Shown: piece after piece, positions 1-64,000 of the stretch
Numbering within the stretch: the first letter of the stretch is position 1
Layout of the letters: every line of letters begins with the position of its first letter
Source of the DNA: Arcticibacter tournemirensis
GTDB lineage: Bacteria; Bacteroidota; Bacteroidia; Sphingobacteriales; Sphingobacteriaceae
Assembly (NCBI RefSeq): GCF_006716645.1
Contig: NZ_VFPL01000001.1
Coordinates: 2,108,001 to 2,172,000, forward strand
Reading direction: 5' to 3'
DNA length: 64,000 bases
Notes under the pieces: model-generated
The model's database searches: none
The model's input: only the letters and a program-made list of their open reading frames with translations
Told to the model about the DNA's origin: nothing
Position numbers and translations under genes: made by a program

Positions 1-123
1 CCAAATAACACTGGTCCAAGAACCCCAAGAATGCAAAAGCTTACCTGGAATGCTGATGGTTCCCCAAATTTTGGTACAGCCACCTCTACTGGTGTTAATA
101 TTCCGATACCAATAGGTGAATAA
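1..123 (+). CDS. C-terminal end of a GH43-like glycoside hydrolase (partial)
   Basis: Frame 1 is open from the window edge to TAA at 121-123 and gives 40 residues ending in NIPIPIGE. The stretch MQKLTWNADGSPNFG resembles the closing beta-strand of family 43 enzymes (arabinofuranosidase/xylosidase type), where a 'W..DG.P.FG.P' pattern is typical. The 5' part lies outside the window, so catalytic residues cannot be seen. A strong intrinsic terminator follows directly, which supports a real gene end. The next gene in the same direction is a GH31 enzyme, which fits a polysaccharide-degradation segment. The family call rests on this short motif only. Confidence 0.55.
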   Translation, partial: PNNTGPRTPRMQKLTWNADGSPNFGTATSTGVNIPIPIGE

Positions 124-132
124 TACATGATG

Positions 133-168
133 AACAAAAGAACAACCTGAGCAGGTTGTTCTTTTGTT
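133..168 (+). terminator. Intrinsic terminator after the GH43-like gene
   Basis: A perfect 16-bp stem (133-148 with 153-168) closes a 4-nt loop. The 3' arm is T-rich and ends in TTTTGTTT, 10 nt after the stop codon. Confidence 0.85.
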
Positions 169-722
169 TAACAATCCGGCTTCTGGACAGGCTTAACCCG
201 CATCTGAGACTATATTTGTTTTGCCCCTCTTCAGCGGCTTTCTAAACTTATCACAAACCAGATAAAATTGAGATAAACACGATACTGGTTTGGTGAACCA
301 CTCAGCGGAGTTGCCATAAAGGTTTACATTATGCTATATCGTTTTAGTTTTTTAATTTAGCAGCTTACAAGTAATACATTTATAAATAAAGTACAAAAGA
401 CACAGCCTGACGGATGTAAAATATATCACTTCCGTTAATCATTTCGGGCAAAAGAACTTGGATATTTAGCCTTTCAAAATTGCACAACAAGATAATTATC
501 AATTGCTTGCATTTTTACGCGTTTGGATTTTTTTGTAGAGCGCGCATCCAGAAGAAACGAAGGTCAGAGATATTCATACCTTTAGCGAAAAGTCAAGGCG
601 TTCTAGCTTAGTATACATGAAAGGGGTTTATGACAAGCTTAGAAAACTGACCAGGGATTGAGAGGATGTTGATCTTCCATGTAATTCCACCGACGAAGAA
701 AATAACACACTAAAAACCAGAT
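169..722. other. 554-bp gene-free region upstream of the GH31 gene
   Basis: No convincing coding region is present. A TATATTTG box at 211-218 matches the Bacteroidota -7 consensus TAnnTTTG but lies about 500 nt before the GH31 start, so it would imply a long leader. No clear operator or hairpin was found close to the gene. A 14-codon ORF at 617-661 has no recognisable product. Confidence 0.4.
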
Positions 723-3299
723 ATGAATTCTATTTCTTTTCACAAAGCACGTTTGAAAACCGTTCTACTCGGTGCTTTGATCTCTCTCCTCTATCTGCAG
801 CCGTTACAGGCACAGAACGCTTCCAGCTTACAGGCTGATAAAAAAGCTATAGTAGAAGCAGATAATGCACGTTTTACAGTTCTCACTCCACGACTTATCC
901 GGATGGAGTGGAATAGCAGCAAGTCTTTTGATGATCATGCATCTTTTGTTGTTGTAAACAGAAAGTTACCTGTACCTGCTTATACATCAAAAAGGGAAAA
1001 CGGGTGGCTCACTATTAAAACCGGCGAGCTGGAAATGAGCTACAAGTTAAATTCCGGATCGTTCAATCAGGAGAACCTGAAAATAAAAATGCTGAAGAGC
1101 GATACAATCAGCTGGTCGCCTGGTAAAAAGCAGAAGTATAACCTGAAAGGTACTTACCGGACGCTGGACAACTATGATGGTGATACTCATCTGCATAATG
1201 GCAAGAAGATCGAACTTGAAGACGGAATCCTTTCGAGGGATGGGTGGTATTTTCTGGATGACTCATCTGACTTACGACTGGATAACAGTGATTGGCCATG
1301 GGTTTATACCAGAGAGAACGCGGGTACAGACTGGTATTTCATGGGGTATGGTTCCGACTACAAATCGGCGCTGTATGATTTCTCGCAGATTTCCGGAAAA
1401 GTGCCTCTGATGCCGCGGTATGCGCTGGGCTACTGGTGGTCGAGATACTGGAGCTATTCAGACAATGAGCTGAGAGAACTTACAGCGAATCTTAAACGCT
1501 TTAATATTCCGGCCGACGTTCTGGTTATTGACATGGACTGGCATAGGCAGGGCTGGACTGGCTGGAGCTGGAACAAAAGCTTATTCCCTGACCCAGCCAA
1601 ATTCTTAAGCTGGACGAACGAGAACCACTTGAAAACTACGTTGAACTTACATCCGGCAGATGGTGTTGCGGGCTACGAAGACGACTATAACCAGTTTGCT
1701 CAAAACATGAAATTTGATACCACCGGAAGAAAGACAATCCCTTTCCTTGCTTCCGATAAGCAGTTTATGTCGAATCTGTTTGATGTAATTCTCAGGCCGA
1801 TCGAACAAAAAGGAATAGATTTCTGGTGGTTAGACTGGCAGCAATGGCCAAATGATAAGAGAATTACTAACCTTAGTAATACATGGTGGTTGAATTATGT
1901 TTTTTATACCAATATGGACCGCAATCGTGAAACCCGCCCAATGTTATACCACAGGTGGGGCGGATTAGGTAATCACCGGTACCAGATAGGATTCTCGGGA
2001 GATACCTTCATTTCATGGAAGTCACTCGAATACCAGCCTTATTTTACGAACACTTCTTCTAACGTTTTATACACATACTGGAGCCATGATATAGGAGGGC
2101 ACCAGCTGAAACACGGAGACGAATCTGTTGACCCTGAGTTGTATACACGTTGGTTGCAGTACGGTGCGTTAAGCCCTATTCTTCGTACGCACTCAACAAA
2201 GAATGGTAAAATACAGAAAGAGATCTGGAACTTCAGCGGAAAGTATTCACAGGTGCAGTATGAAGCGATAAGGATGCGTTATACGCTTGTTCCGTATATT
2301 TATACGATGACCAGGAAAACCTATGATACAGCAATTGGTCTTTGCCGTCCGATGTACTACGACTATCCGAAGGCAGAAGAGGCTTATCGCTTTGACAGGG
2401 AATATATGTTCGGCGACAATATGCTTATAGCACCTATAGGTTCGCCGGCAGTAGAGGGATTTTCGAAGGTTAAAGTATGGCTCCCCGAAGGTAACGATTG
2501 GTTTGAATGGCATACAGGTACGTTGCTGAAGGGCGGACAGATACTCGAAAGAGCATTTACACTGAATGAATATCCAATATATATAAAAGCCGGATCTATA
2601 ATTCCTATGTATGGCGAGAATGTGCAAAACCTGGACTCAAATCCGGAAGACATAACAGTCGCTGTTTTTCCAGGGAATAATGGCAGGTTCACCCTGAAAG
2701 AGGATAATGGAAATGATAAAGCTTATAAGGACCAGTATGCATCAACCGAATTCTCAACCTCTTCCAACGGCAGGGAAGTTACTGTAACCATCGGGGGAAC
2801 AACCGGAAAGTATGATGGTATGCCCGGTAAAAGGAGATATATCCTGAAATTATACGGCTCGGAAATCCCTCAAAAGGTCTTGGTTAATGGAAAAGCCGTT
2901 GATTTCTCCCAAACGTTGAAAGATGGAAACTGGAGTTATACGGGAAGAGAGCTTAGTGTGAACGTTTCGTTACCACTGTCGGACACCCGCAAGCAACAGC
3001 AGGTGAAAGTGATTTATAGTACTGATAATAAGGCAGACATCAATAATGGGCTTGTTGGAAAGCTTAAAAGACTGACTCAGCTGACTGCTGAATTAAAGAG
3101 CATGGACAATGGTATCTATCTTCCCGAAGCGCTGGGTAATGCAGAAGAAACGAACCGTGCCCTTGAGTATTATCCTCAGAACTTTTATCAGTTGATTGAT
3201 AAGTTTAATGCTGACTACCAGAAGCTTCCTGTTATTATTAACGATTTGAGAGGAGTTAACAAGGAAAACCAGCAAAAATTATTGAAGTTACTTCAATAA
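723..3299 (+). CDS. Secreted glycoside hydrolase family 31 (alpha-glucosidase/alpha-xylosidase-like)
   Basis: This 858-residue protein begins with a signal peptide (hydrophobic run about 13-29, then LQAQNAS). The N-terminal part looks like the galactose-mutarotase-like beta domain of GH31, and the (beta/alpha)8 barrel runs from about residue 230 to 560. Landmarks are VIDMDWH near 270, the likely nucleophile Asp near 371 in WWLDWQQW, the likely acid/base Asp near 427 in GFSGDTFISW, and YWSHDIGGH. Beta-sandwich domains and a helical tail follow. The nucleophile context is WLDWQQ rather than the WxDMNE of classical alpha-glucosidases, so the substrate may differ from starch-type glucosides. The protein should act in the periplasm or at the surface on oligosaccharides. 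The sulfatase downstream suggests a substituted or sulfated glycan, but the exact specificity cannot be read from sequence. Confidence 0.88.
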   Translation: MNSISFHKARLKTVLLGALISLLYLQPLQAQNASSLQADKKAIVEADNARFTVLTPRLIRMEWNSSKSFDDHASFVVVNRKLPVPAYTSKRENGWLTIKTGELEMSYKLNSGSFNQENLKIKMLKSDTISWSPGKKQKYNLKGTYRTLDNYDGDTHLHNGKKIELEDGILSRDGWYFLDDSSDLRLDNSDWPWVYTRENAGTDWYFMGYGSDYKSALYDFSQISGKVPLMPRYALGYWWSRYWSYSDNELRELTANLKRFNIPADVLVIDMDWHRQGWTGWSWNKSLFPDPAKFLSWTNENHLKTTLNLHPADGVAGYEDDYNQFAQNMKFDTTGRKTIPFLASDKQFMSNLFDVILRPIEQKGIDFWWLDWQQWPNDKRITNLSNTWWLNYVFYTNMDRNRETRPMLYHRWGGLGNHRYQIGFSGDTFISWKSLEYQPYFTNTSSNVLYTYWSHDIGGHQLKHGDESVDPELYTRWLQYGALSPILRTHSTKNGKIQKEIWNFSGKYSQVQYEAIRMRYTLVPYIYTMTRKTYDTAIGLCRPMYYDYPKAEEAYRFDREYMFGDNMLIAPIGSPAVEGFSKVKVWLPEGNDWFEWHTGTLLKGGQILERAFTLNEYPIYIKAGSIIPMYGENVQNLDSNPEDITVAVFPGNNGRFTLKEDNGNDKAYKDQYASTEFSTSSNGREVTVTIGGTTGKYDGMPGKRRYILKLYGSEIPQKVLVNGKAVDFSQTLKDGNWSYTGRELSVNVSLPLSDTRKQQQVKVIYSTDNKADINNGLVGKLKRLTQLTAELKSMDNGIYLPEALGNAEETNRALEYYPQNFYQLIDKFNADYQKLPVIINDLRGVNKENQQKLLKLLQ

Positions 3300-3354
3300 G
3301 CAGAGACTTTCGAAAGAGGCAAGGCAGCAGTGCCTTCGAAACAGATAAGCTATA

Positions 3355-3383
3355 CAAAGGCAGGCGATTTTCGCCTGCCTTTG
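3355..3383 (+). terminator. Intrinsic terminator after the GH31 gene
   Basis: A perfect 13-bp GC-rich stem (3355-3367 with 3371-3383) has a 3-nt T loop and is followed by TTGTTAG. It lies 55 nt after the GH31 stop. Confidence 0.8.
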
Positions 3384-3509
3384 TTGTTAGTACGCTTTCT
3401 TTAATAGCCTCCTGCACAAAATTGACAGTAAAAGGTACGTTTTTGCTAAAGTTTTCTCGTTGGGAGCCTGACATTTGATTTGTTGAACCATTTATAGAGG
3501 TTTGGAATT

Positions 3510-4956
3510 ATGAAGTGTTTCGTCTCGCTTAGAATAGCCGTCATTGCTGTTTTTATATTCGTACCACGCGTTTTAAAAGCACAAAAAGTACAGCCGCCAA
3601 ATATTGTTTTCTTGCTGGTAGACGATATGGGTTACGCCGATGTAGGATGCTATGGCAGTTCATTTTACGAAACTCCCAATATAGACGCGCTCGCCTCCGG
3701 TGGTATGAAGTTTATGAATACATATACTGCAGGTTCGGTATGTTCGCCAACGAGGTCGAGTATAATGACAGGCAGGTATACGGTTAGAACAGGCGTAACC
3801 GACTGGATCCCTGGTCAGAAGGTGTCAAATACGAAACTTATCCAACCAGGGACAAAGCTTTTCCTTGGAAGAGATGAAATTACATTCGCGGAATTATTGA
3901 AAGAGGGGGGATACAGCACTTTCTACGCAGGCAAGTGGCATCTTGGAGAGCGCCAAGCCGGGCCTTGACCCTCTGAGCCGGGGTTTTGAAGAATACTACA
4001 GCGCTCTCGAAATGCGCAGGGCGAAAAAACCGGTAGTTACGGATTCATTGACTAAATATACTTCTGATTTTATAATCAGGAAGGCTAAACAGAATAAGCC
4101 CTTTATTGCATTCCTCTCGTATTATGATGTCCACACGCCAATTTACGAGTATCCGGATCTCATTAACCATTATAAAGACAAATTGCGGACCGCGGGTGAG
4201 GGCCTGGAAAGCCCGGTGGTTGCCGAACATAGTGGAGTAACACGAACGGTTCAGAATAATCCGCAGTATGCATCAATGGTTGGAGCGGTCGACAAAAGCG
4301 TTGGGAGTATACAGCGGCTGTTAAAGACGCTCGGCATAGAAAAGAATACTATCATTGTATTTACTTCGGATAATGGAGGACTGGCTACTTCAAAAAAGGC
4401 AGGGCCTACATCGAACGCTCCATACCGGTCGGGAAAAGGCTGGCTATATGAGGGAGGAATACGTGTGCCTCTTATAGTCAAATATCCGGCGGAAATTAAG
4501 GCTTCTGCGATTTGCAGAGTACCAACGATGAGCACCGACTTTTATCCAACCATATTACAATGGGCGGGCCTGCCTTCCCATCCCGAGTTGCACAAGGACG
4601 GAGTAAGTCTTGTTCCATTGTTGAAACAGACGGGCACACTGAGCAGAACGGATTTTTACTGGCACTATCCTCATTATCATGGGTCTACCTGGACTCCTGG
4701 TGCGGCTATCAGAAGCGGTGACTGGAAGCTTATCGTGTTTTATGAAACGGACACGTACGAGTTGTATAATTTGAAAGAAGATCCTTCGGAGAAGCAGGAT
4801 CTCGCTGTTAGAAAGCCGGAGATTGTAAAGCAATTGAAAGAGAAGCTTGAAAAATGGCAAAAGAACTGTGGTGCCCGGTTGCCTGTAGTTAATAATGAGT
4901 ACGATCCCTTAAGGAAAACGGGACAGCAGAGCAGTAACGACAGCAATGAACTATAG
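3510..4956 (+). pseudogene. Secreted sulfatase interrupted by a frameshift
   Basis: Two overlapping frames together make one sulfatase of about 480 residues. The first (3510-3968) has a signal peptide, the metal-binding VDDMGYADVG motif and the formylglycine site Cys78 in SVCSPTRSS (C-x-P-x-R), then GKWHLG, and hits TGA after QAGP. The second frame continues with AKPGLDPLSRGFEEYY, the second metal site FTSDNGG, GGIRVPLIVKYP and the C-terminal subdomain to TAG at 4954-4956. Reading GKWHLG-SAKPGLDPLSRGF needs the skip of one base near 3945-3950, so the sequence carries one extra base. Separate translation of the second frame would need TTG at 3943. All catalytic motifs are intact on both sides, so this is a recent mutation, a base-calling error or, less likely, programmed frameshifting. 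An intact product would be an exported Cys-type sulfatase on a sulfated sugar; the anaerobic maturase is not in the window. Confidence 0.82.
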
Positions 4957-4972
4957 TTGCCGAGGTTACTCT

Positions 4973-5770
4973 TTAAATCTGTGAAAAATCAGCAGGGACA
5001 AGCAATGTCGAATTGATCTTTGAGATCAATACTGCGTTGGCATATTCGGGTATGGAGCTTATTTCTTTCCATTTAGGATCGCTGCCGAATGATTTCCAGA
5101 GTTTCGCATGCGCCTCCATGTCGTCGAAAGTTACCATATAGGTCAGATTGGGCCTCGAACTGCCAATTAATGTCTCGCCCCAAAACACGGGTTTGAATCC
5201 GAGCCGCTTAAAAATGTCTATTTCTCCCCCTTCATTAAACATTTCTATTTTCTTTTTACCAGCACTTTCACTGGCGCTTTGGTATTGCCGCAGCTCAAAG
5301 ATCCGCGGCCTGTCAGGGGGGACTTCCATAGCGGGCATGTGTGTAAATGCTTTCAGTAAAGAGCTTTCTATTCTGATGTAAGCTGGTTCTGCCGGCGGAG
5401 AATTCAAATAAGCTGATCCCTCTGCCTTGTATCTCGCATCGTTTTCGAGATTTTTGCTTACATCGTCGAAATGGTCGATGCTATTGTAAGGAACCATTAC
5501 ATATACTTTGGTGTGTCCTGCAGGTTTTAGCTCAGTAAACACACCCACATGCTTCACACCCATTCTATTTAGTGCGGGGATTGCGGCTTTCCTGTAGTAG
5601 TCCTCAACGAGCTTTTGTTGTTTATCATTACTTAAAGAATATACCCTGAGCTCATAAAATTCTAAAGCAGGCTTTTTAATGTTGTCTGTTGCTGCGATGC
5701 TTAAAGCAGAGGTGGCAGTAACAGCAGCGCCTGTTAACAAGGATGCTTTAACAAAGGAACGTCTTTTCAT
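4973..5770 (-). CDS. NIPSNAP family protein with Tat-type signal
   Basis: This is a 265-residue protein. The N-terminus KRRSFVKASLLTG followed by an Ala/Thr-rich hydrophobic stretch fits a twin-arginine signal. The mature part has two ferredoxin-like alpha/beta barrel repeats: one begins FYELRVYSL near residue 37 and the other FELRQYQS near 157, each with the 'ELR.Y' start typical of NIPSNAP domains. The biochemical role of bacterial NIPSNAP proteins is unknown; they often sit near sugar catabolism genes in Bacteroidota. The stop is 16 nt from the stop of the convergent sulfatase, and the gene follows batE on the same strand after about 36 nt, so it could be read from the Bat operon. Confidence 0.85.
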   Translation of the reverse strand: MKRRSFVKASLLTGAAVTATSALSIAATDNIKKPALEFYELRVYSLSNDKQQKLVEDYYRKAAIPALNRMGVKHVGVFTELKPAGHTKVYVMVPYNSIDHFDDVSKNLENDARYKAEGSAYLNSPPAEPAYIRIESSLLKAFTHMPAMEVPPDRPRIFELRQYQSASESAGKKKIEMFNEGGEIDIFKRLGFKPVFWGETLIGSSRPNLTYMVTFDDMEAHAKLWKSFGSDPKWKEISSIPEYANAVLISKINSTLLVPADFSQI

Positions 5771-5806
5771 AGGTATGGATGATTATATTAAAGCTACAAT
5801 AATAAA

Positions 5807-6592
5807 CTAAATTTCCTTTGCATCTGTTTCACGAATCCAGCCTGTGTTTCCGTTTGGCAGCTTAATCTTCATCCAGCCATCATCTTTTTTATCAACACCA
5901 ACCTTCGTTCCGCTGTGAATGACGAAGACGCCCTTTGATGAGGGGTCAGGCTCGCTCTTTACGGTTCCCGATCCGCTGAAAATAATGGCCTCATGATGAA
6001 TGTTGAAGTAATGTGCTTGCCGGTTCTGCAGGAACAGAATTGTTATGCTGAAAACGAACAATACGATACCGGTATAGAATGATGCTTTTTTTACGGCTAC
6101 GGATTGTGTGAAAAGGTAGGTCACAAAACTAAGCGATGTAAAAAGGAGAAATACGATGCTTAAAACAGCGAGGGTATTTAACGACAACAAAAGAATTAGT
6201 CCGCGCCACCACCTGAAAAGGAAAAACTCTGGAACAGGATCCGTCTTATCCACCGTCTTCAGGTTTGCTATCTGGATGTTCATTTTAATGTCTTCATCCC
6301 CCGGGTCAAGTTTATGAGCCTTTTCGTAGTACAGCAATGCCGATGGAATGTCGCCGGTACGATAATAGGCGTTGCCCAGATTAAAGTAAACGGCCGCCGA
6401 GCGATAACCGCTGTTTAGGATCTTCTGATACGACGACACAGCTTCCTCGTACTTTCGTTTCGCAAATTGCTCATTCCCTTTTTTAAAGATGGAATCAGCC
6501 CCATCTTCTGCTGTTGAGACCAATGGAAGGATAATCAGGAGGATCAGATATTGAAATAACCTCAGCGAGTTAAAGCTTATCTTCAATTTCAT
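5807..6592 (-). CDS. batE: BatE-like TPR and SH3 membrane protein
   Basis: The start is taken at ATG 6590-6592 (MKLKISFNSLRLF), which gives 261 residues and a signal or anchor segment; longer upstream reading would run far into batD. After the leader come two to three TPR units (FKKGNEQFAKRKYEEAVSSY, AVYFNLGNAYYRTGDIPSALLYY) at about residues 30-105, two membrane segments at about 125-185, and a C-terminal SH3-like domain ending WMKIKLPNGNTGWIRET. This order matches BatE of the Bacteroides aerotolerance operon. The start codon overlaps the end of batD by 23 bp, which implies translational coupling. It probably helps assemble the membrane VWA complex; molecular function is not established. Confidence 0.85.
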   Translation of the reverse strand: MKLKISFNSLRLFQYLILLIILPLVSTAEDGADSIFKKGNEQFAKRKYEEAVSSYQKILNSGYRSAAVYFNLGNAYYRTGDIPSALLYYEKAHKLDPGDEDIKMNIQIANLKTVDKTDPVPEFFLFRWWRGLILLLSLNTLAVLSIVFLLFTSLSFVTYLFTQSVAVKKASFYTGIVLFVFSITILFLQNRQAHYFNIHHEAIIFSGSGTVKSEPDPSSKGVFVIHSGTKVGVDKKDDGWMKIKLPNGNTGWIRETDAKEI

Positions 6593-8378
6593 AGATGATG
6601 TTTTTTGCTTTTTCAAATACTTCATTGGCTGATATTCCGGTAACAGGAGCAAAGCGGGCCATTTCACACAAGTCCAGCGTTTCAAGCAGCTGCCTGATCA
6701 GGCGATCATCTAACGCTTTTGCCTGTAGTTCGGCGGCAATGCTTTCTTTATTAAGATTCGCAGCGGGGATATTCAATTTATCGCTCAGATATCCGTACAG
6801 GCCTTTGAACACCTCCTCGTAAAATACCTTACTGTTATTCTCCGACAGCTGCTTTTGAGCATTAGCAAGATGGCGGGCGGCAATTTTACCTGCTTTCCTG
6901 CTTTTTACTTTAAGTGGGTCACTATTATTCTTTTTATCCCACTGCCGATATAAAAGCGCTCCTGCAAATATCAGCGGGCCTGTGAGCAGCAGAAGGTAAT
7001 ACCATACAGATCCATGGAATTCTTTACCTTCTTTGTAAAGGTCCGGTTCCGCTGTTTTTATGTAAGAGATATCTTTATTCAATAGTTTAACATCCTGTTT
7101 GCCGGCTCCGGAGTATACCACATTTTCAGAAGGGTTACCCTTGTTTACTTTGATTTCGAAACCCTGCACCGAGGCTGTCTCATAACGCCCGGAAGCTGGA
7201 TTGAAATAGGAGAACCGGACTGGCTCAATTGCAAAATCTCCCTCATGTCGTGGTATTAAAAGATAGTTATACGATCTGCTTCCTGATGCGCCCGACGTGT
7301 TCATGGTAATGGCGTCGGTGATTTTTGGGTCGTACTTTTCAAAGTCGGCCGGGAAATTAATTACCGGTTCTTTTATGAGCTTGAGATTTCCGGATCCTGA
7401 AATTTTAAGAGTATAGTTCAGTGCTTCATTGGCTTTGAGCTCTTTTTTATCTAATGATGCTTCCGCTTTGAACTGACCCACTGCACCTGTAAAGCCCTGG
7501 GGTTTTCCGGCCGTTGGCAAAGGTTTCACGCGAACGGTTAAAGGGGGGCTCTTTACTTTATATTTTACATCTTCATAGGTGCCGAAAAACTCGTCCATAA
7601 GCGTTCGCGCCGGAGCCTTCTGACGTACTATAAAAGTCATCTCGACGGGGTCAATCCTTAGGTTTCCGGAATGCTCAGGGAAGAGGATGGTTTGTTTAAC
7701 TACTGCAACATGATACTGTTTTCCTTTATAGGTCTCTTCCTTCCATTCGACATTCTGATTGGTGTTTTTTATGTCTTCACTCCAGAATCCGTTAAGGTCG
7801 GGTATCTTGTCGACCTGACTTTCAACAATAGAGACGCGGGTATACAGCTTAAAGCTCAGGGTAAGTTGCTGTCCCTGATACACATTGTTCTTGTCGGTGA
7901 CAGCCCGTAGAAACAGCGAGTTCGATAGTTTTTCGGGCTGGCTCTCTTCAAAGTCTTCCTGCGGAACAGCAGGGGCAGGTCTGCTGCTGCCTTGCGGGAC
8001 TGGCCTTCCTTTGACCACCCGGATCCGTAGCGGATTTGTTTTGTATGTCTTTCCGTTAACGCTTATGGAAGCAGCGCCGAAGGTAAATGTGCCCTCTTTT
8101 ACTGCCATGAGATAATAGCTATAGGAGGTGCTTACCGTCATGCTGCCGTTTATGGAAGTCATGCTCGACGACATATTCGGTCCACCCAATACCTGGAACC
8201 CGTTAAATTCAGGAGGACTGAAGCGATCGCCGTTTGCGTTTACAGAAAATGTAACTTCAAACTCCTCGCCTGTAGCGACCTCGCTTTTACTGGCGGAGGC
8301 GCTAAAACGTGTATTCTGTGCATAGAGCCAGTTTGTGAAGAATAATGCAAATAATAATATATAATGTCTCAAGGTCAT
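6570..8378 (-). CDS. batD: BatD, Ig-like-domain membrane protein of the Bat complex
   Basis: This 602-residue protein has a signal peptide (MTLRHYILLFALFFTNWLYA), then several beta-sandwich domains typical of BatD ('ASKSEVATGEEFEVTFSV' near 30, 'DKNNVYQGQQLTLSFKLY' near 160, 'VKPLPTAGKPQGFTGAVGQF' near 285). One membrane segment follows at about residue 458-478 (WYYLLLLTGPLIFAGALLY), with a basic cytoplasmic helical tail. The large periplasmic part probably binds partners. The gene lies between batC (20 nt gap) and batE (overlap). Confidence 0.9.
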   Translation of the reverse strand: MTLRHYILLFALFFTNWLYAQNTRFSASASKSEVATGEEFEVTFSVNANGDRFSPPEFNGFQVLGGPNMSSSMTSINGSMTVSTSYSYYLMAVKEGTFTFGAASISVNGKTYKTNPLRIRVVKGRPVPQGSSRPAPAVPQEDFEESQPEKLSNSLFLRAVTDKNNVYQGQQLTLSFKLYTRVSIVESQVDKIPDLNGFWSEDIKNTNQNVEWKEETYKGKQYHVAVVKQTILFPEHSGNLRIDPVEMTFIVRQKAPARTLMDEFFGTYEDVKYKVKSPPLTVRVKPLPTAGKPQGFTGAVGQFKAEASLDKKELKANEALNYTLKISGSGNLKLIKEPVINFPADFEKYDPKITDAITMNTSGASGSRSYNYLLIPRHEGDFAIEPVRFSYFNPASGRYETASVQGFEIKVNKGNPSENVVYSGAGKQDVKLLNKDISYIKTAEPDLYKEGKEFHGSVWYYLLLLTGPLIFAGALLYRQWDKKNNSDPLKVKSRKAGKIAARHLANAQKQLSENNSKVFYEEVFKGLYGYLSDKLNIPAANLNKESIAAELQAKALDDRLIRQLLETLDLCEMARFAPVTGISANEVFEKAKNIIYEIEDKL

Positions 8379-8398
8379 TATTTTAAATAATTACAGAG

Positions 8399-9130
8399 CT
8401 ACCAGTCTTTTGTAATGCGGACTTTTCCGCCTCCCAGCTTTTTGTTTTTCAGCTTATCCTGTGTCCCTTGCTCCTGATTGTTCAATGCTTCGAGCATGCG
8501 CTCGGCATCTTCTTTTGATAGCTGGTTAGGGTTGGGCTGCTGCTCTTTTTGCTGATCTTTCTTGTCCTGATTTTGTTTGTCCTGATCCTTCTTATCCTGA
8601 TCCTTTTTGTTTTGGTCTTTATTCTGTTGATCCTTTTTGTCCTGATCTTTATTATTCTGGTTCTGCTTATTCTGTTTGTTCTGGTTCTGTTTGTTTTGTT
8701 GCTGTTGCTTCAAAAGCTCCCTGGCATAAGCAAGATTGTACCGGGTCTGATCATCTTTAGGATTATTTAGGAGTGCTTTTTTATAGGCTTCAATACTCTC
8801 CTCTATCTTTTTTGAAGAAAGCAATGAGTTACCAAGATTATGGTAAGCATGTGATAAAACCTGCTTATCTGTCGCCGATGCAGCTATTTTGCTGAACTGT
8901 TCACCCGCTTCTGTGAACTTCTTTTGCTTATAAAGAGCGTCTCCAAGGTTAAAAGTCCCTTCTATGGAATGCGCCTTCGGATCAACCGATTTTCTGTAGT
9001 TCGTTTCGGCCTCTTTATAGTTTTGCTGCTGGTATAACTCATTTCCTTTGACGATGTATTTTTTTGCTTTCTGGCCAAAAATAAAGGAAGCCTGCAACAT
9101 CCATAACATAACTAAGATCGATCGCTTCAT
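8399..9130 (-). CDS. batC: BatC-like TPR protein with Lys/Gln/Asp/Asn-rich tail
   Basis: The 243-residue product has a signal peptide (SILVMLWMLQASFIFGQ), three to four TPR units at about residues 25-140, then about 60 residues made almost only of K, Q, D and N with recurring KDQ and NKQ blocks. It closes with a short conserved segment, SKEDAERMLEALNNQEQ, and GGGKVRITKDW. The low-complexity block is coded by near-repeats such as GATCAGGACAAA, which makes it prone to length variation. The start overlaps the batB stop by 4 bp (ATGA arrangement), a sign of coupled translation. The order matches BatC of Bacteroides and related genera. Confidence 0.85.
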   Translation of the reverse strand: MKRSILVMLWMLQASFIFGQKAKKYIVKGNELYQQQNYKEAETNYRKSVDPKAHSIEGTFNLGDALYKQKKFTEAGEQFSKIAASATDKQVLSHAYHNLGNSLLSSKKIEESIEAYKKALLNNPKDDQTRYNLAYARELLKQQQQNKQNQNKQNKQNQNNKDQDKKDQQNKDQNKKDQDKKDQDKQNQDKKDQQKEQQPNPNQLSKEDAERMLEALNNQEQGTQDKLKNKKLGGGKVRITKDW

Positions 9131-10167
9131 GGCTTTTTTACTTCAAATAATTTTAACCTGCTTAATCTTCTGTTCTTGCGGTTGTAGATAAAAAACTCAA
9201 TTAGTATCAGGAAAAATGCAATGGTGAGGAAAACCTGGAAGCGGTCTTCAAAGTCCTTAAACGACTTGCTGCCGTATTCTTTCCTCTGCATTTTGCCAAT
9301 TTCGTCCATGACGATATTGAGACCACTATTCCCGTTTGTTGCCCTCACGTATGCTCCGCCGCCAGCGGCCGCTATTTGACGGCACATGTCTTCATTTAAT
9401 TTGCTTACTACGGTGTGACCGGCACTATCGGTATGAAAGCCGGCTACTTTGCCGTTTTTGTATAATGGAACCGGAGCACCTTCTGCTGAACCCAAACCGA
9501 TAACGTGTATGGCTACATCTTTCTCTCTCGAAGCGGCGGCGGCCGCAACGGCATCGTCTTCATGGTTTTCGCCGTCGGTCATGACGATCATTGCTTTGCT
9601 CATGCCATCTTTAAAATCGAAAGATCTCATTCCCATTGCAATAGCTTCGCCTATAGCGGTTCCCTGTGTTGGAACCATGCCTGTATTGATGGTGTTCAGG
9701 AATAATCTGGCAGCCGAATAGTCGCTCGTAATGGGCAACTGAACATAAGCTTGCCCGGCAAAAACGATCATCCCGATGCGATCGTCATGAAGATTATCGA
9801 TTAACTGGGCTATAGCTCTTTTAGCATTCTCGAGGCGGTCGGGTGCAAGGTCCTGGGCCAGCATACTGTTCGATACGTCGAGAAGGATCATCAGATCGGC
9901 TCCCTTTCGCTTTACTTCTTCCATTTTCGAGCCTATCTGCGGATTAGCCAGGCCTATGACAAGCATAGTGTATGCCAGTGTAAAAATCACAAATTTCAAC
10001 CAGGGTTTTGAGAACGACACTTCCGGCATTATCTGCTTTATAACGTCCGGATCGCCCAGCCTGGCCCTTGCTTTCTTTTTCCAGCGGCTTACCCTGAAAA
10101 AAAGAATTATCAGAACAGGGACAAGGGCCAGTCCCCATAAAAATTCTATATGTTCAAAACGTAGCAT
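9127..10167 (-). CDS. batB: BatB, VWA-domain membrane protein
   Basis: This 346-residue protein has two N-terminal membrane helices (about 8-26 and 59-77), then a von Willebrand factor A domain with a complete MIDAS: DVSNS at 97-101, the threonine region near GTAIGEAI, and MTDGENHED. A C-terminal helix (VFLTIAFFLILIEFFIY) anchors it again. VWA proteins of this locus probably bind ligands through a metal ion and work with the MoxR ATPase. The gene follows batA with only 3 nt between them and is a clear paralogue of it. Confidence 0.92.
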   Translation of the reverse strand: MLRFEHIEFLWGLALVPVLIILFFRVSRWKKKARARLGDPDVIKQIMPEVSFSKPWLKFVIFTLAYTMLVIGLANPQIGSKMEEVKRKGADLMILLDVSNSMLAQDLAPDRLENAKRAIAQLIDNLHDDRIGMIVFAGQAYVQLPITSDYSAARLFLNTINTGMVPTQGTAIGEAIAMGMRSFDFKDGMSKAMIVMTDGENHEDDAVAAAAASREKDVAIHVIGLGSAEGAPVPLYKNGKVAGFHTDSAGHTVVSKLNEDMCRQIAAAGGGAYVRATNGNSGLNIVMDEIGKMQRKEYGSKSFKDFEDRFQVFLTIAFFLILIEFFIYNRKNRRLSRLKLFEVKKP

Positions 10168-10170
10168 CTT

Positions 10171-11178
10171 CTAAGTTAAAGCTCCTTTAAATACAGTGTT
10201 CCTTAAAACAAACTCAAGCAAAAGAAAAAACAGGGCAGCCAAAGCAAACGGCCAGAATACTTCTGTTTTTTTGCGGTATTGGGTAACATCTATTCTGGCT
10301 TTCTCCATCTTGTCAATCTGCTCGTATATCGCCTTCAGTTTTTCGTTGTTGGTAGCCCTGAAATATTTTCCGCCGGTTGTAGAGGCGATTTTGCCAAGGG
10401 TGGCCTCGTCGATCTGCACGGGCATGCGCTGATAGGTAATTCCGCCATAAGGCGAGGGGACAGGGTAGGGGGCGTATCCGTTGGTACCAACTCCTACAGT
10501 ATATACCCTGACATTAAAGTGCTTTGCAATTTCGGCTGCTGTAAGCGGAGGAATGGACCCCGCATTGTTCGATCCGTCAGTAAGCAGGATGACCACTTTA
10601 CTTTTTGCTTCACTGTCTTTAAGCCGGTTCACGGCGGTGGCTAATCCCATTCCGATGGCTGTGCCGTCTTCGATCATACCATTCTGTATGCCGTTAAACA
10701 TATTGATCAGTACATCATGATCAATTGTTAGCGGGCATTGAGTAAAGCTTTCGCCGCTGAATACCACCAGGCCGATGCGATCGTCGGGCCGTGCTTTGAT
10801 AAAATCAATTGCTATATTCTTTCCCGCTTGCAAACGGTTTGGTTTGAAGTCTTCCGCAAGCATACTTCCCGAAATATCCGAAGCGATAATAATGTCAATG
10901 CCTTCGGTTGTGGTATTTTGCCAGCTCAATGACGACTGGGGCCGCGCCAGAGCAATAATGAGGGCCACAAGCGATAATGACCTCAGCACAATGCCGGAGT
11001 GCCGCAGGCGTGGTAAGAAGCTGTTGGAGGGGACCGGGAATCCCTGAAGGGTAGCTACTGTAAGATTGCCCTGCAGTTCTTTTTCTTTCCAAATATACCA
11101 GCCAACGATCAATGGTATACTGATCAGTAACCAGAAGAATCCCGGATTGGCAAATTCTATTCCTTTAAGTAAGTCCAT
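10171..11178 (-). CDS. batA: BatA, VWA-domain membrane protein
   Basis: The 335-residue protein has the BatA pattern: two N-terminal membrane helices, a VWA domain with MIDAS residues DISGS at 101-105, the loop DGTAIGMGLATAV, and LLTDGSNNAG, and a C-terminal helix (FWPFALAALFFLLLEFVL). It overlaps the preceding gene (11165-12148) by 14 bp and is followed by batB after 3 nt. Bat genes were named for Bacteroides aerotolerance; later work favours a broader envelope or stress role. Both VWA domains here have intact metal sites. Confidence 0.92.
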   Translation of the reverse strand: MDLLKGIEFANPGFFWLLISIPLIVGWYIWKEKELQGNLTVATLQGFPVPSNSFLPRLRHSGIVLRSLSLVALIIALARPQSSLSWQNTTTEGIDIIIASDISGSMLAEDFKPNRLQAGKNIAIDFIKARPDDRIGLVVFSGESFTQCPLTIDHDVLINMFNGIQNGMIEDGTAIGMGLATAVNRLKDSEAKSKVVILLTDGSNNAGSIPPLTAAEIAKHFNVRVYTVGVGTNGYAPYPVPSPYGGITYQRMPVQIDEATLGKIASTTGGKYFRATNNEKLKAIYEQIDKMEKARIDVTQYRKKTEVFWPFALAALFFLLLEFVLRNTVFKGALT

Positions 11179-12148
11179 TGCTGCTGTTATCTTCTTTATT
11201 TACCGTCGTTTGCTGCGTTTTTTTAGTGTTTTCCACAAAGCTGACCGCATTCTCCATGCTGCGTTCATTGTCGGCCGGCAATGGCCTTTCCTTTGCAAAC
11301 TTTACCAGGTCGGCCAGGGTGAGGATCTGACGAAGCATTGCTCTGTCGTTCTCCTGTATTTCAGCCGACCTCAGGCTCGACAGGATTTCACCGCTTGTTT
11401 GCTCAAGCGCTTTTATCAGGTACCGCTTTTCGAGATACTCCCTCACGATGTCGCTCAGTTCACTGTGGTATAATTTCACCTGTTCCTGCTGCCACAACTT
11501 TTTATAACGTAAAGCCTGAAGCTTTTGCAAGGCAAGCTCATGTTCAGGAACTGCTGCTTTTACCTCCTTCACTTCTTTCGCCTTCTTTGGCCGTTTCTTT
11601 AGATAATAGAAAACGGCCACTGCGGCTGCGATGAACAGCAGAATTCCGGCAATCAGCATCCAGTTATCTTTGATCCAGTCCATTAAGGTATAGGATACCG
11701 TTAAGGGTTGTTTAATATCATAAAAGGCTTTGGTCGTATCTACATCAACCGAAAGTACCTGGAGCGTCAGTTCTTTCGTAGCAAAGCTGCCTTTGCTGGT
11801 GGTGAATATAAAAGAGGGGATGGTGTATGTACCCGGCTCAAAGGATGTAATCCGTATATGGCGGGTAATTGTTTCAATGCTAACGTCGTCTTTATTGAAG
11901 GCGGTGTCTGTTTTGCTTTCAACGATCTGAACTTTTGCATTGATAGTGTCCTTCAGAGCGGGAAATTTCACGCTGTCCTTAGCCGGGAATTGAATGCTCA
12001 GGTGTAATAATGTCTGCCCTCCGAGAGGGATAGACACGTTGTCGAGCCTGGCGTCTACCTTCACGTCCTGCGACCAGGCAGTTTGTGAAAATAACAATAA
12101 AAGCAGCGCAAAAAAAAGGCTGTAGTTCAAATAAATTTTCTTCTTCAT
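11165..12148 (-). CDS. BatD-like/DUF4381-type membrane protein of the Bat locus
   Basis: This 327-residue protein has a signal peptide (FFALLLLLFSQTAWSQ), an N-terminal Ig-like beta domain that starts VKVDARLDNVSIPLGGQTLLHLSI like the BatD repeats, one membrane helix at about residues 163-182 (NWMLIAGILLFIAAAVAVFYYL), a Lys-rich linker and a helical cytoplasmic domain (LQALRYKKLWQQEQVKLYHSELSDIVREYLEKRY). The overall shape fits the DUF4381-type proteins found between DUF58 and VWA genes. It overlaps DUF58 by 4 bp and batA by 14 bp, so it is part of the operon. Its function is unknown; it may be a second BatD-like scaffold. Confidence 0.75.
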   Translation of the reverse strand: MKKKIYLNYSLFFALLLLLFSQTAWSQDVKVDARLDNVSIPLGGQTLLHLSIQFPAKDSVKFPALKDTINAKVQIVESKTDTAFNKDDVSIETITRHIRITSFEPGTYTIPSFIFTTSKGSFATKELTLQVLSVDVDTTKAFYDIKQPLTVSYTLMDWIKDNWMLIAGILLFIAAAVAVFYYLKKRPKKAKEVKEVKAAVPEHELALQKLQALRYKKLWQQEQVKLYHSELSDIVREYLEKRYLIKALEQTSGEILSSLRSAEIQENDRAMLRQILTLADLVKFAKERPLPADNERSMENAVSFVENTKKTQQTTVNKEDNSSNGLT

Positions 12149-13026
12149 CTGCGGCCTTCCCGTTTTTTAAACAGTGTAATTAGATGTTTAATATACGATT
12201 CGTGTGTCCCGATACTTGTAAAATCAACACCCGACTTTCTGAACTGGTCGGACAAGGCGGCATTCCTTCGGAGACTTTCAGCTTTAAAAGCGTCCCTGAC
12301 TCTCTTATCTCCCGTATTAATCCAGTGAAATTCCCCGGTTTCAGCGTCTTGTACCGGGATGAGTCCCATATCGGGAAACTCATCTTCATGCTTGTCGTAA
12401 AGCCGGAGGGCAATAACGTCGTGTTTTTTATTGGCAATCTTCAGCGCCTGCTCGAATGAAGGACTGATGAAATCAGAGATGACAAAAGCCGTACATCTTT
12501 TTCTGATGACGCTGGTGAAGTATCTTAAGGCTTCGGCAACATCAGTTCCTTTACTTTCAGGTGTAAAGGCCAGCAGTTCTCTGATGATCATCAGGATATG
12601 GCTTCTTCCCTTTTTAGGCGGGATAAATTTCTCGATCTTATCACTGAAAAAGATCACCCCCACTTTGTCATTATTCTGGATAGCCGAAAAAGCAAGTACC
12701 GCACAAAGCTCCGTGGCCAGGTCCTGCTTTTGCTGTTTAATGGTGCCGAAGACTTCAGATCGGCTCACATCCATAAGAAGCATCACCGAAAGCTCCCGTT
12801 CTTCGTTAAATACCTTTACGTAGGGATGGTTAAAACGGGCTGTGACGTTCCAGTCAATCGTCCGTATTTCATCTCCAGGTTCATATTCCCTAACCTCACT
12901 AAAGGCCATTCCCCGCCCTTTAAAAGCGGACTGGTATTCTCCGGACAGGAGGTTGGTACTTAGCCCCCGGGTCTTGATTTCAATTTTCCTTACTTTATTC
13001 AGCAGATCTTTAGTGTCCTTTGCCAT
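12145..13026 (-). CDS. DUF58 (VWA-like) protein
   Basis: The 293-residue protein has the DUF58 hallmark GRGMAFSEVREYEPGDEIRTIDWNVTAR at about residues 36-63, followed by a VWA-like region with LLMDVSRSEVFG (MIDAS-like DVSRS). It has no signal peptide or membrane segment and should be cytoplasmic. DUF58 proteins are almost always encoded directly after MoxR ATPases and are thought to link the ATPase to the membrane VWA proteins. Here the gene comes 138 bp after moxR, separated by a heptamer repeat array, and overlaps the next gene by 4 bp. Confidence 0.9.
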   Translation of the reverse strand: MAKDTKDLLNKVRKIEIKTRGLSTNLLSGEYQSAFKGRGMAFSEVREYEPGDEIRTIDWNVTARFNHPYVKVFNEERELSVMLLMDVSRSEVFGTIKQQKQDLATELCAVLAFSAIQNNDKVGVIFFSDKIEKFIPPKKGRSHILMIIRELLAFTPESKGTDVAEALRYFTSVIRKRCTAFVISDFISPSFEQALKIANKKHDVIALRLYDKHEDEFPDMGLIPVQDAETGEFHWINTGDKRVRDAFKAESLRRNAALSDQFRKSGVDFTSIGTHESYIKHLITLFKKREGRR

Positions 13027-13065
13027 ATTTAGCTGTCTTTTGGCTATTAGCCATCAGTCTTTAGA

Positions 13066-13168
13066 TTTCAGCCTTGAGCCTTCAGCTTTTACCTTTTACC
13101 TTTCGGCTCTCCACTTTACCTTTTAGCTTTAACCTTTCCACTTTCAACTTTCCACTCTCAACTCTCAA
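13066..13168. repeat. Heptamer tandem array at the 3' end of moxR
   Basis: Plus-strand units with period 7 include CTTTTAC twice (13086-13099), CTTTCGG, CTTTTAG, CTTTAAC, CTTTCCA, CTTTCAA, CTTTCCA and CTCTCAA twice (13155-13168), with two one-base slips. In the moxR sense the units read GTTGAGA, GTGGAAA and GTTGAAA. The moxR stop codon (13165-13167) lies inside the terminal unit. Confidence 0.8.
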
Positions 13169-14187
13169 GGTACTTCTACTACATTCAGGATGCCTGTAAT
13201 TATATCCTCTGTAGTGATGTTTTCTGCCTCTGCTTCATAGCTCAGCCCGATGCGATGACGCAGAACATCGTGACAAACGGCACGTACATCCTCGGGGATC
13301 ACATAGCCTCTTCTTTTAATGAAAGCGAGGGCCTTTGCTGCCAAAGCGAGACTGATACTTGCACGGGGAGACGCACCATAACTAATCAGATTCTTGTAGT
13401 CGGGCAATTTATATTGGTCGGGAAATCTTGTCGCAAACACGATATCGATAATATATTGCTCAATCTTTTCGTCCATATACACCTCTCTCACTACTTTCCG
13501 CGCTTTAATGATCTCTTCAGGACGAATGATTGCATTGGGTTTTAACATTCCCTGCGGACTAATATTCGCACGCATGATCCGTTTTTCCTCGTCCTTATTG
13601 GGGTAGCCAATAACGATCTTCAGCATAAAGCGGTCTGTCTGTGCTTCCGGAAGAGGGTAGGTTCCTTCCTGCTCTATTGGATTCTGAGTGGCCAGTACCA
13701 GGAAAGGGGAGGGTAGAGGGAAGGTCTGGTCGCCGATAGTTACCTGTCTTTCCTGCATCGATTCAAGTAAAGCACTCTGTACCTTAGCCGGCGCCCTGTT
13801 TATCTCGTCGGCCAGGATGAAATTAGAGAAAATGGGTCCTTTCCTGACGATAAATTCATCTTTTTTCTGATTGTATATCATTGTCCCCACGAGATCGGCC
13901 GGCAATAGGTCGGGTGTGAACTGTATTCTGCTAAAGTCTGCCTGTACTGCCTTGGCCAACGTGTTGATGGCAAGTGTTTTTGCAAGCCCCGGCACACCTT
14001 CTAAAAGGATATGGCCATCTGCCAGAAGTCCTATCATCAGTCGCTCCACCATATACTTCTGACCGATAATAACTTTATCCATCTCCATCATTAAAAGGTC
14101 GATAAATGCGCTTTCTCTCTGAATCATTTCGTTCAGAGCCCTGATATCTGTTGAGTACGATGAATTACTATTTACTAATTCTTCCAT
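13165..14187 (-). CDS. moxR: MoxR family AAA+ ATPase
   Basis: The protein has Walker A GVPGLAKT, Walker B ILADEINR, sensor 1 LATQNPIEQEGTYPLPEAQTDRFM and a C-terminal lid, all characteristic of MoxR ATPases. The start chosen is ATG 14185-14187 (MEELVNSNSS), giving 340 residues; an in-frame ATG eight codons upstream (14211) is possible. MoxR proteins act as chaperone-like ATPases for VWA proteins. This is the first gene of the Bat locus on the minus strand and probably defines its promoter. Its stop codon is embedded in a heptamer repeat array. Confidence 0.93.
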   Translation of the reverse strand: MEELVNSNSSYSTDIRALNEMIQRESAFIDLLMMEMDKVIIGQKYMVERLMIGLLADGHILLEGVPGLAKTLAINTLAKAVQADFSRIQFTPDLLPADLVGTMIYNQKKDEFIVRKGPIFSNFILADEINRAPAKVQSALLESMQERQVTIGDQTFPLPSPFLVLATQNPIEQEGTYPLPEAQTDRFMLKIVIGYPNKDEEKRIMRANISPQGMLKPNAIIRPEEIIKARKVVREVYMDEKIEQYIIDIVFATRFPDQYKLPDYKNLISYGASPRASISLALAAKALAFIKRRGYVIPEDVRAVCHDVLRHRIGLSYEAEAENITTEDIITGILNVVEVP

Positions 14188-14509
14188 GAATCTTTTATTT
14201 GGCTGGGGCAAACTTAAAAAGACAAATAGCTTTTAGCTAAATATGAGGGAAAAAATTTATGTTAAAATTTGTTAAATAAGATACGGGATGAAGGAATCCC
14301 GTAGACAACCTGCACTAAATAAAAGGATGGTGTGAGTAAGGCAATATGGAAGCAAAAGGACCATTTTAGCAAAAAATCACTATTTTAGGATCGGAGTTTC
14401 CGGACTCCAGAATAAATACATCTATTTATTAGTTAGACCTGTGAAGAAAACCCCTGCCCAGGATCTTAATCCTGATTGGTGGAAAAGAATCAAAATTGAG
14501 TGAACAGCT

Positions 14510-15331
14510 ATGATGAAGTCAGCCCGGTTAATGATCGCGTTTATATGTTTATGTCCTGGTATCGTTCATTCACAACAGGATAGCGTTCCTGAGTTTTTGG
14601 AATCGGTTTCTTTTGTTTTTCCCAACAAAACAGTTGATATACTTAAGTCGAATTATAAAAAGGCAAATCTCAATTTTTTAATACTCCACGATAACGAAAA
14701 TACAGGTGTCAGGGCTGCTCATGCTTTTTGTAGAAATCGCGGAGGGAGCTTAACAGAGCTAAAGTATGGGAATACGAGAAATATAACGTTTGGCAGCAGG
14801 CGTTCTTTATTATCTTTTGATCCCAATCAAATCTTTAATGACGTGGGAGCTTATTTGAGCCTGAAGAGACACAGTAAGGGCAGAGAGGACTCCCTCGCTG
14901 TTCAAAAAGCGCGCGATCTTGCAAGATTAGCTCTTAAAGTATATAATCCTGATACCTCCGGCTATATCATTACGCTTCATAATAATTCGGACGGGAAATT
15001 CAGCATCGAATCCTATCTCGAAGGGAATTACTTGCATGGCACTGCGGATAGCGTATACATTAATCCAGCGATGGATCCTGACGACCTCGTGTTAGTAACA
15101 GACCCTGCCTTTTTTAATTTCCTGAAACAGCAAAATGTAAATGTTGTTCTTCAAAGCCAGACCGGGCCTGCAGATGGCTCACTATCAGTTTATGCTCAGG
15201 TGAATAAAATTCCTTATTTTAATATTGAAGTTCAGCACGGGCATCTCGCGGAAAATATCCGGCTGATCTATGTGGTAGAGTCGATGTTTAAAACAATGGG
15301 CATAAACGAAGAATATGCTCAAAGTCGATGA
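14510..15331 (+). CDS. Secreted protein of unknown function, possible metal hydrolase
   Basis: The 273-residue protein begins with a signal peptide (MMKSARLMIAFICLCPGIVHSQ). I cannot assign it to a named family with confidence. The conserved-looking motifs are LHDNENTG near residue 59, RRSLLSFDPNQIFNDVG near 98, LHNNSDG near 152 and NIEVQHGHLAENIRLI near 246. Spaced His, Asp and Glu residues of this type recall zinc peptidases or amidohydrolases of the M14 or N-formylglutamate amidohydrolase kind, but this is inference. The gene stands alone between moxR (divergent) and the PorP/SprF gene. Confidence 0.7.
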   Translation: MMKSARLMIAFICLCPGIVHSQQDSVPEFLESVSFVFPNKTVDILKSNYKKANLNFLILHDNENTGVRAAHAFCRNRGGSLTELKYGNTRNITFGSRRSLLSFDPNQIFNDVGAYLSLKRHSKGREDSLAVQKARDLARLALKVYNPDTSGYIITLHNNSDGKFSIESYLEGNYLHGTADSVYINPAMDPDDLVLVTDPAFFNFLKQQNVNVVLQSQTGPADGSLSVYAQVNKIPYFNIEVQHGHLAENIRLIYVVESMFKTMGINEEYAQSR

Positions 15332-15422
15332 AGACTTTTCTATAAAGCAGCCGGGAAATGTATCATATAATGGAAGAATAGTGCGCTCCTGCTTCGACCA
15401 CTATTCTGGAACTCTTCGGGAT

Positions 15423-15523
15423 GAGTGCACGGTGAGAGCACAGTGAGTGCACGGTGAGTGCACCCTTTCCCGGTAAAAGGTGCACTCACCGTGCACTCAC
15501 CCTGCACTTACTGTGCTCTCACT
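15423..15523. repeat. 11-bp tandem repeat in inverted pair
   Basis: The left arm has four units related to GAGTGCACGGT (second unit GAGAGCACAGT, fourth GAGTGCACCCT). After a 14-nt spacer the right arm carries the reverse complement, units of the type GTGCACTCACC. The first 22 bp of the arms pair perfectly; one extra unit (CCTGCACTTAC) sits in the right arm, after which 11 more bp match. The single-stranded form would make a very stable hairpin. Confidence 0.85.
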
Positions 15524-15604
15524 CCGAACTGTTCTCGTGTTATACTACAAGCAGTGTTAAATGAATCTAAATCATTTCTTCCTCTTTTTCAACTGGATGA
15601 TCTC

Positions 15605-15661
15605 AAAAAGTGTCCTTCCAGGCGAAGCCTGGAAAGGGGAATTTCTCTCTCGACACTCTTT
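15605..15661. other. Nested hairpin
   Basis: Inner stem TTCCAGGC (15616-15623) pairs with GCCTGGAA (15627-15634) around GAA. An outer stem pairs AAAAAGTGTC (from 15605) with GACACTCTTT (to 15661) with one mismatch. It is not followed by a U-tract. Role unknown. Confidence 0.45.
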
Positions 15662-15753
15662 AAATGCGGTGCCCTGATTTTCCGCCGATAAGTTTTCCTT
15701 TATTGAAGAAATTATACTAATATTGAGTTCTAAATTTCGGTGTTTAATACTGT

Positions 15754-16761
15754 ATGAAATCATGCCTGGGCCTCGTGTTTTTTTCTTTCATAAGCGTACT
15801 TGTTTATGGACAGGGACAACCACGATCAACGCAATACATCTTTAACAATTATTTACTCAATCCAGCTCTTTCCGGCATAGACAATTATATAGATGTAAAG
15901 ATGGGTTTCCGTAATCAGTGGCAGGGACTGGAGGGAGCTCCTGAAACGTATTATGTATCGCTGAATGCTCCTTTCGGGGAAGATTTCATAAGAAGCTCTG
16001 TTAATACTTTTCCCGCCGAAGGTGAGAATCCGATGAGCCGGCAATATGTCAACAGTTTTATGTCGGCTGAACCGCATCATGGTGTAGGCTTCCATGCAAT
16101 AACTGATAAAGCAGGGAGGATCCGGCAAACATCGGTAAATGCCACCTATGCTTATCACCTCGGGCTTTCGGAAGTCCTTAACCTTTCCGTCGGCGTTTCC
16201 GGTGGTTTTTCTTCTATCGGAATTGACGTGGAAGGTGTTGTAGGTGAAAAAGACGATGTTCTTTTTGCTGCCGACTATAACAACAGGATAAGGCCGGATG
16301 TTGGCCTTGGTATCTGGCTTTATACCCCAAGGTTTTTCCTGGGGGCGTCCGGAAAACAGCTGGTGGGCAAGCACTGGAAAACGGTGGATGGGCAGCGTAC
16401 CGTAGAACAATACCAGCAACCTTCCTTTTACGGGACAGTGGGGTATAAGTTCTTCGTAGGAGAAGATCTAGCTGTTATCCCTTCGGGTTTACTGAGTTAC
16501 GCATTAAACTCTCCTGCGGCCATAGACGCTAACTTAAAGCTTGCTTATAAAGATAAACTTTGGATGGGTAGCGGTTTCAGGAATAACGATTCTTACTCTC
16601 TTATGGCTGGGTTCAATGTTGGCTACCTTATCAATCTTAGTTACTCGTATGACTTTACGACTTCGCCTCTCAAGCATGTTAACAATGGTTCGCACGAAAT
16701 CGTGCTCGGCCTTTTGTTGAATAACCGTTACAAAGTAAACTGCTCGCAGAGACAATTTTAG
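15754..16761 (+). CDS. PorP/SprF family type IX secretion system membrane protein
   Basis: The 335-residue protein starts with a signal peptide (MKSCLGLVFFSFISVLVYG), then the family signature RSTQYIFNNYLLNPALSGIDNYIDVKMGFRNQW at about residues 24-56, and continues as an outer-membrane beta barrel with repeated aromatic strands. PorP/SprF proteins are outer-membrane partners for T9SS cargo, in particular for surface proteins with type B C-terminal domains such as SprB. The neighbouring convergent gene encodes exactly such a cargo, so the two very probably work as a pair. The paralogue cannot be named more precisely. Confidence 0.9.
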   Translation: MKSCLGLVFFSFISVLVYGQGQPRSTQYIFNNYLLNPALSGIDNYIDVKMGFRNQWQGLEGAPETYYVSLNAPFGEDFIRSSVNTFPAEGENPMSRQYVNSFMSAEPHHGVGFHAITDKAGRIRQTSVNATYAYHLGLSEVLNLSVGVSGGFSSIGIDVEGVVGEKDDVLFAADYNNRIRPDVGLGIWLYTPRFFLGASGKQLVGKHWKTVDGQRTVEQYQQPSFYGTVGYKFFVGEDLAVIPSGLLSYALNSPAAIDANLKLAYKDKLWMGSGFRNNDSYSLMAGFNVGYLINLSYSYDFTTSPLKHVNNGSHEIVLGLLLNNRYKVNCSQRQF

Positions 16762-16771
16762 TCATTGTCCA

Positions 16772-19700
16772 TTACCTTAAAAGCGTGAGACTTCCGCTGA
16801 GGGGTTTACAATCGCCCCGGAGATCAATCTTATAATAGTAAACGCCAGCGGGTAGTTCGGCTCCCCTGAAGTGACCGTCGAAGGGATTTATATAGGGGCC
16901 AATGCATTCGTATACGAGCTGTCCATCTCTTGTGTATAGCTGGATTTTGATATCGGGGTAATCAGGTAAACCTGTAAGGGACCAAATGTCATTGACGCCG
17001 TCTCCATTGGGGGTCATCGTGTTGGTGATATGCAGGTTGTCGTTGGTAACTTCGACATGGATCTTTGTGAAATTGCTAATACAATGTCCAAGGACTCGCC
17101 GGACATAATAATCGGATGAGCCGGACGCTAGAAAAGTGAAGATGCCGGTTGTGTTTTCTTTGAATGGAGATGGATCAGATGTTTTTTTGTACAACTGGTA
17201 GGTGCCTTCTTCGACATTCGAAACCGGTATTGTGATTTCGGTGGTGTAGCAAACACGAACATCTGCTGCTAATGGATCTGCCATTGGTCTTGACTGGTCA
17301 ACTACGGTATATTCATCACTAGTGTCCACGCCGCAACTGGTTTGATCTTTTAAAACAAGACGGTATTTTCCTTCACCGATGTTGAGAAGATCCAGGCTTG
17401 TTCCCGCCTCTTTGTTATTTTCATCGATCCATGAATATATGTATCCGGGTATACCTCCTGTGGCTTTTAGTCCGGTTATCGAACCTCTTTTTAGCCCACA
17501 GTAGTCATTGACTGGCGGTTTTACTGCAGATGCGTCGATCTTCAGAATTTCGGTTCTTGCAATGGTGTACACATAGGTCCTCGGACAGTCGTTTGCATCA
17601 TATGCCGTGTATGTATATTCACCGGGTCCGAGTTCCTTAATCTGTGTTTGCGTTCCGGTAATTAATAACTGGCCGCCCGCGTCTGTCCATTCGTATCTGG
17701 CAGGACGTGCTGAGGTTACATTATAAGTAAGGGTTATGCTTCCGTTAGAAAGTCCGCAGGTGGTAGGTTGAACAGAAGCCGAAAAAGTATAATTCTCCGG
17801 AGCTATCTCATATACTGTGAATGGAGTAGGGTTGGATGTGCAACCTGAGATGGTGCTTTCGCCAATCATTATATAGCTCCCGGCGGAAAGACCAGAGAAA
17901 TTAATGGGGACGCCTAAATAATCCTCTTCCTTAACGAGTACGTTTAGTGCGTTATATAATTTATAATGATTTCCTTCCAGTATGGTGATGCCTGTTACAG
18001 ATCCATTTTTCTTACCGCAGGTTGTACCCTTGATTGAGCCAATATTTACGATCACCGAGTTATAGATGTTGATATACAGCGGACTGCTATATACCGGAGG
18101 ACAGCCGCCCTGGTCAGAAACCTGAAGCTGATAGTAGCCGCCTTCTACATTTGTGAGGTCCACATTTGTTTGCCCGGTCACCGCGTCGCCAGTTTTACCG
18201 TGGTACGCGTCGTATACGTACCACTGATATTTAACATTCCCTGTAATATCTGAAGTAGTAATTCCTTTAATTGAACCGTTGGGCTTTCCACAAGCGGCGG
18301 CTGTAGACACCATAGCAGATATATTTATGACAGGCTGAGGTTTACGTACTATAGTGACGGGATCGGATTTTGATAAACATCCGGCCTCATCTGTTACTTC
18401 TACAGAGTAAGTGCCCTGGGGCAGCGAGACATATTGCCCGTATCCTACAGTTTGTCCGCCCGAATTAACCCAGCGGTAGGATATGTTGCCTTTACCACGC
18501 AGGGTTGTAGCATAGAATTGGAACGACGTTTGTCCGCATGCCGGCACCGGGGGGGTGATTTCCGGTTTCGTCAGCTTCTGGTCTGTAATATAGAATGTAT
18601 GTAAAACAGTTTTACAGCCATCGTCAATATTCACTTCGTAAGTTGCCACATCAAGGCCACTAACAGATTGTGTACTGCCGATAAACACGGATGTACCATT
18701 TTCTTCGAGCCGGTACCACTTAAAACCAATGCCTTCCCTTGGCTCTGAGATAGTTATACTTCCCAGTCCCTTACAGGTTACCGGTTCCACTTTCGCCTCA
18801 TTTTCCTGAAGTCCGGCTGTGGAAAACATAGAGGTGACATAGGATGGTAACGTTGCTGTAGCAACTACGTGCCCCGTCAGATTGCCATTGTATTCCCAGC
18901 GACCACTGTTGTCGGCAGCGGTTGTGAAAAAGTAAGTCTTGCCCTGGCAGCTTCCGGGACAATTGTCAGAATAAAATAACTCGACTTCTGCATTGGGTGT
19001 TGCCTTACCCGAGATGTGGTCAGAATTTATTTTCAGAACCTGTACATAGGTCTGCTGCGTCCTTGTTGCCTTGCCAATGCCAAATTGCGTATTGCAAAAA
19101 ATGCTGTTACGCGAAATGGTTGTCGGTTTTTCAGAAAGCACGTCAATGCCATAGCGGTTATAGCCTATGTAATTCTTGTCTTCATCGGCTGAGCGCCCTA
19201 TTCTTCCCTGTGCCCCGGATTCGATGCGGATTCCAACCGTGTTACCAAGGTCTGTTGTGCCATTTACATCTGTTCCAATATGATTTGCTGTAATGAGAAA
19301 ATCCGCATATGATATAGAGATCCCGCAGGTTAAATGCCCCGAGATAATATTCTTCATAATGTTCAAATCCGTGAGGCTGCTCGATGCCCTGATTCCATAC
19401 ATATCTACACTGGCCGACTGGGAAAAGAGAGGCAGACCTTTGAAATCCTTAGTTCCATTCCAGTCCGTTCCTATCTTGTTGTTGATGATATTGACTACCG
19501 CTCGTTTACTGTTATAATAACTGGATCTGTCAATTAGTATATCTGTAGCATTAGCGCTGATTACGTTTTGTTCGCCGGTATTGTCGCCACCGATATTGAG
19601 CTCGCGTTCGAAAAGGTTGACCGAAACCCCGATGTAGTTTGTGTTTGCGGTTGTTCCGTTATCAAGTAAGCCTATAAGGTTGGATTGAATAACTATCTTT

Positions 19701-20302
19701 CCGGATGAATTGACATCGTTAGTGCCGTTGTAATAACGGGATCCATTGATGGCAATTCCGTTAATATTTCCGCATATCACGTTGCCTTTTCCCGGTGCCC
19801 CAATCGTTACATTTTGGGCGTTATATTCGACGATAATTCCTGATCCCTGAGATGTGTTTATATTTGAGAGTGAAGTGATGTTCGCGAAGTTTCTGATATA
19901 CAGTCCGTAAATTTCCACGTCTGATACAGTTTCTTTATAGATATCTGTTGATATAACCAGGCCTGAATAGTAAACGTTGTTAAACTCCCTTTCTATAATA
20001 ACTTTCGCTCCCGATACACCGAAAACGTCAGATGGCTGGGTGCTTCCGTCGATAATTACTTTCGAGCTTACCATAGGCAGCTGACTTCTAAGCCGTATCG
20101 TGCGGTCGTTAATGGTACTGCCCGGCAGATTAAACTCTATCCGGTCGGTGCTGGCTATGCCGTTGGAAGCTGCATCCAGTAAAGCCTGCCGTAATGTTCC
20201 CGGGCCGCTGTCGGCTTTGTTCGTTACAATGAAAGTATCAGAAAATGCAAGTTTCGCCGTTATTAAGAGTATCAGAGTGATAAGGGCAGTTATGCGCGAC
20301 AT
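16772..20302 (-). CDS. Large surface protein with right-handed beta-helix and T9SS type B sorting domain
   Basis: This 1176-residue protein has a signal peptide (LITLILLITAKLAFS). Residues from about 30 to 420 have the repeated short-strand, Asn- and Gly-rich pattern of a parallel beta-helix (NVIS, NIIGT, 'NHIGTDVNGT'). A series of Ig/SprB-like repeats with 'CG..NGSI.G' motifs follows at about 500-1080 (CGKPNGSIKG, CGKKNGSVTG, CGLSNGSITL). The C-terminus has the gliding-motility-associated domain: ITNTMTPNGDGVNDIWSL, IQLYTRDGQLVYE, LPAGVYYYKIDL and GSLTLLR. The protein should be exported by Sec, secreted by T9SS and attached to the surface, with adhesive or glycan-related function. It ends 10 nt from the stop of the PorP/SprF gene. 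Confidence 0.88.
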   Translation of the reverse strand: MSRITALITLILLITAKLAFSDTFIVTNKADSGPGTLRQALLDAASNGIASTDRIEFNLPGSTINDRTIRLRSQLPMVSSKVIIDGSTQPSDVFGVSGAKVIIEREFNNVYYSGLVISTDIYKETVSDVEIYGLYIRNFANITSLSNINTSQGSGIIVEYNAQNVTIGAPGKGNVICGNINGIAINGSRYYNGTNDVNSSGKIVIQSNLIGLLDNGTTANTNYIGVSVNLFERELNIGGDNTGEQNVISANATDILIDRSSYYNSKRAVVNIINNKIGTDWNGTKDFKGLPLFSQSASVDMYGIRASSSLTDLNIMKNIISGHLTCGISISYADFLITANHIGTDVNGTTDLGNTVGIRIESGAQGRIGRSADEDKNYIGYNRYGIDVLSEKPTTISRNSIFCNTQFGIGKATRTQQTYVQVLKINSDHISGKATPNAEVELFYSDNCPGSCQGKTYFFTTAADNSGRWEYNGNLTGHVVATATLPSYVTSMFSTAGLQENEAKVEPVTCKGLGSITISEPREGIGFKWYRLEENGTSVFIGSTQSVSGLDVATYEVNIDDGCKTVLHTFYITDQKLTKPEITPPVPACGQTSFQFYATTLRGKGNISYRWVNSGGQTVGYGQYVSLPQGTYSVEVTDEAGCLSKSDPVTIVRKPQPVINISAMVSTAAACGKPNGSIKGITTSDITGNVKYQWYVYDAYHGKTGDAVTGQTNVDLTNVEGGYYQLQVSDQGGCPPVYSSPLYINIYNSVIVNIGSIKGTTCGKKNGSVTGITILEGNHYKLYNALNVLVKEEDYLGVPINFSGLSAGSYIMIGESTISGCTSNPTPFTVYEIAPENYTFSASVQPTTCGLSNGSITLTYNVTSARPARYEWTDAGGQLLITGTQTQIKELGPGEYTYTAYDANDCPRTYVYTIARTEILKIDASAVKPPVNDYCGLKRGSITGLKATGGIPGYIYSWIDENNKEAGTSLDLLNIGEGKYRLVLKDQTSCGVDTSDEYTVVDQSRPMADPLAADVRVCYTTEITIPVSNVEEGTYQLYKKTSDPSPFKENTTGIFTFLASGSSDYYVRRVLGHCISNFTKIHVEVTNDNLHITNTMTPNGDGVNDIWSLTGLPDYPDIKIQLYTRDGQLVYECIGPYINPFDGHFRGAELPAGVYYYKIDLRGDCKPLSGSLTLLR

Positions 20303-20383
20303 GGTGAAATTTATGAAGCCAAAATACGATATTATTTTTAATTGACAATGAAATATAGAAAGGACGATTTTGTCTTATTAAAG

Positions 20384-20391
20384 TACCTTTG
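20384..20391 (+). promoter_or_regulatory. -7 box of the HMA-AraC gene, probably leaderless
   Basis: TACCTTTG matches TAnnTTTG and ends 5 nt before ATG 20397, so transcription would begin at or next to the start codon. No good -33 TTTG was found at 19-21 bp. Confidence 0.5.
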
Positions 20392-20396
20392 TGCCA

Positions 20397-20975
20397 ATGA
20401 CTGAGTTGTATATAAAGAACATGGTTTGTGCGCGTTGTATTCTCGTTGTAGAGAGTGAACTTGTGAAATTGGGATTTCATCCTCTGAAAGTGGATCTCGG
20501 CTATGCGCAAATACAAGAAGACAGCCTTGACGAACAGAAAAGTGCATTATTGTCGGGGAGATTGCAGGAGCTGGGCTTTGAACTGCTTGACGATTCCAGA
20601 ATGCGCTTGATCGAGAAAATGAAGAATATAGTGATCAGGAGAATTCACCATACTGAAGAACTGAATACGAAGGTTAACTGGTCGGCTTTAGTGGCTGATG
20701 AAATGCACCAGGATTACAGCTCGTTGAGCAGCTTGTTTTCTTCTGTCGAGGGAATAACGTTTGAGCAGTATGTTATCCGGCAGAAGATTGAAAAGGCAAA
20801 GGAGCTTCTCTTTTATGATGAACTTAACCTGAGCGAGATATCCTACAGGCTTGGTTACAGCAGCGTTCAGCATTTGTCCTCTCAGTTTAAGCGGATTACA
20901 GGTCAAACACCTTCAGAATTCAGGCTTTCAAGAGCTTCGGGCGCAGCCCGGAAACCAATTGATTTGGTTGGTTGA
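20397..20975 (+). CDS. HMA-like domain fused to AraC-type DNA-binding domain
   Basis: The start is taken at ATG 20397 (MTELYIKNMVC); GTG 20391 in frame lies inside the -7 box. The product is 192 residues. Residues 1-65 have the ferredoxin-like pattern of heavy-metal-associated domains with Cys11 and Cys14 (MVCARC), similar to copper chaperones. The C-terminal half is an AraC HTH domain: EQYVIRQKIEKAKELLFYDELNLSEISYRLGYSSVQHLSSQFKRITGQTPSEFR. A metal- or redox-sensing regulator is the natural inference; no metal transport gene of the CopA type is adjacent, though an Nramp gene lies 0.7 kb downstream on the other strand. Confidence 0.82.
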   Translation: MTELYIKNMVCARCILVVESELVKLGFHPLKVDLGYAQIQEDSLDEQKSALLSGRLQELGFELLDDSRMRLIEKMKNIVIRRIHHTEELNTKVNWSALVADEMHQDYSSLSSLFSSVEGITFEQYVIRQKIEKAKELLFYDELNLSEISYRLGYSSVQHLSSQFKRITGQTPSEFRLSRASGAARKPIDLVG

Positions 20976-21021
20976 ACAAATAAGGGTTTATTCACTTATA
21001 TCATTATACCCCCTTAAAGCG

Positions 21022-21648
21022 ATGCAGTATATTAAAAAACTTCTCTTTCTTTTTCCGGCCCTTATTCTGCTGCACTCATGTGGTATTGACAGCCAGGTGA
21101 AACGGCTGGAAGCGCTGGAAGGCTGTACGTACTCCATTGTATCGGCCGATAGTGTTTATCTTGCAAATACCGACATCTCGCGTTTAATCAGGAAAAAGGG
21201 ATTTGACCTTTCAGGCGCCCCGGCCGTCGCATTTGCGTTCATGCAGCAAACATTGCCGTTAAAGGCCGTGCTCCGGATGAAAATAGAGAACCCGGGAAAG
21301 GACGAAGCCGGAATTAACGAGTTTGATTATAAAATTGTGTTAAAAGGAGTGGAATTGACAAGCGGGTCTTATAACAGAAAGATTGTAATAGCTCCTGAAG
21401 GAGGCACGGCAGATGTTGCGCTTAAAATAGATTCAGAGCTTTATCCGATACTTTCCAATCCTGAATATCAGAAGGCCGTTACTGCTTTTCTTTCGTCAGA
21501 AGAGGAGATGAAGACCATAATAACACTGATGATCAAACCTTCTTTTACTATCGGCAATGAAAAAGTGAGCTATCCCGGATATATTGATATCAATAAAGAG
21601 GTTAGTAATAAACAGCTCCTGTCTTTCCTGGGGAAGAACCAGCGCTAA
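21022..21648 (+). CDS. Lipoprotein, LEA-like beta domain
   Basis: The start is ATG 21022, giving 208 residues with a lipoprotein signal: KKLLFLFPALILLHSCG, with Cys at about residue 19. Translation from further upstream would overlap the AraC gene out of frame. The mature part is predicted beta-rich, with AVLRMKIENPGKDEAGINEFDYKIVLKGVEL resembling a late-embryogenesis-abundant type 2 (WHy) domain. The function is unknown. It follows the HMA-AraC gene by 46 nt and may be cotranscribed. Confidence 0.72.
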   Translation: MQYIKKLLFLFPALILLHSCGIDSQVKRLEALEGCTYSIVSADSVYLANTDISRLIRKKGFDLSGAPAVAFAFMQQTLPLKAVLRMKIENPGKDEAGINEFDYKIVLKGVELTSGSYNRKIVIAPEGGTADVALKIDSELYPILSNPEYQKAVTAFLSSEEEMKTIITLMIKPSFTIGNEKVSYPGYIDINKEVSNKQLLSFLGKNQR

Positions 21649-21659
21649 GTTCATACTCT

Positions 21660-23519
21660 TTATCTAACAATCAATACCGGGATCTTTACTCTATGCCGTA
21701 CAGAATCGAGCGTGCTGCCGAAGATAATGTCTTTAAGTCCTTTATGTCCATGTGCTCCCATTACAAGGAGATCCATATTATTGATTTTGGCGAGGCGGGC
21801 AATGGCCTTTGCTGAGCGGCCGTAACCAATTAAGACTGAGGCTTCATAACCCAGGTTCTTGAGATTTGCCTGATATTTCTGTAAGTTTTCAAAATCACTT
21901 TTCGTCTCGAAGTCCATCACCTTCTCCCCATGGTAAGTTGCTCCGGCAGTTTCTACAATATGGATGAGATAATAGTGAGCTTCTTTTCCTCCCTGGATTA
22001 AAGCGTTGCGGATAGTGTTTTTATCATGACTGGAAAAGTCGACTGGAATGCCGATACTTGAATAAATAACGCCCTCAATATCCTGTATGTCCATGGCCTG
22101 GCCATGAGGTGCTGTAAATATCTCAGCCCTTACCTTACTTATAATAGGGTGAAGGGATACATAGAAAAGCAGAAGGAGGACGCCAAGTATAACAGGTAAT
22201 ACAAAGACAAACACCCACCAGTTATTTTCAGAAGTGTTTATCCACCCTGTAACCTCTTCGAATACGAGTTTTATGTTAAGAACAACAATAATCAACGCGC
22301 TAAGCCATGCCAGGATCTTCACCCATAGTTTTATGGCGAATTCCCCCATCAGTTTTTTGTCGGAGTTAAAATGAATAAGAGGGATAACGGCAAAGCCAAG
22401 CTGCAGACTTAGGATTACCTGGCTTAATACGAGCAGCTCGCCCAGGGCCTCCTCTCCAAAATATAAAATGGTAAAGAAAGCCGGGATGATAGCCAGCATG
22501 CGGGTAAGTAGCCTGCGCAGCCATGGTTGAATACGAAGATTTAAATGTCCTTCCATTATTATCTGGCCTGCAAGAGTACCGGTTACTGTTGAACTTTGTC
22601 CGGCTGCAATCAGCGCAATGGCAAATAGGGCAGGAGACAGAGAACCAAATATATTATCGAGCAATTTATGGGCATCCTGTATTTGGGCCACTTCGTGATA
22701 ACCGTTTTTAAAGAATGCGGTAGCCGAAAGTATAAGGATGGACGCATTTACAAAAAAAGCAAGGTTTAATGCTACGCCGGTATCAATCAGGTTATACTTG
22801 AGAGATTCGCGAATGCCTTGCGGTGTTCGTTCTATTTTACGGGTCTGAACCAGTGAAGAGTGAAGGTAGAGATTGTGGGGCATGACTGTAGCTCCGATGA
22901 TACCTATTGCGATATAAAGAGCATTGCCACTAAGGATGGAGGGTTCAAACCCCTTTACTACCTCTGAGAACACGGGCTCAACTATAAACATTTCAATAAG
23001 AAAGGAAAGTCCTACAATGAACACCATCGATACGATGAAGCTTTCCATTGCCCGCATTCCTTTGTTCAACAGAAACAGCAGCAGGAAGGTGTCGAGAATA
23101 GTTATGGATATCCCCCAGATGAGGGGCAAATGGAACAACAGTTGCAGTCCGATCGCCATTCCGATTATCTCTGCCAGGTCGCATGCGATGATTGCAATCT
23201 GGGCGAGGGCAAAGAGTGGGTAATTAGCCCATTTGGCGTAACCGTTTCTGGAGGCCTGCGCCAGATCAAGCCCCCTTACAATACCTAAACGGGCACTTAA
23301 GGATTGCAGTAAAAGGGCAATCAGGTTCGACATTAACAATACCCAGATCAGCTTGTATCCGAATTGACTTCCTCCGGCTATGTCCGTGGCCCAATTCCCC
23401 GGGTCCATATATCCAACACTTACGAGGTAAGCGGGACCGATAAATGCCATCAACTTACGCCAACCGGTTTTCCCAGAGGTCTTTACTGTAGAATGTACTT
23501 CTCCTAAAGAATCTCCCAT
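21660..23519 (-). CDS. mntH: Nramp-type Mn2+/Fe2+ transporter fused to a universal stress protein domain
   Basis: The start is taken at ATG 23517-23519 (MGDSLGEVHS), giving 619 residues. Residues about 20-450 form an Nramp transporter with the metal-binding DPGN motif at 39-42 (GYMDPGNWATDIAGG) and MPHNLYLHSS in helix 6. After a last membrane segment the C-terminal 140 residues are a UspA domain with the nucleotide-binding pattern GAHGHKGLKDIIFGSTLDSVRH. Fusions of this kind are known in Bacteroidota; the stress domain probably couples uptake to ATP or second messengers. The gene is divergent from an Lrp-type regulator, and a palindrome lies across its promoter. Confidence 0.92.
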   Translation of the reverse strand: MGDSLGEVHSTVKTSGKTGWRKLMAFIGPAYLVSVGYMDPGNWATDIAGGSQFGYKLIWVLLMSNLIALLLQSLSARLGIVRGLDLAQASRNGYAKWANYPLFALAQIAIIACDLAEIIGMAIGLQLLFHLPLIWGISITILDTFLLLFLLNKGMRAMESFIVSMVFIVGLSFLIEMFIVEPVFSEVVKGFEPSILSGNALYIAIGIIGATVMPHNLYLHSSLVQTRKIERTPQGIRESLKYNLIDTGVALNLAFFVNASILILSATAFFKNGYHEVAQIQDAHKLLDNIFGSLSPALFAIALIAAGQSSTVTGTLAGQIIMEGHLNLRIQPWLRRLLTRMLAIIPAFFTILYFGEEALGELLVLSQVILSLQLGFAVIPLIHFNSDKKLMGEFAIKLWVKILAWLSALIIVVLNIKLVFEEVTGWINTSENNWWVFVFVLPVILGVLLLLFYVSLHPIISKVRAEIFTAPHGQAMDIQDIEGVIYSSIGIPVDFSSHDKNTIRNALIQGGKEAHYYLIHIVETAGATYHGEKVMDFETKSDFENLQKYQANLKNLGYEASVLIGYGRSAKAIARLAKINNMDLLVMGAHGHKGLKDIIFGSTLDSVRHRVKIPVLIVR

Positions 23520-23542
23520 AAAGATATTATGTGTCTGTTTTG

Positions 23543-23550
23543 CAAATCTA
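23543..23550 (-). promoter_or_regulatory. -7 box of the mntH promoter
   Basis: On the minus strand the sequence reads TAGATTTG, a full match to TAnnTTTG. It lies about 24 nt before the mntH start codon. Confidence 0.55.
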
Positions 23551-23557
23551 ATATTTA

Positions 23558-23575
23558 ATTTAGAGTAATCTAAAT
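23558..23575. promoter_or_regulatory. Palindromic operator candidate over the mntH promoter
   Basis: ATTTAGAGTAATCTAAAT is an inverted repeat with 8 of 9 pairs matching. It starts 7 bp upstream of the mntH -7 box and covers the -33 region. The core resembles DtxR/MntR-type sites (TTAGGTTAACCTAA). The divergent Lrp regulator is an alternative binder. Confidence 0.5.
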
Positions 23576-23622
23576 ATAAAAATATTTGCAAATTGTTTTA
23601 AATTGCAGAATAATTGTAAACG

Positions 23623-24093
23623 ATGCCCTACCAACCAGACAAAATTGATCTTCAAATTCTTAAAACGTTGCAGCAGAACGGACGTATTACAAATCTGCAG
23701 CTTTCCACTGAAATAGGTCTGTCGCCAGCCCCTACCCTCGAACGGGTAAGGAAGCTCGAAAACCTTGGTGTAATTAAAAGTTATCATGCAATAGTAGATG
23801 AAGAGGAACTCGGGCTGGGAATCAAGTCGTTTATTCAAATTCAGCTCGACTTCCATCAGAACAATACTATTCAGACTTTTGTTGACGAGGTAAAGAAAAT
23901 TAAAGAGATTACAGAGTGTCATCATGTGACCGGGCTCTGCGATTTCGTCCTGAAAATTTACGTAAAGGATATTAAGGCCTACGAGAAACTGATCATGGAA
24001 AAGATCAGCAAGATCAGAGTGGTAAAAACTTTCCAAACCATGATGATCCTTTCAACAAGCAAGAAAGAGCCGGTGATCCCGCTGGAATACTAA
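23623..24093 (+). CDS. Lrp/AsnC family transcriptional regulator
   Basis: The 156-residue protein has an N-terminal winged HTH (DLQILKTLQQNGRITNLQLSTEIGLSPAPTLERVRKLENLGVIKSYHA) and a C-terminal RAM ligand domain (ECHHVTGLCDFVLKIYVKD). Length and order are those of standard Lrp proteins. It is divergent from mntH, with about 100 bp between the starts, so it could control either gene. A heptamer repeat array begins 2 nt after the stop. Confidence 0.92.
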   Translation: MPYQPDKIDLQILKTLQQNGRITNLQLSTEIGLSPAPTLERVRKLENLGVIKSYHAIVDEEELGLGIKSFIQIQLDFHQNNTIQTFVDEVKKIKEITECHHVTGLCDFVLKIYVKDIKAYEKLIMEKISKIRVVKTFQTMMILSTSKKEPVIPLEY

Positions 24094-24095
24094 GG

Positions 24096-24172
24096 CAATT
24101 GACAATGGACAATTGACAATGGAGAGTTGACAATTGACAATTGACAATTGAGAATGGGCAATTGACAGTGTG
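24096..24172 (+). repeat. Heptamer array downstream of lrp
   Basis: Eleven consecutive 7-bp units stay in perfect register: CAATTGA (six copies), CAATGGA (two), GAGTTGA, GAATGGG and CAGTGTG. Shifted by phase they fit ATTGACA. The array begins 2 nt after the lrp stop codon. Confidence 0.9.
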
Positions 24173-24249
24173 TCTAATTTAATTAGTTTCGCAGCAAAAC
24201 AACCGTGCATAAATTCAATTATGCGATATCATTTTCAATTCTGCATTAT

Positions 24250-24277
24250 CAACTGTCCACTGTCCCCTGTCAATTGT
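24250..24277 (-). repeat. Heptamer array downstream of ung, inverted relative to the lrp array
   Basis: Four units CAACTGT, CCACTGT, CCCCTGT and CAATTGT run directly into the ung stop codon (24278-24280). In the ung sense they read ACAATTG, ACAGGGG, ACAGTGG and ACAGTTG, the same type as the array after lrp. Confidence 0.85.
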
Positions 24278-24952
24278 CTAAATTTGCCAGTCTATCGGTT
24301 CAAGTCCCTGTTCTTTCAGCAACTGGTTTGTTTTGGAGAAATGACGGCAACCGAAGAAGCCATGCTCTGCAGAGTAGGGTGAGGGGTGGGCTGCTTTCAG
24401 GATGAAATGTTTATTCGCGTCGATTAGAGGCATTTTTGCCTGAGCATTTTTCCCCCAGAGCAGAAAAATAATTCCCTTTTTCTTTTCAGACAGTTCAATG
24501 ATTGCCTGGTCGGTGAACTTTTCCCAGCCCTTGTTATGGTGTGAGGCTGGTTCTCCTTTTCGGACGGTAAGGGTAGCGTTTAGCAGTAGCACTCCTTCGT
24601 CGGCCCATTTAGTTAGCTCTCCGTGATTGGGAATGGTAAATCCTTCGATGTCGTTCTTTAACTCTTTATAAATGCTTCGTAAGGAGGGAGGAACTGTTAC
24701 TCCTTTTTGCACTGAGAAAGCAAGTCCGTGGGCCTGTCCCTGACCATGGTAGGGGTCCTGCCCCAGGATCACGGCTTTTACCTTCTGAAACGGTGTATGA
24801 TTGAACGCGTTAAATATCATATTCCCCGGGGGGAAAACGGTCTTTCCTTCCTGTTTTTCCCTGAGAAGAAAGGCTTTAAGATCTTTCATGTAGTCCTTTT
24901 GAAATTCTCCTTCAAGGGCGGCTTTCCATGATTCTTCTATTTGAACAGGCAT
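24278..24952 (-). CDS. ung: Uracil-DNA glycosylase
   Basis: The start ATG 24950-24952 (MPVQIEESW) gives 224 residues, the usual Ung length; an ATG 17 codons upstream would add a non-conserved tail. The catalytic water-activating motif GQDPYHGQGQAHGLAFSV and the DNA-intercalation motif HPSPYSAEHGFFG are complete, and LLLNATLTVRKGEPASHHNKGWE is typical of family 1. It removes uracil from DNA to start base excision repair. The stop codon abuts a heptamer repeat array. Confidence 0.96.
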   Translation of the reverse strand: MPVQIEESWKAALEGEFQKDYMKDLKAFLLREKQEGKTVFPPGNMIFNAFNHTPFQKVKAVILGQDPYHGQGQAHGLAFSVQKGVTVPPSLRSIYKELKNDIEGFTIPNHGELTKWADEGVLLLNATLTVRKGEPASHHNKGWEKFTDQAIIELSEKKKGIIFLLWGKNAQAKMPLIDANKHFILKAAHPSPYSAEHGFFGCRHFSKTNQLLKEQGLEPIDWQI

Positions 24953-25022
24953 AATGCTATATTTTTTGTTTAAGCGGCTAAATAAGCGGATATTTGCATC
25001 CACTTAACAAAGAAATAAAAAT

Positions 25023-25574
25023 ATGCCGAACTTTTTAAGGTTAATAATAGCTTTTGCTTTACTCGGGTGTTCTGTTGCGTTAATGATTTTTGGACACTGG
25101 GGCTGGGGTATACTTGTATTGCTGCTGGCTATTATCGTAGTTGTAACATTTTTCTTTAACGAGAAGATGCTGATTGCGCAGTATTATCTTAGAAAAGAAA
25201 ACATGGATAAAGCGGAAAGCTGGCTTAAAAGCATTAAGAATTACGAAACAGAGCTGTTGAAGGCTCAACACGGATACTATCATCTTCTTATTGGTCTTAT
25301 AGAGTCTCGCAAGGCACCTATGCAATCGGAAAAGTACTTTAAGAAAGCTCTTTCATTAGGAATGACCATGGATCATAATATAGCTCTTGCAAAGTTAAGC
25401 CTGGCAGGAATTGCCATGGCAAAGCGAAATAAGAGGGAAGCTACGATGTACCTTCAGGAGGCAAAGAAGGCCGACAAGAATAAGCTACTGGCAGAGCAGA
25501 TAAAGATGATGCAAGGACAAATGAGCCAGCTGGATAAGACAGTGGTTCAAACCCGAGGGTTCAGGCCCAGATAG
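25023..25574 (+). CDS. Membrane-anchored TPR-like protein
   Basis: The 183-residue protein has two N-terminal membrane helices (about residues 5-22 and 28-46), followed by TPR-like helical pairs (YYLRKENMDKAESWLKSIKNYETELLKAQHGYYHLLIGLIE, SEKYFKKALSLGMTMDHNIALAKLSLAGIA). It should sit in the inner membrane with the helical part in the cytoplasm. Function not recognised. It is divergent from ung. Confidence 0.75.
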   Translation: MPNFLRLIIAFALLGCSVALMIFGHWGWGILVLLLAIIVVVTFFFNEKMLIAQYYLRKENMDKAESWLKSIKNYETELLKAQHGYYHLLIGLIESRKAPMQSEKYFKKALSLGMTMDHNIALAKLSLAGIAMAKRNKREATMYLQEAKKADKNKLLAEQIKMMQGQMSQLDKTVVQTRGFRPR

Positions 25575-25608
25575 GCAGAGATTGACAGATACATCGATGA
25601 TGTGGTGA

Positions 25609-25821
25609 TTATTTATCGTCCAGATGATCAAAATAGGTGTTTCTTTCTAACCTTGCAGCTTTGCTTATAATATCCTCTTCTTCGTTTGTTTTGGCTGAAG
25701 AGAAGAACTTTTCCGCTTGTATCCTTTTCAGGAGCTGACTAATAAAAGAAAGGTCGAAATCTTCCTTATTTAATTTAATAAGGTATTCTTTTTCTGTAAT
25801 CTCGATACTAGATAAATTCAT
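25609..25821 (-). CDS. Small conserved-looking protein of unknown function
   Basis: The start ATG 25819-25821 (MNLSSIEITEKEYLIKL) gives 70 residues; a longer version from 25866 would read through the lysS terminator. A TATTTTTG -7 box at 25839-25846 (minus strand) supports the shorter start. The protein is charged and helical with an EKEYLIKLNKEDFDLSFISQLLKRIQAEKFF segment and no membrane helix. It may be a short antitoxin-like or addiction-type protein, but no toxin gene lies beside it. Confidence 0.6.
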   Translation of the reverse strand: MNLSSIEITEKEYLIKLNKEDFDLSFISQLLKRIQAEKFFSSAKTNEEEDIISKAARLERNTYFDHLDDK

Positions 25822-25838
25822 AAAATCCGTTTTGGTAA

Positions 25839-25846
25839 CAAAAATA
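25839..25846 (-). promoter_or_regulatory. -7 box inside the lysS terminator tail
   Basis: Minus-strand TATTTTTG matches TAnnTTTG and overlaps the U-tract that follows the lysS terminator stem. It could start the transcript of the 70-residue protein. Confidence 0.45.
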
Positions 25847-25848
25847 AA

Positions 25849-25881
25849 AAAGGCCTGTAAATTCAATATTTACAGGCCTTT
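25849..25881 (-). terminator. Intrinsic terminator of lysS
   Basis: A perfect 14-bp stem (25849-25862 with 25868-25881) has a 5-nt loop. On the minus strand it is followed by TTTTTATTTTTG. It lies 18 nt after the lysS stop. Confidence 0.85.
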
Positions 25882-25899
25882 AAGCTTTTGTTAAGTCTT

Positions 25900-27621
25900 T
25901 TATTCAAACCAGAGCATGACTTCCTCTTTCGAAGGCATGGTTATTTCAAGTTTCAGCTTTTTACGCATTCCTCCGAGATCGTTAAATACCTTATTCGGGT
26001 TGCCGGCTTTAAGCTCCTCTATTGTATTGAATCCCATTTTCAGGAGAACAGGAACCCATTCTACAGGGACTCCAATCGCTACAAAATCATCTACTGAAGC
26101 TACTTTCAATCGTTTCTCGGGGCGCATCTGCGGGAAGAAAAGAACCTCCTGTATGGTGCTCTGGTTGGTCATAAGCATCACCAGCCTGTCGATACCAAAA
26201 CCGAGCCCTGAAGTAGGAGGCATCCCGTATTCAAGAGCTCTCAGGAAATCTTCGTCCATCGCCATTGCCTCTTCATCACCACGGTCGGCCAGTGCCAACT
26301 GGTCCTCAAAGCGGCCTCTTTGGTCTATCGGGTCGTTTAACTCTGAATAAGCATTTCCGATTTCCTTCCCGTTAACAAATATTTCAAATCTTTCAACCAG
26401 CCCTTCAATACTGCGGTGTTTCTTGGCCAGAGGGGTCATTTCTACCGGGTAATCGGTAATGAACGTAGGCTGGATGAGGTTGGCCTCTACTTTTGCGCTG
26501 AAAATTTCATCCACCAGTTTGCCTTTGCCCATCGATTTATCGACCTCAATGTCGAGGTCGCGGCATACCTGGCGGAGCATCGGCTCGTCCATTTGGGAAA
26601 CATCAATACCTGTATATTTTTGTATGGATCCGAACATTGATAGTTTCTCGTAGGGGCCGGCAAAGTCAATCAGATGTTCAGCAACTTTTACCACTGAAGT
26701 ACCATGGATAGCCAAAGCAATCTTTTCGAGACATTCTTCAACCATCGACATCATCCAGATATAATCCTTATAGGCCACATAGATTTCCATGGAGGTAAAC
26801 TCAGGATTGTGAGTGCGGTCCATCCCTTCATTGCGGAACATCTTGCCAAATTCGTAAACGCCATCGAAGCCTGCTACAATGAGCCTTTTCAAGTATAGCT
26901 CATTAGCGATTCGCAGGTAGAGGGGCATGTCGAGCGTATTATGATGCGTTTTAAACGGCCTCGCAGCTGCACCGCCATGTATCGGCTGAAGGATCGGTGT
27001 TTCCACCTCCATCCATCCCTGGCTGTCGAAGTAATTCCTCATCGTATTGATTACCTTCGAGCGGTTGATAAAGATCTGCTTGAGCTCAGGATTAACGGTA
27101 AGGTCGACATATCTTTGCCTGTATCTTAATTCGGGGTCAGTAAATCCGTCGAATATGTTGCCCTGCTCGTCTCTCTTTACTACGGGAAGAGGCTTGAGTG
27201 ATTTTGCCAGGAGCGTAAGTTCAGTTACATGGACAGAGATTTCCCCTGTTTGAGTTGTAAAAACAAAGCCCTTAACGCCTACGTAGTCGCCTATGTCGAG
27301 CAATTTCTTGAATACCGTATTATAAAAAGTTTTGTCCTCGCCGGGGCAGATATCATCGCGCTTTATATAAACCTGGATACGGCCGGTAGAATCCTGCAAT
27401 TCGGCGAAAGAGGCACTTCCCATGATACGGCGGGTCATGATTCGTCCGGCAAAGCTGATATTCTTATATGATGTTTTATCCCGTTCGTAATTTTCTTTTA
27501 TATCCCTTGCTGTAACGTTTACATTGTATGATGCAGCAGGATAAGGCTCGATACCGAGCTGTCTTAACTGCTGTAATGCCTCGCGGCGTAAAATTTCCTG
27601 TTCGGACAGTCCAATACTCAT
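25900..27621 (-). CDS. lysS: Lysyl-tRNA synthetase, class II
   Basis: The 573-residue protein has an OB-fold anticodon-binding domain at about 55-160 and the class II core with motif 2 FRNEGMDRTHNPEFTSMEIYVAY and motif 3 GFGIDRLVML. It charges tRNA-Lys. It extends about 70 residues beyond the usual end of bacterial LysRS (after FFPQMRPEK): the tail VASVDDFVAIGVPVEWVPVLLKMGFNTIEELKAGNPNKVFNDLGGMRKKL resembles a helix-hairpin-helix module. Such tails are seen in Bacteroidota enzymes. A TACTTTTG -7 box lies 20 nt upstream of the start. Confidence 0.96.
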   Translation of the reverse strand: MSIGLSEQEILRREALQQLRQLGIEPYPAASYNVNVTARDIKENYERDKTSYKNISFAGRIMTRRIMGSASFAELQDSTGRIQVYIKRDDICPGEDKTFYNTVFKKLLDIGDYVGVKGFVFTTQTGEISVHVTELTLLAKSLKPLPVVKRDEQGNIFDGFTDPELRYRQRYVDLTVNPELKQIFINRSKVINTMRNYFDSQGWMEVETPILQPIHGGAAARPFKTHHNTLDMPLYLRIANELYLKRLIVAGFDGVYEFGKMFRNEGMDRTHNPEFTSMEIYVAYKDYIWMMSMVEECLEKIALAIHGTSVVKVAEHLIDFAGPYEKLSMFGSIQKYTGIDVSQMDEPMLRQVCRDLDIEVDKSMGKGKLVDEIFSAKVEANLIQPTFITDYPVEMTPLAKKHRSIEGLVERFEIFVNGKEIGNAYSELNDPIDQRGRFEDQLALADRGDEEAMAMDEDFLRALEYGMPPTSGLGFGIDRLVMLMTNQSTIQEVLFFPQMRPEKRLKVASVDDFVAIGVPVEWVPVLLKMGFNTIEELKAGNPNKVFNDLGGMRKKLKLEITMPSKEEVMLWFE

Positions 27622-27640
27622 CGTCGTTGTGTAATTTTTG

Positions 27641-27648
27641 CAAAAGTA
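27641..27648 (-). promoter_or_regulatory. -7 box of the lysS promoter
   Basis: Minus-strand TACTTTTG matches TAnnTTTG exactly; the start codon follows 19 nt later, leaving a short leader. Confidence 0.55.
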
Positions 27649-27664
27649 GCAATTATTGGGGGAG

Positions 27665-27686
27665 AAATCCGAAAGCTTTCGGATTT
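27665..27686. promoter_or_regulatory. 22-bp perfect palindrome upstream of lysS
   Basis: The segment AAATCCGAAAGCTTTCGGATTT is fully self-complementary. It lies 16 bp upstream of the lysS -7 box, across the expected -33 region, and next to a heptamer array. It could be an operator, or a hairpin in the RNA of fadD read-through. Confidence 0.5.
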
Positions 27687-27687
27687 C

Positions 27688-27778
27688 GGCAGTTGGCTTT
27701 GGCTTTCAGTTATCAGCAATCAACTTTCTACTTTGAACTTTTAACATTCAACTCCCTACTTCCAACTCCCTTCATCCC
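27688..27778 (-). repeat. Heptamer array at the 3' end of the acyl-CoA ligase gene
   Basis: Thirteen consecutive 7-bp units stay in register, from GGCAGTT and GGCTTTG through GCAATCA, ACTTTCT, ACTTTGA and ACTTTTA to ACTCCCT and TCATCCC. In the gene sense they read like GTTGAAT, GTTAAAA and GTTCAAA. The stop codon of the ligase gene (27772-27774) lies inside the last unit. Confidence 0.85.
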
Positions 27779-29685
27779 TCTGCTTCTTCCTCCTGGTATA
27801 GTTTATTTATATCGTGTGCATATTTTTTCTCTATCACTTTCCGTTTCGCCTTAAGGGAAGGGGTCATTTCGCCTGCCTCAATAGAAAAGGGATTCCGTTT
27901 AACCATAAAGTTTTTGATGCGTTCGAATTTCGCCAGCTCATGGGAAAGCTTCCTGATGTCCTGCGCAATCCATTCTCTTATTTCTTTATCCTCGATAAAC
28001 ATTTCAGGATTTTGAAAGAACTCTTCCGGAAGTCCGAACTCATGTTGCAAGCTATCTTTAGAGGGAACTACAATTGCTGTTATATACTCACGTTTGTCGC
28101 CTATCAGGAAGATCTGTTCTATCTTCTGGCTTTTGAGGTAGGTATTCTCGACGGGCGTAGGGTAAACATTCTTGCCGTAAGAGTTCACCAGGATGTTTTT
28201 TATCCTGTCGGTGATCTTTAGATTCCCCTTGTAAAAAAGGCCTACGTCACCTGTGTGAAACCAACCCTCCGGGTCAATGGCCAGGGCTGTATCTTCCGGT
28301 TTGTTCCAATACCCTTTCATCACGCAGTGGCCGCGCACTATTATTTCGCCTTCGGGTGATTCGAACGACGGATCGAAGCTTTCATGTGTTTGAACGGTGT
28401 AGATCTTCCCTGTTTCGACATCCTGAATGCCAACTTCTATCCGGGGGATAATCCGACCCACCGTACCGTATACCTGACGGTCGAATTCGGTGATCGACAT
28501 GATGGGAGAGGTCTCTGTCAGCCCAAATCCTTCGAGGACTTTGATGTTGAGATTTCCAAAAAATTCGCCTACGTTTTTGGGGAGCGCAGCTCCACCCGAC
28601 AGCAGGCATTTCAAACGGCCGCCTGTCTTTTCCCTAATCTTGCTGAAGACCAGCTTGTCGGCTATTTTTTGTTGTATAGATATAGCGAGGCCAGGCCTTT
28701 TGCCGGCTTCTTTGATTTCGCGGTATTTTCTTCCTATATCTATAGCCCAGTTAAATACCTTTGCTTTGGCGCCGCCGGCCTGTGTTGCACTTTTTACTGC
28801 CTTGTCATGAATTCGTTCCAGCAAACGCGGAACACAGTTCATAAACGTTGGCTTGATCTCCTCCATGTTTTTTGCCAGGAGTTCAAGACTCTGCGAAAAA
28901 GCTATTCTACAGCCTTTTGCGCTGCATACATGATAGGTTGCAGTACGTTCAAATACATGTGAAAGAGGGAGAAACGACAGGAAGACTTCTTTTGAAGTAA
29001 CTACAGGAATTTGCTCCAGGGAAGCCTTTACGTTCTCAATGAAGTTATGATGCGTAAGCATTGCGCCTTTCGGTATGCCTGTAGTGCCCGAGGTGTAGAT
29101 TAATGCTGAAAGATCTGATGGTAATACGGCTTCCCGGCAAGCAAGGATTTGCTTTTCGTGAACAGGAAGATTCTTTCTGCCTTGTGCCAGGAGTGCAGAA
29201 AATCCAATTACTCCGGCGTTCAGATGAATGCCCTCCAGATACTTTTCGTAATTATCAAACGCAGGAATGATCCGTTCGAGAGAAGGACAGTTGTTCGCTA
29301 TTTTTATTATCTTTCTAAGAAGGAATGGTGTTCCTACCAGGATTGTCCTTACGCCGGCGTCATTCAGGATATATTCAATTTCGTGTTCCGATAGTGTGGG
29401 GTAGATGGAAACATTTACCGCCCCGATCTGCTGAAGTGCCTGGTCGTAGTATATGTATTCAGGTGAATTTTCTATTATAAATCCCAGACGGTCGCCCTTC
29501 TTTATCCCTATCTCCAGGAGATAGCCCGATATGGCATCTGCATTATCGAGTGTCTGCTTAAAGCTTATCTCCTTCCAGCGTCCGTCTTCTTTGTGCATCA
29601 GGAACGTTTCTGTCTCAGGGTGAATGTTATTCACAACGTTACGCAGCAACTCAGGAACTGTGCTGAATCCGGTCTTCAAATTCAT
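27772..29685 (-). CDS. fadD: Long-chain fatty-acid-CoA ligase (AMP-forming)
   Basis: The 637-residue protein has the adenylate-forming motifs in order: P-loop LIYTSGTTGIPKGAMLTHHN near 200, FLPLSHVFERT, GFGLTETSPI near 395, GEIIVRGHCVMKGYW, and the Asp of GWFHTGDVG with NILVNSYGKNVYP near 535. It activates fatty acids to acyl-CoA with ATP. Proteins of this length with a C-terminal KANGEMTPSLKAKRKVI-type end are common in Bacteroidota, where several paralogues occur, so the symbol is a class name. The stop codon is embedded in a heptamer array. Confidence 0.92.
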   Translation of the reverse strand: MNLKTGFSTVPELLRNVVNNIHPETETFLMHKEDGRWKEISFKQTLDNADAISGYLLEIGIKKGDRLGFIIENSPEYIYYDQALQQIGAVNVSIYPTLSEHEIEYILNDAGVRTILVGTPFLLRKIIKIANNCPSLERIIPAFDNYEKYLEGIHLNAGVIGFSALLAQGRKNLPVHEKQILACREAVLPSDLSALIYTSGTTGIPKGAMLTHHNFIENVKASLEQIPVVTSKEVFLSFLPLSHVFERTATYHVCSAKGCRIAFSQSLELLAKNMEEIKPTFMNCVPRLLERIHDKAVKSATQAGGAKAKVFNWAIDIGRKYREIKEAGKRPGLAISIQQKIADKLVFSKIREKTGGRLKCLLSGGAALPKNVGEFFGNLNIKVLEGFGLTETSPIMSITEFDRQVYGTVGRIIPRIEVGIQDVETGKIYTVQTHESFDPSFESPEGEIIVRGHCVMKGYWNKPEDTALAIDPEGWFHTGDVGLFYKGNLKITDRIKNILVNSYGKNVYPTPVENTYLKSQKIEQIFLIGDKREYITAIVVPSKDSLQHEFGLPEEFFQNPEMFIEDKEIREWIAQDIRKLSHELAKFERIKNFMVKRNPFSIEAGEMTPSLKAKRKVIEKKYAHDINKLYQEEEAEG

Positions 29686-29736
29686 CTATTGGTTATCTTT
29701 GTTTAAACAACAATATACATATTTTATGCCACAAAA

Positions 29737-29756
29737 AAAGGGGCTGAGGCCCCTTT
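29737..29756 (-). terminator. Intrinsic terminator after the IscA-like gene
   Basis: An 8-bp stem (AAAGGGGC with GCCCCTTT) closes TGAG; on the minus strand seven T residues follow. It lies about 80 nt after the gene's stop and in front of the acyl-CoA ligase gene. Confidence 0.75.
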
Positions 29757-29836
29757 CGCGCAAATATACTATCTTATTTCAATCTGTAAAACTGTTTTTA
29801 CCTGAAATAAGGCTTTCTGCTTTATGAAAAATATAG

Positions 29837-30163
29837 TTAAACCGAGAAACTTTCTCCGCAGGCGCAGGTGCGCGTGGCATTGGGATTATGGAAGTTGAAT
29901 CCTTTTCCGTTAAGTCCGTCAGAGAAATCCAGTTCCGTTCCGGCCAGGTATAAAAAAGACTTCATATCCAGCGCGATCCGGATACCTTTGTCTTCGAAGA
30001 ACTGATCTCCGGGTTTTTCGGCGTTGTCGAAATCGAGTTTGTATGATAATCCCGAACAACCGCCCCCTTCTACTGAAACCCTCAGAAAGTATGATGCATC
30101 ATACGCCGCCTCCTGTATAAGCGTATCTATCTGAGCTTTTGCTTTATCTGTTATTGTTATCAT
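29837..30163 (-). CDS. IscA/HesB-type iron-sulfur carrier
   Basis: The 108-residue protein has the three conserved cysteines of A-type carriers: one in GGGCSGLSYKLDF near residue 36, and two in TCACGESF near 100. It should deliver Fe-S clusters to target proteins. It lies 34 nt downstream of iscS on the same strand, and the two probably form an operon with the terminator at 29737-29756. IscA, SufA and ErpA cannot be told apart from sequence alone. Confidence 0.92.
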   Translation of the reverse strand: MITITDKAKAQIDTLIQEAAYDASYFLRVSVEGGGCSGLSYKLDFDNAEKPGDQFFEDKGIRIALDMKSFLYLAGTELDFSDGLNGKGFNFHNPNATRTCACGESFSV

Positions 30164-30197
30164 CGTTTTGTTTTTTTAGATACAAGAAATAAAAAAG

Positions 30198-31403
30198 CTA
30201 GTTTTCCTGCCATTCGGCCTTGCCTGCTTCTTTAAATAATTTCCAGAAAGGAGAACCTTCCCGGAGCTGTTTTACCGCTTTTTGAGTTTGTTCGATCACA
30301 AAGTCTATTTCTTCTTCATTTGTAAATCTTCCCAGTCCAAATCGTATCGAAGAGTGTGCCAAACTATCAGACAAGCCCATGCCTTTTAATACATGCGAGG
30401 GTTCGATAGAGGCCGAAGTGCAGGCAGAACCTGATGAAACAGCAATGTCCTTCATTGCCATTATTAAGCCATCGCTTTCTGCATGACTGAAGGAAATGTT
30501 GGTAATGCCGGGAAGCCGTTGCTCTTTGTTGCCATTAAGGCACGTTTCCTCCAGTTCCAATAATGAGTTTTCCAGCTTATCTCTAAGATAAGAAAGACGC
30601 CTTACCTCTTCTTCCATTCCTGTACGACAGAGTTCACAGGCTTTCCCCAGTCCCACGATCCCCGGGACATTCAGTGTTCCCGACCGGAGTCCGCGTTCGT
30701 GTCCTCCTCCGTCCATTTGCGCTGTAATCCTGACCCTCGGGTTTTTACGTCTTACATAAAGGCCGCCAACGCCTTTGGGTCCGTACATTTTATGTGCTGA
30801 AAAAGCCATCAGGTCTATTCCGTCTTCATTAACGTCAACAGGTATCTTCCCTACAGCCTGCGTCGCATCTGTGAATAATAAAGATCCATGCCTGTGTACC
30901 AGCTCGGAGATTTCGCGTATTGGCTGGATAACTCCAGTCTCGTTGTTGGCATACATGATAGATACAAGGATAGTGCGTTCGTTCAAAACGCTTTCAAGCT
31001 CTTTTAGATCAATTAGTCCGTCGCTGTTTACTGCGAGATAAGTAATCTCAGCCCCCAATTTCTCCAGGTGTTTACAGGTGTCGATAACAGCCTTGTGTTC
31101 TGTAACGCAGGTGACAATATGGTTGCCTTTTTCCCTGTACATTTCAAATACACCCTTTATTGCAAGATTATCGGCTTCGGTAGCGCCCGATGTAAAGATG
31201 ATCTCTTTATCTGAAGCACCTATGAGTTTTGAAACCTGTTCTCGTGCGAGGTCTACGGCTTCTTCTGCGATCCACCCGAAAGCATGATTTCTACTGGCCG
31301 GATTCCCGAATTTTTTAGTGAAATAGGGAATCATAGCTTCGAGTACCAATGGGTCCATCGGGGTAGTTGCATTATAATCTAAATAAACCGGCAGAGTTAG
31401 CAT
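30198..31403 (-). CDS. iscS: Cysteine desulfurase, IscS/NifS type
   Basis: The start at ATG 31401-31403 (MLTLPVYLDYNATTP) gives 401 residues; an ATG three codons earlier is possible. Fold-type I PLP enzyme with TEHKAV, the Schiff-base lysine in SAHKMYGPKG and the catalytic cysteine in SSGSACTSASIEPSHVL, the extended loop of group I (IscS) enzymes. It takes sulfur from cysteine for Fe-S clusters and tRNA thiolation. IscU is not adjacent; only an A-type carrier follows. Confidence 0.94.
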   Translation of the reverse strand: MLTLPVYLDYNATTPMDPLVLEAMIPYFTKKFGNPASRNHAFGWIAEEAVDLAREQVSKLIGASDKEIIFTSGATEADNLAIKGVFEMYREKGNHIVTCVTEHKAVIDTCKHLEKLGAEITYLAVNSDGLIDLKELESVLNERTILVSIMYANNETGVIQPIREISELVHRHGSLLFTDATQAVGKIPVDVNEDGIDLMAFSAHKMYGPKGVGGLYVRRKNPRVRITAQMDGGGHERGLRSGTLNVPGIVGLGKACELCRTGMEEEVRRLSYLRDKLENSLLELEETCLNGNKEQRLPGITNISFSHAESDGLIMAMKDIAVSSGSACTSASIEPSHVLKGMGLSDSLAHSSIRFGLGRFTNEEEIDFVIEQTQKAVKQLREGSPFWKLFKEAGKAEWQEN

Positions 31404-31768
31404 CTCTATCACGTTGTATGTTATGAGTTGTAAGTTATTAAGTATGAACCGCCTGAATGCCTTTTTTACGAAAATATAAAGGCGTTTTACCTTTAACTTA
31501 ACACTACATACAAAGATAACTAAAAACTGTGGCGATCACACGTGATCGTGTTTCTTTCAAGGGGATACGCTTTTTTATGACGAAAGGGTGATTTTGGTCA
31601 CTTTTGTTTATAATTGCACAGTTCAAAATTAGTAGGGGCAGGACGCTTTGCAGACAATACACTCTGAAATAAACTGTGTATTCATTTGATATTAAAGACT
31701 GGTTTTAAAATTGATTTTGAATATTAAAATTTTAATCGCATATTTGCGCCTCTGAAAAAGTTAAGATC
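31404..31768. other. 365-bp region between iscS and rpmE2 starts
   Basis: A short heptamer array occupies 31413-31447. A palindrome CGATCAC-AC-GTGATCG lies at 31533-31548. A near -7 box (CATATTTG) lies about 22 nt before the rpmE2 start. No coding region or RNA gene was found in the rest. Confidence 0.5.
31413..31447. repeat. Heptamer array upstream of iscS
   Basis: Five plus-strand units: GTTGTAT, GTTATGA, GTTGTAA, GTTATTA and AGTATGA. The array starts 9 bp before the iscS start codon, so it lies in its leader or promoter. Confidence 0.7.
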
Positions 31769-32017
31769 ATGAAGGCTGATTTGCATCCAAAGAATTATAG
31801 ATTAGTTGTTTTTAAGGATATGTCTAACGAGTATTCTTTCATCACTAAATCTTGTATTGATACCAAGGAAACCATTAAATGGGAAGATGGTAATGAATAT
31901 CCATTAGTGAAGCTTGAAATTTCTCATACTTCACATCCATTCTATACAGGCAAAATGAAATTAGTAGATACTGCAGGACGTATCGATAAATTCCGTAGCC
32001 GTTACGCTAAGAAGTAA
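31769..32017 (+). CDS. rpmE2: 50S ribosomal protein L31 type B
   Basis: The 82-residue protein fits the zinc-free type B of L31: [56 protein letters not shown], without the CxxC pair of type A. It is a peripheral large-subunit protein at the central protuberance. The type B form replaces the zinc form under zinc shortage in other bacteria; here it may be the only L31. An intrinsic terminator follows. Confidence 0.97.
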
Positions 32018-32040
32018 GAAAAAATATAAGAAATATTTTG

Positions 32041-32067
32041 AAAGTCCCGGTGAACAGCCGGGACTTT
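32041..32067 (+). terminator. Intrinsic terminator of rpmE2
   Basis: A 10-bp stem (AAAGTCCCGG with CCGGGACTTT) has a 7-nt loop and is followed by a T-rich run through 32078. It lies 23 nt after the stop codon. Confidence 0.88.
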
Positions 32068-32070
32068 TTT

Positions 32071-32078
32071 TATTTTTG
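32071..32078 (+). promoter_or_regulatory. -7 box in the rpmE2 terminator tail; GlmU-like gene probably leaderless
   Basis: TATTTTTG matches TAnnTTTG, lies inside the U-tract of the rpmE2 terminator and ends 6 nt before ATG 32085. Transcription would start at the start codon. Confidence 0.5.
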
Positions 32079-32084
32079 CCCTAA

Positions 32085-33266
32085 ATGACCATTATTCTAT
32101 TTGACGATTCAGTACGTGAGAGTTTGTTACCTTTAACATTTACACGTCCTGTTGCAGCGTTGAGGGTTGGAATTCTTACTATTGCCGAAAAGTGGGCCGA
32201 ATATCTTCAGGGAGACATTGCTTATCTTACAGCCGATTATTTGCAGGAAAAATTCAGGTTAAGTATCTCCAGTCAGAATATTTTTATAAATGGCTCTGTT
32301 TGTCCTGATGACGCTTTGCTTGAAGCTGTCAGTGGCCTCAGGGAAGGTGAAGCTTTAAGACAAAATGACGTACTTATAGCAGTGAAATTTAATGAGCATG
32401 ATGCCCGTGATTTTCATCTGAATATCGCCGGTATTAAAACGATAAATTACACATCCGATCTAACCAGAATTGTATATCCTGAAGACGTATTTCTGAAGAA
32501 CGAAACAGAGCTTCGCAGAGACTTTAAACTCCTTTCGGGTAAACGGCCTTCGGGCAATCTTAGTTCAACGAATACTATTCTTGGAGATAATATCTTTGTC
32601 GAAGAAGGCGCCGTAGCAGAATGCAGCACCTTTAACACATTACAGGGGCCTGTCTATCTTGGTAAAAATTCTGAAGTATGGGAGGGATGTATGATTCGCG
32701 GGGCTTTTGCACTTTGCAATAACTCGCAGGTGAAAATGGGCACTAAGATCTATCCGAAAACAACAATAGGGCCCTATTGCAGGGTGGGAGGAGAGATCAA
32801 TAACGCGGTTATTCAGGGTTATTCTTCAAAAGGTCACGAAGGTTACCTGGGAAACTCGGTAATAGGGGAGTGGTGTAATATAGGAGCAGACAGCAATAAC
32901 TCGAATCTTAAAAACAATTACAAAGAAGTGAAACTCTGGGACTACAGCACCCTGAAGTACCGGAATACAGGTTTGCAGTTTTGTGGCCTGATTATGGCTG
33001 ACCATTCTAAATGTGGTATCAATACCATGTTTAATACAGGTACGGTCGCTGGAGTTTGTGCCAATGTCTTCGGTGCGGGCTTTCCTCCTAACTTTGTTCC
33101 CGATTTCTCGTGGGGCGGGCAGCAGAAAATGGAGACGTACTTTCCTGAGAAGGCGATGGAAACTATCGGAAGAGTGTTTCTGAGAAGAAACAGGATATTT
33201 GATGATACTGAAAAACAAATCCTTGCAAAAGTATTTGATCTTACTAAACAATATAGAAATTTTTAA
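32085..33266 (+). CDS. GlmU-like bifunctional sugar nucleotidyltransferase/acetyltransferase (Bacteroidota type)
   Basis: The 393-residue protein has an N-terminal nucleotidyltransferase-like region (MTIILFDDSVRESLLPLTFTRPVAALRVGILTIAEKW) and a C-terminal left-handed beta-helix with hexapeptide repeats from about residue 160 (AVAECSTFNTLQGPVYLGKNSEVWEGCMIRG, VIGEWCNIGADSNNSNL). This matches the alternative GlmU family of Bacteroidota, predicted to make UDP-GlcNAc from glucosamine-1-phosphate. The N-terminal domain lacks the classical GlmU LAAGxGTRM loop. It is the first of four close plus-strand genes (GlmU-like, tpiA, prmA, mpl). Confidence 0.85.
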   Translation: MTIILFDDSVRESLLPLTFTRPVAALRVGILTIAEKWAEYLQGDIAYLTADYLQEKFRLSISSQNIFINGSVCPDDALLEAVSGLREGEALRQNDVLIAVKFNEHDARDFHLNIAGIKTINYTSDLTRIVYPEDVFLKNETELRRDFKLLSGKRPSGNLSSTNTILGDNIFVEEGAVAECSTFNTLQGPVYLGKNSEVWEGCMIRGAFALCNNSQVKMGTKIYPKTTIGPYCRVGGEINNAVIQGYSSKGHEGYLGNSVIGEWCNIGADSNNSNLKNNYKEVKLWDYSTLKYRNTGLQFCGLIMADHSKCGINTMFNTGTVAGVCANVFGAGFPPNFVPDFSWGGQQKMETYFPEKAMETIGRVFLRRNRIFDDTEKQILAKVFDLTKQYRNF

Positions 33267-33276
33267 CAATTAAACG

Positions 33277-34044
33277 ATGAGAAAAAAAATAGTAGCCGGC
33301 AACTGGAAAATGAATATGGATTACACATCAGGTGTAAGTTTGTTTTCTGAAGTGATCAATATGGTAAATGATGAAGTTCGCGGAGAGCAGGAAGTAGTAG
33401 TTTGTCCCCCCTTTGTTCACCTGCATAGCCTGGCCCAGCTCGCTAATCAGAATGTAAAGATCAGCATCGGCGCACAAAACTGTCACCAGGCAGAATCGGG
33501 TGCATACACCGGCGAAGTGTCGTCTTCAATGATTCAATCTGTAGGTGCAAAGTATGTGATCCTGGGGCATTCAGAACGCCGTCAGTATTTTGGTGAAACG
33601 AATGAATTGCTGGCAAAGAAGACAGACGCTGTTATTAAGACCGGATTGCTTCCCATTTTTTGTATTGGTGAAACGCTGGAAGAGCGCAATAACAATATCC
33701 ACTTTGATGTTATTAAAAGGCAATTAACCGAAGGCGTATTTCATCTTGGTGCAGAGGACTTTGCAAAAGTAGTTCTTGCTTATGAGCCGGTATGGGCAAT
33801 AGGTACGGGTGTTACTGCCAGCAAAGAACAGGCTCAGGAAGTACACGCGTACATAAGAAAGCAAATTGAAGCCCGTTATGGAGATGCTGTAGCTGAGAAT
33901 ACAACTATTCTTTATGGAGGAAGCTGCAATCCGAAAAATGCTCCTGAACTGTTCTCTCAGCCTGATATTGATGGAGGGCTTATAGGTGGAGCATCTCTTA
34001 AATCAAGGGATTTTACAGATATCGTAAAAGTTTTCAATAAATAA
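33277..34044 (+). CDS. tpiA: Triosephosphate isomerase
   Basis: The 255-residue protein has NWKMN with the substrate-binding Asn and Lys, the catalytic His in LGHSERRQYFGE, the catalytic Glu in AYEPVWAIGTG followed by loop 6, and YGGSCNPKNA and GGLIGGASL phosphate-binding loops. It interconverts dihydroxyacetone phosphate and glyceraldehyde 3-phosphate. It lies 10 nt after the GlmU-like gene and 2 nt before prmA, so the group is very likely an operon. Confidence 0.98.
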   Translation: MRKKIVAGNWKMNMDYTSGVSLFSEVINMVNDEVRGEQEVVVCPPFVHLHSLAQLANQNVKISIGAQNCHQAESGAYTGEVSSSMIQSVGAKYVILGHSERRQYFGETNELLAKKTDAVIKTGLLPIFCIGETLEERNNNIHFDVIKRQLTEGVFHLGAEDFAKVVLAYEPVWAIGTGVTASKEQAQEVHAYIRKQIEARYGDAVAENTTILYGGSCNPKNAPELFSQPDIDGGLIGGASLKSRDFTDIVKVFNK

Positions 34045-34046
34045 CA

Positions 34047-34883
34047 TTGGACTATTTCGAATTAAAGTTCACAATAGACTCGAAAGAGGACTTTCATCGT
34101 GACCTGCTTCTCAACGCTGTTGCAGAAGCAGGTTTCGATACTTTTGAGGAAACTCCTCTTGGGTTTAATGCCTATATATCTTCAGAGAAATATAACCAAT
34201 CGCAGCTAAATGCACTATTGGAGCCTTTTGAGGATATGTTTGGCTTTTCGTACGTGGAAGGATTAATACCTCAGAAGAACTGGAACGAAGTATGGGAAAG
34301 TAATTTCGATCCTATCACCGTTTCAAACCAGTGCTATATCAGGGCAACTTTCCATCAGCCGCATCCAGAATATCCTTACGAAATAGTTATTGATCCTAAG
34401 ATGGCCTTCGGCACAGGGCATCACCAGACAACAGCTATGATGATGGAGTTTATGCTGGAGGCGAATATACAGGGTAATACGGTGCTTGATATGGGATGCG
34501 GAACGGGAATTCTGGCTATTCTGGCCCGAAAGATCGGTGCAGCATCAGTAACTGCTATTGATTACGACCCTATTTGTTACGAGAGCACCATTGAAAATGC
34601 TGCGTTAAATAACATTAGTGGAATAGAAGTTCTTTGTGGCTCGAAAGAAATGATACCGGATAAAAAGTTCGATATTGTTTTTGCAAATATTAACCGCAAT
34701 ATACTTCTGGACCAGTTTGAGCGTTATGCAGATGCGGTAAAAGCTGGAGGTGAACTGTTTATAAGCGGGTTTTATGAGGTTGATTGCCCCGTGTTACTCG
34801 AAGCAGCCGATAAATATTCTTTTGTATTTACTGCCAAAAAGCAGTTAAATGACTGGACTTCTCTTAAACTTTTAAAGAAGTAA
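34047..34883 (+). CDS. prmA: Ribosomal protein L11 methyltransferase
   Basis: The 278-residue protein has the PrmA N-terminal domain and an AdoMet-binding core: MAFGTGHHQTTAMMMEFML, VLDMGCGTGILAILARKIGA and FDIVFANINRNILLDQF. It trimethylates L11. The only start in a suitable place is TTG 34047-34049 (MDYFELKFT), because no ATG lies upstream and in-frame; the gene begins 2 nt after the tpiA stop, so translation is likely coupled. Confidence 0.93.
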   Translation: MDYFELKFTIDSKEDFHRDLLLNAVAEAGFDTFEETPLGFNAYISSEKYNQSQLNALLEPFEDMFGFSYVEGLIPQKNWNEVWESNFDPITVSNQCYIRATFHQPHPEYPYEIVIDPKMAFGTGHHQTTAMMMEFMLEANIQGNTVLDMGCGTGILAILARKIGAASVTAIDYDPICYESTIENAALNNISGIEVLCGSKEMIPDKKFDIVFANINRNILLDQFERYADAVKAGGELFISGFYEVDCPVLLEAADKYSFVFTAKKQLNDWTSLKLLKK

Positions 34884-34926
34884 ACATCTTTACTTAAAAT
34901 AGAAAGTTTTTCTTATTGATTGATTT

Positions 34927-36297
34927 ATGCGAATACATTTTATTGCTGTTGGCGGAAGTGCCATGCATAATCTGGCTATTGCCTTAAAGCAGAAGGGCCA
35001 TGTTATAACAGGATCGGACGATGCTATTTATGAACCTTCCCGGACTCGTCTGGAGAAATACGGCATACTACCCGCGAATATGGGCTGGTATCCTGCAAAT
35101 ATTACCAGTGATATCGATGCTGTTATTTTGGGTATGCATGCACGCGCCGATAATCCTGAGCTATTGAAAGCCAAAGAAATGGGATTGAAAGTATACTCTT
35201 ATCCGGAATATATTTTTGAGCAATCGCGTGATAAAGTGCGTGTTGTGATAGGAGGAAGCCATGGAAAAACGACGATCACTTCTATGATTCTCCATGTTCT
35301 AAAAGAGAGTGGCAGAAGTTTTGACTACCTGGTCGGAGCGCAGCTTGAAGGCTTTGAGACTATGGTGAAGATAAGTGATGCCGGCGTGATCGTTATCGAG
35401 GGCGATGAATATCTGACGTCTCCTATCGACAGGCGTCCTAAGTTTCATTTATACCAGGCAAATATTGCTGTTATTAGCGGTATCGCATGGGATCACATTA
35501 ATGTTTTTCCAACATTCGAAAATTATACTGATCAGTTTAAAAATTTTCTTCAAACGATCAGACCCGGTGGTACGGTGATTTACAATCAGGATGATGCTGT
35601 AGTGCAAAAAATAGTAGATGAGTCAGCTATCGATGTATCAAAAAAAGGATATTCATTGGCTAGTAATTACATCGCTGATGGCGTTACGTATCTTAAAACC
35701 CCAGATAAGGACTTGCCTTTGCAGATTTTTGGTAAACACAATCTTTATAACATAGAAGCGGCGCGTCATGTGTGTGCGGAACTTGGTATTTCGGATGAAC
35801 AGTTTTATAATGCAATATCCTCATTTAAAGGGGCTGCAAGGCGACTTGAGCTGTTAGGAAAGACTGAGCATACGGCGGTATATAAGGATTTTGCACATTC
35901 GCCTTCAAAGCTGAAAGCCACAATAGAGGCCGCAAAACAGCAGTTCCCGGACCGGGAGCTTGTTGCTGTGATTGAATTACATACCTTCAGCAGCCTGAAC
36001 CGGGATTTTCTAAAGGAATACCACGGAAGTATGGACCTCGCTGATACTGCTGTTGTGTTTATTAACCGTCATACTTTTGAACAAAAGAAGATGGAACCTT
36101 ATGGTGAAAATGTAGTTAAAGAAGCATTTGGTAACAGCAAGTTAAATTTTTTCAATAATAATGAAATATTGGTCGAATTTTTGAGTTCTATTAATTATAA
36201 GGGTAAAAACTTGCTTCTTATGAGTTCAGGCGATTTCGGTGGACTAAATTTGGTGCAAGTTGCAGAACGAGCCCTCGAAACAGTGGATAAAAGATAG
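34927..36297 (+). CDS. mpl: Mur ligase family: UDP-N-acetylmuramate:L-alanyl-gamma-D-glutamyl-meso-diaminopimelate ligase
   Basis: The 456-residue protein has the three-domain Mur ligase layout: N-terminal Rossmann (MRIHFIAVGGSAMHNLAIALKQKGHVITGSDD), ATP site VVIGGSHGKTTITSMILHVL near 108-127, and HNLYNIEAARHV with FKGAARRLELLG in the C-terminal part. The lack of the extra MurC features and the sequence 'GSAMHNLA' fit Mpl, which recycles murein tripeptide. It sits 43 nt after prmA and 4 nt before an XRE regulator. Confidence 0.9.
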   Translation: MRIHFIAVGGSAMHNLAIALKQKGHVITGSDDAIYEPSRTRLEKYGILPANMGWYPANITSDIDAVILGMHARADNPELLKAKEMGLKVYSYPEYIFEQSRDKVRVVIGGSHGKTTITSMILHVLKESGRSFDYLVGAQLEGFETMVKISDAGVIVIEGDEYLTSPIDRRPKFHLYQANIAVISGIAWDHINVFPTFENYTDQFKNFLQTIRPGGTVIYNQDDAVVQKIVDESAIDVSKKGYSLASNYIADGVTYLKTPDKDLPLQIFGKHNLYNIEAARHVCAELGISDEQFYNAISSFKGAARRLELLGKTEHTAVYKDFAHSPSKLKATIEAAKQQFPDRELVAVIELHTFSSLNRDFLKEYHGSMDLADTAVVFINRHTFEQKKMEPYGENVVKEAFGNSKLNFFNNNEILVEFLSSINYKGKNLLLMSSGDFGGLNLVQVAERALETVDKR

Positions 36298-36301
36298 GAA
36301 C

Positions 36302-36643
36302 ATGAAAACATTAGGTAAAAAGATAAGACTTCTGCGGCACCAGAAAGGGTGGAGCCAGGAAGATGTAGCGAGGCGGTTAGATATTTCTATTCCTGCATTT
36401 TCAAAGATTGAGACCGGTATTACAGACATTAACCTTTCCAGATTAGAACAGATTGCTAAATTGTTTGATATGACAGTAGTACAATTACTTACATACAATG
36501 ATACTGAGCAGCAGGAAAAATATCTTTCAGAACTGGAATCTATTTCTAAACGTCTTCAGGAGAGGGAGTCAGAAGTAATTCAGCTTCAAAAGAAGATCAT
36601 TGATTTGTTCGAGGAGCTTAGAAGGACAAAAGTTTTAGCATAA
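36302..36643 (+). CDS. XRE-family regulator with coiled-coil tail
   Basis: The start is ATG 36302, 4 nt after the mpl stop, giving 113 residues. Residues 1-65 are a Cro/C1-type HTH (LGKKIRLLRHQKGWSQEDVARRLDISIPAFSKIETGITDINLSRLEQIAKLFDMTVVQLL); residues 70-110 form a likely coiled coil (SELESISKRLQERESEVIQLQKKIIDLFEELRR) suited to dimerisation. It is translated with mpl and may regulate cell-wall recycling or itself. Intrinsic terminator follows. Confidence 0.88.
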   Translation: MKTLGKKIRLLRHQKGWSQEDVARRLDISIPAFSKIETGITDINLSRLEQIAKLFDMTVVQLLTYNDTEQQEKYLSELESISKRLQERESEVIQLQKKIIDLFEELRRTKVLA

Positions 36644-36647
36644 AAGA

Positions 36648-36671
36648 AATGCTCCGGAATACCGGGGCATT
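36648..36671. terminator. Hairpin terminator between convergent genes
   Basis: A 10-bp stem with one T-G pair (AATGCTCCGG with CCGGGGCATT) closes AATA. It ends the XRE transcript and overlaps the stop codon of the convergent acetyltransferase gene by 2 nt. Confidence 0.7.
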
Positions 36672-37791
36672 ATTCAAATATTTTTCGGAGTGTTGCATGC
36701 TTCTTTCCAAAAACAGCTCCTGTTGCTTCATGGATTGCAAGCATTTTCTCATTAAAGTCGCCTACCCAGGAAAGTTCAAGTTCATTATATTGCTTTAAAG
36801 GAATAACATATTCCTTTAGCTTAATAAACATAGCAGATTCAAGACCATGTTTCTGATATGCCTTTTTCGTGCCCATAACAATTGCCCTCATTCGCGAAAC
36901 CCCCCTCCACCGGTAATAAAGGAATTTTAATTTTTCGATAAGCCCCAGCTTCCCGTTAAAAGACTTAATGATCTGATTTGCATCAGGCAATATAATTACA
37001 AAGGATGCCGGTTCGTTATTGACGTAAGAAAACCATATCAAATTTTCATCCATGAGTATCTTCATTTTATTGAAGGCTTCTCCTATGGTTTCTTTACGGA
37101 TAGGTACAAAGTTGTCAAAGTCTTCCCATGCGTCATTATATATTTCCATGAAATCGGCTGCAAAGCGATCGATTTCCTGTACTTTAAGATGTTCAAATCG
37201 GTATCCCGGCTTTTTTATTACCCATTGAGCAATTTTGGTAAAGCGTTCAGGAAACGGCTTATTTACGTCAAGATGGTTGGTGATCTGCTCGTATAATGTA
37301 AAAAAGCCATAGCTGTCAAATAGCTTTTTGTAGTATGGGGGATTGTAATTCATTCCATACGATGGCTGTGTGAATCCCTCTACAAGTAAACCCCAAAATG
37401 TATCGTTTTCGCCAAAGTTGATAGGGCCATCCATCGCTTGCATGCCATGTTGCTGCAACCAATCTTTAGCGGTATTAAAGAGGGCAAATGCAGTTGCTTC
37501 ATCGTTTATACATTCGAAGAAGCCAATGCCTCCTGTAGGCTGGGCAAATGAATCTGCTTTATTGTAGTTAATAAAGGCTGCTATACGTCCGATAAGGGTT
37601 CCTGAATCATCTTTGGCAATCCACCGGGTGATCACCCCATGTTTATGAAAATTGTTCTTAGCAGGGTTGAAAACGTTTTCGATATCGGTATCCAGAGGAC
37701 AAACCCAGGCGGGATCTCCTTTGTATATTACCCGTGCAACATTTAAAAATTCCTTTATTGTTTTCTTGTCCCTTACTTCAGTAATAATCAT
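36670..37791 (-). CDS. GNAT-like acyltransferase
   Basis: The start ATG 37789-37791 (MIITEVRDKK) gives 373 residues. Patterns such as FLNVARVIYKGDPAWVCPLDTDIENVFNPAKN at the N-terminus, PINFGENDTFWGLLVEGF and GLESAMFIKLKEYVI are typical of a Bacteroidota family often labelled 'GNAT family N-acetyltransferase' or 'YghO-like'. The C-terminal region, RMRAIVMGTKKAYQKHGLESAMF, looks like the acetyl-CoA site. Substrate unknown. Confidence 0.75.
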   Translation of the reverse strand: MIITEVRDKKTIKEFLNVARVIYKGDPAWVCPLDTDIENVFNPAKNNFHKHGVITRWIAKDDSGTLIGRIAAFINYNKADSFAQPTGGIGFFECINDEATAFALFNTAKDWLQQHGMQAMDGPINFGENDTFWGLLVEGFTQPSYGMNYNPPYYKKLFDSYGFFTLYEQITNHLDVNKPFPERFTKIAQWVIKKPGYRFEHLKVQEIDRFAADFMEIYNDAWEDFDNFVPIRKETIGEAFNKMKILMDENLIWFSYVNNEPASFVIILPDANQIIKSFNGKLGLIEKLKFLYYRWRGVSRMRAIVMGTKKAYQKHGLESAMFIKLKEYVIPLKQYNELELSWVGDFNEKMLAIHEATGAVFGKKHATLRKIFE

Positions 37792-37882
37792 AAAATAGCA
37801 ATATGATGTCAAGGCTGTTTATTTGCCGTGAACATCCAATACCAATGCCAATGTTTCCCGCGTTAAATCGCTGAGAATAAAA

Positions 37883-37905
37883 AAGCATTCAGATTGTGAA
37901 TGCTT
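37883..37905 (-). terminator. Terminator of the acidic small protein gene
   Basis: A 9-bp stem (AAGCATTCA with TGAATGCTT) closes a 5-nt loop; on the minus strand TTTTTTATT follows. It lies about 20 nt after the stop. Confidence 0.75.
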
Positions 37906-37925
37906 ACCGGACGAACTTTTTAATA

Positions 37926-38120
37926 TCAATACTCGTCGTCGTCGTCATACTCATTAAAATCATTGAATTCTCCCAGATCTTCCAACGGTTCGTCAAAGTC
38001 ATCATCGTCATCATCTGCAAAGCGTTTATTCGCTCTTGAATCCGCAGGCTTAATGTTAGAACTTTTAGCGCCGCTTACTGTGCTCTTACTCGTTCCAGGC
38101 TTCTTTTTTGGCGTTTTCAT
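37926..38120 (-). CDS. Small charged protein with basic head and Asp-rich tail
   Basis: The 64-residue product has a Lys-rich N-terminus (MKTPKKKPGTSKS) and a strongly acidic C-terminus with a DDDDDDFDEP run and a final DDDDEY. Such short acidic proteins are common and conserved among Bacteroidota; function unknown. It has its own terminator. The Asp run is coded by GAT/GAC repeats. Confidence 0.75.
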   Translation of the reverse strand: MKTPKKKPGTSKSTVSGAKSSNIKPADSRANKRFADDDDDDFDEPLEDLGEFNDFNEYDDDDEY

Positions 38121-38244
38121 TTTAAATAAAGTATTCGGTTAAGCTTCTATAAAAATAAAAAGAATTTAATATTGAATGTTATTTTATTTTTCGTTGCATC
38201 AAAAATAACAGAAATTCAATTTGACTGAAACGGAGAAGATGAAA

Positions 38245-38805
38245 TTATTCAGATTTTTCTCCTATTTCATTAGCTTCCGACGTAATGTCCTTTAATTGAG
38301 GTAATTCTGAATTGTTCTTTATTCCAAAATAATCCATAAATAAAGCGCTTGTTCCGTATAACAGCGGCTTTCCGGCAGCTTCTGCTTTTCCGGTGATAGA
38401 GATAAGCTCCTTTTCGAGAAGTTTCTGAAGTGTATAGTCGCAATTAACGCCCCTTATCTGCTCAATCTCCAGTTTTGTTACTGGCTGCCTGTATGCAATT
38501 ATAGCCAAAGTTTCCAGCGCTGCCTGACTGAGCTTCTTTTTAGATCGTTGAATCTGAAGCTGATGAATCAGCACATGATGGGCCGGCTTTGTCAGGAACT
38601 GATATCCTTCATTGAGCTCAACCAGCGTAATCGCAAAGTCGTTGCCATCGTATTTCTCTTTTATTGCCTTTAAATGAGCAATAATATCCTCCTCGCTGAT
38701 ATCAATTCCAAGTCCCGAATGTATGACAGCCTGGATTTCTTTAACAGGCAAGCTTTGTTCAGAAGCGAATACGAGCGCTTCTATATTTAATCTTATATCT
38801 TCCAC
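38245..38805 (-). CDS. scpB: Segregation and condensation protein B
   Basis: The 186-residue protein has the two winged-helix domains of ScpB: IEALVFASEQSLPVKEIQAVIHS at the start and LSQAALETLAIIAYRQPVTKLEIEQIRGVNCDYTLQKLLEKELI near 95-140, followed by GKPLLYGTSALFMDYFGI. It works with ScpA and SMC in chromosome condensation. scpA is not adjacent. Confidence 0.95.
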   Translation of the reverse strand: MEDIRLNIEALVFASEQSLPVKEIQAVIHSGLGIDISEEDIIAHLKAIKEKYDGNDFAITLVELNEGYQFLTKPAHHVLIHQLQIQRSKKKLSQAALETLAIIAYRQPVTKLEIEQIRGVNCDYTLQKLLEKELISITGKAEAAGKPLLYGTSALFMDYFGIKNNSELPQLKDITSEANEIGEKSE

Positions 38806-38920
38806 TTTTCAGCGGCAAACTTATATAAATTTTCAGAAGTGTTTTCAGAAACAGAATATAAATGTAGCACTTCGTGCCAAAAACGCTCCCGTTCCCCTCT
38901 TCTTTTAAAAGGGATAGAAC

Positions 38921-38960
38921 AAAAAAAAAGCGGTGAAACTTTTGGGAAGCTTCAGCCGCT
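38921..38960 (-). terminator. Terminator of the sensor kinase gene
   Basis: On the minus strand AGCGGCTGAA pairs with TTCACCGCT (one bulged base) and is followed by nine T residues (38921-38929). It lies about 108 nt after the kinase stop. Confidence 0.7.
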
Positions 38961-39068
38961 AAACACACACTTAGATAAAATATTTTTAATCCTTAAAATT
39001 GCAGATACACATTACAATATTACGGTAATTACTATTTCGATACTTCTGTATTGAGTATCCGGTACGTA

Positions 39069-42032
39069 TTAATTAGTAAACGGTTTAAGAGGGATGCAAA
39101 TCTGCACTTTTGTTCCGCCCGAAGGAACCTGGCTTACGTCTATTTTGATTTGTTCGCGTTTGAATTTATTTAACAAAAGTACCCGCTGCTCGGTTAACCG
39201 CATTCCCCTGCTAATATGATCGCCGGTTTTAAGCTTTTTTGAATTCTCTATCCCAACGCCGTCGTCCGCTATTTCTATGTTTAGCTCGTCATTCCGTTTC
39301 CGGATGGATATTTTGATGGTCCCAGGACTATCTTTAGGCATGATGCCATGCCATATCGCGTTCTCAACATACGGCTGTAATAGCATAGATGGAATATACA
39401 TTTGCTGGTGATCTATTTCCTTATCGACGTCTATACTATAATTCATCTTTTCGCCGAATCTCATTTTTTCTAATGAGAGATAAAGGGCGAGATAGCTCAC
39501 CTCTTCTTCAACGCTTATATAGCTCTTATTGCATATATCCAGGTTCTTCCGGATGAGGCGGGCAAAACCAGTTAGTACCTGGTTCGCCATGGTATTTTCC
39601 TTTGTGTTAATAAAATACTGTATGGAATTCATTACATTAAAGATAAAATGAGGATTCATCATCGCCTGCAATGCTTGTTGCTCCAAAGAAATTATACGTG
39701 TTTTAGTAATCAGCTTTTCCTTTTCTTCAGTCTGCTTGGTCCTGAAATAATAACGGATCAGGAAAAACAGGAGGGTGGCAAAAACCAAACCGGAAAGCAG
39801 GATAAACCACCATGTTTTCCAAAATGGAGGGTACACTGTAAATTGTATTTTAACAGGGGCGCCCCATTTTGTATCCAAACCCTTTGCTCTGATTTCGAGA
39901 AGATACTTTCCTGGCTCCAGGGACCCAAATTCTAATGTATTCCCCTGGGTTTCAAACCATCTGGAATCGTGATTGAGCTTGTACCCATAAAGAATGTGAG
40001 AGGGATGACTGTAATCTAAGGCTATATAGTTGACGGTTATATTGTTTTGAGTATAAGAAAGGTGTAAATATGCATCGGCTTTAACCGGACGTTTATCAAC
40101 CAGGACATTTTTTAAATATACCACAGGAGGTTTACCTGGTAGCCGAAGTGCCGGACGAAATACAGAGATCCCGTTATTTGTGGCAATATAAACGGTGTCT
40201 TGATTTGCAAATACATCGTTTATTTCGTTAGATATCAACCCATTTTCGGTGCTGTAACTGTCGACCTCATTTGGTTGCCTGTTGAAATTTATAACGCTTA
40301 TACCTTTGCCGGTAACAATCCATGCTTTATTGTTTTCGACAAAGATCCTTTTGCATATGTTGCTGGCAAGGCCATTCGCTGTCGTTATCGTATTTGTTAG
40401 CTGATTATTTTTTAAAACGTATACGCCAAATCCATAAGTGGTGCAAACGAGCCTTCCATCTGGCAGTTCTGCTATATCCGTAATCCGTTGCTTTAGTGCA
40501 GGGATAGATTGGTATAGCTTTGTGACTTTCCCCTGAGCATAATATTGTAATCCCTGGATATTGGAAAACCACAGGCGTCCTGCCGAGTCGTAGTACACCG
40601 TGAAGGCTCTGTCAGGAAAGTAAACCTGGGTCTTTTCGTTGTTTAGAGTGTTGAACGTTAGCGAGCTGCTTTTATCTGCAACAAAAACGCCGGATGCCAG
40701 GGCAACAGCTAACTCTCCCTTTTTGCTTATGCTAATTGATTTCAGTGCATAAGCCTTGTCCTTTCCCTTTAACAGATTGATATTGCCATACTGTGGATGC
40801 ATTTCAATCAAACTGTTGTCGGACGTATACCATACGGAATTCCTGTTTTTATCATAATATAGCCTCTTTACGGGATTATATTGATTGGTATTATTGAGTG
40901 TCTTGTGGATGACCTTGCCTTGACTGACGATATCCAGATTTCCTGATCTTAATCCCAGGATCAGCTGATCCCTCTCTTTAACTATGCTGGTGACAGCGTT
41001 GCTGCTCATCCCATCCTGGGTAGTAAAATGAGCAACATATCGCGAATAGAAAGGTAACATGTAAACGCCGTTTCCGATAGTAGCGATCCATATATTCCCC
41101 TGAGTGTCCTGAAACACGTGTGTAATACTGAGGTCCCGTAAATGGTTTTCCGGTGCAAACGACAGTGATCTGTAGAGCAGTATGCCTTTGCCCATTGTAC
41201 CTACCCAGAGCTGATTTTGGCTATCTGAAAGCAGACTCCAGGCCACGTTATTGTTGATACCTTTGAGACTGGACAGTATACGAAATTGGCTATGCCGGTA
41301 TTGCACCAGGCCCTTGCCGGATAAAAATAACAGCGACTTGTCGGTCGGTACCTGCGTAATTGATTTTGAAGAAAGCGGAAGGTGTTCTGTCGGGAGCAGG
41401 GAAAATCGTTCGCCTTGGAGTATTAAGGCGTATTCTTTCCTCATGGCAACAATTCTACCTTCATCAGTTTGACTAAGGTAACAGCCTGCCAATGAGTTTC
41501 CCGTGGAAGTATAAAATTTAACATTGTCTTGAGCATCGATACGCAGCACCCTGTTTTGATTAGTAGTAAACCAGAGGTTGTGTTTGGAATCTTCGTAGAA
41601 GGAAAAAAAACTGCTCGGACAAATACTCTTTTTTAAAACGGGATTATTATCTGGATTGTAGAAATGATTGTTAAAGTAATAACTTAGTTTTCCGTTCAAT
41701 GTCAGAAACCAGATCCGTCCGGAAGAATCTTCTTTTATTTGCAGAACTTCATTGTCCGAAAGCCCGTTATCCATGGTAAAGAGCTCAAACTTTTGTCCAT
41801 CGAACCGGTTCACTCCGCTTTCTGTAGCGAACCACATAAATCCCTTTGAATCCTGGAATATTGAATATACCGTAGAATTTGCCAGTCCTTCTTTTACAGA
41901 ATAATTCCTGAAATTCAGTGTCTCAGCGCGCGACGTAGCAAAACTGGCTAAAACTAAAATAAATGCAGCCAGATACCTGGATACGTATTTGAGCAGGTGG
42001 GAGAAATGGGACATGTGAGTGCGATCAGACAT
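39069..42032 (-). CDS. Two-component sensor: beta-propeller periplasmic domain with LytS-type histidine kinase
   Basis: This 987-residue protein has an N-terminal signal or anchor (about residues 13-35), two seven-bladed propellers with repeats such as SIFQDSKGFMWFATESGVNRFDG and 'GNIWIATIGNGVYML', a Y_Y_Y domain at about 640-715, one membrane helix near 725-750, a coiled-coil linker, and a His_kinase domain with MNPHFIFNVMNSIQYFI and an HATPase region (QPYVENAIWHGIMP, IADDGVGI). The membrane layout and the propeller sensor match periplasmic ligand sensing. It is encoded 10 nt after the LytTR regulator and very likely phosphorylates it. An alternative start lies six codons in (42014). Confidence 0.92.
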   Translation of the reverse strand: MSDRTHMSHFSHLLKYVSRYLAAFILVLASFATSRAETLNFRNYSVKEGLANSTVYSIFQDSKGFMWFATESGVNRFDGQKFELFTMDNGLSDNEVLQIKEDSSGRIWFLTLNGKLSYYFNNHFYNPDNNPVLKKSICPSSFFSFYEDSKHNLWFTTNQNRVLRIDAQDNVKFYTSTGNSLAGCYLSQTDEGRIVAMRKEYALILQGERFSLLPTEHLPLSSKSITQVPTDKSLLFLSGKGLVQYRHSQFRILSSLKGINNNVAWSLLSDSQNQLWVGTMGKGILLYRSLSFAPENHLRDLSITHVFQDTQGNIWIATIGNGVYMLPFYSRYVAHFTTQDGMSSNAVTSIVKERDQLILGLRSGNLDIVSQGKVIHKTLNNTNQYNPVKRLYYDKNRNSVWYTSDNSLIEMHPQYGNINLLKGKDKAYALKSISISKKGELAVALASGVFVADKSSSLTFNTLNNEKTQVYFPDRAFTVYYDSAGRLWFSNIQGLQYYAQGKVTKLYQSIPALKQRITDIAELPDGRLVCTTYGFGVYVLKNNQLTNTITTANGLASNICKRIFVENNKAWIVTGKGISVINFNRQPNEVDSYSTENGLISNEINDVFANQDTVYIATNNGISVFRPALRLPGKPPVVYLKNVLVDKRPVKADAYLHLSYTQNNITVNYIALDYSHPSHILYGYKLNHDSRWFETQGNTLEFGSLEPGKYLLEIRAKGLDTKWGAPVKIQFTVYPPFWKTWWFILLSGLVFATLLFFLIRYYFRTKQTEEKEKLITKTRIISLEQQALQAMMNPHFIFNVMNSIQYFINTKENTMANQVLTGFARLIRKNLDICNKSYISVEEEVSYLALYLSLEKMRFGEKMNYSIDVDKEIDHQQMYIPSMLLQPYVENAIWHGIMPKDSPGTIKISIRKRNDELNIEIADDGVGIENSKKLKTGDHISRGMRLTEQRVLLLNKFKREQIKIDVSQVPSGGTKVQICIPLKPFTN

Positions 42033-42042
42033 GCTTTGTTAT

Positions 42043-42819
42043 TCAGCTTTTAAAATATGCTTTTGCTTTTTCCTGAAATTCATTCGATCTTCTTCTTGAC
42101 ACGGGGAGTGACGTTTTATCATCTAACAGTACCTGAAGTCCGTTTTTATGGGAATAACCTTTTACGTATCTGAAGTTTACGATCACTGACTTATGGATCC
42201 TTACAAAGTTCTGGCGATCCAGCATTTCTTCAAATTCCTTCAGCGGCTTAGAGATGATGATTTTCTCGTTGTTCTGAAGATGGAATACAGAATAGTTGGA
42301 GTCGGCTTCTATATAAACGATATCCGCGGTATCAATTACATCAAAACCGTTAGTATGCGTTAATGTTATTTTATTTTCGCCGTTCGCCTGAAGGGAGTTG
42401 TTTACGGCGTAGTCGTGCAAGGTATCACCCGCATCGACTACGTTCTTAGATTTTAACTCTACGCGCTCTCCGGCCTTTTTAACAGCCAGTTTCAGTTCAT
42501 CGATATCGATAGGTTTCAGCAGATAGTCAATAGCACTTGCTTTTAACGCTTTGAGGGCATATTGATCGTAAGCAGTAGTGAAAATTACCATAATGTTTTT
42601 TCCCTCCAGATCGGGGAGAAGGTCAAATCCACTTTCTTTAGGCATTGCTATATCCAAAAATATGAGATTTAGAGACTGCTCTCTTATCTGTTCTCTTGCC
42701 TCCGCTACTGATTTGGCAATTCCCTCCACAACTACCTCGGGGCAGTGTTCCTGAAGTAAAAAATACAGTGATTTCCTGCTGTATTCCTCGTCGTCAACAA
42801 TAAGGGCATTTAGGGCCAT
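42043..42819 (-). CDS. LytTR-type response regulator
   Basis: The 258-residue protein has a receiver domain with the acidic pair DD at 9-10, phosphoacceptor Asp56 in LIFLDIAMPKESGF, and FTTAY and LLKPI, and a LytTR DNA-binding domain (NKITLTHTNGFDVIDTADIVYIEADSNYSVFHL) from about 145. It is the partner of the following sensor kinase. Targets are unknown; LytTR proteins bind paired direct repeats upstream of their genes. Confidence 0.95.
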   Translation of the reverse strand: MALNALIVDDEEYSRKSLYFLLQEHCPEVVVEGIAKSVAEAREQIREQSLNLIFLDIAMPKESGFDLLPDLEGKNIMVIFTTAYDQYALKALKASAIDYLLKPIDIDELKLAVKKAGERVELKSKNVVDAGDTLHDYAVNNSLQANGENKITLTHTNGFDVIDTADIVYIEADSNYSVFHLQNNEKIIISKPLKEFEEMLDRQNFVRIHKSVIVNFRYVKGYSHKNGLQVLLDDKTSLPVSRRRSNEFQEKAKAYFKS

Positions 42820-42870
42820 ATAAAGGGTAATTTTTGTGAAATTACCTAAAATAAATTAAAAAGCCCGTAT

Positions 42871-43087
42871 GAGTTGTAGGATGTGGGTTGCAAGTTGCAG
42901 GTTGTGTATCCAAGGGCTCCTTTGATAACATTCGCTTTTAGTAATCAGCTTTAAGCTTTTACATATGCTTCATGTTTCAATCTAAAGCTTTTAACTCAAC
43001 GCTTTCAGCTTTGGACTTTAAGCTTTTAACTTTTGTATTCAACTTTGAGCTTTACGCTCGCAAGCCAAAACCCGCAACCTGCAGCAT
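42871..43087. repeat. Complex heptamer region between the regulator and mqnC
   Basis: Left part 42871-42905 has five units (GAGTTGT, AGGATGT, GGGTTGC, AAGTTGC, AGGTTGT). The middle, 42985-43033, has seven in register (AAGCTTT, TAACTCA, ACGCTTT, CAGCTTT, GGACTTT, AAGCTTT, TAACTTT). The right end, 43074-43087 (CCGCAAC, CTGCAGC), is complementary in type to the left part. It ends 3 nt from the mqnC stop. Confidence 0.75.
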
Positions 43088-43090
43088 TCT

Positions 43091-44215
43091 CTAATAATTA
43101 ATAGTTTGCTGTTCGATCTGAGGCGGGATTTCCCTGAATCCATATTTCTGATTGCGCAGTTGTGGCTCAAAGCCCGCTTCCTGGATTGCCTGTTGAATTC
43201 CCGCCGATGTAAACCGGTGGGGAGCCCCTGCTGCACTCACTACATTTTCTTCTATCATGATTGATCCGAAATCGTTAGCTCCGGCATGCAGGCATATCTG
43301 CGCAACGTTTTTGCCAACTGTAAGCCAGGAAGCCTGAATGTTTTTAATATTAGGAAGCATGATCCTGCTTAAGGCCAGCATCCGGATGTACTCATCGGCA
43401 CTAACCTCATTGCTGATTCCCCGTACTCTTTTAAGTAAGGTTCCATCGTCCTGAAACGGCCATGGAATGAAAGCAATAAAGCCATTGGCATCCTCTGGCT
43501 TTTCAGACTGTACCTGCCTGATCCAAACAAGATGTTCAAATCGTTCTTCTACCGTTTCTACATGGCCGAACATCATCGTTGCAGAGGTTGTGAGGCCTAA
43601 TTTATGTGCTGCACGCATTACATCAAGCCACTCCTGTCCTCCGCATTTTCCTTTAGAGATGAGGCGGCGCACCCGGTCATTAAGGATTTCGGCTCCGGCT
43701 CCAGGAAGTGAATCAAGGCCGGCATCCATCAGGGCCTGTAAAACATCGGTATGACTCATCCCTTCCAATTTTGCAATATGTGCCACTTCGGGCGGGCCGA
43801 GAGAATGCAATTTCAGGGTAGGATAGAGCTCTTTTAATTGTTTGAACAAGGTAGTATAGAACGACAATCCGAGGTCGGGATGATGTCCGCCTTGTAATAA
43901 AAGCTGGTCGCCCCCGAGTCTGAATGTTTCTTCTATCTTTACTTTATAAGTTTCTATATCCGTTATATAGCTCTCAGCGTGACCGGGGCGGCGAAAAAAG
44001 TTGCAGAATTTGCAGTTTGCTATACAAACATTGGTCGTGTTTAAGTTGCGGTCTATTTGCCAGGTGACTTTGCCATGCGGCACCTGTATTTTACGTAATT
44101 CATTAGCAGTATACATCAACTCGGATGTAGTTGCATTTTTGAACAGGTAAACACCTTCCTCTATTGAAAGAAAATCAAAAGCCAAAGCCCGCTGTAGCAA
44201 ATCCCTTGTATCCAT
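43091..44215 (-). CDS. mqnC: Cyclic dehypoxanthinyl futalosine synthase (radical SAM)
   Basis: The start ATG 44213-44215 (MDTRDLLQRA) gives 374 residues. The radical SAM Cys64-x3-Cys68-x2-Cys71 (CIANCKFC) is preceded by LNTTNVC; GGDQLLLQGGHHPDLG and GAGAEILNDRVR are typical of MqnC. It makes the cyclic intermediate of the futalosine route to menaquinone, showing this organism uses that route. A TATCTTTG box ends 5 nt before the start codon, so the mRNA is probably leaderless. Confidence 0.94.
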   Translation of the reverse strand: MDTRDLLQRALAFDFLSIEEGVYLFKNATTSELMYTANELRKIQVPHGKVTWQIDRNLNTTNVCIANCKFCNFFRRPGHAESYITDIETYKVKIEETFRLGGDQLLLQGGHHPDLGLSFYTTLFKQLKELYPTLKLHSLGPPEVAHIAKLEGMSHTDVLQALMDAGLDSLPGAGAEILNDRVRRLISKGKCGGQEWLDVMRAAHKLGLTTSATMMFGHVETVEERFEHLVWIRQVQSEKPEDANGFIAFIPWPFQDDGTLLKRVRGISNEVSADEYIRMLALSRIMLPNIKNIQASWLTVGKNVAQICLHAGANDFGSIMIEENVVSAAGAPHRFTSAGIQQAIQEAGFEPQLRNQKYGFREIPPQIEQQTINY

Positions 44216-44220
44216 TGCTG

Positions 44221-44228
44221 CAAAGATA
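44221..44228 (-). promoter_or_regulatory. -7 box of mqnC, probably leaderless
   Basis: Minus-strand TATCTTTG is a perfect TAnnTTTG box, with 5 nt to the start codon. Heptamer repeats occupy 44232-44259, where the -33 element should be. Confidence 0.5.
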
Positions 44229-44231
44229 AAT

Positions 44232-44259
44232 AGCAATCAGCAATGAGCAATCAGCAATC
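44232..44259. repeat. Heptamer array over the mqnC promoter
   Basis: Four units in register: AGCAATC, AGCAATG, AGCAATC, AGCAATC; on the other strand ATTGCTG and ATTGCTC. It lies 3 bp upstream of the mqnC -7 box. Confidence 0.8.
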
Positions 44260-44348
44260 GGATTTTATTTGTGATTTATGATGTTCGACTTACAAATAAT
44301 TCAGCGGGGCAGCTTTATTGGGGAATTTCCTTAAGCCAATCGCCCATT

Positions 44349-45317
44349 CTAACGTTCGGCTTCTAGTATGTTATTTACAATCTTGACGGCATGTTCGCGC
44401 GAATTTTCAATAAAATAGGTATGCGTATCCATTCCTCCGCAAACTACACCTGCCATGTAAACGCCCGGAATATTAGTTTCCATTGTATCAGGGTTATGAG
44501 AAGGAAGCTTTCTGTCGTCGATCGAGCAGTTAATTCCAATGTGCTTCAGGAAGTTAAAGTTAGGTCTGTAGCCGGTCATTGCCAGCACAAAATCGTTCGC
44601 TATAGTGATTTTGCCTTCTGTACTTTCTATGTCGATTTCGCTTTCCCGGATTGCAGTAACCCTGGAATTAAAATAGGCTTTTATACTCCCTTCTTTAATA
44701 CGGTTTACAATATCGGGCCGCACCCAATATTTTACCCTGGAGTCGATTTCATCGCCTTTTACGATCATAGTCACTTCTGCCGATTTCCGGTAGGTTTCAA
44801 GAGCAGCATCTACCGCCGAATTTCCCGCTCCGATAACAGCAACCCGCTGCATGGCATAGTAATGTGGGTCCTTATAGTAATGGCTTACTTTCGGCAGATC
44901 TTCCCCCGGAATATCAAGTTTTACCGGCACATCATAGAATCCTGTTGCAACGATAATATTTTTCGCGAAGTAGCTTGCTTTGCTCGTCTCGATAAGGAAT
45001 GCTCCATCGGTTTCTGATACTTTAGAAACCAATTCAAAGAGCCGTATATTAAGATTATAATGAATTGCAGCCCTGCGGTAATATTCAAGCGCTTCTGCCC
45101 GCGTAGGCTTCAGGCTGATTGACACAAACGGAATGTCGCCTATCTCTAATTTCTCTGAGGTAGAGAAAAAGGTCATGTTGGCCGGATAATTATATAAGGA
45201 ATTTACAAGGCAGCCTTTTTCAATTATTACATAGGATAAGCCGGCTTTACCCGCTTCAATTCCACATGTAAGGCCAATAGGGCCAGCACCTATGATCAAA
45301 ACATCAATATGGACCAT
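44349..45317 (-). CDS. ypdA: YpdA-type FAD-dependent reductase
   Basis: The 322-residue protein has the FAD-binding GAGPIG at 10-15, an NADPH-binding GAGNSAVDAALE near 163, and MAGVVCGGMDTHTYFIENSREHA at the end. This matches YpdA, the putative bacillithiol-disulfide reductase. No CxxC active site is present, as expected for this group. It suggests bacillithiol in the organism; other bacillithiol genes are not in the window. Confidence 0.9.
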   Translation of the reverse strand: MVHIDVLIIGAGPIGLTCGIEAGKAGLSYVIIEKGCLVNSLYNYPANMTFFSTSEKLEIGDIPFVSISLKPTRAEALEYYRRAAIHYNLNIRLFELVSKVSETDGAFLIETSKASYFAKNIIVATGFYDVPVKLDIPGEDLPKVSHYYKDPHYYAMQRVAVIGAGNSAVDAALETYRKSAEVTMIVKGDEIDSRVKYWVRPDIVNRIKEGSIKAYFNSRVTAIRESEIDIESTEGKITIANDFVLAMTGYRPNFNFLKHIGINCSIDDRKLPSHNPDTMETNIPGVYMAGVVCGGMDTHTYFIENSREHAVKIVNNILEAER

Positions 45318-45368
45318 AATTATCGGATTAAGATAGAAGCAATGAGAACGTATTGCCCCATTAAAGCT

Positions 45369-45410
45369 AAGAGTTTGAAATGAGCAGGGGTATGCTTATT
45401 CCAAACTCTT
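45369..45410 (-). terminator. Hairpin after the fsa gene
   Basis: A 17-bp imperfect stem (AAGAGTTTG pairs with CAAACTCTT, extended after one mismatch) has an 8-nt loop. It lies 9 nt after the fsa stop; a U-tract on the minus strand is weak. Confidence 0.55.
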
Positions 45411-45419
45411 TTCTATTTA

Positions 45420-46079
45420 TTATTTGCCTGCTGCTTTTGCATGGTCGGCAAGAAATTGTGCCAGGCCGTTATCTGTTAAAGGATGTTTTAGCAGTCCTAC
45501 GATAGCCGACAGGGGAGCAGTAATAACATCAGCTCCGATTTTAGCGCATTCGATAACGTGCATAGAATGACGTACTGAAGCAGCCAATATTTGTGTTGGA
45601 TAACCATAATTATCGTAGATAGTTCTGATGTCCTCAATCAGAGTTAGTCCGTCTGTAGAAATGTCGTCAAGCCGTCCAACAAAAGGAGATACGTAAGTAG
45701 CTCCAGCCTTAGCAGCAAGTAAAGCCTGCCCTGCAGAGAAAACCAAAGTGCAGTTTGTTTTTATGCCTTTAGAGGTGAAATACTTAATCGCCTTAATTCC
45801 GTCCTTTATCATCGGAACTTTCACAACAATTCTTTCATGCAGTTTTGCCAGCGCCTCGCCTTCAGCAACGATCTCGTCGAAAGTTGTAGCTATAACTTCA
45901 GCACTCACATCGCCATCTGTAATGTCGCAAATAGCTTTGTAGTGATTGATGATGTTCTCATGCCCTGTAATTCCTTCTTTGGCCATAAGGCTGGGGTTGG
46001 TTGTTACGCCATCCAGTACTCCCATGTCGTGGGCTTCTTTAATCTGAGCAAGATTTGCTGTGTCAATAAAAAATTTCAT
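45420..46079 (-). CDS. fsa: Fructose-6-phosphate aldolase/transaldolase-like protein
   Basis: The 219-residue protein has [36 protein letters not shown], the Schiff-base lysine in [46 protein letters not shown] and [19 protein letters not shown]. This is the short transaldolase subfamily that includes FSA and the MipB/TalC group; transaldolase activity is as likely as aldolase. It should act in the pentose phosphate pathway, fitting the xylose genes 10 kb away. Confidence 0.92.
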
Positions 46080-46167
46080 GTAGTTTAATTAATATGTTGA
46101 AAGGATCTGTCTGAGAAATTATGGTAGATAATACCGCAAAGTGAATGGTCAGCCGAAAGGCTTTATT

Positions 46168-46240
46168 AATTGTCAGGCGATTGTGAATTGGAGCTATATC
46201 GGTCATGGGCTAATTGTCAAATTAACAATTGACAAATTAG
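46168..46240. repeat. Degenerate ATTG-type repeats next to the SRP RNA
   Basis: Units such as ATTGTCA, ATTGTGA and ATTGGAG and an inverted pair (CTAATTGTCAAATT with AATTGACAAATTAG) are present, but the 7-bp register is poor. It is placed downstream of the SRP RNA on the minus strand. Confidence 0.45.
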
Positions 46241-46250
46241 AGAAAAAAAA

Positions 46251-46349
46251 GTGGGCTAGCACCTTCTATCGCACCGCTACAACCCTCTACCCTTGCTGCG
46301 TTCCCACCCTGGGGGAGTTCAAGAGGAGCTGGTCGTAGAAGACTAACCC
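46251..46349 (-). ncRNA. ffs: Signal recognition particle RNA, small bacterial type
   Basis: The minus strand reads as a 4.5S-like RNA of about 100 nt. The conserved Ffh-binding region is present: AACTCCCCCAGGGTG, GGAA tetraloop, then CGCAGCAAGGGTAG. The 5' segment GGGTTAGTCTTCTA pairs with the 3' segment TAGAAGGTGCTAGCCC to form the outer stem. Eight to nine T residues follow (46242-46250 complement). A TATATTTG box (46354-46361) sits just upstream. The ends are estimated from the outer stem and promoter spacing. Confidence 0.85.
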
Positions 46350-46353
46350 GGGG

Positions 46354-46361
46354 CAAATATA
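46354..46361 (-). promoter_or_regulatory. -7 box of the SRP RNA gene
   Basis: Minus-strand TATATTTG matches TAnnTTTG, with the expected 5' end of the RNA about 5 nt downstream. Confidence 0.6.
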
Positions 46362-46628
46362 GCAAATATGCGGAACGTTGAAGAATCAATTTGAATATTT
46401 TTAAAATAAGCCGTACATTAGAATTTCCTCTATGCGTTAGTGATTCTGCGAAATTGTTTGAGGAAAAGTATGATTTAATATATTGTCAAGTTTTTACTTT
46501 TAATTTTATAAATTTGATAAAATATATTATGTTTGCTATTGCAGAATTGAAGAATAAACAAAAATTGTTGAATTGTCCTAATTTTGAGGTGAAATCCTTA
46601 ATTTCGTAATATTTGCATTATAAATCTG

Positions 46629-49600
46629 ATGAAACAAATCGAAAATGAGCAGCTGGGATTGTATCGTCCTGAATTCGAACATGACTCTTGTGGAGTAGGC
46701 TTTATTACACATATTGACGGCCACAGGTCACACCAGATCGTGTCAGATGCTTTAACTATTCTTGAGAATATGGAGCATAGAGGCGCGTGCGGATGCGATC
46801 CGGAAACCGGGGATGGTGCCGGAATTTTATTACAGATACCTCATGAGTTCCTGATAGAAGAGTGTATTTCACTTGATATTCATCTGGGAGAGCCAGCTCA
46901 TTATGGTGTTGGTATGATCTTCTTTCCCAAGGAAATTACGGCGAGAGAGTCATGCCGTACTGTCATCGTTAATTCTGCCGAAAAGATGGGCTTACCGTTA
47001 TTGGGGTTCAGGAAATTACCGGTCGATGCTTCCGTGGTTGGACAAACAGCTCTGGCTGTTGAACCATCTGTTGAACAGGTTTTTATCGGTCGCCCGGATA
47101 ATATCAACAATGCCGACGACTTCGAACGTAAGCTATATGTTTTAAGAAGACTGATCAGCAAGACAATCACCGAAACAGTAGTACAGGGAAGCGACTTTTA
47201 TATCGCCTCGATGTCATGCCGCGTGATTGTTTATAAAGGTCAGCTTACAACATATCAGCTTAGAACATACTATTCCGACCTTGCCGATGCGCGCCTTACT
47301 TCCGCATTTGGGATGGTTCACAGTCGTTTTTCGACAAATACATTCCCGTCCTGGAAGCTGGCACAGCCTTTCCGGTTCATGGCGCATAACGGAGAGATCA
47401 ACACTCTTACCGGTAACCTTAACTGGTTCTATTCAGGTCTTAGATCCTACGCTTCTTCTTACTTTTCAGCAGAAGAGATGGATATTATACTGCCTGTGAT
47501 TGATGCCAACCAGTCGGATTCTGCCTGTCTTGACAACGTAGTAGAGGTGTTGGTGCATACCGGTCGTGCATTGCCTCATGTCATGATGATGCTGGTGCCT
47601 GAAGCATGGGATGGAAATGAACAAATGGATCCTGTGAAAAAAGCGTTCTATGAGTTTCATGCGACATTAATGGAGCCTTGGGATGGTCCTGCTGCCCTTA
47701 CTTTTACGGATGGCAGGCAGATAGGGGCTTTACTCGACAGAAATGGTCTTCGTCCACTGCGTTATGCTATTACTAACGACAAAAGGGTAATTGTTGCCTC
47801 TGAGGCCGGGGCTTTACCAATATCCGAAAAGATTATTGTAAAAAAAGGACGTCTTCAGCCAGGAAAAATGTTCCTTGTGGATATTGCTGAGGGCAAGATC
47901 ATCACCGATCAGGAAATTAAACACAAAGTAGCTTCGGCTCAACCTTACGGAGAATGGCTTGAGAATTATAAAATTAGGATGGAAGAGCTTCCTGAGCCCA
48001 GGATTGCTTTTACAAATCTCTCAAAAGAATCTGTTCTGAAGTACCAGCAGGTATTTGGTTATTCCCGTGAAGATATAGAAACCATTGTTAAACCAATGGC
48101 CGTGGATGGTAAAGAGCCAATAGGTTCCATGGGTACAGACGTACCACTGGCCGTATTGTCCGACCGCCCTCAGCATATTTCAAGCTATTTTAAGCAATTC
48201 TTTGCACAGGTAACGAATCCGCCTATCGACCCTATTCGCGAGAGAATGGTGATGAGCCTGGCTACTTTCATTGGAAATAACGGGAATCTCTTTGACGAAG
48301 ATAAGATGCATTGCCATTGCGTTGCATTGCGTCATCCTATTCTGAATAATAACGAACTTGAAAAGTTAAGAAGTATTGATACCGGAATGTTTCATTCCAA
48401 AACACTCTATACTTATTTCAAAGCGGATGGCCAACCAGGTTCTTTACAGAAAGGGATAGCCCGTCTATGCCGTTATGCCGAAGATGCTGTGGATGATGGT
48501 TTTGAAGTGCTGATTTTGTCTGACAGGGCGGTTGACTCTGAGCATGCTCCGATTCCTTCGCTTCTCGCTGTTTCGGCTGTACATCACCACCTCATTAAAA
48601 AAGGCTACAGAGGTCAGGTCGGCCTTGTGGTAGAAGCCGGTGATGTATGGGAAGTGCACCATTTTGCGTGTCTCCTTGCATTCGGAGCTTCTGCTATCAA
48701 CCCTTATCTGGCCCTGGCAACTATTCAAACCTTAAAGGAAGAAAACAAGCTTGAGACATCGCTTGACTTTAAATACCTTTCTAAAAATTATATCAAGGCA
48801 GTATGTGATGGACTGCTGAAGATATTCTCGAAAATGGGAATTTCTACCCTTCAGTCGTATCACGGAGCACAGATATTTGAGATCCTCGGAATTAACAAGA
48901 GCGTAGTAGACCAGTATTTTACCGGCGCTGTTACCCGCATAGGTGGTCTCGGACTGGATGAGATAGCCAAGGAAAGCCTGTTTAAGCATAATCAGGGATT
49001 CATCTATTCCAAGGCGGATGAGCAGTTATTGCCGGAAGGCGGATTATATCAATGGAAGCGTCGGGGTGAGGCGCATTTGTTTAACCCTCAAACAGTTCAC
49101 CTGTTGCAGCAGTCGGCACGTACCGGTGATTACAGCGTTTATAAACAATACGCAAAGTTGATAAACGATCAGTCCGAGAAGATGTACACGCTGCGCGGGT
49201 TGTTTGATTTTGCACATCACCGTGAACCTGTACCTATTGAAGAGGTGGAGCCTATCGAAGCTATCATGAAACGTTTCGCTACAGGCGCTATGTCCTTTGG
49301 CTCGATTTCTCATGAAGCACACAGCACTCTGGCAATTGCAATGAACCGCATAGGTGGTAAAAGCAATACAGGAGAAGGCGGAGAGGATGAAATCAGATAT
49401 ACACCATTGGTTAATGGCGATTCTATGCGGTCAGCTATTAAGCAGGTAGCATCTGGAAGGTTCGGGGTGACGTCATACTACCTTACCAATGCAGATGAAC
49501 TTCAGATAAAAATGGCACAGGGCGCCAAGCCTGGAGAAGGAGGTCAATTACCAGGCGATAAAGTGGATAGCTGGATTGCAAAAGTGCGGCATTCTACTCC

Positions 49601-51149
49601 CGGAGTAGGACTTATATCTCCTCCGCCTCACCACGACATCTATTCTATCGAGGACCTTGCACAGCTGATCTTCGATTTGAAGAATGCCAACCGGCATGCT
49701 CGTATCAATGTGAAGCTGGTGTCAAAAGCAGGTGTCGGTACTATAGCAGCCGGTGTAGCCAAAGCCCATGCCGATGTGATCCTGGTTGCAGGGTACGATG
49801 GCGGAACCGGAGCTTCCCCGATCAGTTCAATTAAACATGCCGGACTACCATGGGAGCTTGGTTTGGCTGAAGCACATCAGACACTGGTTCGCAACCAGCT
49901 GAGAAGCCGTGTTGTCTTGCAGACTGACGGTCAGCTAAAAACCGGTCGTGATATAGCAGTGGCAGCTCTTTTAGGAGCAGAAGAATGGGGTGTTGCAACA
50001 GCTGCGCTCGTAGCAGGAGGTTGTATCATGATGCGTAAGTGTCACCTTAATACCTGTCCGGTTGGCGTTGCCACACAGGATCCCGAACTGCGTAAGCTAT
50101 TCAGCGGGAAACCGGAGCATATTGTAAATCTCTTCCGTTTCATTGCCGAAGAGTTAAGGGAAATTATGGCGGACCTTGGTTTCCGGACCGTAAATGAAAT
50201 GGTAGGCCGTTCTCAATTCCTGAAAGTCCGCGAAGGAAACATTCACTGGAAAGCACGTACGCTGGATCTTTCAGCGATACTTCATCCGGTAACTAATCCT
50301 TCCAAACAAACATTGTATAACAGTGAAAGCCAGGATCACGGAATGGATAACATTCTCGACTGGCAGCTCCTTGAACATGCGCAACAGGCACTTGAAAGCC
50401 GCACGCCGGTATTCGGTTCGTTTGAGGTGAAAAATACAGACCGTACGCTGGGTACCGTTTTGTCTAATGAACTTTCGAAACGATATCATTCGGCAGGATT
50501 GCCTGATAATACGATCAACTTTAAGTTTACAGGTTCTGCTGGACAGAGCTTTGGCGCCTTCTGCGCGAAAGGGATTTCTTTTGAGCTTGAAGGTGAGGCA
50601 AATGACTACGTGGGTAAAGGTCTCTCCGGTGCACGCCTGGCGATTTATCCTTCGGCCGAAAGCACGCTGGTTCCCGAGGAGAATATTATCATCGGTAACG
50701 TTGCTCTTTATGGTGCCACATCCGGCGAGCTTTTCGTTAGGGGACAGGCTGGAGAACGTTTCGCCGTACGTAATTCGGGTGCTACAGCGGTAGTGGAAGG
50801 AGTAGGAGACCACGGATGCGAATATATGACCGGCGGTCTGGCACTGATACTCGGTAAAACAGGCCGGAACTTTGCCGCCGGAATGAGCGGCGGTATAGCC
50901 TGGGTATACGATGTTGATGGTAACTTCGCTGATAACTGTAATCCTGAAATGGTGGATCTCGATCCGCTGACAGGAGAGGACGAGGAGCAAATACTAACCC
51001 TTCTTAAAAAGCATCTTCAGCTTACACAGAGCCATCTCGCTCTCTATCTGTTGAGCAACTGGGCCGAAGAAAGCCGCAGGTTTATCAAAGTGTTCCCTAA
51101 GGAGTATAAAAAAGTTTTACAACACGCACAATATCAATCAGCTAACTGA
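46629..51149 (+). CDS. gltB: Glutamate synthase large subunit
   Basis: The 1506-residue protein starts with a 20-residue propeptide, followed by Cys21 ([13 protein letters not shown]), the glutaminase nucleophile. The central and FMN-binding domains follow ([32 protein letters not shown] near 895, [15 protein letters not shown] near 1060), then the 3Fe-4S cysteines in [15 protein letters not shown] near 1137-1147, and the C-terminal GXGXG beta-helix. Length and order fit GltB. It transfers the amide of glutamine to 2-oxoglutarate. gltD follows after 2 nt. Confidence 0.98.
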
Positions 51150-51151
51150 AA

Positions 51152-52624
51152 ATGGGAAAAGTGACCGGTTTTAAAGAGTACGCAAGAGAATTACCTCCGA
51201 AGAGGTCGGCTCAGGAGCGTATTAATGACTATAAAGAATTTACAGGCTGTTTCACAGAGGATAAACTGAACCATCAGGCTGCCCGCTGTATGAACTGCGG
51301 AATACCTTTCTGCCATTCAGGCTGCCCTCTGGGCAATATAATTCCTGAATTTAACGATGCAGTATATAAAGAAAACTGGGAAGAAGCTTACCGCATATTA
51401 TCTTCAACTAACAACTTCCCTGAATTTACAGGAAGGATTTGTCCTGCGCCCTGCGAAGCGGCTTGTGTACTGGGTATAAACAAACCCCCGGTCACAATTG
51501 AAGAGATTGAAAAGCACATTATTGAAATTGCCTTTTCAAAGGGTCTGGTACATGCTAAAGCACCACTTATCCGTTCAGGCAAAACTGTTGCTGTAATTGG
51601 ATCAGGGCCGGCCGGTCTGGCTGCGGCAGCTCAGCTCAACAAAGCAGGACATCTGGTAACCGTCTTCGAGCGCGATGACAAACCCGGAGGCCTTCTTCGC
51701 TACGGCATACCTGATTTTAAACTTGAAAAATGGGTTGTAGAGCGTCGCACAAAGCTGATGGAAGAAGAGGGGGTGGTATTTAAATGTAATACTGAAGTGG
51801 GTAAAGACATCAGTGCCGACGAATTATTACGTGGATACGATGCAGTAGTGCTTTCGGGTGGGTCAACAATACCACGTAACCTTCCAGCACCGGGAAGAGA
51901 GTTAAAAGGCGTTTATTACGCAATGCAGTTTTTGAAACAGCAAAATAAAAGAGTAAGCGGCACTGAGTTTGAAGAAGAATCAATTATGGCAACAGGTAAA
52001 GACGTTGTTGTGATAGGAGGTGGTGATACAGGTTCTGACTGCGTAGGTACTTCAAACCGCCATAAAGCAAACTCTGTAACTCAGTTTGAACTGATGCCTA
52101 AGCCGCCTGAAGCGCGAACAGAAAATATGCCGTGGCCTACATATCCAATGCTGCTTAAAACCAGTACATCACATGAGGAAGGCTGCGAACGTTCCTGGGG
52201 TATTAATACTAAAGAATTCATTGGCGATGAGAACGGTAACCTCAAGGGGGTAAAAGTTGTAGATGTAGAGTGGGAAACAGACGTATTTGGTCGTCCTTTG
52301 AAGTTTAAAGAAGTTGAAGGTACCGAGCGTGTACTTCCCTGCCAACTTGCCTTTTTGGCAATGGGCTTCCTTCATCCCCAGAAAGAAGGATTGCTTGAGC
52401 AGCTTGGCGTTGAACTCGATGCTCGTGGAAATGTAAAAGCTACAGAAGGCGTTTACCAGACTAACGTTAATAAAGTATTTGCTGCAGGAGATATGCGGCG
52501 CGGACAATCCCTGGTTGTTTGGGCGATCTCCGAAGGCCGTGAAGCAGCACGGCGAGTGGATCAGTTCCTTAGCGGACGCACTGCGCTGGAGAGTAAAGAT
52601 GCTGAAAGTATGTATGCGTTTTAA
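51152..52624 (+). CDS. gltD: Glutamate synthase small subunit
   Basis: The 490-residue protein has N-terminal 4Fe-4S cysteines (CMNCGIPFCHSGCPLGN and CPAPCEAACVLG), FAD site GSGPAGLAAAAQL near 150 and NADPH site VVIGGGDTGSDCVGTSNRH near 288, with a final AAGDMRRGQSLVVWAISEGREAA. It supplies electrons from NADPH to GltB. It is followed by an intrinsic terminator and a heptamer array. Confidence 0.98.
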   Translation: MGKVTGFKEYARELPPKRSAQERINDYKEFTGCFTEDKLNHQAARCMNCGIPFCHSGCPLGNIIPEFNDAVYKENWEEAYRILSSTNNFPEFTGRICPAPCEAACVLGINKPPVTIEEIEKHIIEIAFSKGLVHAKAPLIRSGKTVAVIGSGPAGLAAAAQLNKAGHLVTVFERDDKPGGLLRYGIPDFKLEKWVVERRTKLMEEEGVVFKCNTEVGKDISADELLRGYDAVVLSGGSTIPRNLPAPGRELKGVYYAMQFLKQQNKRVSGTEFEEESIMATGKDVVVIGGGDTGSDCVGTSNRHKANSVTQFELMPKPPEARTENMPWPTYPMLLKTSTSHEEGCERSWGINTKEFIGDENGNLKGVKVVDVEWETDVFGRPLKFKEVEGTERVLPCQLAFLAMGFLHPQKEGLLEQLGVELDARGNVKATEGVYQTNVNKVFAAGDMRRGQSLVVWAISEGREAARRVDQFLSGRTALESKDAESMYAF

Positions 52625-52664
52625 AAAAAGAAGCCTGCCCTTTTCCGGGCAGGTTTCTTTTTTT
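52623..52664 (+). terminator. Intrinsic terminator of gltBD
   Basis: An 18-bp stem with one G-T pair (52623-52640 with 52647-52664) has a 6-nt loop, with A-run and T-run at the base, so it can work in both directions. The 5' arm starts at the stop codon. Confidence 0.9.
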
Positions 52665-52667
52665 AAA

Positions 52668-52702
52668 AGCTATTGGCAGTTGGCAGTTAGCTATTGGCTC
52701 CT
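52668..52702 (+). repeat. Heptamer array downstream of gltD
   Basis: Five units: AGCTATT, GGCAGTT, GGCAGTT, AGCTATT and GGCTCCT. It starts 4 nt after the terminator and reads ATTGGCA in gltD sense. Confidence 0.82.
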
Positions 52703-52718
52703 GTAAAGCTGAATATAT

Positions 52719-52795
52719 CAGTTGCCAATAGCCAATAGCCTATAACCAGCAACCTACAACTCACAACCTACAACCCACGATCTACAACCTGCAAC
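52719..52795 (-). repeat. Heptamer array extending into the 3' end of the TrmH-type gene
   Basis: Eleven units in register: CAGTTGC, CAATAGC (two), CTATAAC, CAGCAAC, CTACAAC (three), TCACAAC, CCACGAT and CTGCAAC. In the gene's sense these are GTTGTAG, GTTGCAG and ATTGGCT types. The stop codon (52782-52784) and the last codons (Gly-Cys-Arg-Leu) are coded by the repeats. The left units pair with those after gltD. Confidence 0.88.
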
Positions 52796-53351
52796 CTGCC
52801 TTCGCAAAGAAATCCCATAGTACTATTCCTGCAGACACCACGATATTAAATGAGTGTTTTGTTCCGAATTGTGGAATTTCAATGCAGGTGTCAATCTCTT
52901 TCATTGCTTCGTCTGAAACGCCGTTCACCTCATTGCCGAATATCAGCGCATATTTTAACCCGTTTAACGGCTGGAAATCATTCAGCATTACGCTGTTTAA
53001 GGCCTGCTCGATTGCTACGATCTTATACCCGCTGGATTTCAATTCCCCGATAGCTTCAGATATTTCGGTAAAGTACTTCCAATCGATAGACTGGGTAGCG
53101 CCCAGCGCTGTTTTTTCAATTTCACGATGAGGTGGCTGACCGGTTATCCCGCATAGAAATATTTGCTCTACTGCAAACCCATCGCATGTACGGAAAATCG
53201 ACCCGACATTATGCATGCTTCTTACATTGTCGAGCACCACTGTGACGGGAAGTTTTTTTTGTTGCTTAAACGCTTCGACGCTGGCCCGGTTTAGCTCGTC
53301 CAGTTTGAGTTTCCGTACATTTTCTCCGGTTGTATCCTCCCTTGTGTCCAT
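52782..53351 (-). CDS. TrmH/SpoU-type RNA ribose methyltransferase
   Basis: The 189-residue protein has the SPOUT motifs: LDNVRSMHNVGSIFRTCDGF (motif 1), ALIFGNEVNGVSDEAMKEIDTCIEIPQFGTKHSFNIVVSAGIVLWDF (motifs 2 and 3). It should 2'-O-methylate a tRNA or rRNA nucleotide. Its length is that of short TrmH-like proteins. The last residues, GCRL, and the stop come from a heptamer array, so the native C-terminus has been replaced or extended. Confidence 0.9.
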   Translation of the reverse strand: MDTREDTTGENVRKLKLDELNRASVEAFKQQKKLPVTVVLDNVRSMHNVGSIFRTCDGFAVEQIFLCGITGQPPHREIEKTALGATQSIDWKYFTEISEAIGELKSSGYKIVAIEQALNSVMLNDFQPLNGLKYALIFGNEVNGVSDEAMKEIDTCIEIPQFGTKHSFNIVVSAGIVLWDFFAKAGCRL

Positions 53352-53394
53352 TTAAATAAAATATTCTGCAGACCAGAAAGATCTGCAAATGTAA

Positions 53395-53437
53395 ATACAA
53401 AGAGGGTGTCCCCGTATTCAAGGCACCCTCTTTGTAT
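53395..53437 (-). terminator. Terminator hairpin of galK
   Basis: A 14-bp perfect stem (ATACAAAGAGGGTG with CACCCTCTTTGTAT) has a 15-nt loop that can pair further. It lies 22 nt after the galK stop and between galK and the TrmH-type gene. Confidence 0.65.
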
Positions 53438-53459
53438 GCTTAAAAGTATATCAGCTCAA

Positions 53460-54611
53460 TTATAACTCAACTACTCCTGTGCCTATTTCAGAGCTGTAAA
53501 CTGAAGGGGCATAGCCTATTTTCGAAGTATAATAATCTGTGATTTTCTTACTGAAGTCGTCGAAGCTGGCTTTTTTTACCAAAGCAATAGCACAGCCACC
53601 GAAGCCAGCGCCCGTCATGCGGGCTCCCGTAACACCATCAAAGCCTTTACAGAACTCAACAATAGTATCAAGTTCAATTCCCGATACTTCATAAAGATGC
53701 TGAAGTGAGTCATGAGACGCGAACATGAGTCTTCCAAAGTCAGCCAGCCTGTTTTGGTCAAGAGCTTCAGCTGCTTCAAGAACCCTGTCATTCTCTTCAA
53801 CAACATGTTTAGCACGCTTTAACACCGTTGCGTCTGCAATCAGTGATTGATGTTTCTCAAAAGTGTCGGTATGAATATCGCACAGGTTCTGAATATCAAG
53901 CTCCGCCTGTAAAGCCTTCAATGCGGTCTGACACTCACCAACACGTTCATTGTATTTTGATTCTGTTAATTTGCGTGGTTTGTTGGTGTTGATGATCGCC
54001 AGGAAATGATCTCCCAGGTTACATTCAACAGCCTCGTAATCCAGCGTATCGCAGTTTAATTTCAGTGCTTTGTTCTTTTCGCCAAATGCAACGGCAAACT
54101 GGTCCATGATGCCCGAATTTACCCCTATAAATTCGTTCTCTACTTTCTTTGAAAGTTTTACCAGATCAAGCTTAGAAAAACCTGAATGATAGATCTCGTT
54201 CATAGCAAAAGCGGTAACTACCTCAATAGAAGCAGAAGAAGATAAACTGGATCCAATAGGCAGGTTGCCATGATAAAGCAGGTCAAGTCCGCCTACAGAC
54301 TTACCTTGTGCAAGGAAATGATGTATCACCCCCAGGGGGTAATTGTACCATTCTTTTCCAGTCTTTTCATAGCTGTCCTGAACCGCGATCTCCAGGGTTT
54401 CTTCAAAGTTGGTGCTTTTGAAACGAAAAACGCCATCTTTGTTAGGTGCGGTCAGAAGGTAAGTACCCATGGTTATAGCACAAGGCATTACCAGGCCGCC
54501 GTTGTAATCAATATGTTCTCCAATGAGATTGACGCGGCCCGGAGCGAAGAATGCATTCTTATTTTGCTGGCCGTAAAGTTCTGTGAATTGTTGTTTTAGG
54601 TTCTCTAACAT
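53460..54611 (-). CDS. galK: Galactokinase
   Basis: The start ATG 54609-54611 (MLENLKQQFTELYG) gives 383 residues. GHMP kinase motifs are present: PGRVNLIGEHIDYNGG near 24, PIGSSLSSSASIEV near 125 and ARMTGAGFGGCAIALV near 335. It phosphorylates galactose at C1. The galT, galM genes of the Leloir route are not adjacent; the neighbours are the xylose genes. A TACATTTG -7 box with a CTTG -33 element at 19 bp lies upstream. Confidence 0.96.
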   Translation of the reverse strand: MLENLKQQFTELYGQQNKNAFFAPGRVNLIGEHIDYNGGLVMPCAITMGTYLLTAPNKDGVFRFKSTNFEETLEIAVQDSYEKTGKEWYNYPLGVIHHFLAQGKSVGGLDLLYHGNLPIGSSLSSSASIEVVTAFAMNEIYHSGFSKLDLVKLSKKVENEFIGVNSGIMDQFAVAFGEKNKALKLNCDTLDYEAVECNLGDHFLAIINTNKPRKLTESKYNERVGECQTALKALQAELDIQNLCDIHTDTFEKHQSLIADATVLKRAKHVVEENDRVLEAAEALDQNRLADFGRLMFASHDSLQHLYEVSGIELDTIVEFCKGFDGVTGARMTGAGFGGCAIALVKKASFDDFSKKITDYYTSKIGYAPSVYSSEIGTGVVEL

Positions 54612-54630
54612 AATAGTACTGTGGTTCGGG

Positions 54631-54661
54631 CAAATGTACAAAATTAGGTATCAGAATCAAG
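54631..54661 (-). promoter_or_regulatory. galK promoter
   Basis: Minus-strand TACATTTG (54631-54638) matches TAnnTTTG, and a TTG triplet at 54658-54660 lies 19 bp upstream at the -33 position. The start codon is 19 nt downstream. Confidence 0.6.
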
Positions 54662-54727
54662 GCTATGTGTCTTACAATCTGCAAATTTTACGTCGCGGCG
54701 TACTGCCCGTCTCACATCAGGGGTGTG

Positions 54728-55747
54728 TTATTTTCTTCGCGAGGAGGCCCTGACAATGAGTAAAGGATCAAGAACGATCTTTTCCGGCTTCTCCTCCTGC
54801 GTTAGCTCCGCTTTTTTTAGCTTAAGAAGCAGTTTAGCCGCCTCTTTACCCATCAGGATAGTTTGTTGATCTATGGTCGACAGCTGCGGTGTCACGAGGC
54901 TGCCAAAGGACTCATTTGCAAATCCTATCACAGCTACTTCTTCCGGGATCTTTACGTTAAACTCCTGAAGCTGTTGCAGTACACCCATTGCGGTGAAGTC
55001 TTCGAGTGCAAATACAGCATCATATTCCAGGTTTTTCAGACGAGCCTCTTTTATTACCGTCTTTCCAAACTCGGGAGAGAAGTCTCCTTTCACTATCAGA
55101 TCGTCATCCACCGGCAAACCATAATATCGAAGTGCGTCTATATAACCGCGCAGCCTCTCCCTGAATATTAATATTTCGCGGTCGGCGGTTATGTGAAGTA
55201 TTCGTTTGTATCCCTGCTGAATCAGATGCTCAGTAGCAGTAAAACCACCCTTGTAGTCGTTAATAGTAACCGACGATATATTGAGCTGGTCAATAGCGCG
55301 GTCAAAAAAGACAAGTGGCGTTTTACGTTTTATTATTTCCTCGTAAGAAGAGTAATCTGTGGTTTCTGTTGTAATCGAAGCAAGGATGCCGTCAACCCGC
55401 GACTGCAGGAAGGTTTCAATACCCTTTTTCTCCTTAACGAGCGATTCGTTAGACTGATAAAGCAGGATATTATATCCATTCGCATTCATCACCTGTTCAA
55501 TACCAGATACAACGGAGCTGAAAAAGGTGACCCGCAGACTAGGTACAATAACGCCAATAACATTCGTGCGGCCCGACCTTAATGAAGAAGCGATTTTGTT
55601 TTGCCGGTAGTTTAGCCTTTCAGCAGTTTCCCTCACTGCTTTCTTGGTAGCGGCACTGATCGCAGGATGATCATTGAGCGCCCGGGCAACAGTAGAGAAC
55701 GTGACGTTGAGCTCTTTAGCGATATCCAGTATAGTTACTTTCTTCAT
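54728..55747 (-). CDS. xylR: LacI family repressor, likely of the xylose genes
   Basis: The 339-residue protein has an N-terminal LacI HTH (VTILDIAKELNVTFSTVARALNDHPAISAATKKAVRETAERLNY) and a periplasmic-binding-like sensor domain (VIGVIVPSLRVTFFSSVVSGIEQVMNANGYNILLYQSNE). It is divergent from xylBA, and a palindrome of the LacI type lies at 55804-55823. It most likely represses xylBA in the absence of a xylose-related ligand. The symbol is by context. Confidence 0.85.
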   Translation of the reverse strand: MKKVTILDIAKELNVTFSTVARALNDHPAISAATKKAVRETAERLNYRQNKIASSLRSGRTNVIGVIVPSLRVTFFSSVVSGIEQVMNANGYNILLYQSNESLVKEKKGIETFLQSRVDGILASITTETTDYSSYEEIIKRKTPLVFFDRAIDQLNISSVTINDYKGGFTATEHLIQQGYKRILHITADREILIFRERLRGYIDALRYYGLPVDDDLIVKGDFSPEFGKTVIKEARLKNLEYDAVFALEDFTAMGVLQQLQEFNVKIPEEVAVIGFANESFGSLVTPQLSTIDQQTILMGKEAAKLLLKLKKAELTQEEKPEKIVLDPLLIVRASSRRK

Positions 55748-55798
55748 TTAAATTTTTCACAATTCTAGACTTAAATTTTTTTAATTACAAATATTATA

Positions 55799-55806
55799 TA
55801 CATTTG
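55799..55806 (+). promoter_or_regulatory. -7 box of xylBA
   Basis: TACATTTG matches TAnnTTTG exactly. It overlaps the first bases of the operator, and the start codon is 35 nt downstream. Confidence 0.65.
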
Positions 55807-55823
55807 TGCAAACGTTGGCACAA
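55804..55823. promoter_or_regulatory. LacI-type operator of the xylR-xylBA region
   Basis: TTGTGCAAACGTTGGCACAA is a 20-bp palindrome with 9 of 10 pairs matching and the central CG typical of LacI-family sites. It overlaps the -7 box and the expected start of transcription. Confidence 0.75.
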
Positions 55824-55841
55824 TTATTAAACCTCTTATAA

Positions 55842-57335
55842 ATGCTTCTTTTAGGAATCGATGTAGGCACCTCTTCAATCAAAGTTTCTGTCGTAGATTC
55901 AGAAACCCAGAGCGCCCTGGTTTCAGCTCAGTACCCTGAAACAGAAACAGAAATCAAGTCATTAAAAACCGGATGGGCCGAGCAGTCCCCCGAGATGTGG
56001 TGGGATCATGTTCAAAACGCAATTCTTAAAGCTAATGCGTCGGGAATGTATAATCCTAAAGACATTGGCGCGATCGGCATTGCTTACCAGATGCACGGAC
56101 TAGTCATTGTAGACAAGGAACAGCGCGTACTTCGCGATTCGATTATCTGGTGTGATAGCAGAGCCGTAGAAATAGGCAACTCGGCATTCCAAAAAATCGG
56201 AGAGCAAAGGAGCCTCTCGCGGTTACTTAACTCGCCCGGTAATTTTACAGCATCTAAACTGGCATGGGTGAAGGAAAACGAGCCGGAAGTATACGCACAG
56301 ATCGATAAGGTCATGCTTCCCGGTGACTTCATTGCCATGAAATTAACCGGTGATATCACCATCAGCGCTTCTGCTCTTTCCGAAGGGATCCTCTGGGATT
56401 TTCAGGATGACGCAATATCACAGGATGTATTGGAGTGCTATGGGTTCAGCAGCAGCATATTCCCGCCGGTAAAGCCCGTTTTCTCAGAACACGGGTATAT
56501 TACTTCGGGCGTGGCAGAACATTTGTCTTTAACGCCTGGTATTCCGGTTGCCTATAAATCAGGCGATCAGCCCAATAATGCTTTATCCTTAAATGTACTT
56601 CAGCCCGGAGAGGTAGCTGCCACAGCAGGAACTTCCGGCGTAATTTATGGAGTAAGCGACCAGTTGACCTACGATCCCGAGTCACGGGTAAATACCTTTG
56701 CCCACGTGAATTATGCAGCCGACAGTAAAAGGTTAGGAGTGCTGCTATGTATCAACGGTACCGGCATATTAAATCGCTGGGTGAGGGATAACTTTGCAGC
56801 TGGAACAAGCTATGCGCAGATAAATACCAAGGGACAAGAGATTCCAGTGGGATCTGCGGGATTAAGAGTTCTTCCCTTTGGGAACGGAGCAGAGCGCATG
56901 CTGAATAATAAAATGGTAGGTGCTCACTTCCATAATATAGATTTCAACCTGCATACTCAGGCCCACATCTTCAGGGCAGTTCAGGAAGGAATCGCTTTTG
57001 CATTTCGCTACGGCCTCGATATTATGCGCGGGAATGGAATGAACCCTTCAGTAATAAGGGTGGGAAAAGCCAATCTTTTCCTTAGTTCCCTGTTCACCGA
57101 AGCTTTTGTAAATGCTACCAACGTTCCCGTCGAGTTTTACGATAACGACGGAAGCGTAGGAGCTGCTATCGGATCGGGGATAGGGGTTAAAGTTTTTGCT
57201 TCCGAAAGAGAGGCATTTACTAACAATAAAGCTTTTCAACTGATAGAACCAACGTCGGCTGACCTGTATGAGCCGGTGTATCAGGACTGGAAGAAATTGC
57301 TGCTTAAGCAGCTCGATCTCAACAATGCCAATTAA
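55842..57335 (+). CDS. xylB: Xylulokinase
   Basis: The 497-residue FGGY kinase has GIDVGTSSIKVSVVD at the N-terminus, YQMHGLVIVD and SIIWCDSRAVE near 85-105, the catalytic Asp in SGDQPNNALSLNVLQPGEVAATAGTSGVIYG near 240, and GKANLFLSSLFTEAFVNAT near the end. It phosphorylates xylulose. It is the first gene after the operator and 57 nt upstream of xylA. Confidence 0.95.
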   Translation: MLLLGIDVGTSSIKVSVVDSETQSALVSAQYPETETEIKSLKTGWAEQSPEMWWDHVQNAILKANASGMYNPKDIGAIGIAYQMHGLVIVDKEQRVLRDSIIWCDSRAVEIGNSAFQKIGEQRSLSRLLNSPGNFTASKLAWVKENEPEVYAQIDKVMLPGDFIAMKLTGDITISASALSEGILWDFQDDAISQDVLECYGFSSSIFPPVKPVFSEHGYITSGVAEHLSLTPGIPVAYKSGDQPNNALSLNVLQPGEVAATAGTSGVIYGVSDQLTYDPESRVNTFAHVNYAADSKRLGVLLCINGTGILNRWVRDNFAAGTSYAQINTKGQEIPVGSAGLRVLPFGNGAERMLNNKMVGAHFHNIDFNLHTQAHIFRAVQEGIAFAFRYGLDIMRGNGMNPSVIRVGKANLFLSSLFTEAFVNATNVPVEFYDNDGSVGAAIGSGIGVKVFASEREAFTNNKAFQLIEPTSADLYEPVYQDWKKLLLKQLDLNNAN

Positions 57336-57392
57336 ACCCTTGCTGATTAATCACAAATAATAAAAAAACGACACAATTAAAATTTAAACATT

Positions 57393-58724
57393 ATGGGAAA
57401 TATTCTTTCTGGTGAAACAGAGTTTTTTAAAGGAATAGGTCAGATACAATACGAAGGACCTCAATCAGACAATCCACTAGCTTTCAGATGGTATGATGAA
57501 AATCTTGTAGTGGCAGGAAAAACATTAAAGGACCACTTCAGATTTGCATGTGCTTACTGGCACTCATTCTGCGGTACCGGAGCTGATCCATTCGGCGGTC
57601 CGTCGCATTTCTTTCCATGGGATAAGAAAAGCGATCCTGTGGAACGTGCAAAGGATAAAATGGATGCAGCTTTTGAATTCATTACCAAGATGAATCTTCC
57701 TTATTACTGTTTCCACGATGTGGACCTGGTAGATTACGGCAATGATGTGCTTGAAAATGAAAGAAGGTTACAGGCTTTAGTTGATTATGCAAAGAAGAAA
57801 CAAGCCGAAAGTGGCGTAAAACTTCTTTGGGGAACCTCTAACTTATTCAGCAATCCCCGTTACATGAATGGTGCTTCCACCAATCCCGATTTCCATGTTC
57901 TTACACACGCCGGAGCGCAGGTTAAAGCTGCTTTGGATGCTACCATTGCTCTTGACGGCGAGAACTATGTTTTCTGGGGAGGAAGAGAAGGCTATATGAC
58001 CCTTTTGAATACAGACATGAAGCGTGAACAGGAACATTTTGCGCGCTTCCTGCATACTGCAAAAGACTACGCACGGAAGAACGGCTTTAAGGGTAATTTC
58101 TTTATCGAACCAAAACCTTGCGAACCAACCAAACATCAGTATGACTACGATGCCGCAACGGTTATCGGATTCCTTCGTCAGTACGACCTCCTTGACGACT
58201 TTAAGCTTAACCTTGAAGTAAATCATGCTACATTGGCCGGTCACACATTTCAGCATGAGATGCAGGTAGCTGCCGATGCTGGATTATTAGGCTCGATGGA
58301 CGCTAACCGTGGCGACTACCAGAATGGCTGGGATACTGACCAATTCCCTAATAATGTAGGCGAACTTACCGAATGCATGCTGGTATTCCTGGAAGCAGGT
58401 GGATTAAAAGGCGGAGGTGTAAACTTCGATGCCAAGATCAGAAGAAACTCAACCGACATGGAAGACCTCTTCTATGCGCATATCGGCGGCATGGATACCT
58501 TTGCAAGAGCTCTGATCATTGCAGACAACGTTCTTCAGAAATCAGATTACAAAAAGTTCCGCCAGGATCGTTATGCTTCTTTCGACGCAGGTAAAGGCAA
58601 AGCCTTCGAAGAAGGAAAACTAACCCTTGAAGATTTGCGTGCGTTCGCTATTGAAAATGGAGAACCAGCAACCAGAAGCGGTAAACAGGAATACCTCGAA
58701 AATCTATTGAACAGATATTTGTAG
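57393..58724 (+). CDS. xylA: Xylose isomerase
   Basis: The 443-residue protein is of class II. Landmarks are [17 protein letters not shown], the catalytic His in [10 protein letters not shown] near 111, [18 protein letters not shown] near 236, and [13 protein letters not shown] near 275 with metal ligands, then [20 protein letters not shown]. It converts xylose to xylulose for XylB. The AT-rich leader between xylB and xylA has no hairpin. Confidence 0.98.
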
Positions 58725-58743
58725 GAGTACACCTTTTCATATT

Positions 58744-58778
58744 AAGCCCTCAGCAACTCAAATTGCTGGGGGCTTTTT
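58744..58778 (+). terminator. Intrinsic terminator of xylBA
   Basis: A 13-bp stem with one T-G pair (58744-58756 with 58763-58775) has a 6-nt loop and is followed by TTTTT. It lies 20 nt after the xylA stop. Confidence 0.88.
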
Positions 58779-58972
58779 GTATGTGCGCCTTGAATTTTTT
58801 TTATCATTTCCCTAAATCAATTTAGTTGCTTATGTTTGATTTACCTATTGAACTATTTATACCAATTATGAAGATTGTAATGAACTATTCACGTTTACAG
58901 CCAGCATATATGGTTATTTAGAGAAAAAATGACTTGTGATATTCAGTAAATTATGACTTTCGGACGATTGGT

Positions 58973-59007
58973 ACTTATAACTTACAACTTATTACGTATA
59001 ACTTAGC
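58973..59007. repeat. Heptamer array before the ECF sigma gene
   Basis: Five units in register: ACTTATA, ACTTACA, ACTTATT, ACGTATA and ACTTAGC; on the other strand GTTGTAA and GTTATAA types. It ends 13 bp before the sigma start codon. Confidence 0.75.
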
Positions 59008-59019
59008 GTAACGTATTAT

Positions 59020-59607
59020 ATGCACCCATATAACCAGTTAACAGATATTGAATTAGCAGAGCACCTTGGAAAGGGCGAAGAAGGGGCTTTCAGAGAGATC
59101 TATGTCCGTTATTGGGATAAATTATATATCGTTGCAAGAAAGCGTTTGAAAGATTCTCTTGAAGCTGAAGAAACCATACAGGATATCTTTTGCAACCTCT
59201 GGCGCAAGAGAGAGACATTCACGTTGTCGAAAGGCTTTGACAACTATTTTGCGGTTGCTGTAAAGTTCGAAGTAATTAATCGCCTTGCCAAAAAAGCGCG
59301 GCAGTCGGTCGTTGAGAAAGAAGTCTCGGCCTCTCTTTCCGAAGCTGATTACTCTACTCTTCAAACTCTTGATCTGAACGAGTTAAAAGACCAGCTTCAA
59401 CAATCAATTAACGAGCTGCCCGATAAATGCCGTATCGTATTCAGAATGAAATACGAGAAAGACTATTCGCAGCACCAGATAGCCGAAGAACTTCATATTT
59501 CCGAGAAAACAGTCGAGGCCCACCTTGCAAAAGCCCGTAAAACATTGCGGAGTTCATTCGGAAACGCCTTAGGAATACTGATCGGAATTCTTATTTCTCA
59601 CAGCTGA
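59020..59607 (+). CDS. ECF-type RNA polymerase sigma factor
   Basis: The 195-residue protein has sigma region 2 (FREIYVRYWDKLYIVARKRLKDSLEAEETIQDIFCNLWRKRE) and region 4 (LPDKCRIVFRMKYEKDYSQHQIAEELHISEKTVEAHLAKARKTLR), as in the Bacteroidota sigma-FecR-SusC systems. The next genes are a FecR anti-sigma and a SusC receptor with an STN domain, so it is probably activated by an outer-membrane signal and transcribes this or a linked glycan-uptake locus. Confidence 0.94.
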   Translation: MHPYNQLTDIELAEHLGKGEEGAFREIYVRYWDKLYIVARKRLKDSLEAEETIQDIFCNLWRKRETFTLSKGFDNYFAVAVKFEVINRLAKKARQSVVEKEVSASLSEADYSTLQTLDLNELKDQLQQSINELPDKCRIVFRMKYEKDYSQHQIAEELHISEKTVEAHLAKARKTLRSSFGNALGILIGILISHS

Positions 59608-59632
59608 CGGCAATCTGCTATCCACCATCACT

Positions 59633-59688
59633 GAGCAATTAGCGATCAGCTGGTGATAATCAACAATTAGCAGTCAGCAATCAGCTGT
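59633..59688. repeat. Heptamer array downstream of the sigma gene (left)
   Basis: Eight units in register: GAGCAAT, TAGCGAT, CAGCTGG, TGATAAT, CAACAAT, TAGCAGT, CAGCAAT and CAGCTGT; on the other strand the ATTGCTG type. Confidence 0.75.
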
Positions 59689-59726
59689 AGTCGTTGGCAA
59701 CTAGCCTTAAACTACAAACCATATAA

Positions 59727-59796
59727 CTTTTTGCTTTTACCTTTGGCCTTTATGCTTTCACCTTTAACTTTCCCCTCTCTACTTTAAACTTTTAAA
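59727..59796. repeat. Heptamer array downstream of the sigma gene (right)
   Basis: Ten units in register: CTTTTTG, CTTTTAC, CTTTGGC, CTTTATG, CTTTCAC, CTTTAAC, TTTCCCC, TCTCTAC, TTTAAAC and TTTTAAA. On the other strand they are of the GTTAAAG/GTAAAAG type, as after moxR. Confidence 0.8.
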
Positions 59797-59805
59797 TGGA
59801 GCCTA

Positions 59806-59880
59806 ATAGCCAAATCCCTTAGTGGGCAGAAAAACTTTTTTTTCTTCCCACTAAGGGATTTGCCGTTTCCGTTTGGCTAT
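59806..59880 (+). other. Long hairpin between the sigma and anti-sigma genes
   Basis: A perfect 16-bp stem (59811-59826 with 59847-59862) continues after one mismatch for 7 bp (59828-59834 with 59839-59845) to a 4-nt loop. The flanks ATAGCCAAA (59806-59814) and TTTGGCTAT (59872-59880) can pair too, in competition with part of the main stem. No U-tract follows. The FecR start is 20 nt downstream. Confidence 0.7.
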
Positions 59881-59899
59881 ATAAGAAACAACCAATCCG

Positions 59900-61096
59900 A
59901 TGACCAAGCGAAAGACAGAGGAACGTATGCATGAGCTTGCCAGAAAGTGGCAGGAGGGTACGATCACTGACGAAGAAAAATTACAATTTGAGCAATGGTA
60001 CCAGTCGTTTGACGATACCTTGCTTGAAGAGACTTCATCCGAAACAACTGAAGAGCTGAGGGATCGGTTGTACCATGCCATCGTCGAAAAGGAAAAAATC
60101 AATTCAAAGCATCAGATAAAGCCATTTAATTATAAATACTTTTTACCTCTCGCAGCTACCGTTCTTCTTTTTCTATCATTCGGCCTTTATTTCTATATTC
60201 AAAATAAGCCTTCTGAAAATACTGCAATAGCTAAAAAAACATCCCCTGATATAGCCCCTGGCACAGATAAAGCCATTCTTACACTTGCCGATGGTTCACG
60301 TATTGTTCTTGACCAGGCGAAGCAGGGTGTGTTGGCCAATCAGGGAAATATATCGATCCGCAAAAATAAAGACGGTCAGATCGTTTACGAAGTAAAAGGA
60401 ACGAACAAAGGACGTAAGCAACAGGAAATTGCTTATAATACAATAACAACACCGAGGGGCGGACAGTATCAGATAGACCTGCCTGATGGAACCAAAGTTT
60501 GGTTGAATGCATCATCCTCTATAAAGTTTCCTGCGGTTTTTAGTTCAAACGAGAGGAGAGTGGAGCTGAAGGGCGAAGCTTACTTCGAAGTTGCGAAAAT
60601 GTTTGCGGCAAAAAGGCCGGGTGTGAAAAAGGGACAAAGGATACCGTTCATCGTAAAAACCGCCAGTCAGGATGTCGAAGTATTGGGCACGCACTTCAAT
60701 GTCAACGCCTACGATGATGAGGAAGCAGCGCGAACCACATTATTAGAAGGCTCTGTAAGGGTTACACAACACTCAAGCCATGCTTCAAGACTTCTTCGGC
60801 CCGGGCAGCAGACTCAGGTAGACAACGATATTAGTGTACTGGAGGTCGACCCTCAGCAGGTAATAGCCTGGAAAAACGGATATTTCGTTTTTAACAACGA
60901 AAATGTACAGAGTATAATGCGCAAGATATCGCGCTGGTACGATGTCGACGTTGAGTATCAGGGTAATATCCAGCGAAAAAGATTTGGCGGTACAATTTCA
61001 AAATTCGAAAATGTATCAGCCGTATTGAATATAATGGAATTAACAGGAGTTATTCGTTTTAAAATAGAAGGAAGGAGGATCATTGTTATGCCTTAA
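59900..61096 (+). CDS. FecR-type anti-sigma factor
   Basis: The 398-residue protein has a cytoplasmic sigma-binding N-terminus (about residues 1-75), one membrane helix near 76-98 (FLPLAATVLLFLSFGLYFYI), a FecR domain (ITTPRGGQYQIDLPDGTKVWLNASSSIKFPAVFSSNERRVELKGEAYFEV) and a C-terminal DUF4974 domain (NENVQSIMRKISRWYDVDVEYQGNIQRKRFGGTIS). It should hold the ECF sigma factor until the STN domain of the SusC protein signals. The gene lies 292 bp after sigma, with arrays and a hairpin between. Confidence 0.95.
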   Translation: MTKRKTEERMHELARKWQEGTITDEEKLQFEQWYQSFDDTLLEETSSETTEELRDRLYHAIVEKEKINSKHQIKPFNYKYFLPLAATVLLFLSFGLYFYIQNKPSENTAIAKKTSPDIAPGTDKAILTLADGSRIVLDQAKQGVLANQGNISIRKNKDGQIVYEVKGTNKGRKQQEIAYNTITTPRGGQYQIDLPDGTKVWLNASSSIKFPAVFSSNERRVELKGEAYFEVAKMFAAKRPGVKKGQRIPFIVKTASQDVEVLGTHFNVNAYDDEEAARTTLLEGSVRVTQHSSHASRLLRPGQQTQVDNDISVLEVDPQQVIAWKNGYFVFNNENVQSIMRKISRWYDVDVEYQGNIQRKRFGGTISKFENVSAVLNIMELTGVIRFKIEGRRIIVMP

Positions 61097-61215
61097 GATA
61101 TACCCGACTACCGGAAATGTTAACCTGAATAACCAGGAGCGATTAGGCCCGCCCCTGGTTTAAGAGGCTAATCATAGAGATTTTGACAACGTCTTATAAT
61201 TAAACCTAAAATCAA

Positions 61216-64000
61216 ATGTATAAAATTTGTACTGGATTAATATGCAGGTATAAACGCTGCATCACATTTAAATATTTGCTTGCCATGAAACTAACCGTTT
61301 TCCTAATGATGGCAGCATTCTTACAGGTAAGTGCCACGGGATACGCGCAGAAAATTAGTTTAACAGAACGAAACGTAACCATAGAGCAGGTCTTTAAAGA
61401 AATCAAGAAGCAAAGTCAGTATGACTTCTTTTATGATCTCGAAATGTTGCAGGAAACAAAGCCTGTTAACATATCTGTAAAAAATGCTTCCATAGAAAAT
61501 GTTCTCGAAAAGTGTTTTGAAGGACAGCCAATAACCTATGTAATAGAACAGAATACTATTGTTGTAAAGAGGAAGCCTAAAGGTGCGCAATCCCTCACTT
61601 CCGCTGCTATAATCCCGGTAAATGTATCAGGACGGGTAGTCGACGAGAAAGGTGCCGGACTGCCTGGGGTTAGCGTGAGGGTCAAAGGAACCTCGGCGGC
61701 AACCAGTACCGATATAGAGGGCCGCTTCAGGATCAACGTGCAGGATGCAAATGCCAGTCTTGTTTTTACATTCATCGGATACGGCACTAAAGAGATCCCT
61801 TTAAGAGGTCAGTCTTCTCTCTCGGTACAAATGCAGCCAGAGCAAAAGGCGCTGGAAGAAGTGGTTGTAGTAGGGTATGGTACCCAAAGAAGATCTAGTG
61901 TGGTAGGTGCCGTCGATCAGGTAACTTCTGCAGCAATCGAGGGACGCCCCTCTGTGAATACAACTCAAGCCTTGCAGGGCGTTTCCCCCAACCTCGTAGT
62001 TCAGCAGAGAAACTCAGAGCCCGGCGCAGGAATGAACCTGAACGTCAGAGGGATTAGTACCATGGGTAATAATAGTCCGCTGGTAGTTATTGACGGAATC
62101 GTGGGCGGAGATATAAACCTCCTAAATCCCCAGGATATCGAAACGGTGTCTGTCCTGAAAGATGCCGGAAGCGCTGCTATTTACGGTTCAAGAGCCTCAA
62201 ATGGGGTCGTGCTCGTAACTACAAAAAAAGGCAAGAAAAACATGAAGCCCACAGTCAACTATAATGGACTGGCTGGCGTGAATGATCCGAAAATGTTCTT
62301 TAAACCTGTGAGTGCCTACGAGAATGCAATTCTGAGGAATGAGTCGCGGGCAAATTCAGGATTAGGATCTGTAGTGTACACACCTGAGCAGATACGCACA
62401 TTCAAGGAACAGGGCGATAACGAATGGTTTGTTGATGCCATTACTCAAAGCGCCTGGCAGCAAAATCACAATCTTAGCGTTACAGGCGGCAGCGAAACCT
62501 CAACTTATATGGTATCGGTAGGGTATACCGACCAGGCAAGTAACTTCGTGGGGCCATCTAAAGGGCTTAGAAGGTATAATTACCGGATGAACCTTACGCA
62601 CGAGTATGGAAGGCTTAAATTCACCTCGGTGCTTGCCTATACTAAAAGCGATATAAGGGATCACGCCTCCTCTACGGGTACATTAATGGTGGATGCTGCA
62701 CGTGTACCTCTTAACTATCGCTTAAAAGACGATGAAGGCCGTTACCTTACCAACGACGTATTGCAGGAGTTTAATCCCCTCGGCGTTCTTGAGAAGGGCG
62801 GTTTCCGCAAATACGATAATGATAACATATTCGGTAGCTTAACGGCTGAATTAAAGTTAACCAGCTTTCTTAAGCTGAAGGGCGTGTTCGGCGGAAGTCA
62901 GTATTCAAACAGTCAGTTTGAAAGAGTGATGAAGGTGAATTACTTTCCCGCGGGCGTTTCAGGTGCCGATTATAATGTTAATGACGAAAGCAGGAAACTG
63001 CGTGACCTGAATACACAGTTCCTGGCACAGTTTACTAAAACCTTTAATAAGTCGCATGATGTCGACGTTCTTGTTGGCGTATCTAACGAAAACCATGAAG
63101 AGCGTGGTATTAAACTTCAAAGGAGAAATACAGACCCCGAACTCGGTACACCCGTCACTGAAACGATAATCAACGAAGCGGAGACTAAGAATTCCAATCA
63201 AGGCTCGGGACAGAACAGTTTGAATTCACTTTTCGGAAGGGCTTCATATTCCTTCGATAACAAGTATTATGCAGAATTCAACTTCAGGTATGACGGTTCT
63301 TCGAAATTCAGAAAAGGGTATCGCTGGGGCTTTTTCCCTGCAGGATCAGTAGGGTACCGCCTTACTGAAGAAAACTTCATGCAGAATTACCGCGACAAAG
63401 TTGGTGATTTGAAGCTGAGGGCATCTTACGGGATAGTAGGAAACCAAAACGTAGGAAACTTCCAGTACCAAACTACCTTCTTTACATTTGGTCCGGCCTA
63501 TGGCTTTAACAATGAAGAAGTTTCTGCTACAGGGTTTAACTTTGCCAATCCCGACTTAAGATGGGAACGTGCTGCAACATTTAACATCGGAGCAGATTTC
63601 AGTTTCTTTAAAAATGCTCTAACTTATTCTTTCGATTACTTTAACAAAATAACCAAAGACATCCTGGTGAAACCACAGGTTCCTGGTGTGTTTGGTACAA
63701 CTCTTCCCGACTTTAATGCTGGTAAGGTAAGAAATCAGGGTTGGGAAATGGCCCTGTCATACAGGCATGCCGGAAGAGTGTTAAGACATACGGTATCATT
63801 AAATGTTGGTGATACAAAAAATAAAGTGCTTTACTTCGAAGGAACAGAGAATTTGCCAAGGGTTGATGAACTGCGCTATCTGCAAATGACTGGCTTCCCT
63901 TACAGATCTTATGTTGGATATAAAAGAGACGGTTACTTCCAGAACATCGATGAAGTGAGTGCGGGTGCCAAGCCATCAGGACTGCTTGTTCAACCGGGTG
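61216..64000 (+). CDS. SusC/RagA TonB-dependent receptor with STN domain (partial)
   Basis: The frame is open from ATG 61216 to the end of the window (928 codons seen). The start at 61216 (MYKICTGLICRY...) fits the long basic leaders of Sphingobacteriaceae SusC proteins; an internal ATG at 61285 (MKLTVFLMM) would give a plain signal peptide. Next come an STN domain at about residues 50-125 (ISLTERNVTIEQVFKEI), a carboxypeptidase-D-like domain (SGRVVDEKGAGLPGVSVRVKG), the TonB box region (EEVVVVGYG), a plug (LNVRGISTMGNNSPLVVIDG, GSRASNGVVLVTTKKG) and the first part of the barrel. STN-bearing receptors signal to FecR. A SusD partner should follow outside the window. Confidence 0.95.
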   Translation, partial: MYKICTGLICRYKRCITFKYLLAMKLTVFLMMAAFLQVSATGYAQKISLTERNVTIEQVFKEIKKQSQYDFFYDLEMLQETKPVNISVKNASIENVLEKCFEGQPITYVIEQNTIVVKRKPKGAQSLTSAAIIPVNVSGRVVDEKGAGLPGVSVRVKGTSAATSTDIEGRFRINVQDANASLVFTFIGYGTKEIPLRGQSSLSVQMQPEQKALEEVVVVGYGTQRRSSVVGAVDQVTSAAIEGRPSVNTTQALQGVSPNLVVQQRNSEPGAGMNLNVRGISTMGNNSPLVVIDGIVGGDINLLNPQDIETVSVLKDAGSAAIYGSRASNGVVLVTTKKGKKNMKPTVNYNGLAGVNDPKMFFKPVSAYENAILRNESRANSGLGSVVYTPEQIRTFKEQGDNEWFVDAITQSAWQQNHNLSVTGGSETSTYMVSVGYTDQASNFVGPSKGLRRYNYRMNLTHEYGRLKFTSVLAYTKSDIRDHASSTGTLMVDAARVPLNYRLKDDEGRYLTNDVLQEFNPLGVLEKGGFRKYDNDNIFGSLTAELKLTSFLKLKGVFGGSQYSNSQFERVMKVNYFPAGVSGADYNVNDESRKLRDLNTQFLAQFTKTFNKSHDVDVLVGVSNENHEERGIKLQRRNTDPELGTPVTETIINEAETKNSNQGSGQNSLNSLFGRASYSFDNKYYAEFNFRYDGSSKFRKGYRWGFFPAGSVGYRLTEENFMQNYRDKVGDLKLRASYGIVGNQNVGNFQYQTTFFTFGPAYGFNNEEVSATGFNFANPDLRWERAATFNIGADFSFFKNALTYSFDYFNKITKDILVKPQVPGVFGTTLPDFNAGKVRNQGWEMALSYRHAGRVLRHTVSLNVGDTKNKVLYFEGTENLPRVDELRYLQMTGFPYRSYVGYKRDGYFQNIDEVSAGAKPSGLLVQPG

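Follow-up and report, generated by a model that had tools for sequence, protein, structure and literature searches.

Short tandemly repeated heptanucleotides, dispersed over the genome, are known from cyanobacteria as STRR sequences. REP/BIME and REPIN elements are palindromes of Enterobacteria and Pseudomonas that lie behind genes and are scarce between divergent genes; they have a constant element sequence and are linked to RAYT transposases. Heptamer arrays as such have been noted here and there among bacteria, and their cause is not agreed on. Rehm et al. (2015; PMC4692102) described heterogeneous, mostly intergenic heptamers, built of GGGAATC in Xanthomonas and of GGGGA(C/T)T in Nostoc, and mentioned heptanucleotides of Calothrix. 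According to the passages of that paper used here, the arrays lie preferably between aligned ORFs and are under-represented between divergent ones, and their G-rich strand is found in sense within 50 bp of a stop codon or in antisense just upstream of an ORF. The same passages give 70 and 75 inverted pairs for two Xanthomonas genomes, place prominent repeats at different genes in related species, and report that transcript starts and stops at repeats were commoner in the quadruplex-capable group than in the control group. Direct repeats of TAACTGA, described by MacGregor (2015; PMC4679880), occur in Beggiatoaceae, Cyanobacteria and five Bacteroidetes. According to the relevant sections, most of those in the main genome stood directly before start codons; there were 169 direct sets and one indirect repeat, and a translational role was proposed. 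In Escherichia coli, Rho-independent terminators include inverted repeats with a short spacer that follow closely on stop codons, according to the section of PMC6060812 used here. A search of open-licence papers found no description, for Sphingobacteriaceae, of heptamer arms located where genes end.

The window analysed here, a stretch of 64,000 nt from the genome of Arcticibacter tournemirensis (Sphingobacteriaceae; 5.66 Mb in 2 contigs), contains a convergent pair of genes, lrp and ung, separated by 184 nt that carry two heptamer arrays in inverted orientation (Table 1). The nearest named relative of the lrp gene, among the best 80 of 441 relatives, was that of Pararcticibacter amylolyticus with 93% identity. 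On the lrp side, GG follows the stop codon, and the units then run in a single register in the order CAATTGA, CAATGGA, CAATTGA, CAATGGA, GAGTTGA, CAATTGA (three times), GAATGGG, CAATTGA and CAGTGTG. The initial annotation counted eleven units from 2 nt after the lrp stop; the starting point held, but the number was generous. Nine of the first ten units match CAATTGA at 5/7 positions or more, the ninth at 4/7, and the decayed eleventh, reaching 24172, at 3/7, so that about ten is a better count. On the ung side, the units in ung sense from the stop were ACAATTG, ACAGGGG, ACAGTGG and ACAGTTG, followed by approximately three decayed ones, and four clear units abutting the ung stop were thus found as annotated. 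The plus strand of the gap held 13 units matching at 5/7 or more in one register, compared with at most 7 in 500 Markov shuffles, and the ung side alone (24248-24277) gave 17/23 lag-7 matches (P 0.0002). The unit list and the shuffles also agreed with the annotation that both arrays are of the same type in the sense of their own gene and form an inverted pair. Tandem Repeats Finder (TRF) reported the lrp-side array with period 7 (10.3 copies, score 95) and period 28 (score 107), and on the ung side only a weak fragment (24252-24271, score 33). A promoter reading of the repeats was rejected: the 5 TTGACA-N17-GANAAT-like sites (1.0 expected) were due to the array periodicity, and the site lies between convergent 3' ends. 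Bacteroidota promoters follow a different consensus.

Table 1. Features of the lrp-ung locus and further heptamer arrays in the window
Feature	Position	Strand	Remarks
lrp/asnC-type regulator gene	23623..24093	+	Pfam AsnC_trans_reg 7.3e-20, HTH_24 1e-17; stop TAA 24091-24093
ung, uracil-DNA glycosylase family	24278..24952	-	Pfam UDG 1.1e-15; stop 24278-24280
Heptamer array on the lrp side: ten units of CAATTGA type, with G>C in lrp sense	24096..24165	+	TRF, lag-7 scan (Markov controls free of arrays), shuffles
Spacer between arms; weak A/T-rich palindrome inside, without canonical terminator	24166..24228	.	
ung-side heptamer array	24229..24277	-	lag-7 matches; array boundary exactly at 24277; four clear units 24250-24277
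Whole lrp-ung gap, one long hairpin on both strands (predicted fold)	24094..24277	.	
Heptamer array, two lag-7 pieces 13034-13103 and 13115-13168	13034..13168	-	G-rich in sense behind stop of minus-strand gene 13165-14187
Heptamer array	27706..27770	-	adjoins stop of minus-strand gene 27772-29685
Heptamer array	52724..52799	-	3' end of minus-strand gene 52782-53351; canonical-looking terminator 52625-52664 in same gap

Such arrays were frequent in the genome. A 2.464-Mb sample, comprising the window and 120 stretches of which three (L155, L192 and L206) had been placed on known CAATTGACAATTGA hits, contained 105 lag-7 arrays (94 intergenic, 6 mixed and 5 coding). The first 1.264 Mb accounted for 47 of them, compared with 0 in its Markov control, and when lags from 4 to 21 were scanned in this part, only lags 7 (47), 14 (55), 21 (34) and 11 (13) gave more than 4 arrays. 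With gene boundaries taken from a simple dicodon caller instead of a standard annotator, arrays were present in 20/119 convergent, 46/683 tandem and 4/235 divergent gaps longer than 60 nt (convergent vs divergent, p 3e-7; convergent vs tandem, p 8e-4). The preference persisted at 15/113, 39/642 and 4/220, respectively, when the window and the three placed stretches were left out (convergent vs divergent, p 5e-5).

Several individual sites were recorded during the census. The longest array of the first 1.264 Mb (L112:19552-19750) has approximately 28 heptamers with a lag-7 score of 177, the units being mostly of CTTCAAC type in the part inspected. In the window, a class II (D/K/N type) tRNA synthetase gene (25900-27621) is separated from its neighbour by a gap (27622-27771) approximately 105 nt longer than its counterpart in L009; 65 nt of this gap are heptamer array. 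An 11-mer counterpart of the heptamer hairpins was found at 15422-15522, behind the plus-strand gene 14597-15331, where a run of GAGTGCACGGT-type units and then its inverted copy form 60-nt arms around a 6-nt loop; L154 has a similar 11-mer hairpin of TCAGCATCTCA type. A AATTGACA-type repeat at 46212-46238 lies directly beyond the 3' end of the Small SRP RNA (Rfam RF04183; minus strand, 46249-46356).

The arrays showed a marked strand polarity. When each array was assigned to its nearest gene boundary, those lying no more than 50 nt from the 3' end of a gene had more G than C in the sense of that gene in 56/60 cases (p 9e-13). Without the window and the three stretches placed on known hits, the arrays no more than 10 nt from a 3' end were purine-rich in gene sense in 33 cases, pyrimidine-rich in 2 and tied in 1. 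These counts strongly supported the initial annotation in its claim of a fixed polarity relative to gene 3' ends. An outward excess of G over C was also seen in 15/22 arrays near 5' ends. Among 22 gaps with several arrays, 6 had a single orientation and 16 had both, and the G-rich arm came first in 16/16 of the latter; together with the frequency of arrays in convergent gaps, this agreed with the expectation of inverted arrays at convergent pairs genome-wide. The polarity extended beyond this genome: the 3'-end arrays had G>C in 13/17 cases at the loci of relatives (best 80 of 441) and in 9/11 in G170, a genome of another family, though 7/11 of the latter were pyrimidine-rich in sense. A purine-first rule was rejected for general use, as the pyrimidine arm came first in 5/7 multi-array gaps of G170.

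Heptamer inverted repeats and plain hairpins differed in this respect. In the A. tournemirensis sample, the left arm of heptamer inverted repeats had G>C against G<C in a ratio of 30:1, compared with 36:33 for plain short-loop hairpins (Fisher 3e-6). Left arms of heptamer repeats also had G>C in 24/28 convergent and 5/5 tandem gaps of relatives (best 80 of 441) and in 4/5 cases in G170. Outside this genome, plain hairpins showed some polarity of their own, with ratios of 30:16 in relatives (best 80 of 441) and 8:20 in G170. Four heptamer repeats in divergent gaps of relatives (best 80 of 441) were counter-examples to the polarity, three with G<C, one with G=C and none with G>C.

The lrp-ung site itself was compared across relatives, taken as the best 80 of 441 lrp loci found. 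These 80 loci included 49 convergent ung gaps of 25-450 nt, 10 gaps shorter than 25 nt (six with overlapping stops), 7 longer gaps and 14 loci without a convergent ung within 2.5 kb. The best inverted repeat exceeded all 50 shuffles in 44/49 gaps of 25-450 nt, a count that does not stand for 49 independent trials, since the 80 relatives are related to one another. In these 44 gaps (best 80 of 441), the 5' arm had G>C in 39 and began no farther than 20 nt from the lrp stop in 38, and the end of the 3' arm lay at most 20 nt from the ung stop in 36. The units differed at this one site while the inverted arms were retained. At least eight kinds of arm were distinguished among the 44 gaps (best 80 of 441): 29 matched one of seven 7-8-nt units, mostly other than the CAATTGA type, namely GARTCAA (10), GATGTGCA (7), TTTGAA (5), AATTAGTG (3), AGATTAG (2), GTTATG (1) and GAGAATA (1); 4 were CCCCTAAAG palindromes, and 11 were of other kinds, including plain hairpins with loops of 3-7 nt in L031, L034, L070 and L075. 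In the Mucilaginibacter gaps L023, L029, L035 and L058, the arms are CCCCCTAAAGGGGG-type palindromes and not heptamers. By eye, a canonical-looking terminator was flanked by the arms in some of the relatives' gaps.

Within the genus, GTTATG-type hairpins were found in two genomes with lrp-ung gaps of 69 and 146 nt, and the lrp and ung stops overlapped, without any array, in three. The 69-nt gaps of L009 and G201 read alike and should count as one. Pararcticibacter amylolyticus, a culturable relative with arrays, carries the 69-nt hairpin between lrp and ung. A pattern of three consecutive TRANRRT units matched 98, 382, 0, 0, 4 and 1 times in six genomes of the genus, and occurred in 96/198 genomes across the phylum. 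Its reversed-pattern control gave 54 matches in A. tournemirensis and 180 in G199; as the pattern is nearly symmetric on reversal, this control is of little use, and only the within-genus contrast was used. The genome with 382 matches was G199, where nearly all of the matches listed were TGAAAGT or TGAAGGT. Set against the 0-4 matches in four other congeners, this count suggests that a single unit type has recently expanded there. The lrp-ung gap offers a comparative system in which one site ranges, over dozens of sampled genomes, from overlapping stops to long heptamer hairpins.

Likeness between arms was a property of the individual gap. In a length-normalised permutation test on 15 arm pairs, arms within a gap were more alike than permuted partners (0/10000); in raw scores the complementarity had looked weak, the own partner being the best of all in 4/15. 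The array consensus of the genome was TRWNRRT, and a 7-mer was shared by 24% of array pairs within the genome, compared with 3% of pairs between this genome and relatives (best 80 of 441), 2% of pairs with G170 and 5% after column permutation. A quadruplex motif (four G-tracts of at least 3) was present in 0/100 arrays of this genome, 0/28 in G170 and 1/30 in relatives (best 80 of 441).

The initial annotation also proposed that the arrays might replace a terminator by RNA pairing. Generalised, this explanation holds that base pairing between the arms within either transcript yields a bidirectional terminator, or a shield of the 3' end, that stands in for the canonical kind. The absence of a classical terminator between lrp and ung was corroborated, as a search for intrinsic terminators (GC-rich short-loop hairpin followed by a T-run) in 23950-24450 found 0 sites. 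The gap (24091-24280) is predicted to fold strongly on both strands (MFE -56.5 and -60.7 kcal/mol), with z values of -4.94 and -5.98 against 200 dinucleotide shuffles per strand. Canonical terminators were found in 4/21 convergent gaps with an array vs 49/112 without, and in 3/42 vs 146/687 tandem gaps (CMH p 0.004; single Fisher tests p 0.05 and 0.03). The counts in array gaps were close to what a one-strand Markov background gave (2/21 and 4/42). The order of convergent, tandem and divergent gaps in array content, and the complementarity kept by the arms while the units differ among relatives (best 80 of 441), also favor this explanation. The heptamer stems, however, carried no mark of selection at the RNA level. 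In sense RNA of tandem gaps, mismatches of G-U and A-C type were equally frequent in 44 heptamer hairpins (37:37), compared with 141:48 in 203 plain hairpins (Fisher 2e-4), the latter excess being expected if RNA pairing is selected; this comparison sets long-loop heptamer hairpins against short-loop plain ones and, being made on tandem gaps, does not include the convergent lrp-ung pair. Loop length is indeed a confounder that could explain part of the heptamer parity, since long-loop repeats of non-heptamer kind were also at parity (113:122). By sample, the heptamer ratios were 24:30 in this genome, 6:3 in relatives (best 80 of 441) and 7:4 in G170, the latter two subsets being small and leaning toward G-U. 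In convergent gaps, where both strands are transcribed, both kinds of hairpin were at parity (70:84 and 24:29). Moreover, inspection by eye found 3'-end arrays without a partner arm in the fold (L110:9743-9890 and L206:10039-10175) and gaps that hold a canonical terminator besides the array (window 52625-52664; L096, L185, L192 and L206). No T-run terminator lies at lrp-ung, the plain hairpins of this genome have no G-first polarity, and the three congeners with overlapping stops manage without any lrp-ung gap. The terminator reading of the initial annotation was thus partly supported, by the strong fold and the scarcity of canonical terminators, while the observation on which it was built was confirmed and generalised. 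Pairing may aid termination here and there, but there was no sign that an RNA function keeps the arms alike or that the hairpin is selected for stopping RNA polymerase, and we regard the replacement of terminators by RNA hairpins as rather unlikely. If the hairpins do terminate, they would form a quickly evolving class of terminators whose pairing persists while the sequence is replaced, which would be equally notable.

Another candidate is a mobile element like REP/BIME or STRR that an enzyme carries to the 3' ends of genes, with the array as its scar or cargo. It would account for units common to several loci of one genome, for lrp-ung sites with and without an array across genus and family, and for the strongly differing numbers of matches to a single unit pattern among congeners. 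With the arrays masked, however, matches were found in 20/2485 pairs from 71 gaps, and 30/31 match rows were period-7 leftovers. Two neighbouring L170 gaps shared 60 nt (one pair). Constant element ends were not seen at the array gaps, and the two arms at L201:12024-12229 are of different unit type; mobility of this kind appears improbable. Rut sites are C-rich and G-poor, and a strand of this composition toward the gene 3' end could load Rho and stop backward transcripts. The 56/60 polarity mirrored on the antisense strand, the richness of convergent gaps in arrays and the presence of a rho gene agree with such entry sites against antisense transcription. The C-rich arm of a paired array would, however, be hidden by pairing with the G-rich arm, and the outward lean near 5' ends appears where no such role is needed; we consider this explanation quite improbable. 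Backup stop codons, i.e. TGA- or TAA-containing 7-mers closing all three frames behind a gene, were also considered. Stops were denser in sense than in antisense in 55 arrays of this genome (0.64 vs 0.31 per 7 nt) and in 10 arrays of G170 (0.85 vs 0.59; Markov 0.53), but composition explains most of the former value (Markov 0.55), and 17 arrays of relatives (best 80 of 441) showed the reverse (0.19 vs 0.36), 10/17 holding no sense stop, which suggests that stop-free arrays are equally frequent and equally near to stop codons. The ten G170 arrays exceeded their background, those of this genome stayed near it, and the candidate was unsupported overall and is hardly credible.

We consider it nearly as probable as not that the lrp-ung arrays are one case of dispersed, lineage-specific heptamer repeats that grow as DNA in unconstrained sequence directly behind stop codons. 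A heptamer of the lineage vocabulary, presumably seeded from other arrays, would appear at a gene 3' end. Slippage could then lengthen the array, as suggested by its degenerate but locally homogeneous head-to-tail units, and fold-back template switching could copy the arm into an inverted partner and keep the two alike, which would be consistent with the likeness of arms within a locus. The G-rich strand may be the sense strand owing to a coupling of this growth to transcription, for instance by way of R-loops formed on the C-rich template; this link is a guess. The long hairpin so formed may help RNA polymerase stop. The 7-mers shared within the genome, together with the hardly shared sequence outside the arrays, fit repeats that draw their units from a common vocabulary, grow by slippage and gain an inverted arm by fold-back template switching. 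The polarity, the preference for convergent gaps, the parity of G-U and A-C mismatches, the turnover of units within the genus and the many kinds of inverted arm at lrp-ung in relatives (best 80 of 441) also speak for growth as DNA. A related process has been described in yeast, where, according to the part of PMC3820800 used here, transcription-dependent mutations extend the identity of inverted arms and are linked to RNA-DNA hybrids. Against growth as DNA stands the terminator deficit of the array gaps (CMH p 0.004), which a functional substitute would predict. The loop-length confounder in the G-U comparison, the opposite lean of the small heptamer subsets from relatives and G170, the non-neutral plain hairpins in other samples and the divergent-gap exceptions in relatives count against it as well. 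The DNA-growth and terminator readings predict different, testable outcomes.

A broader form of DNA-level growth is possible, though on the doubtful side. Throughout Bacteroidota, an active process would build intergenic DNA behind stop codons, with lineage heptamers spreading between loci, lengthening and being mirrored into inverted arms whose G-rich strand leads away from the gene; unrelated units would replace each other while complementarity persists. The same process would then be common to the quadruplex-type heptamers of Xanthomonas and Nostoc, the quadruplex not being its cause. The geometry found here is like that of Xanthomonas while the quadruplex motif is missing, which weakens quadruplex formation as the cause; the geometry seems to need another. 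Non-quadruplex arrays with the same geometry point to a general, gene-oriented origin of the repeats.

The arrays can thus be placed among the described systems. Like STRR sequences, they are short, dispersed tandem heptanucleotides; polarity and inverted pairing lie outside the STRR description as we know it. Unlike REP/BIME and REPIN, they consist of variable tandem units with next to no common sequence outside the array. With the terminator repeats of E. coli, as described in the section of PMC6060812 used here, they share the position of inverted repeats just past stop codons; they differ in that the heptamer arms are G-first in this genome and show no sign of selection on the RNA, while plain short-loop hairpins bear such a sign and, in this genome, lack the G-first polarity. 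The TAACTGA repeats, in the relevant sections of PMC4679880, are likewise intergenic heptamers with a strand preference relative to genes, with other heptamers mixed in, in Bacteroidetes, and TAACTGA is a rotation of TGATAAC, which is near the TRWNRRT consensus of the present genome. The main genome of that study is described there as having one fixed unit, mostly upstream of starts, in contrast to the lrp-ung unit CAATTGA, which stands behind a stop codon in inverted arms. The closest likeness is with the Xanthomonas and Nostoc heptamers of PMC4692102, which, in the passages used here, share with the present arrays the many-copy, intergenic head-to-tail heptamers, the G-rich strand in sense near stops and the inverted pairs. 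The Xanthomonas and Nostoc units are able to form G-quadruplexes, with a preference for arrays of four, compared with 0/100 arrays with the motif here; furthermore, many unit types occur per genome here, and the inverted arms persist at lrp-ung while the units differ. The paired 3'-end heptamer geometry is therefore already published for Xanthomonas and Nostoc (PMC4692102), and what is new, relative to those passages, is a non-quadruplex variant in Bacteroidota with many units.
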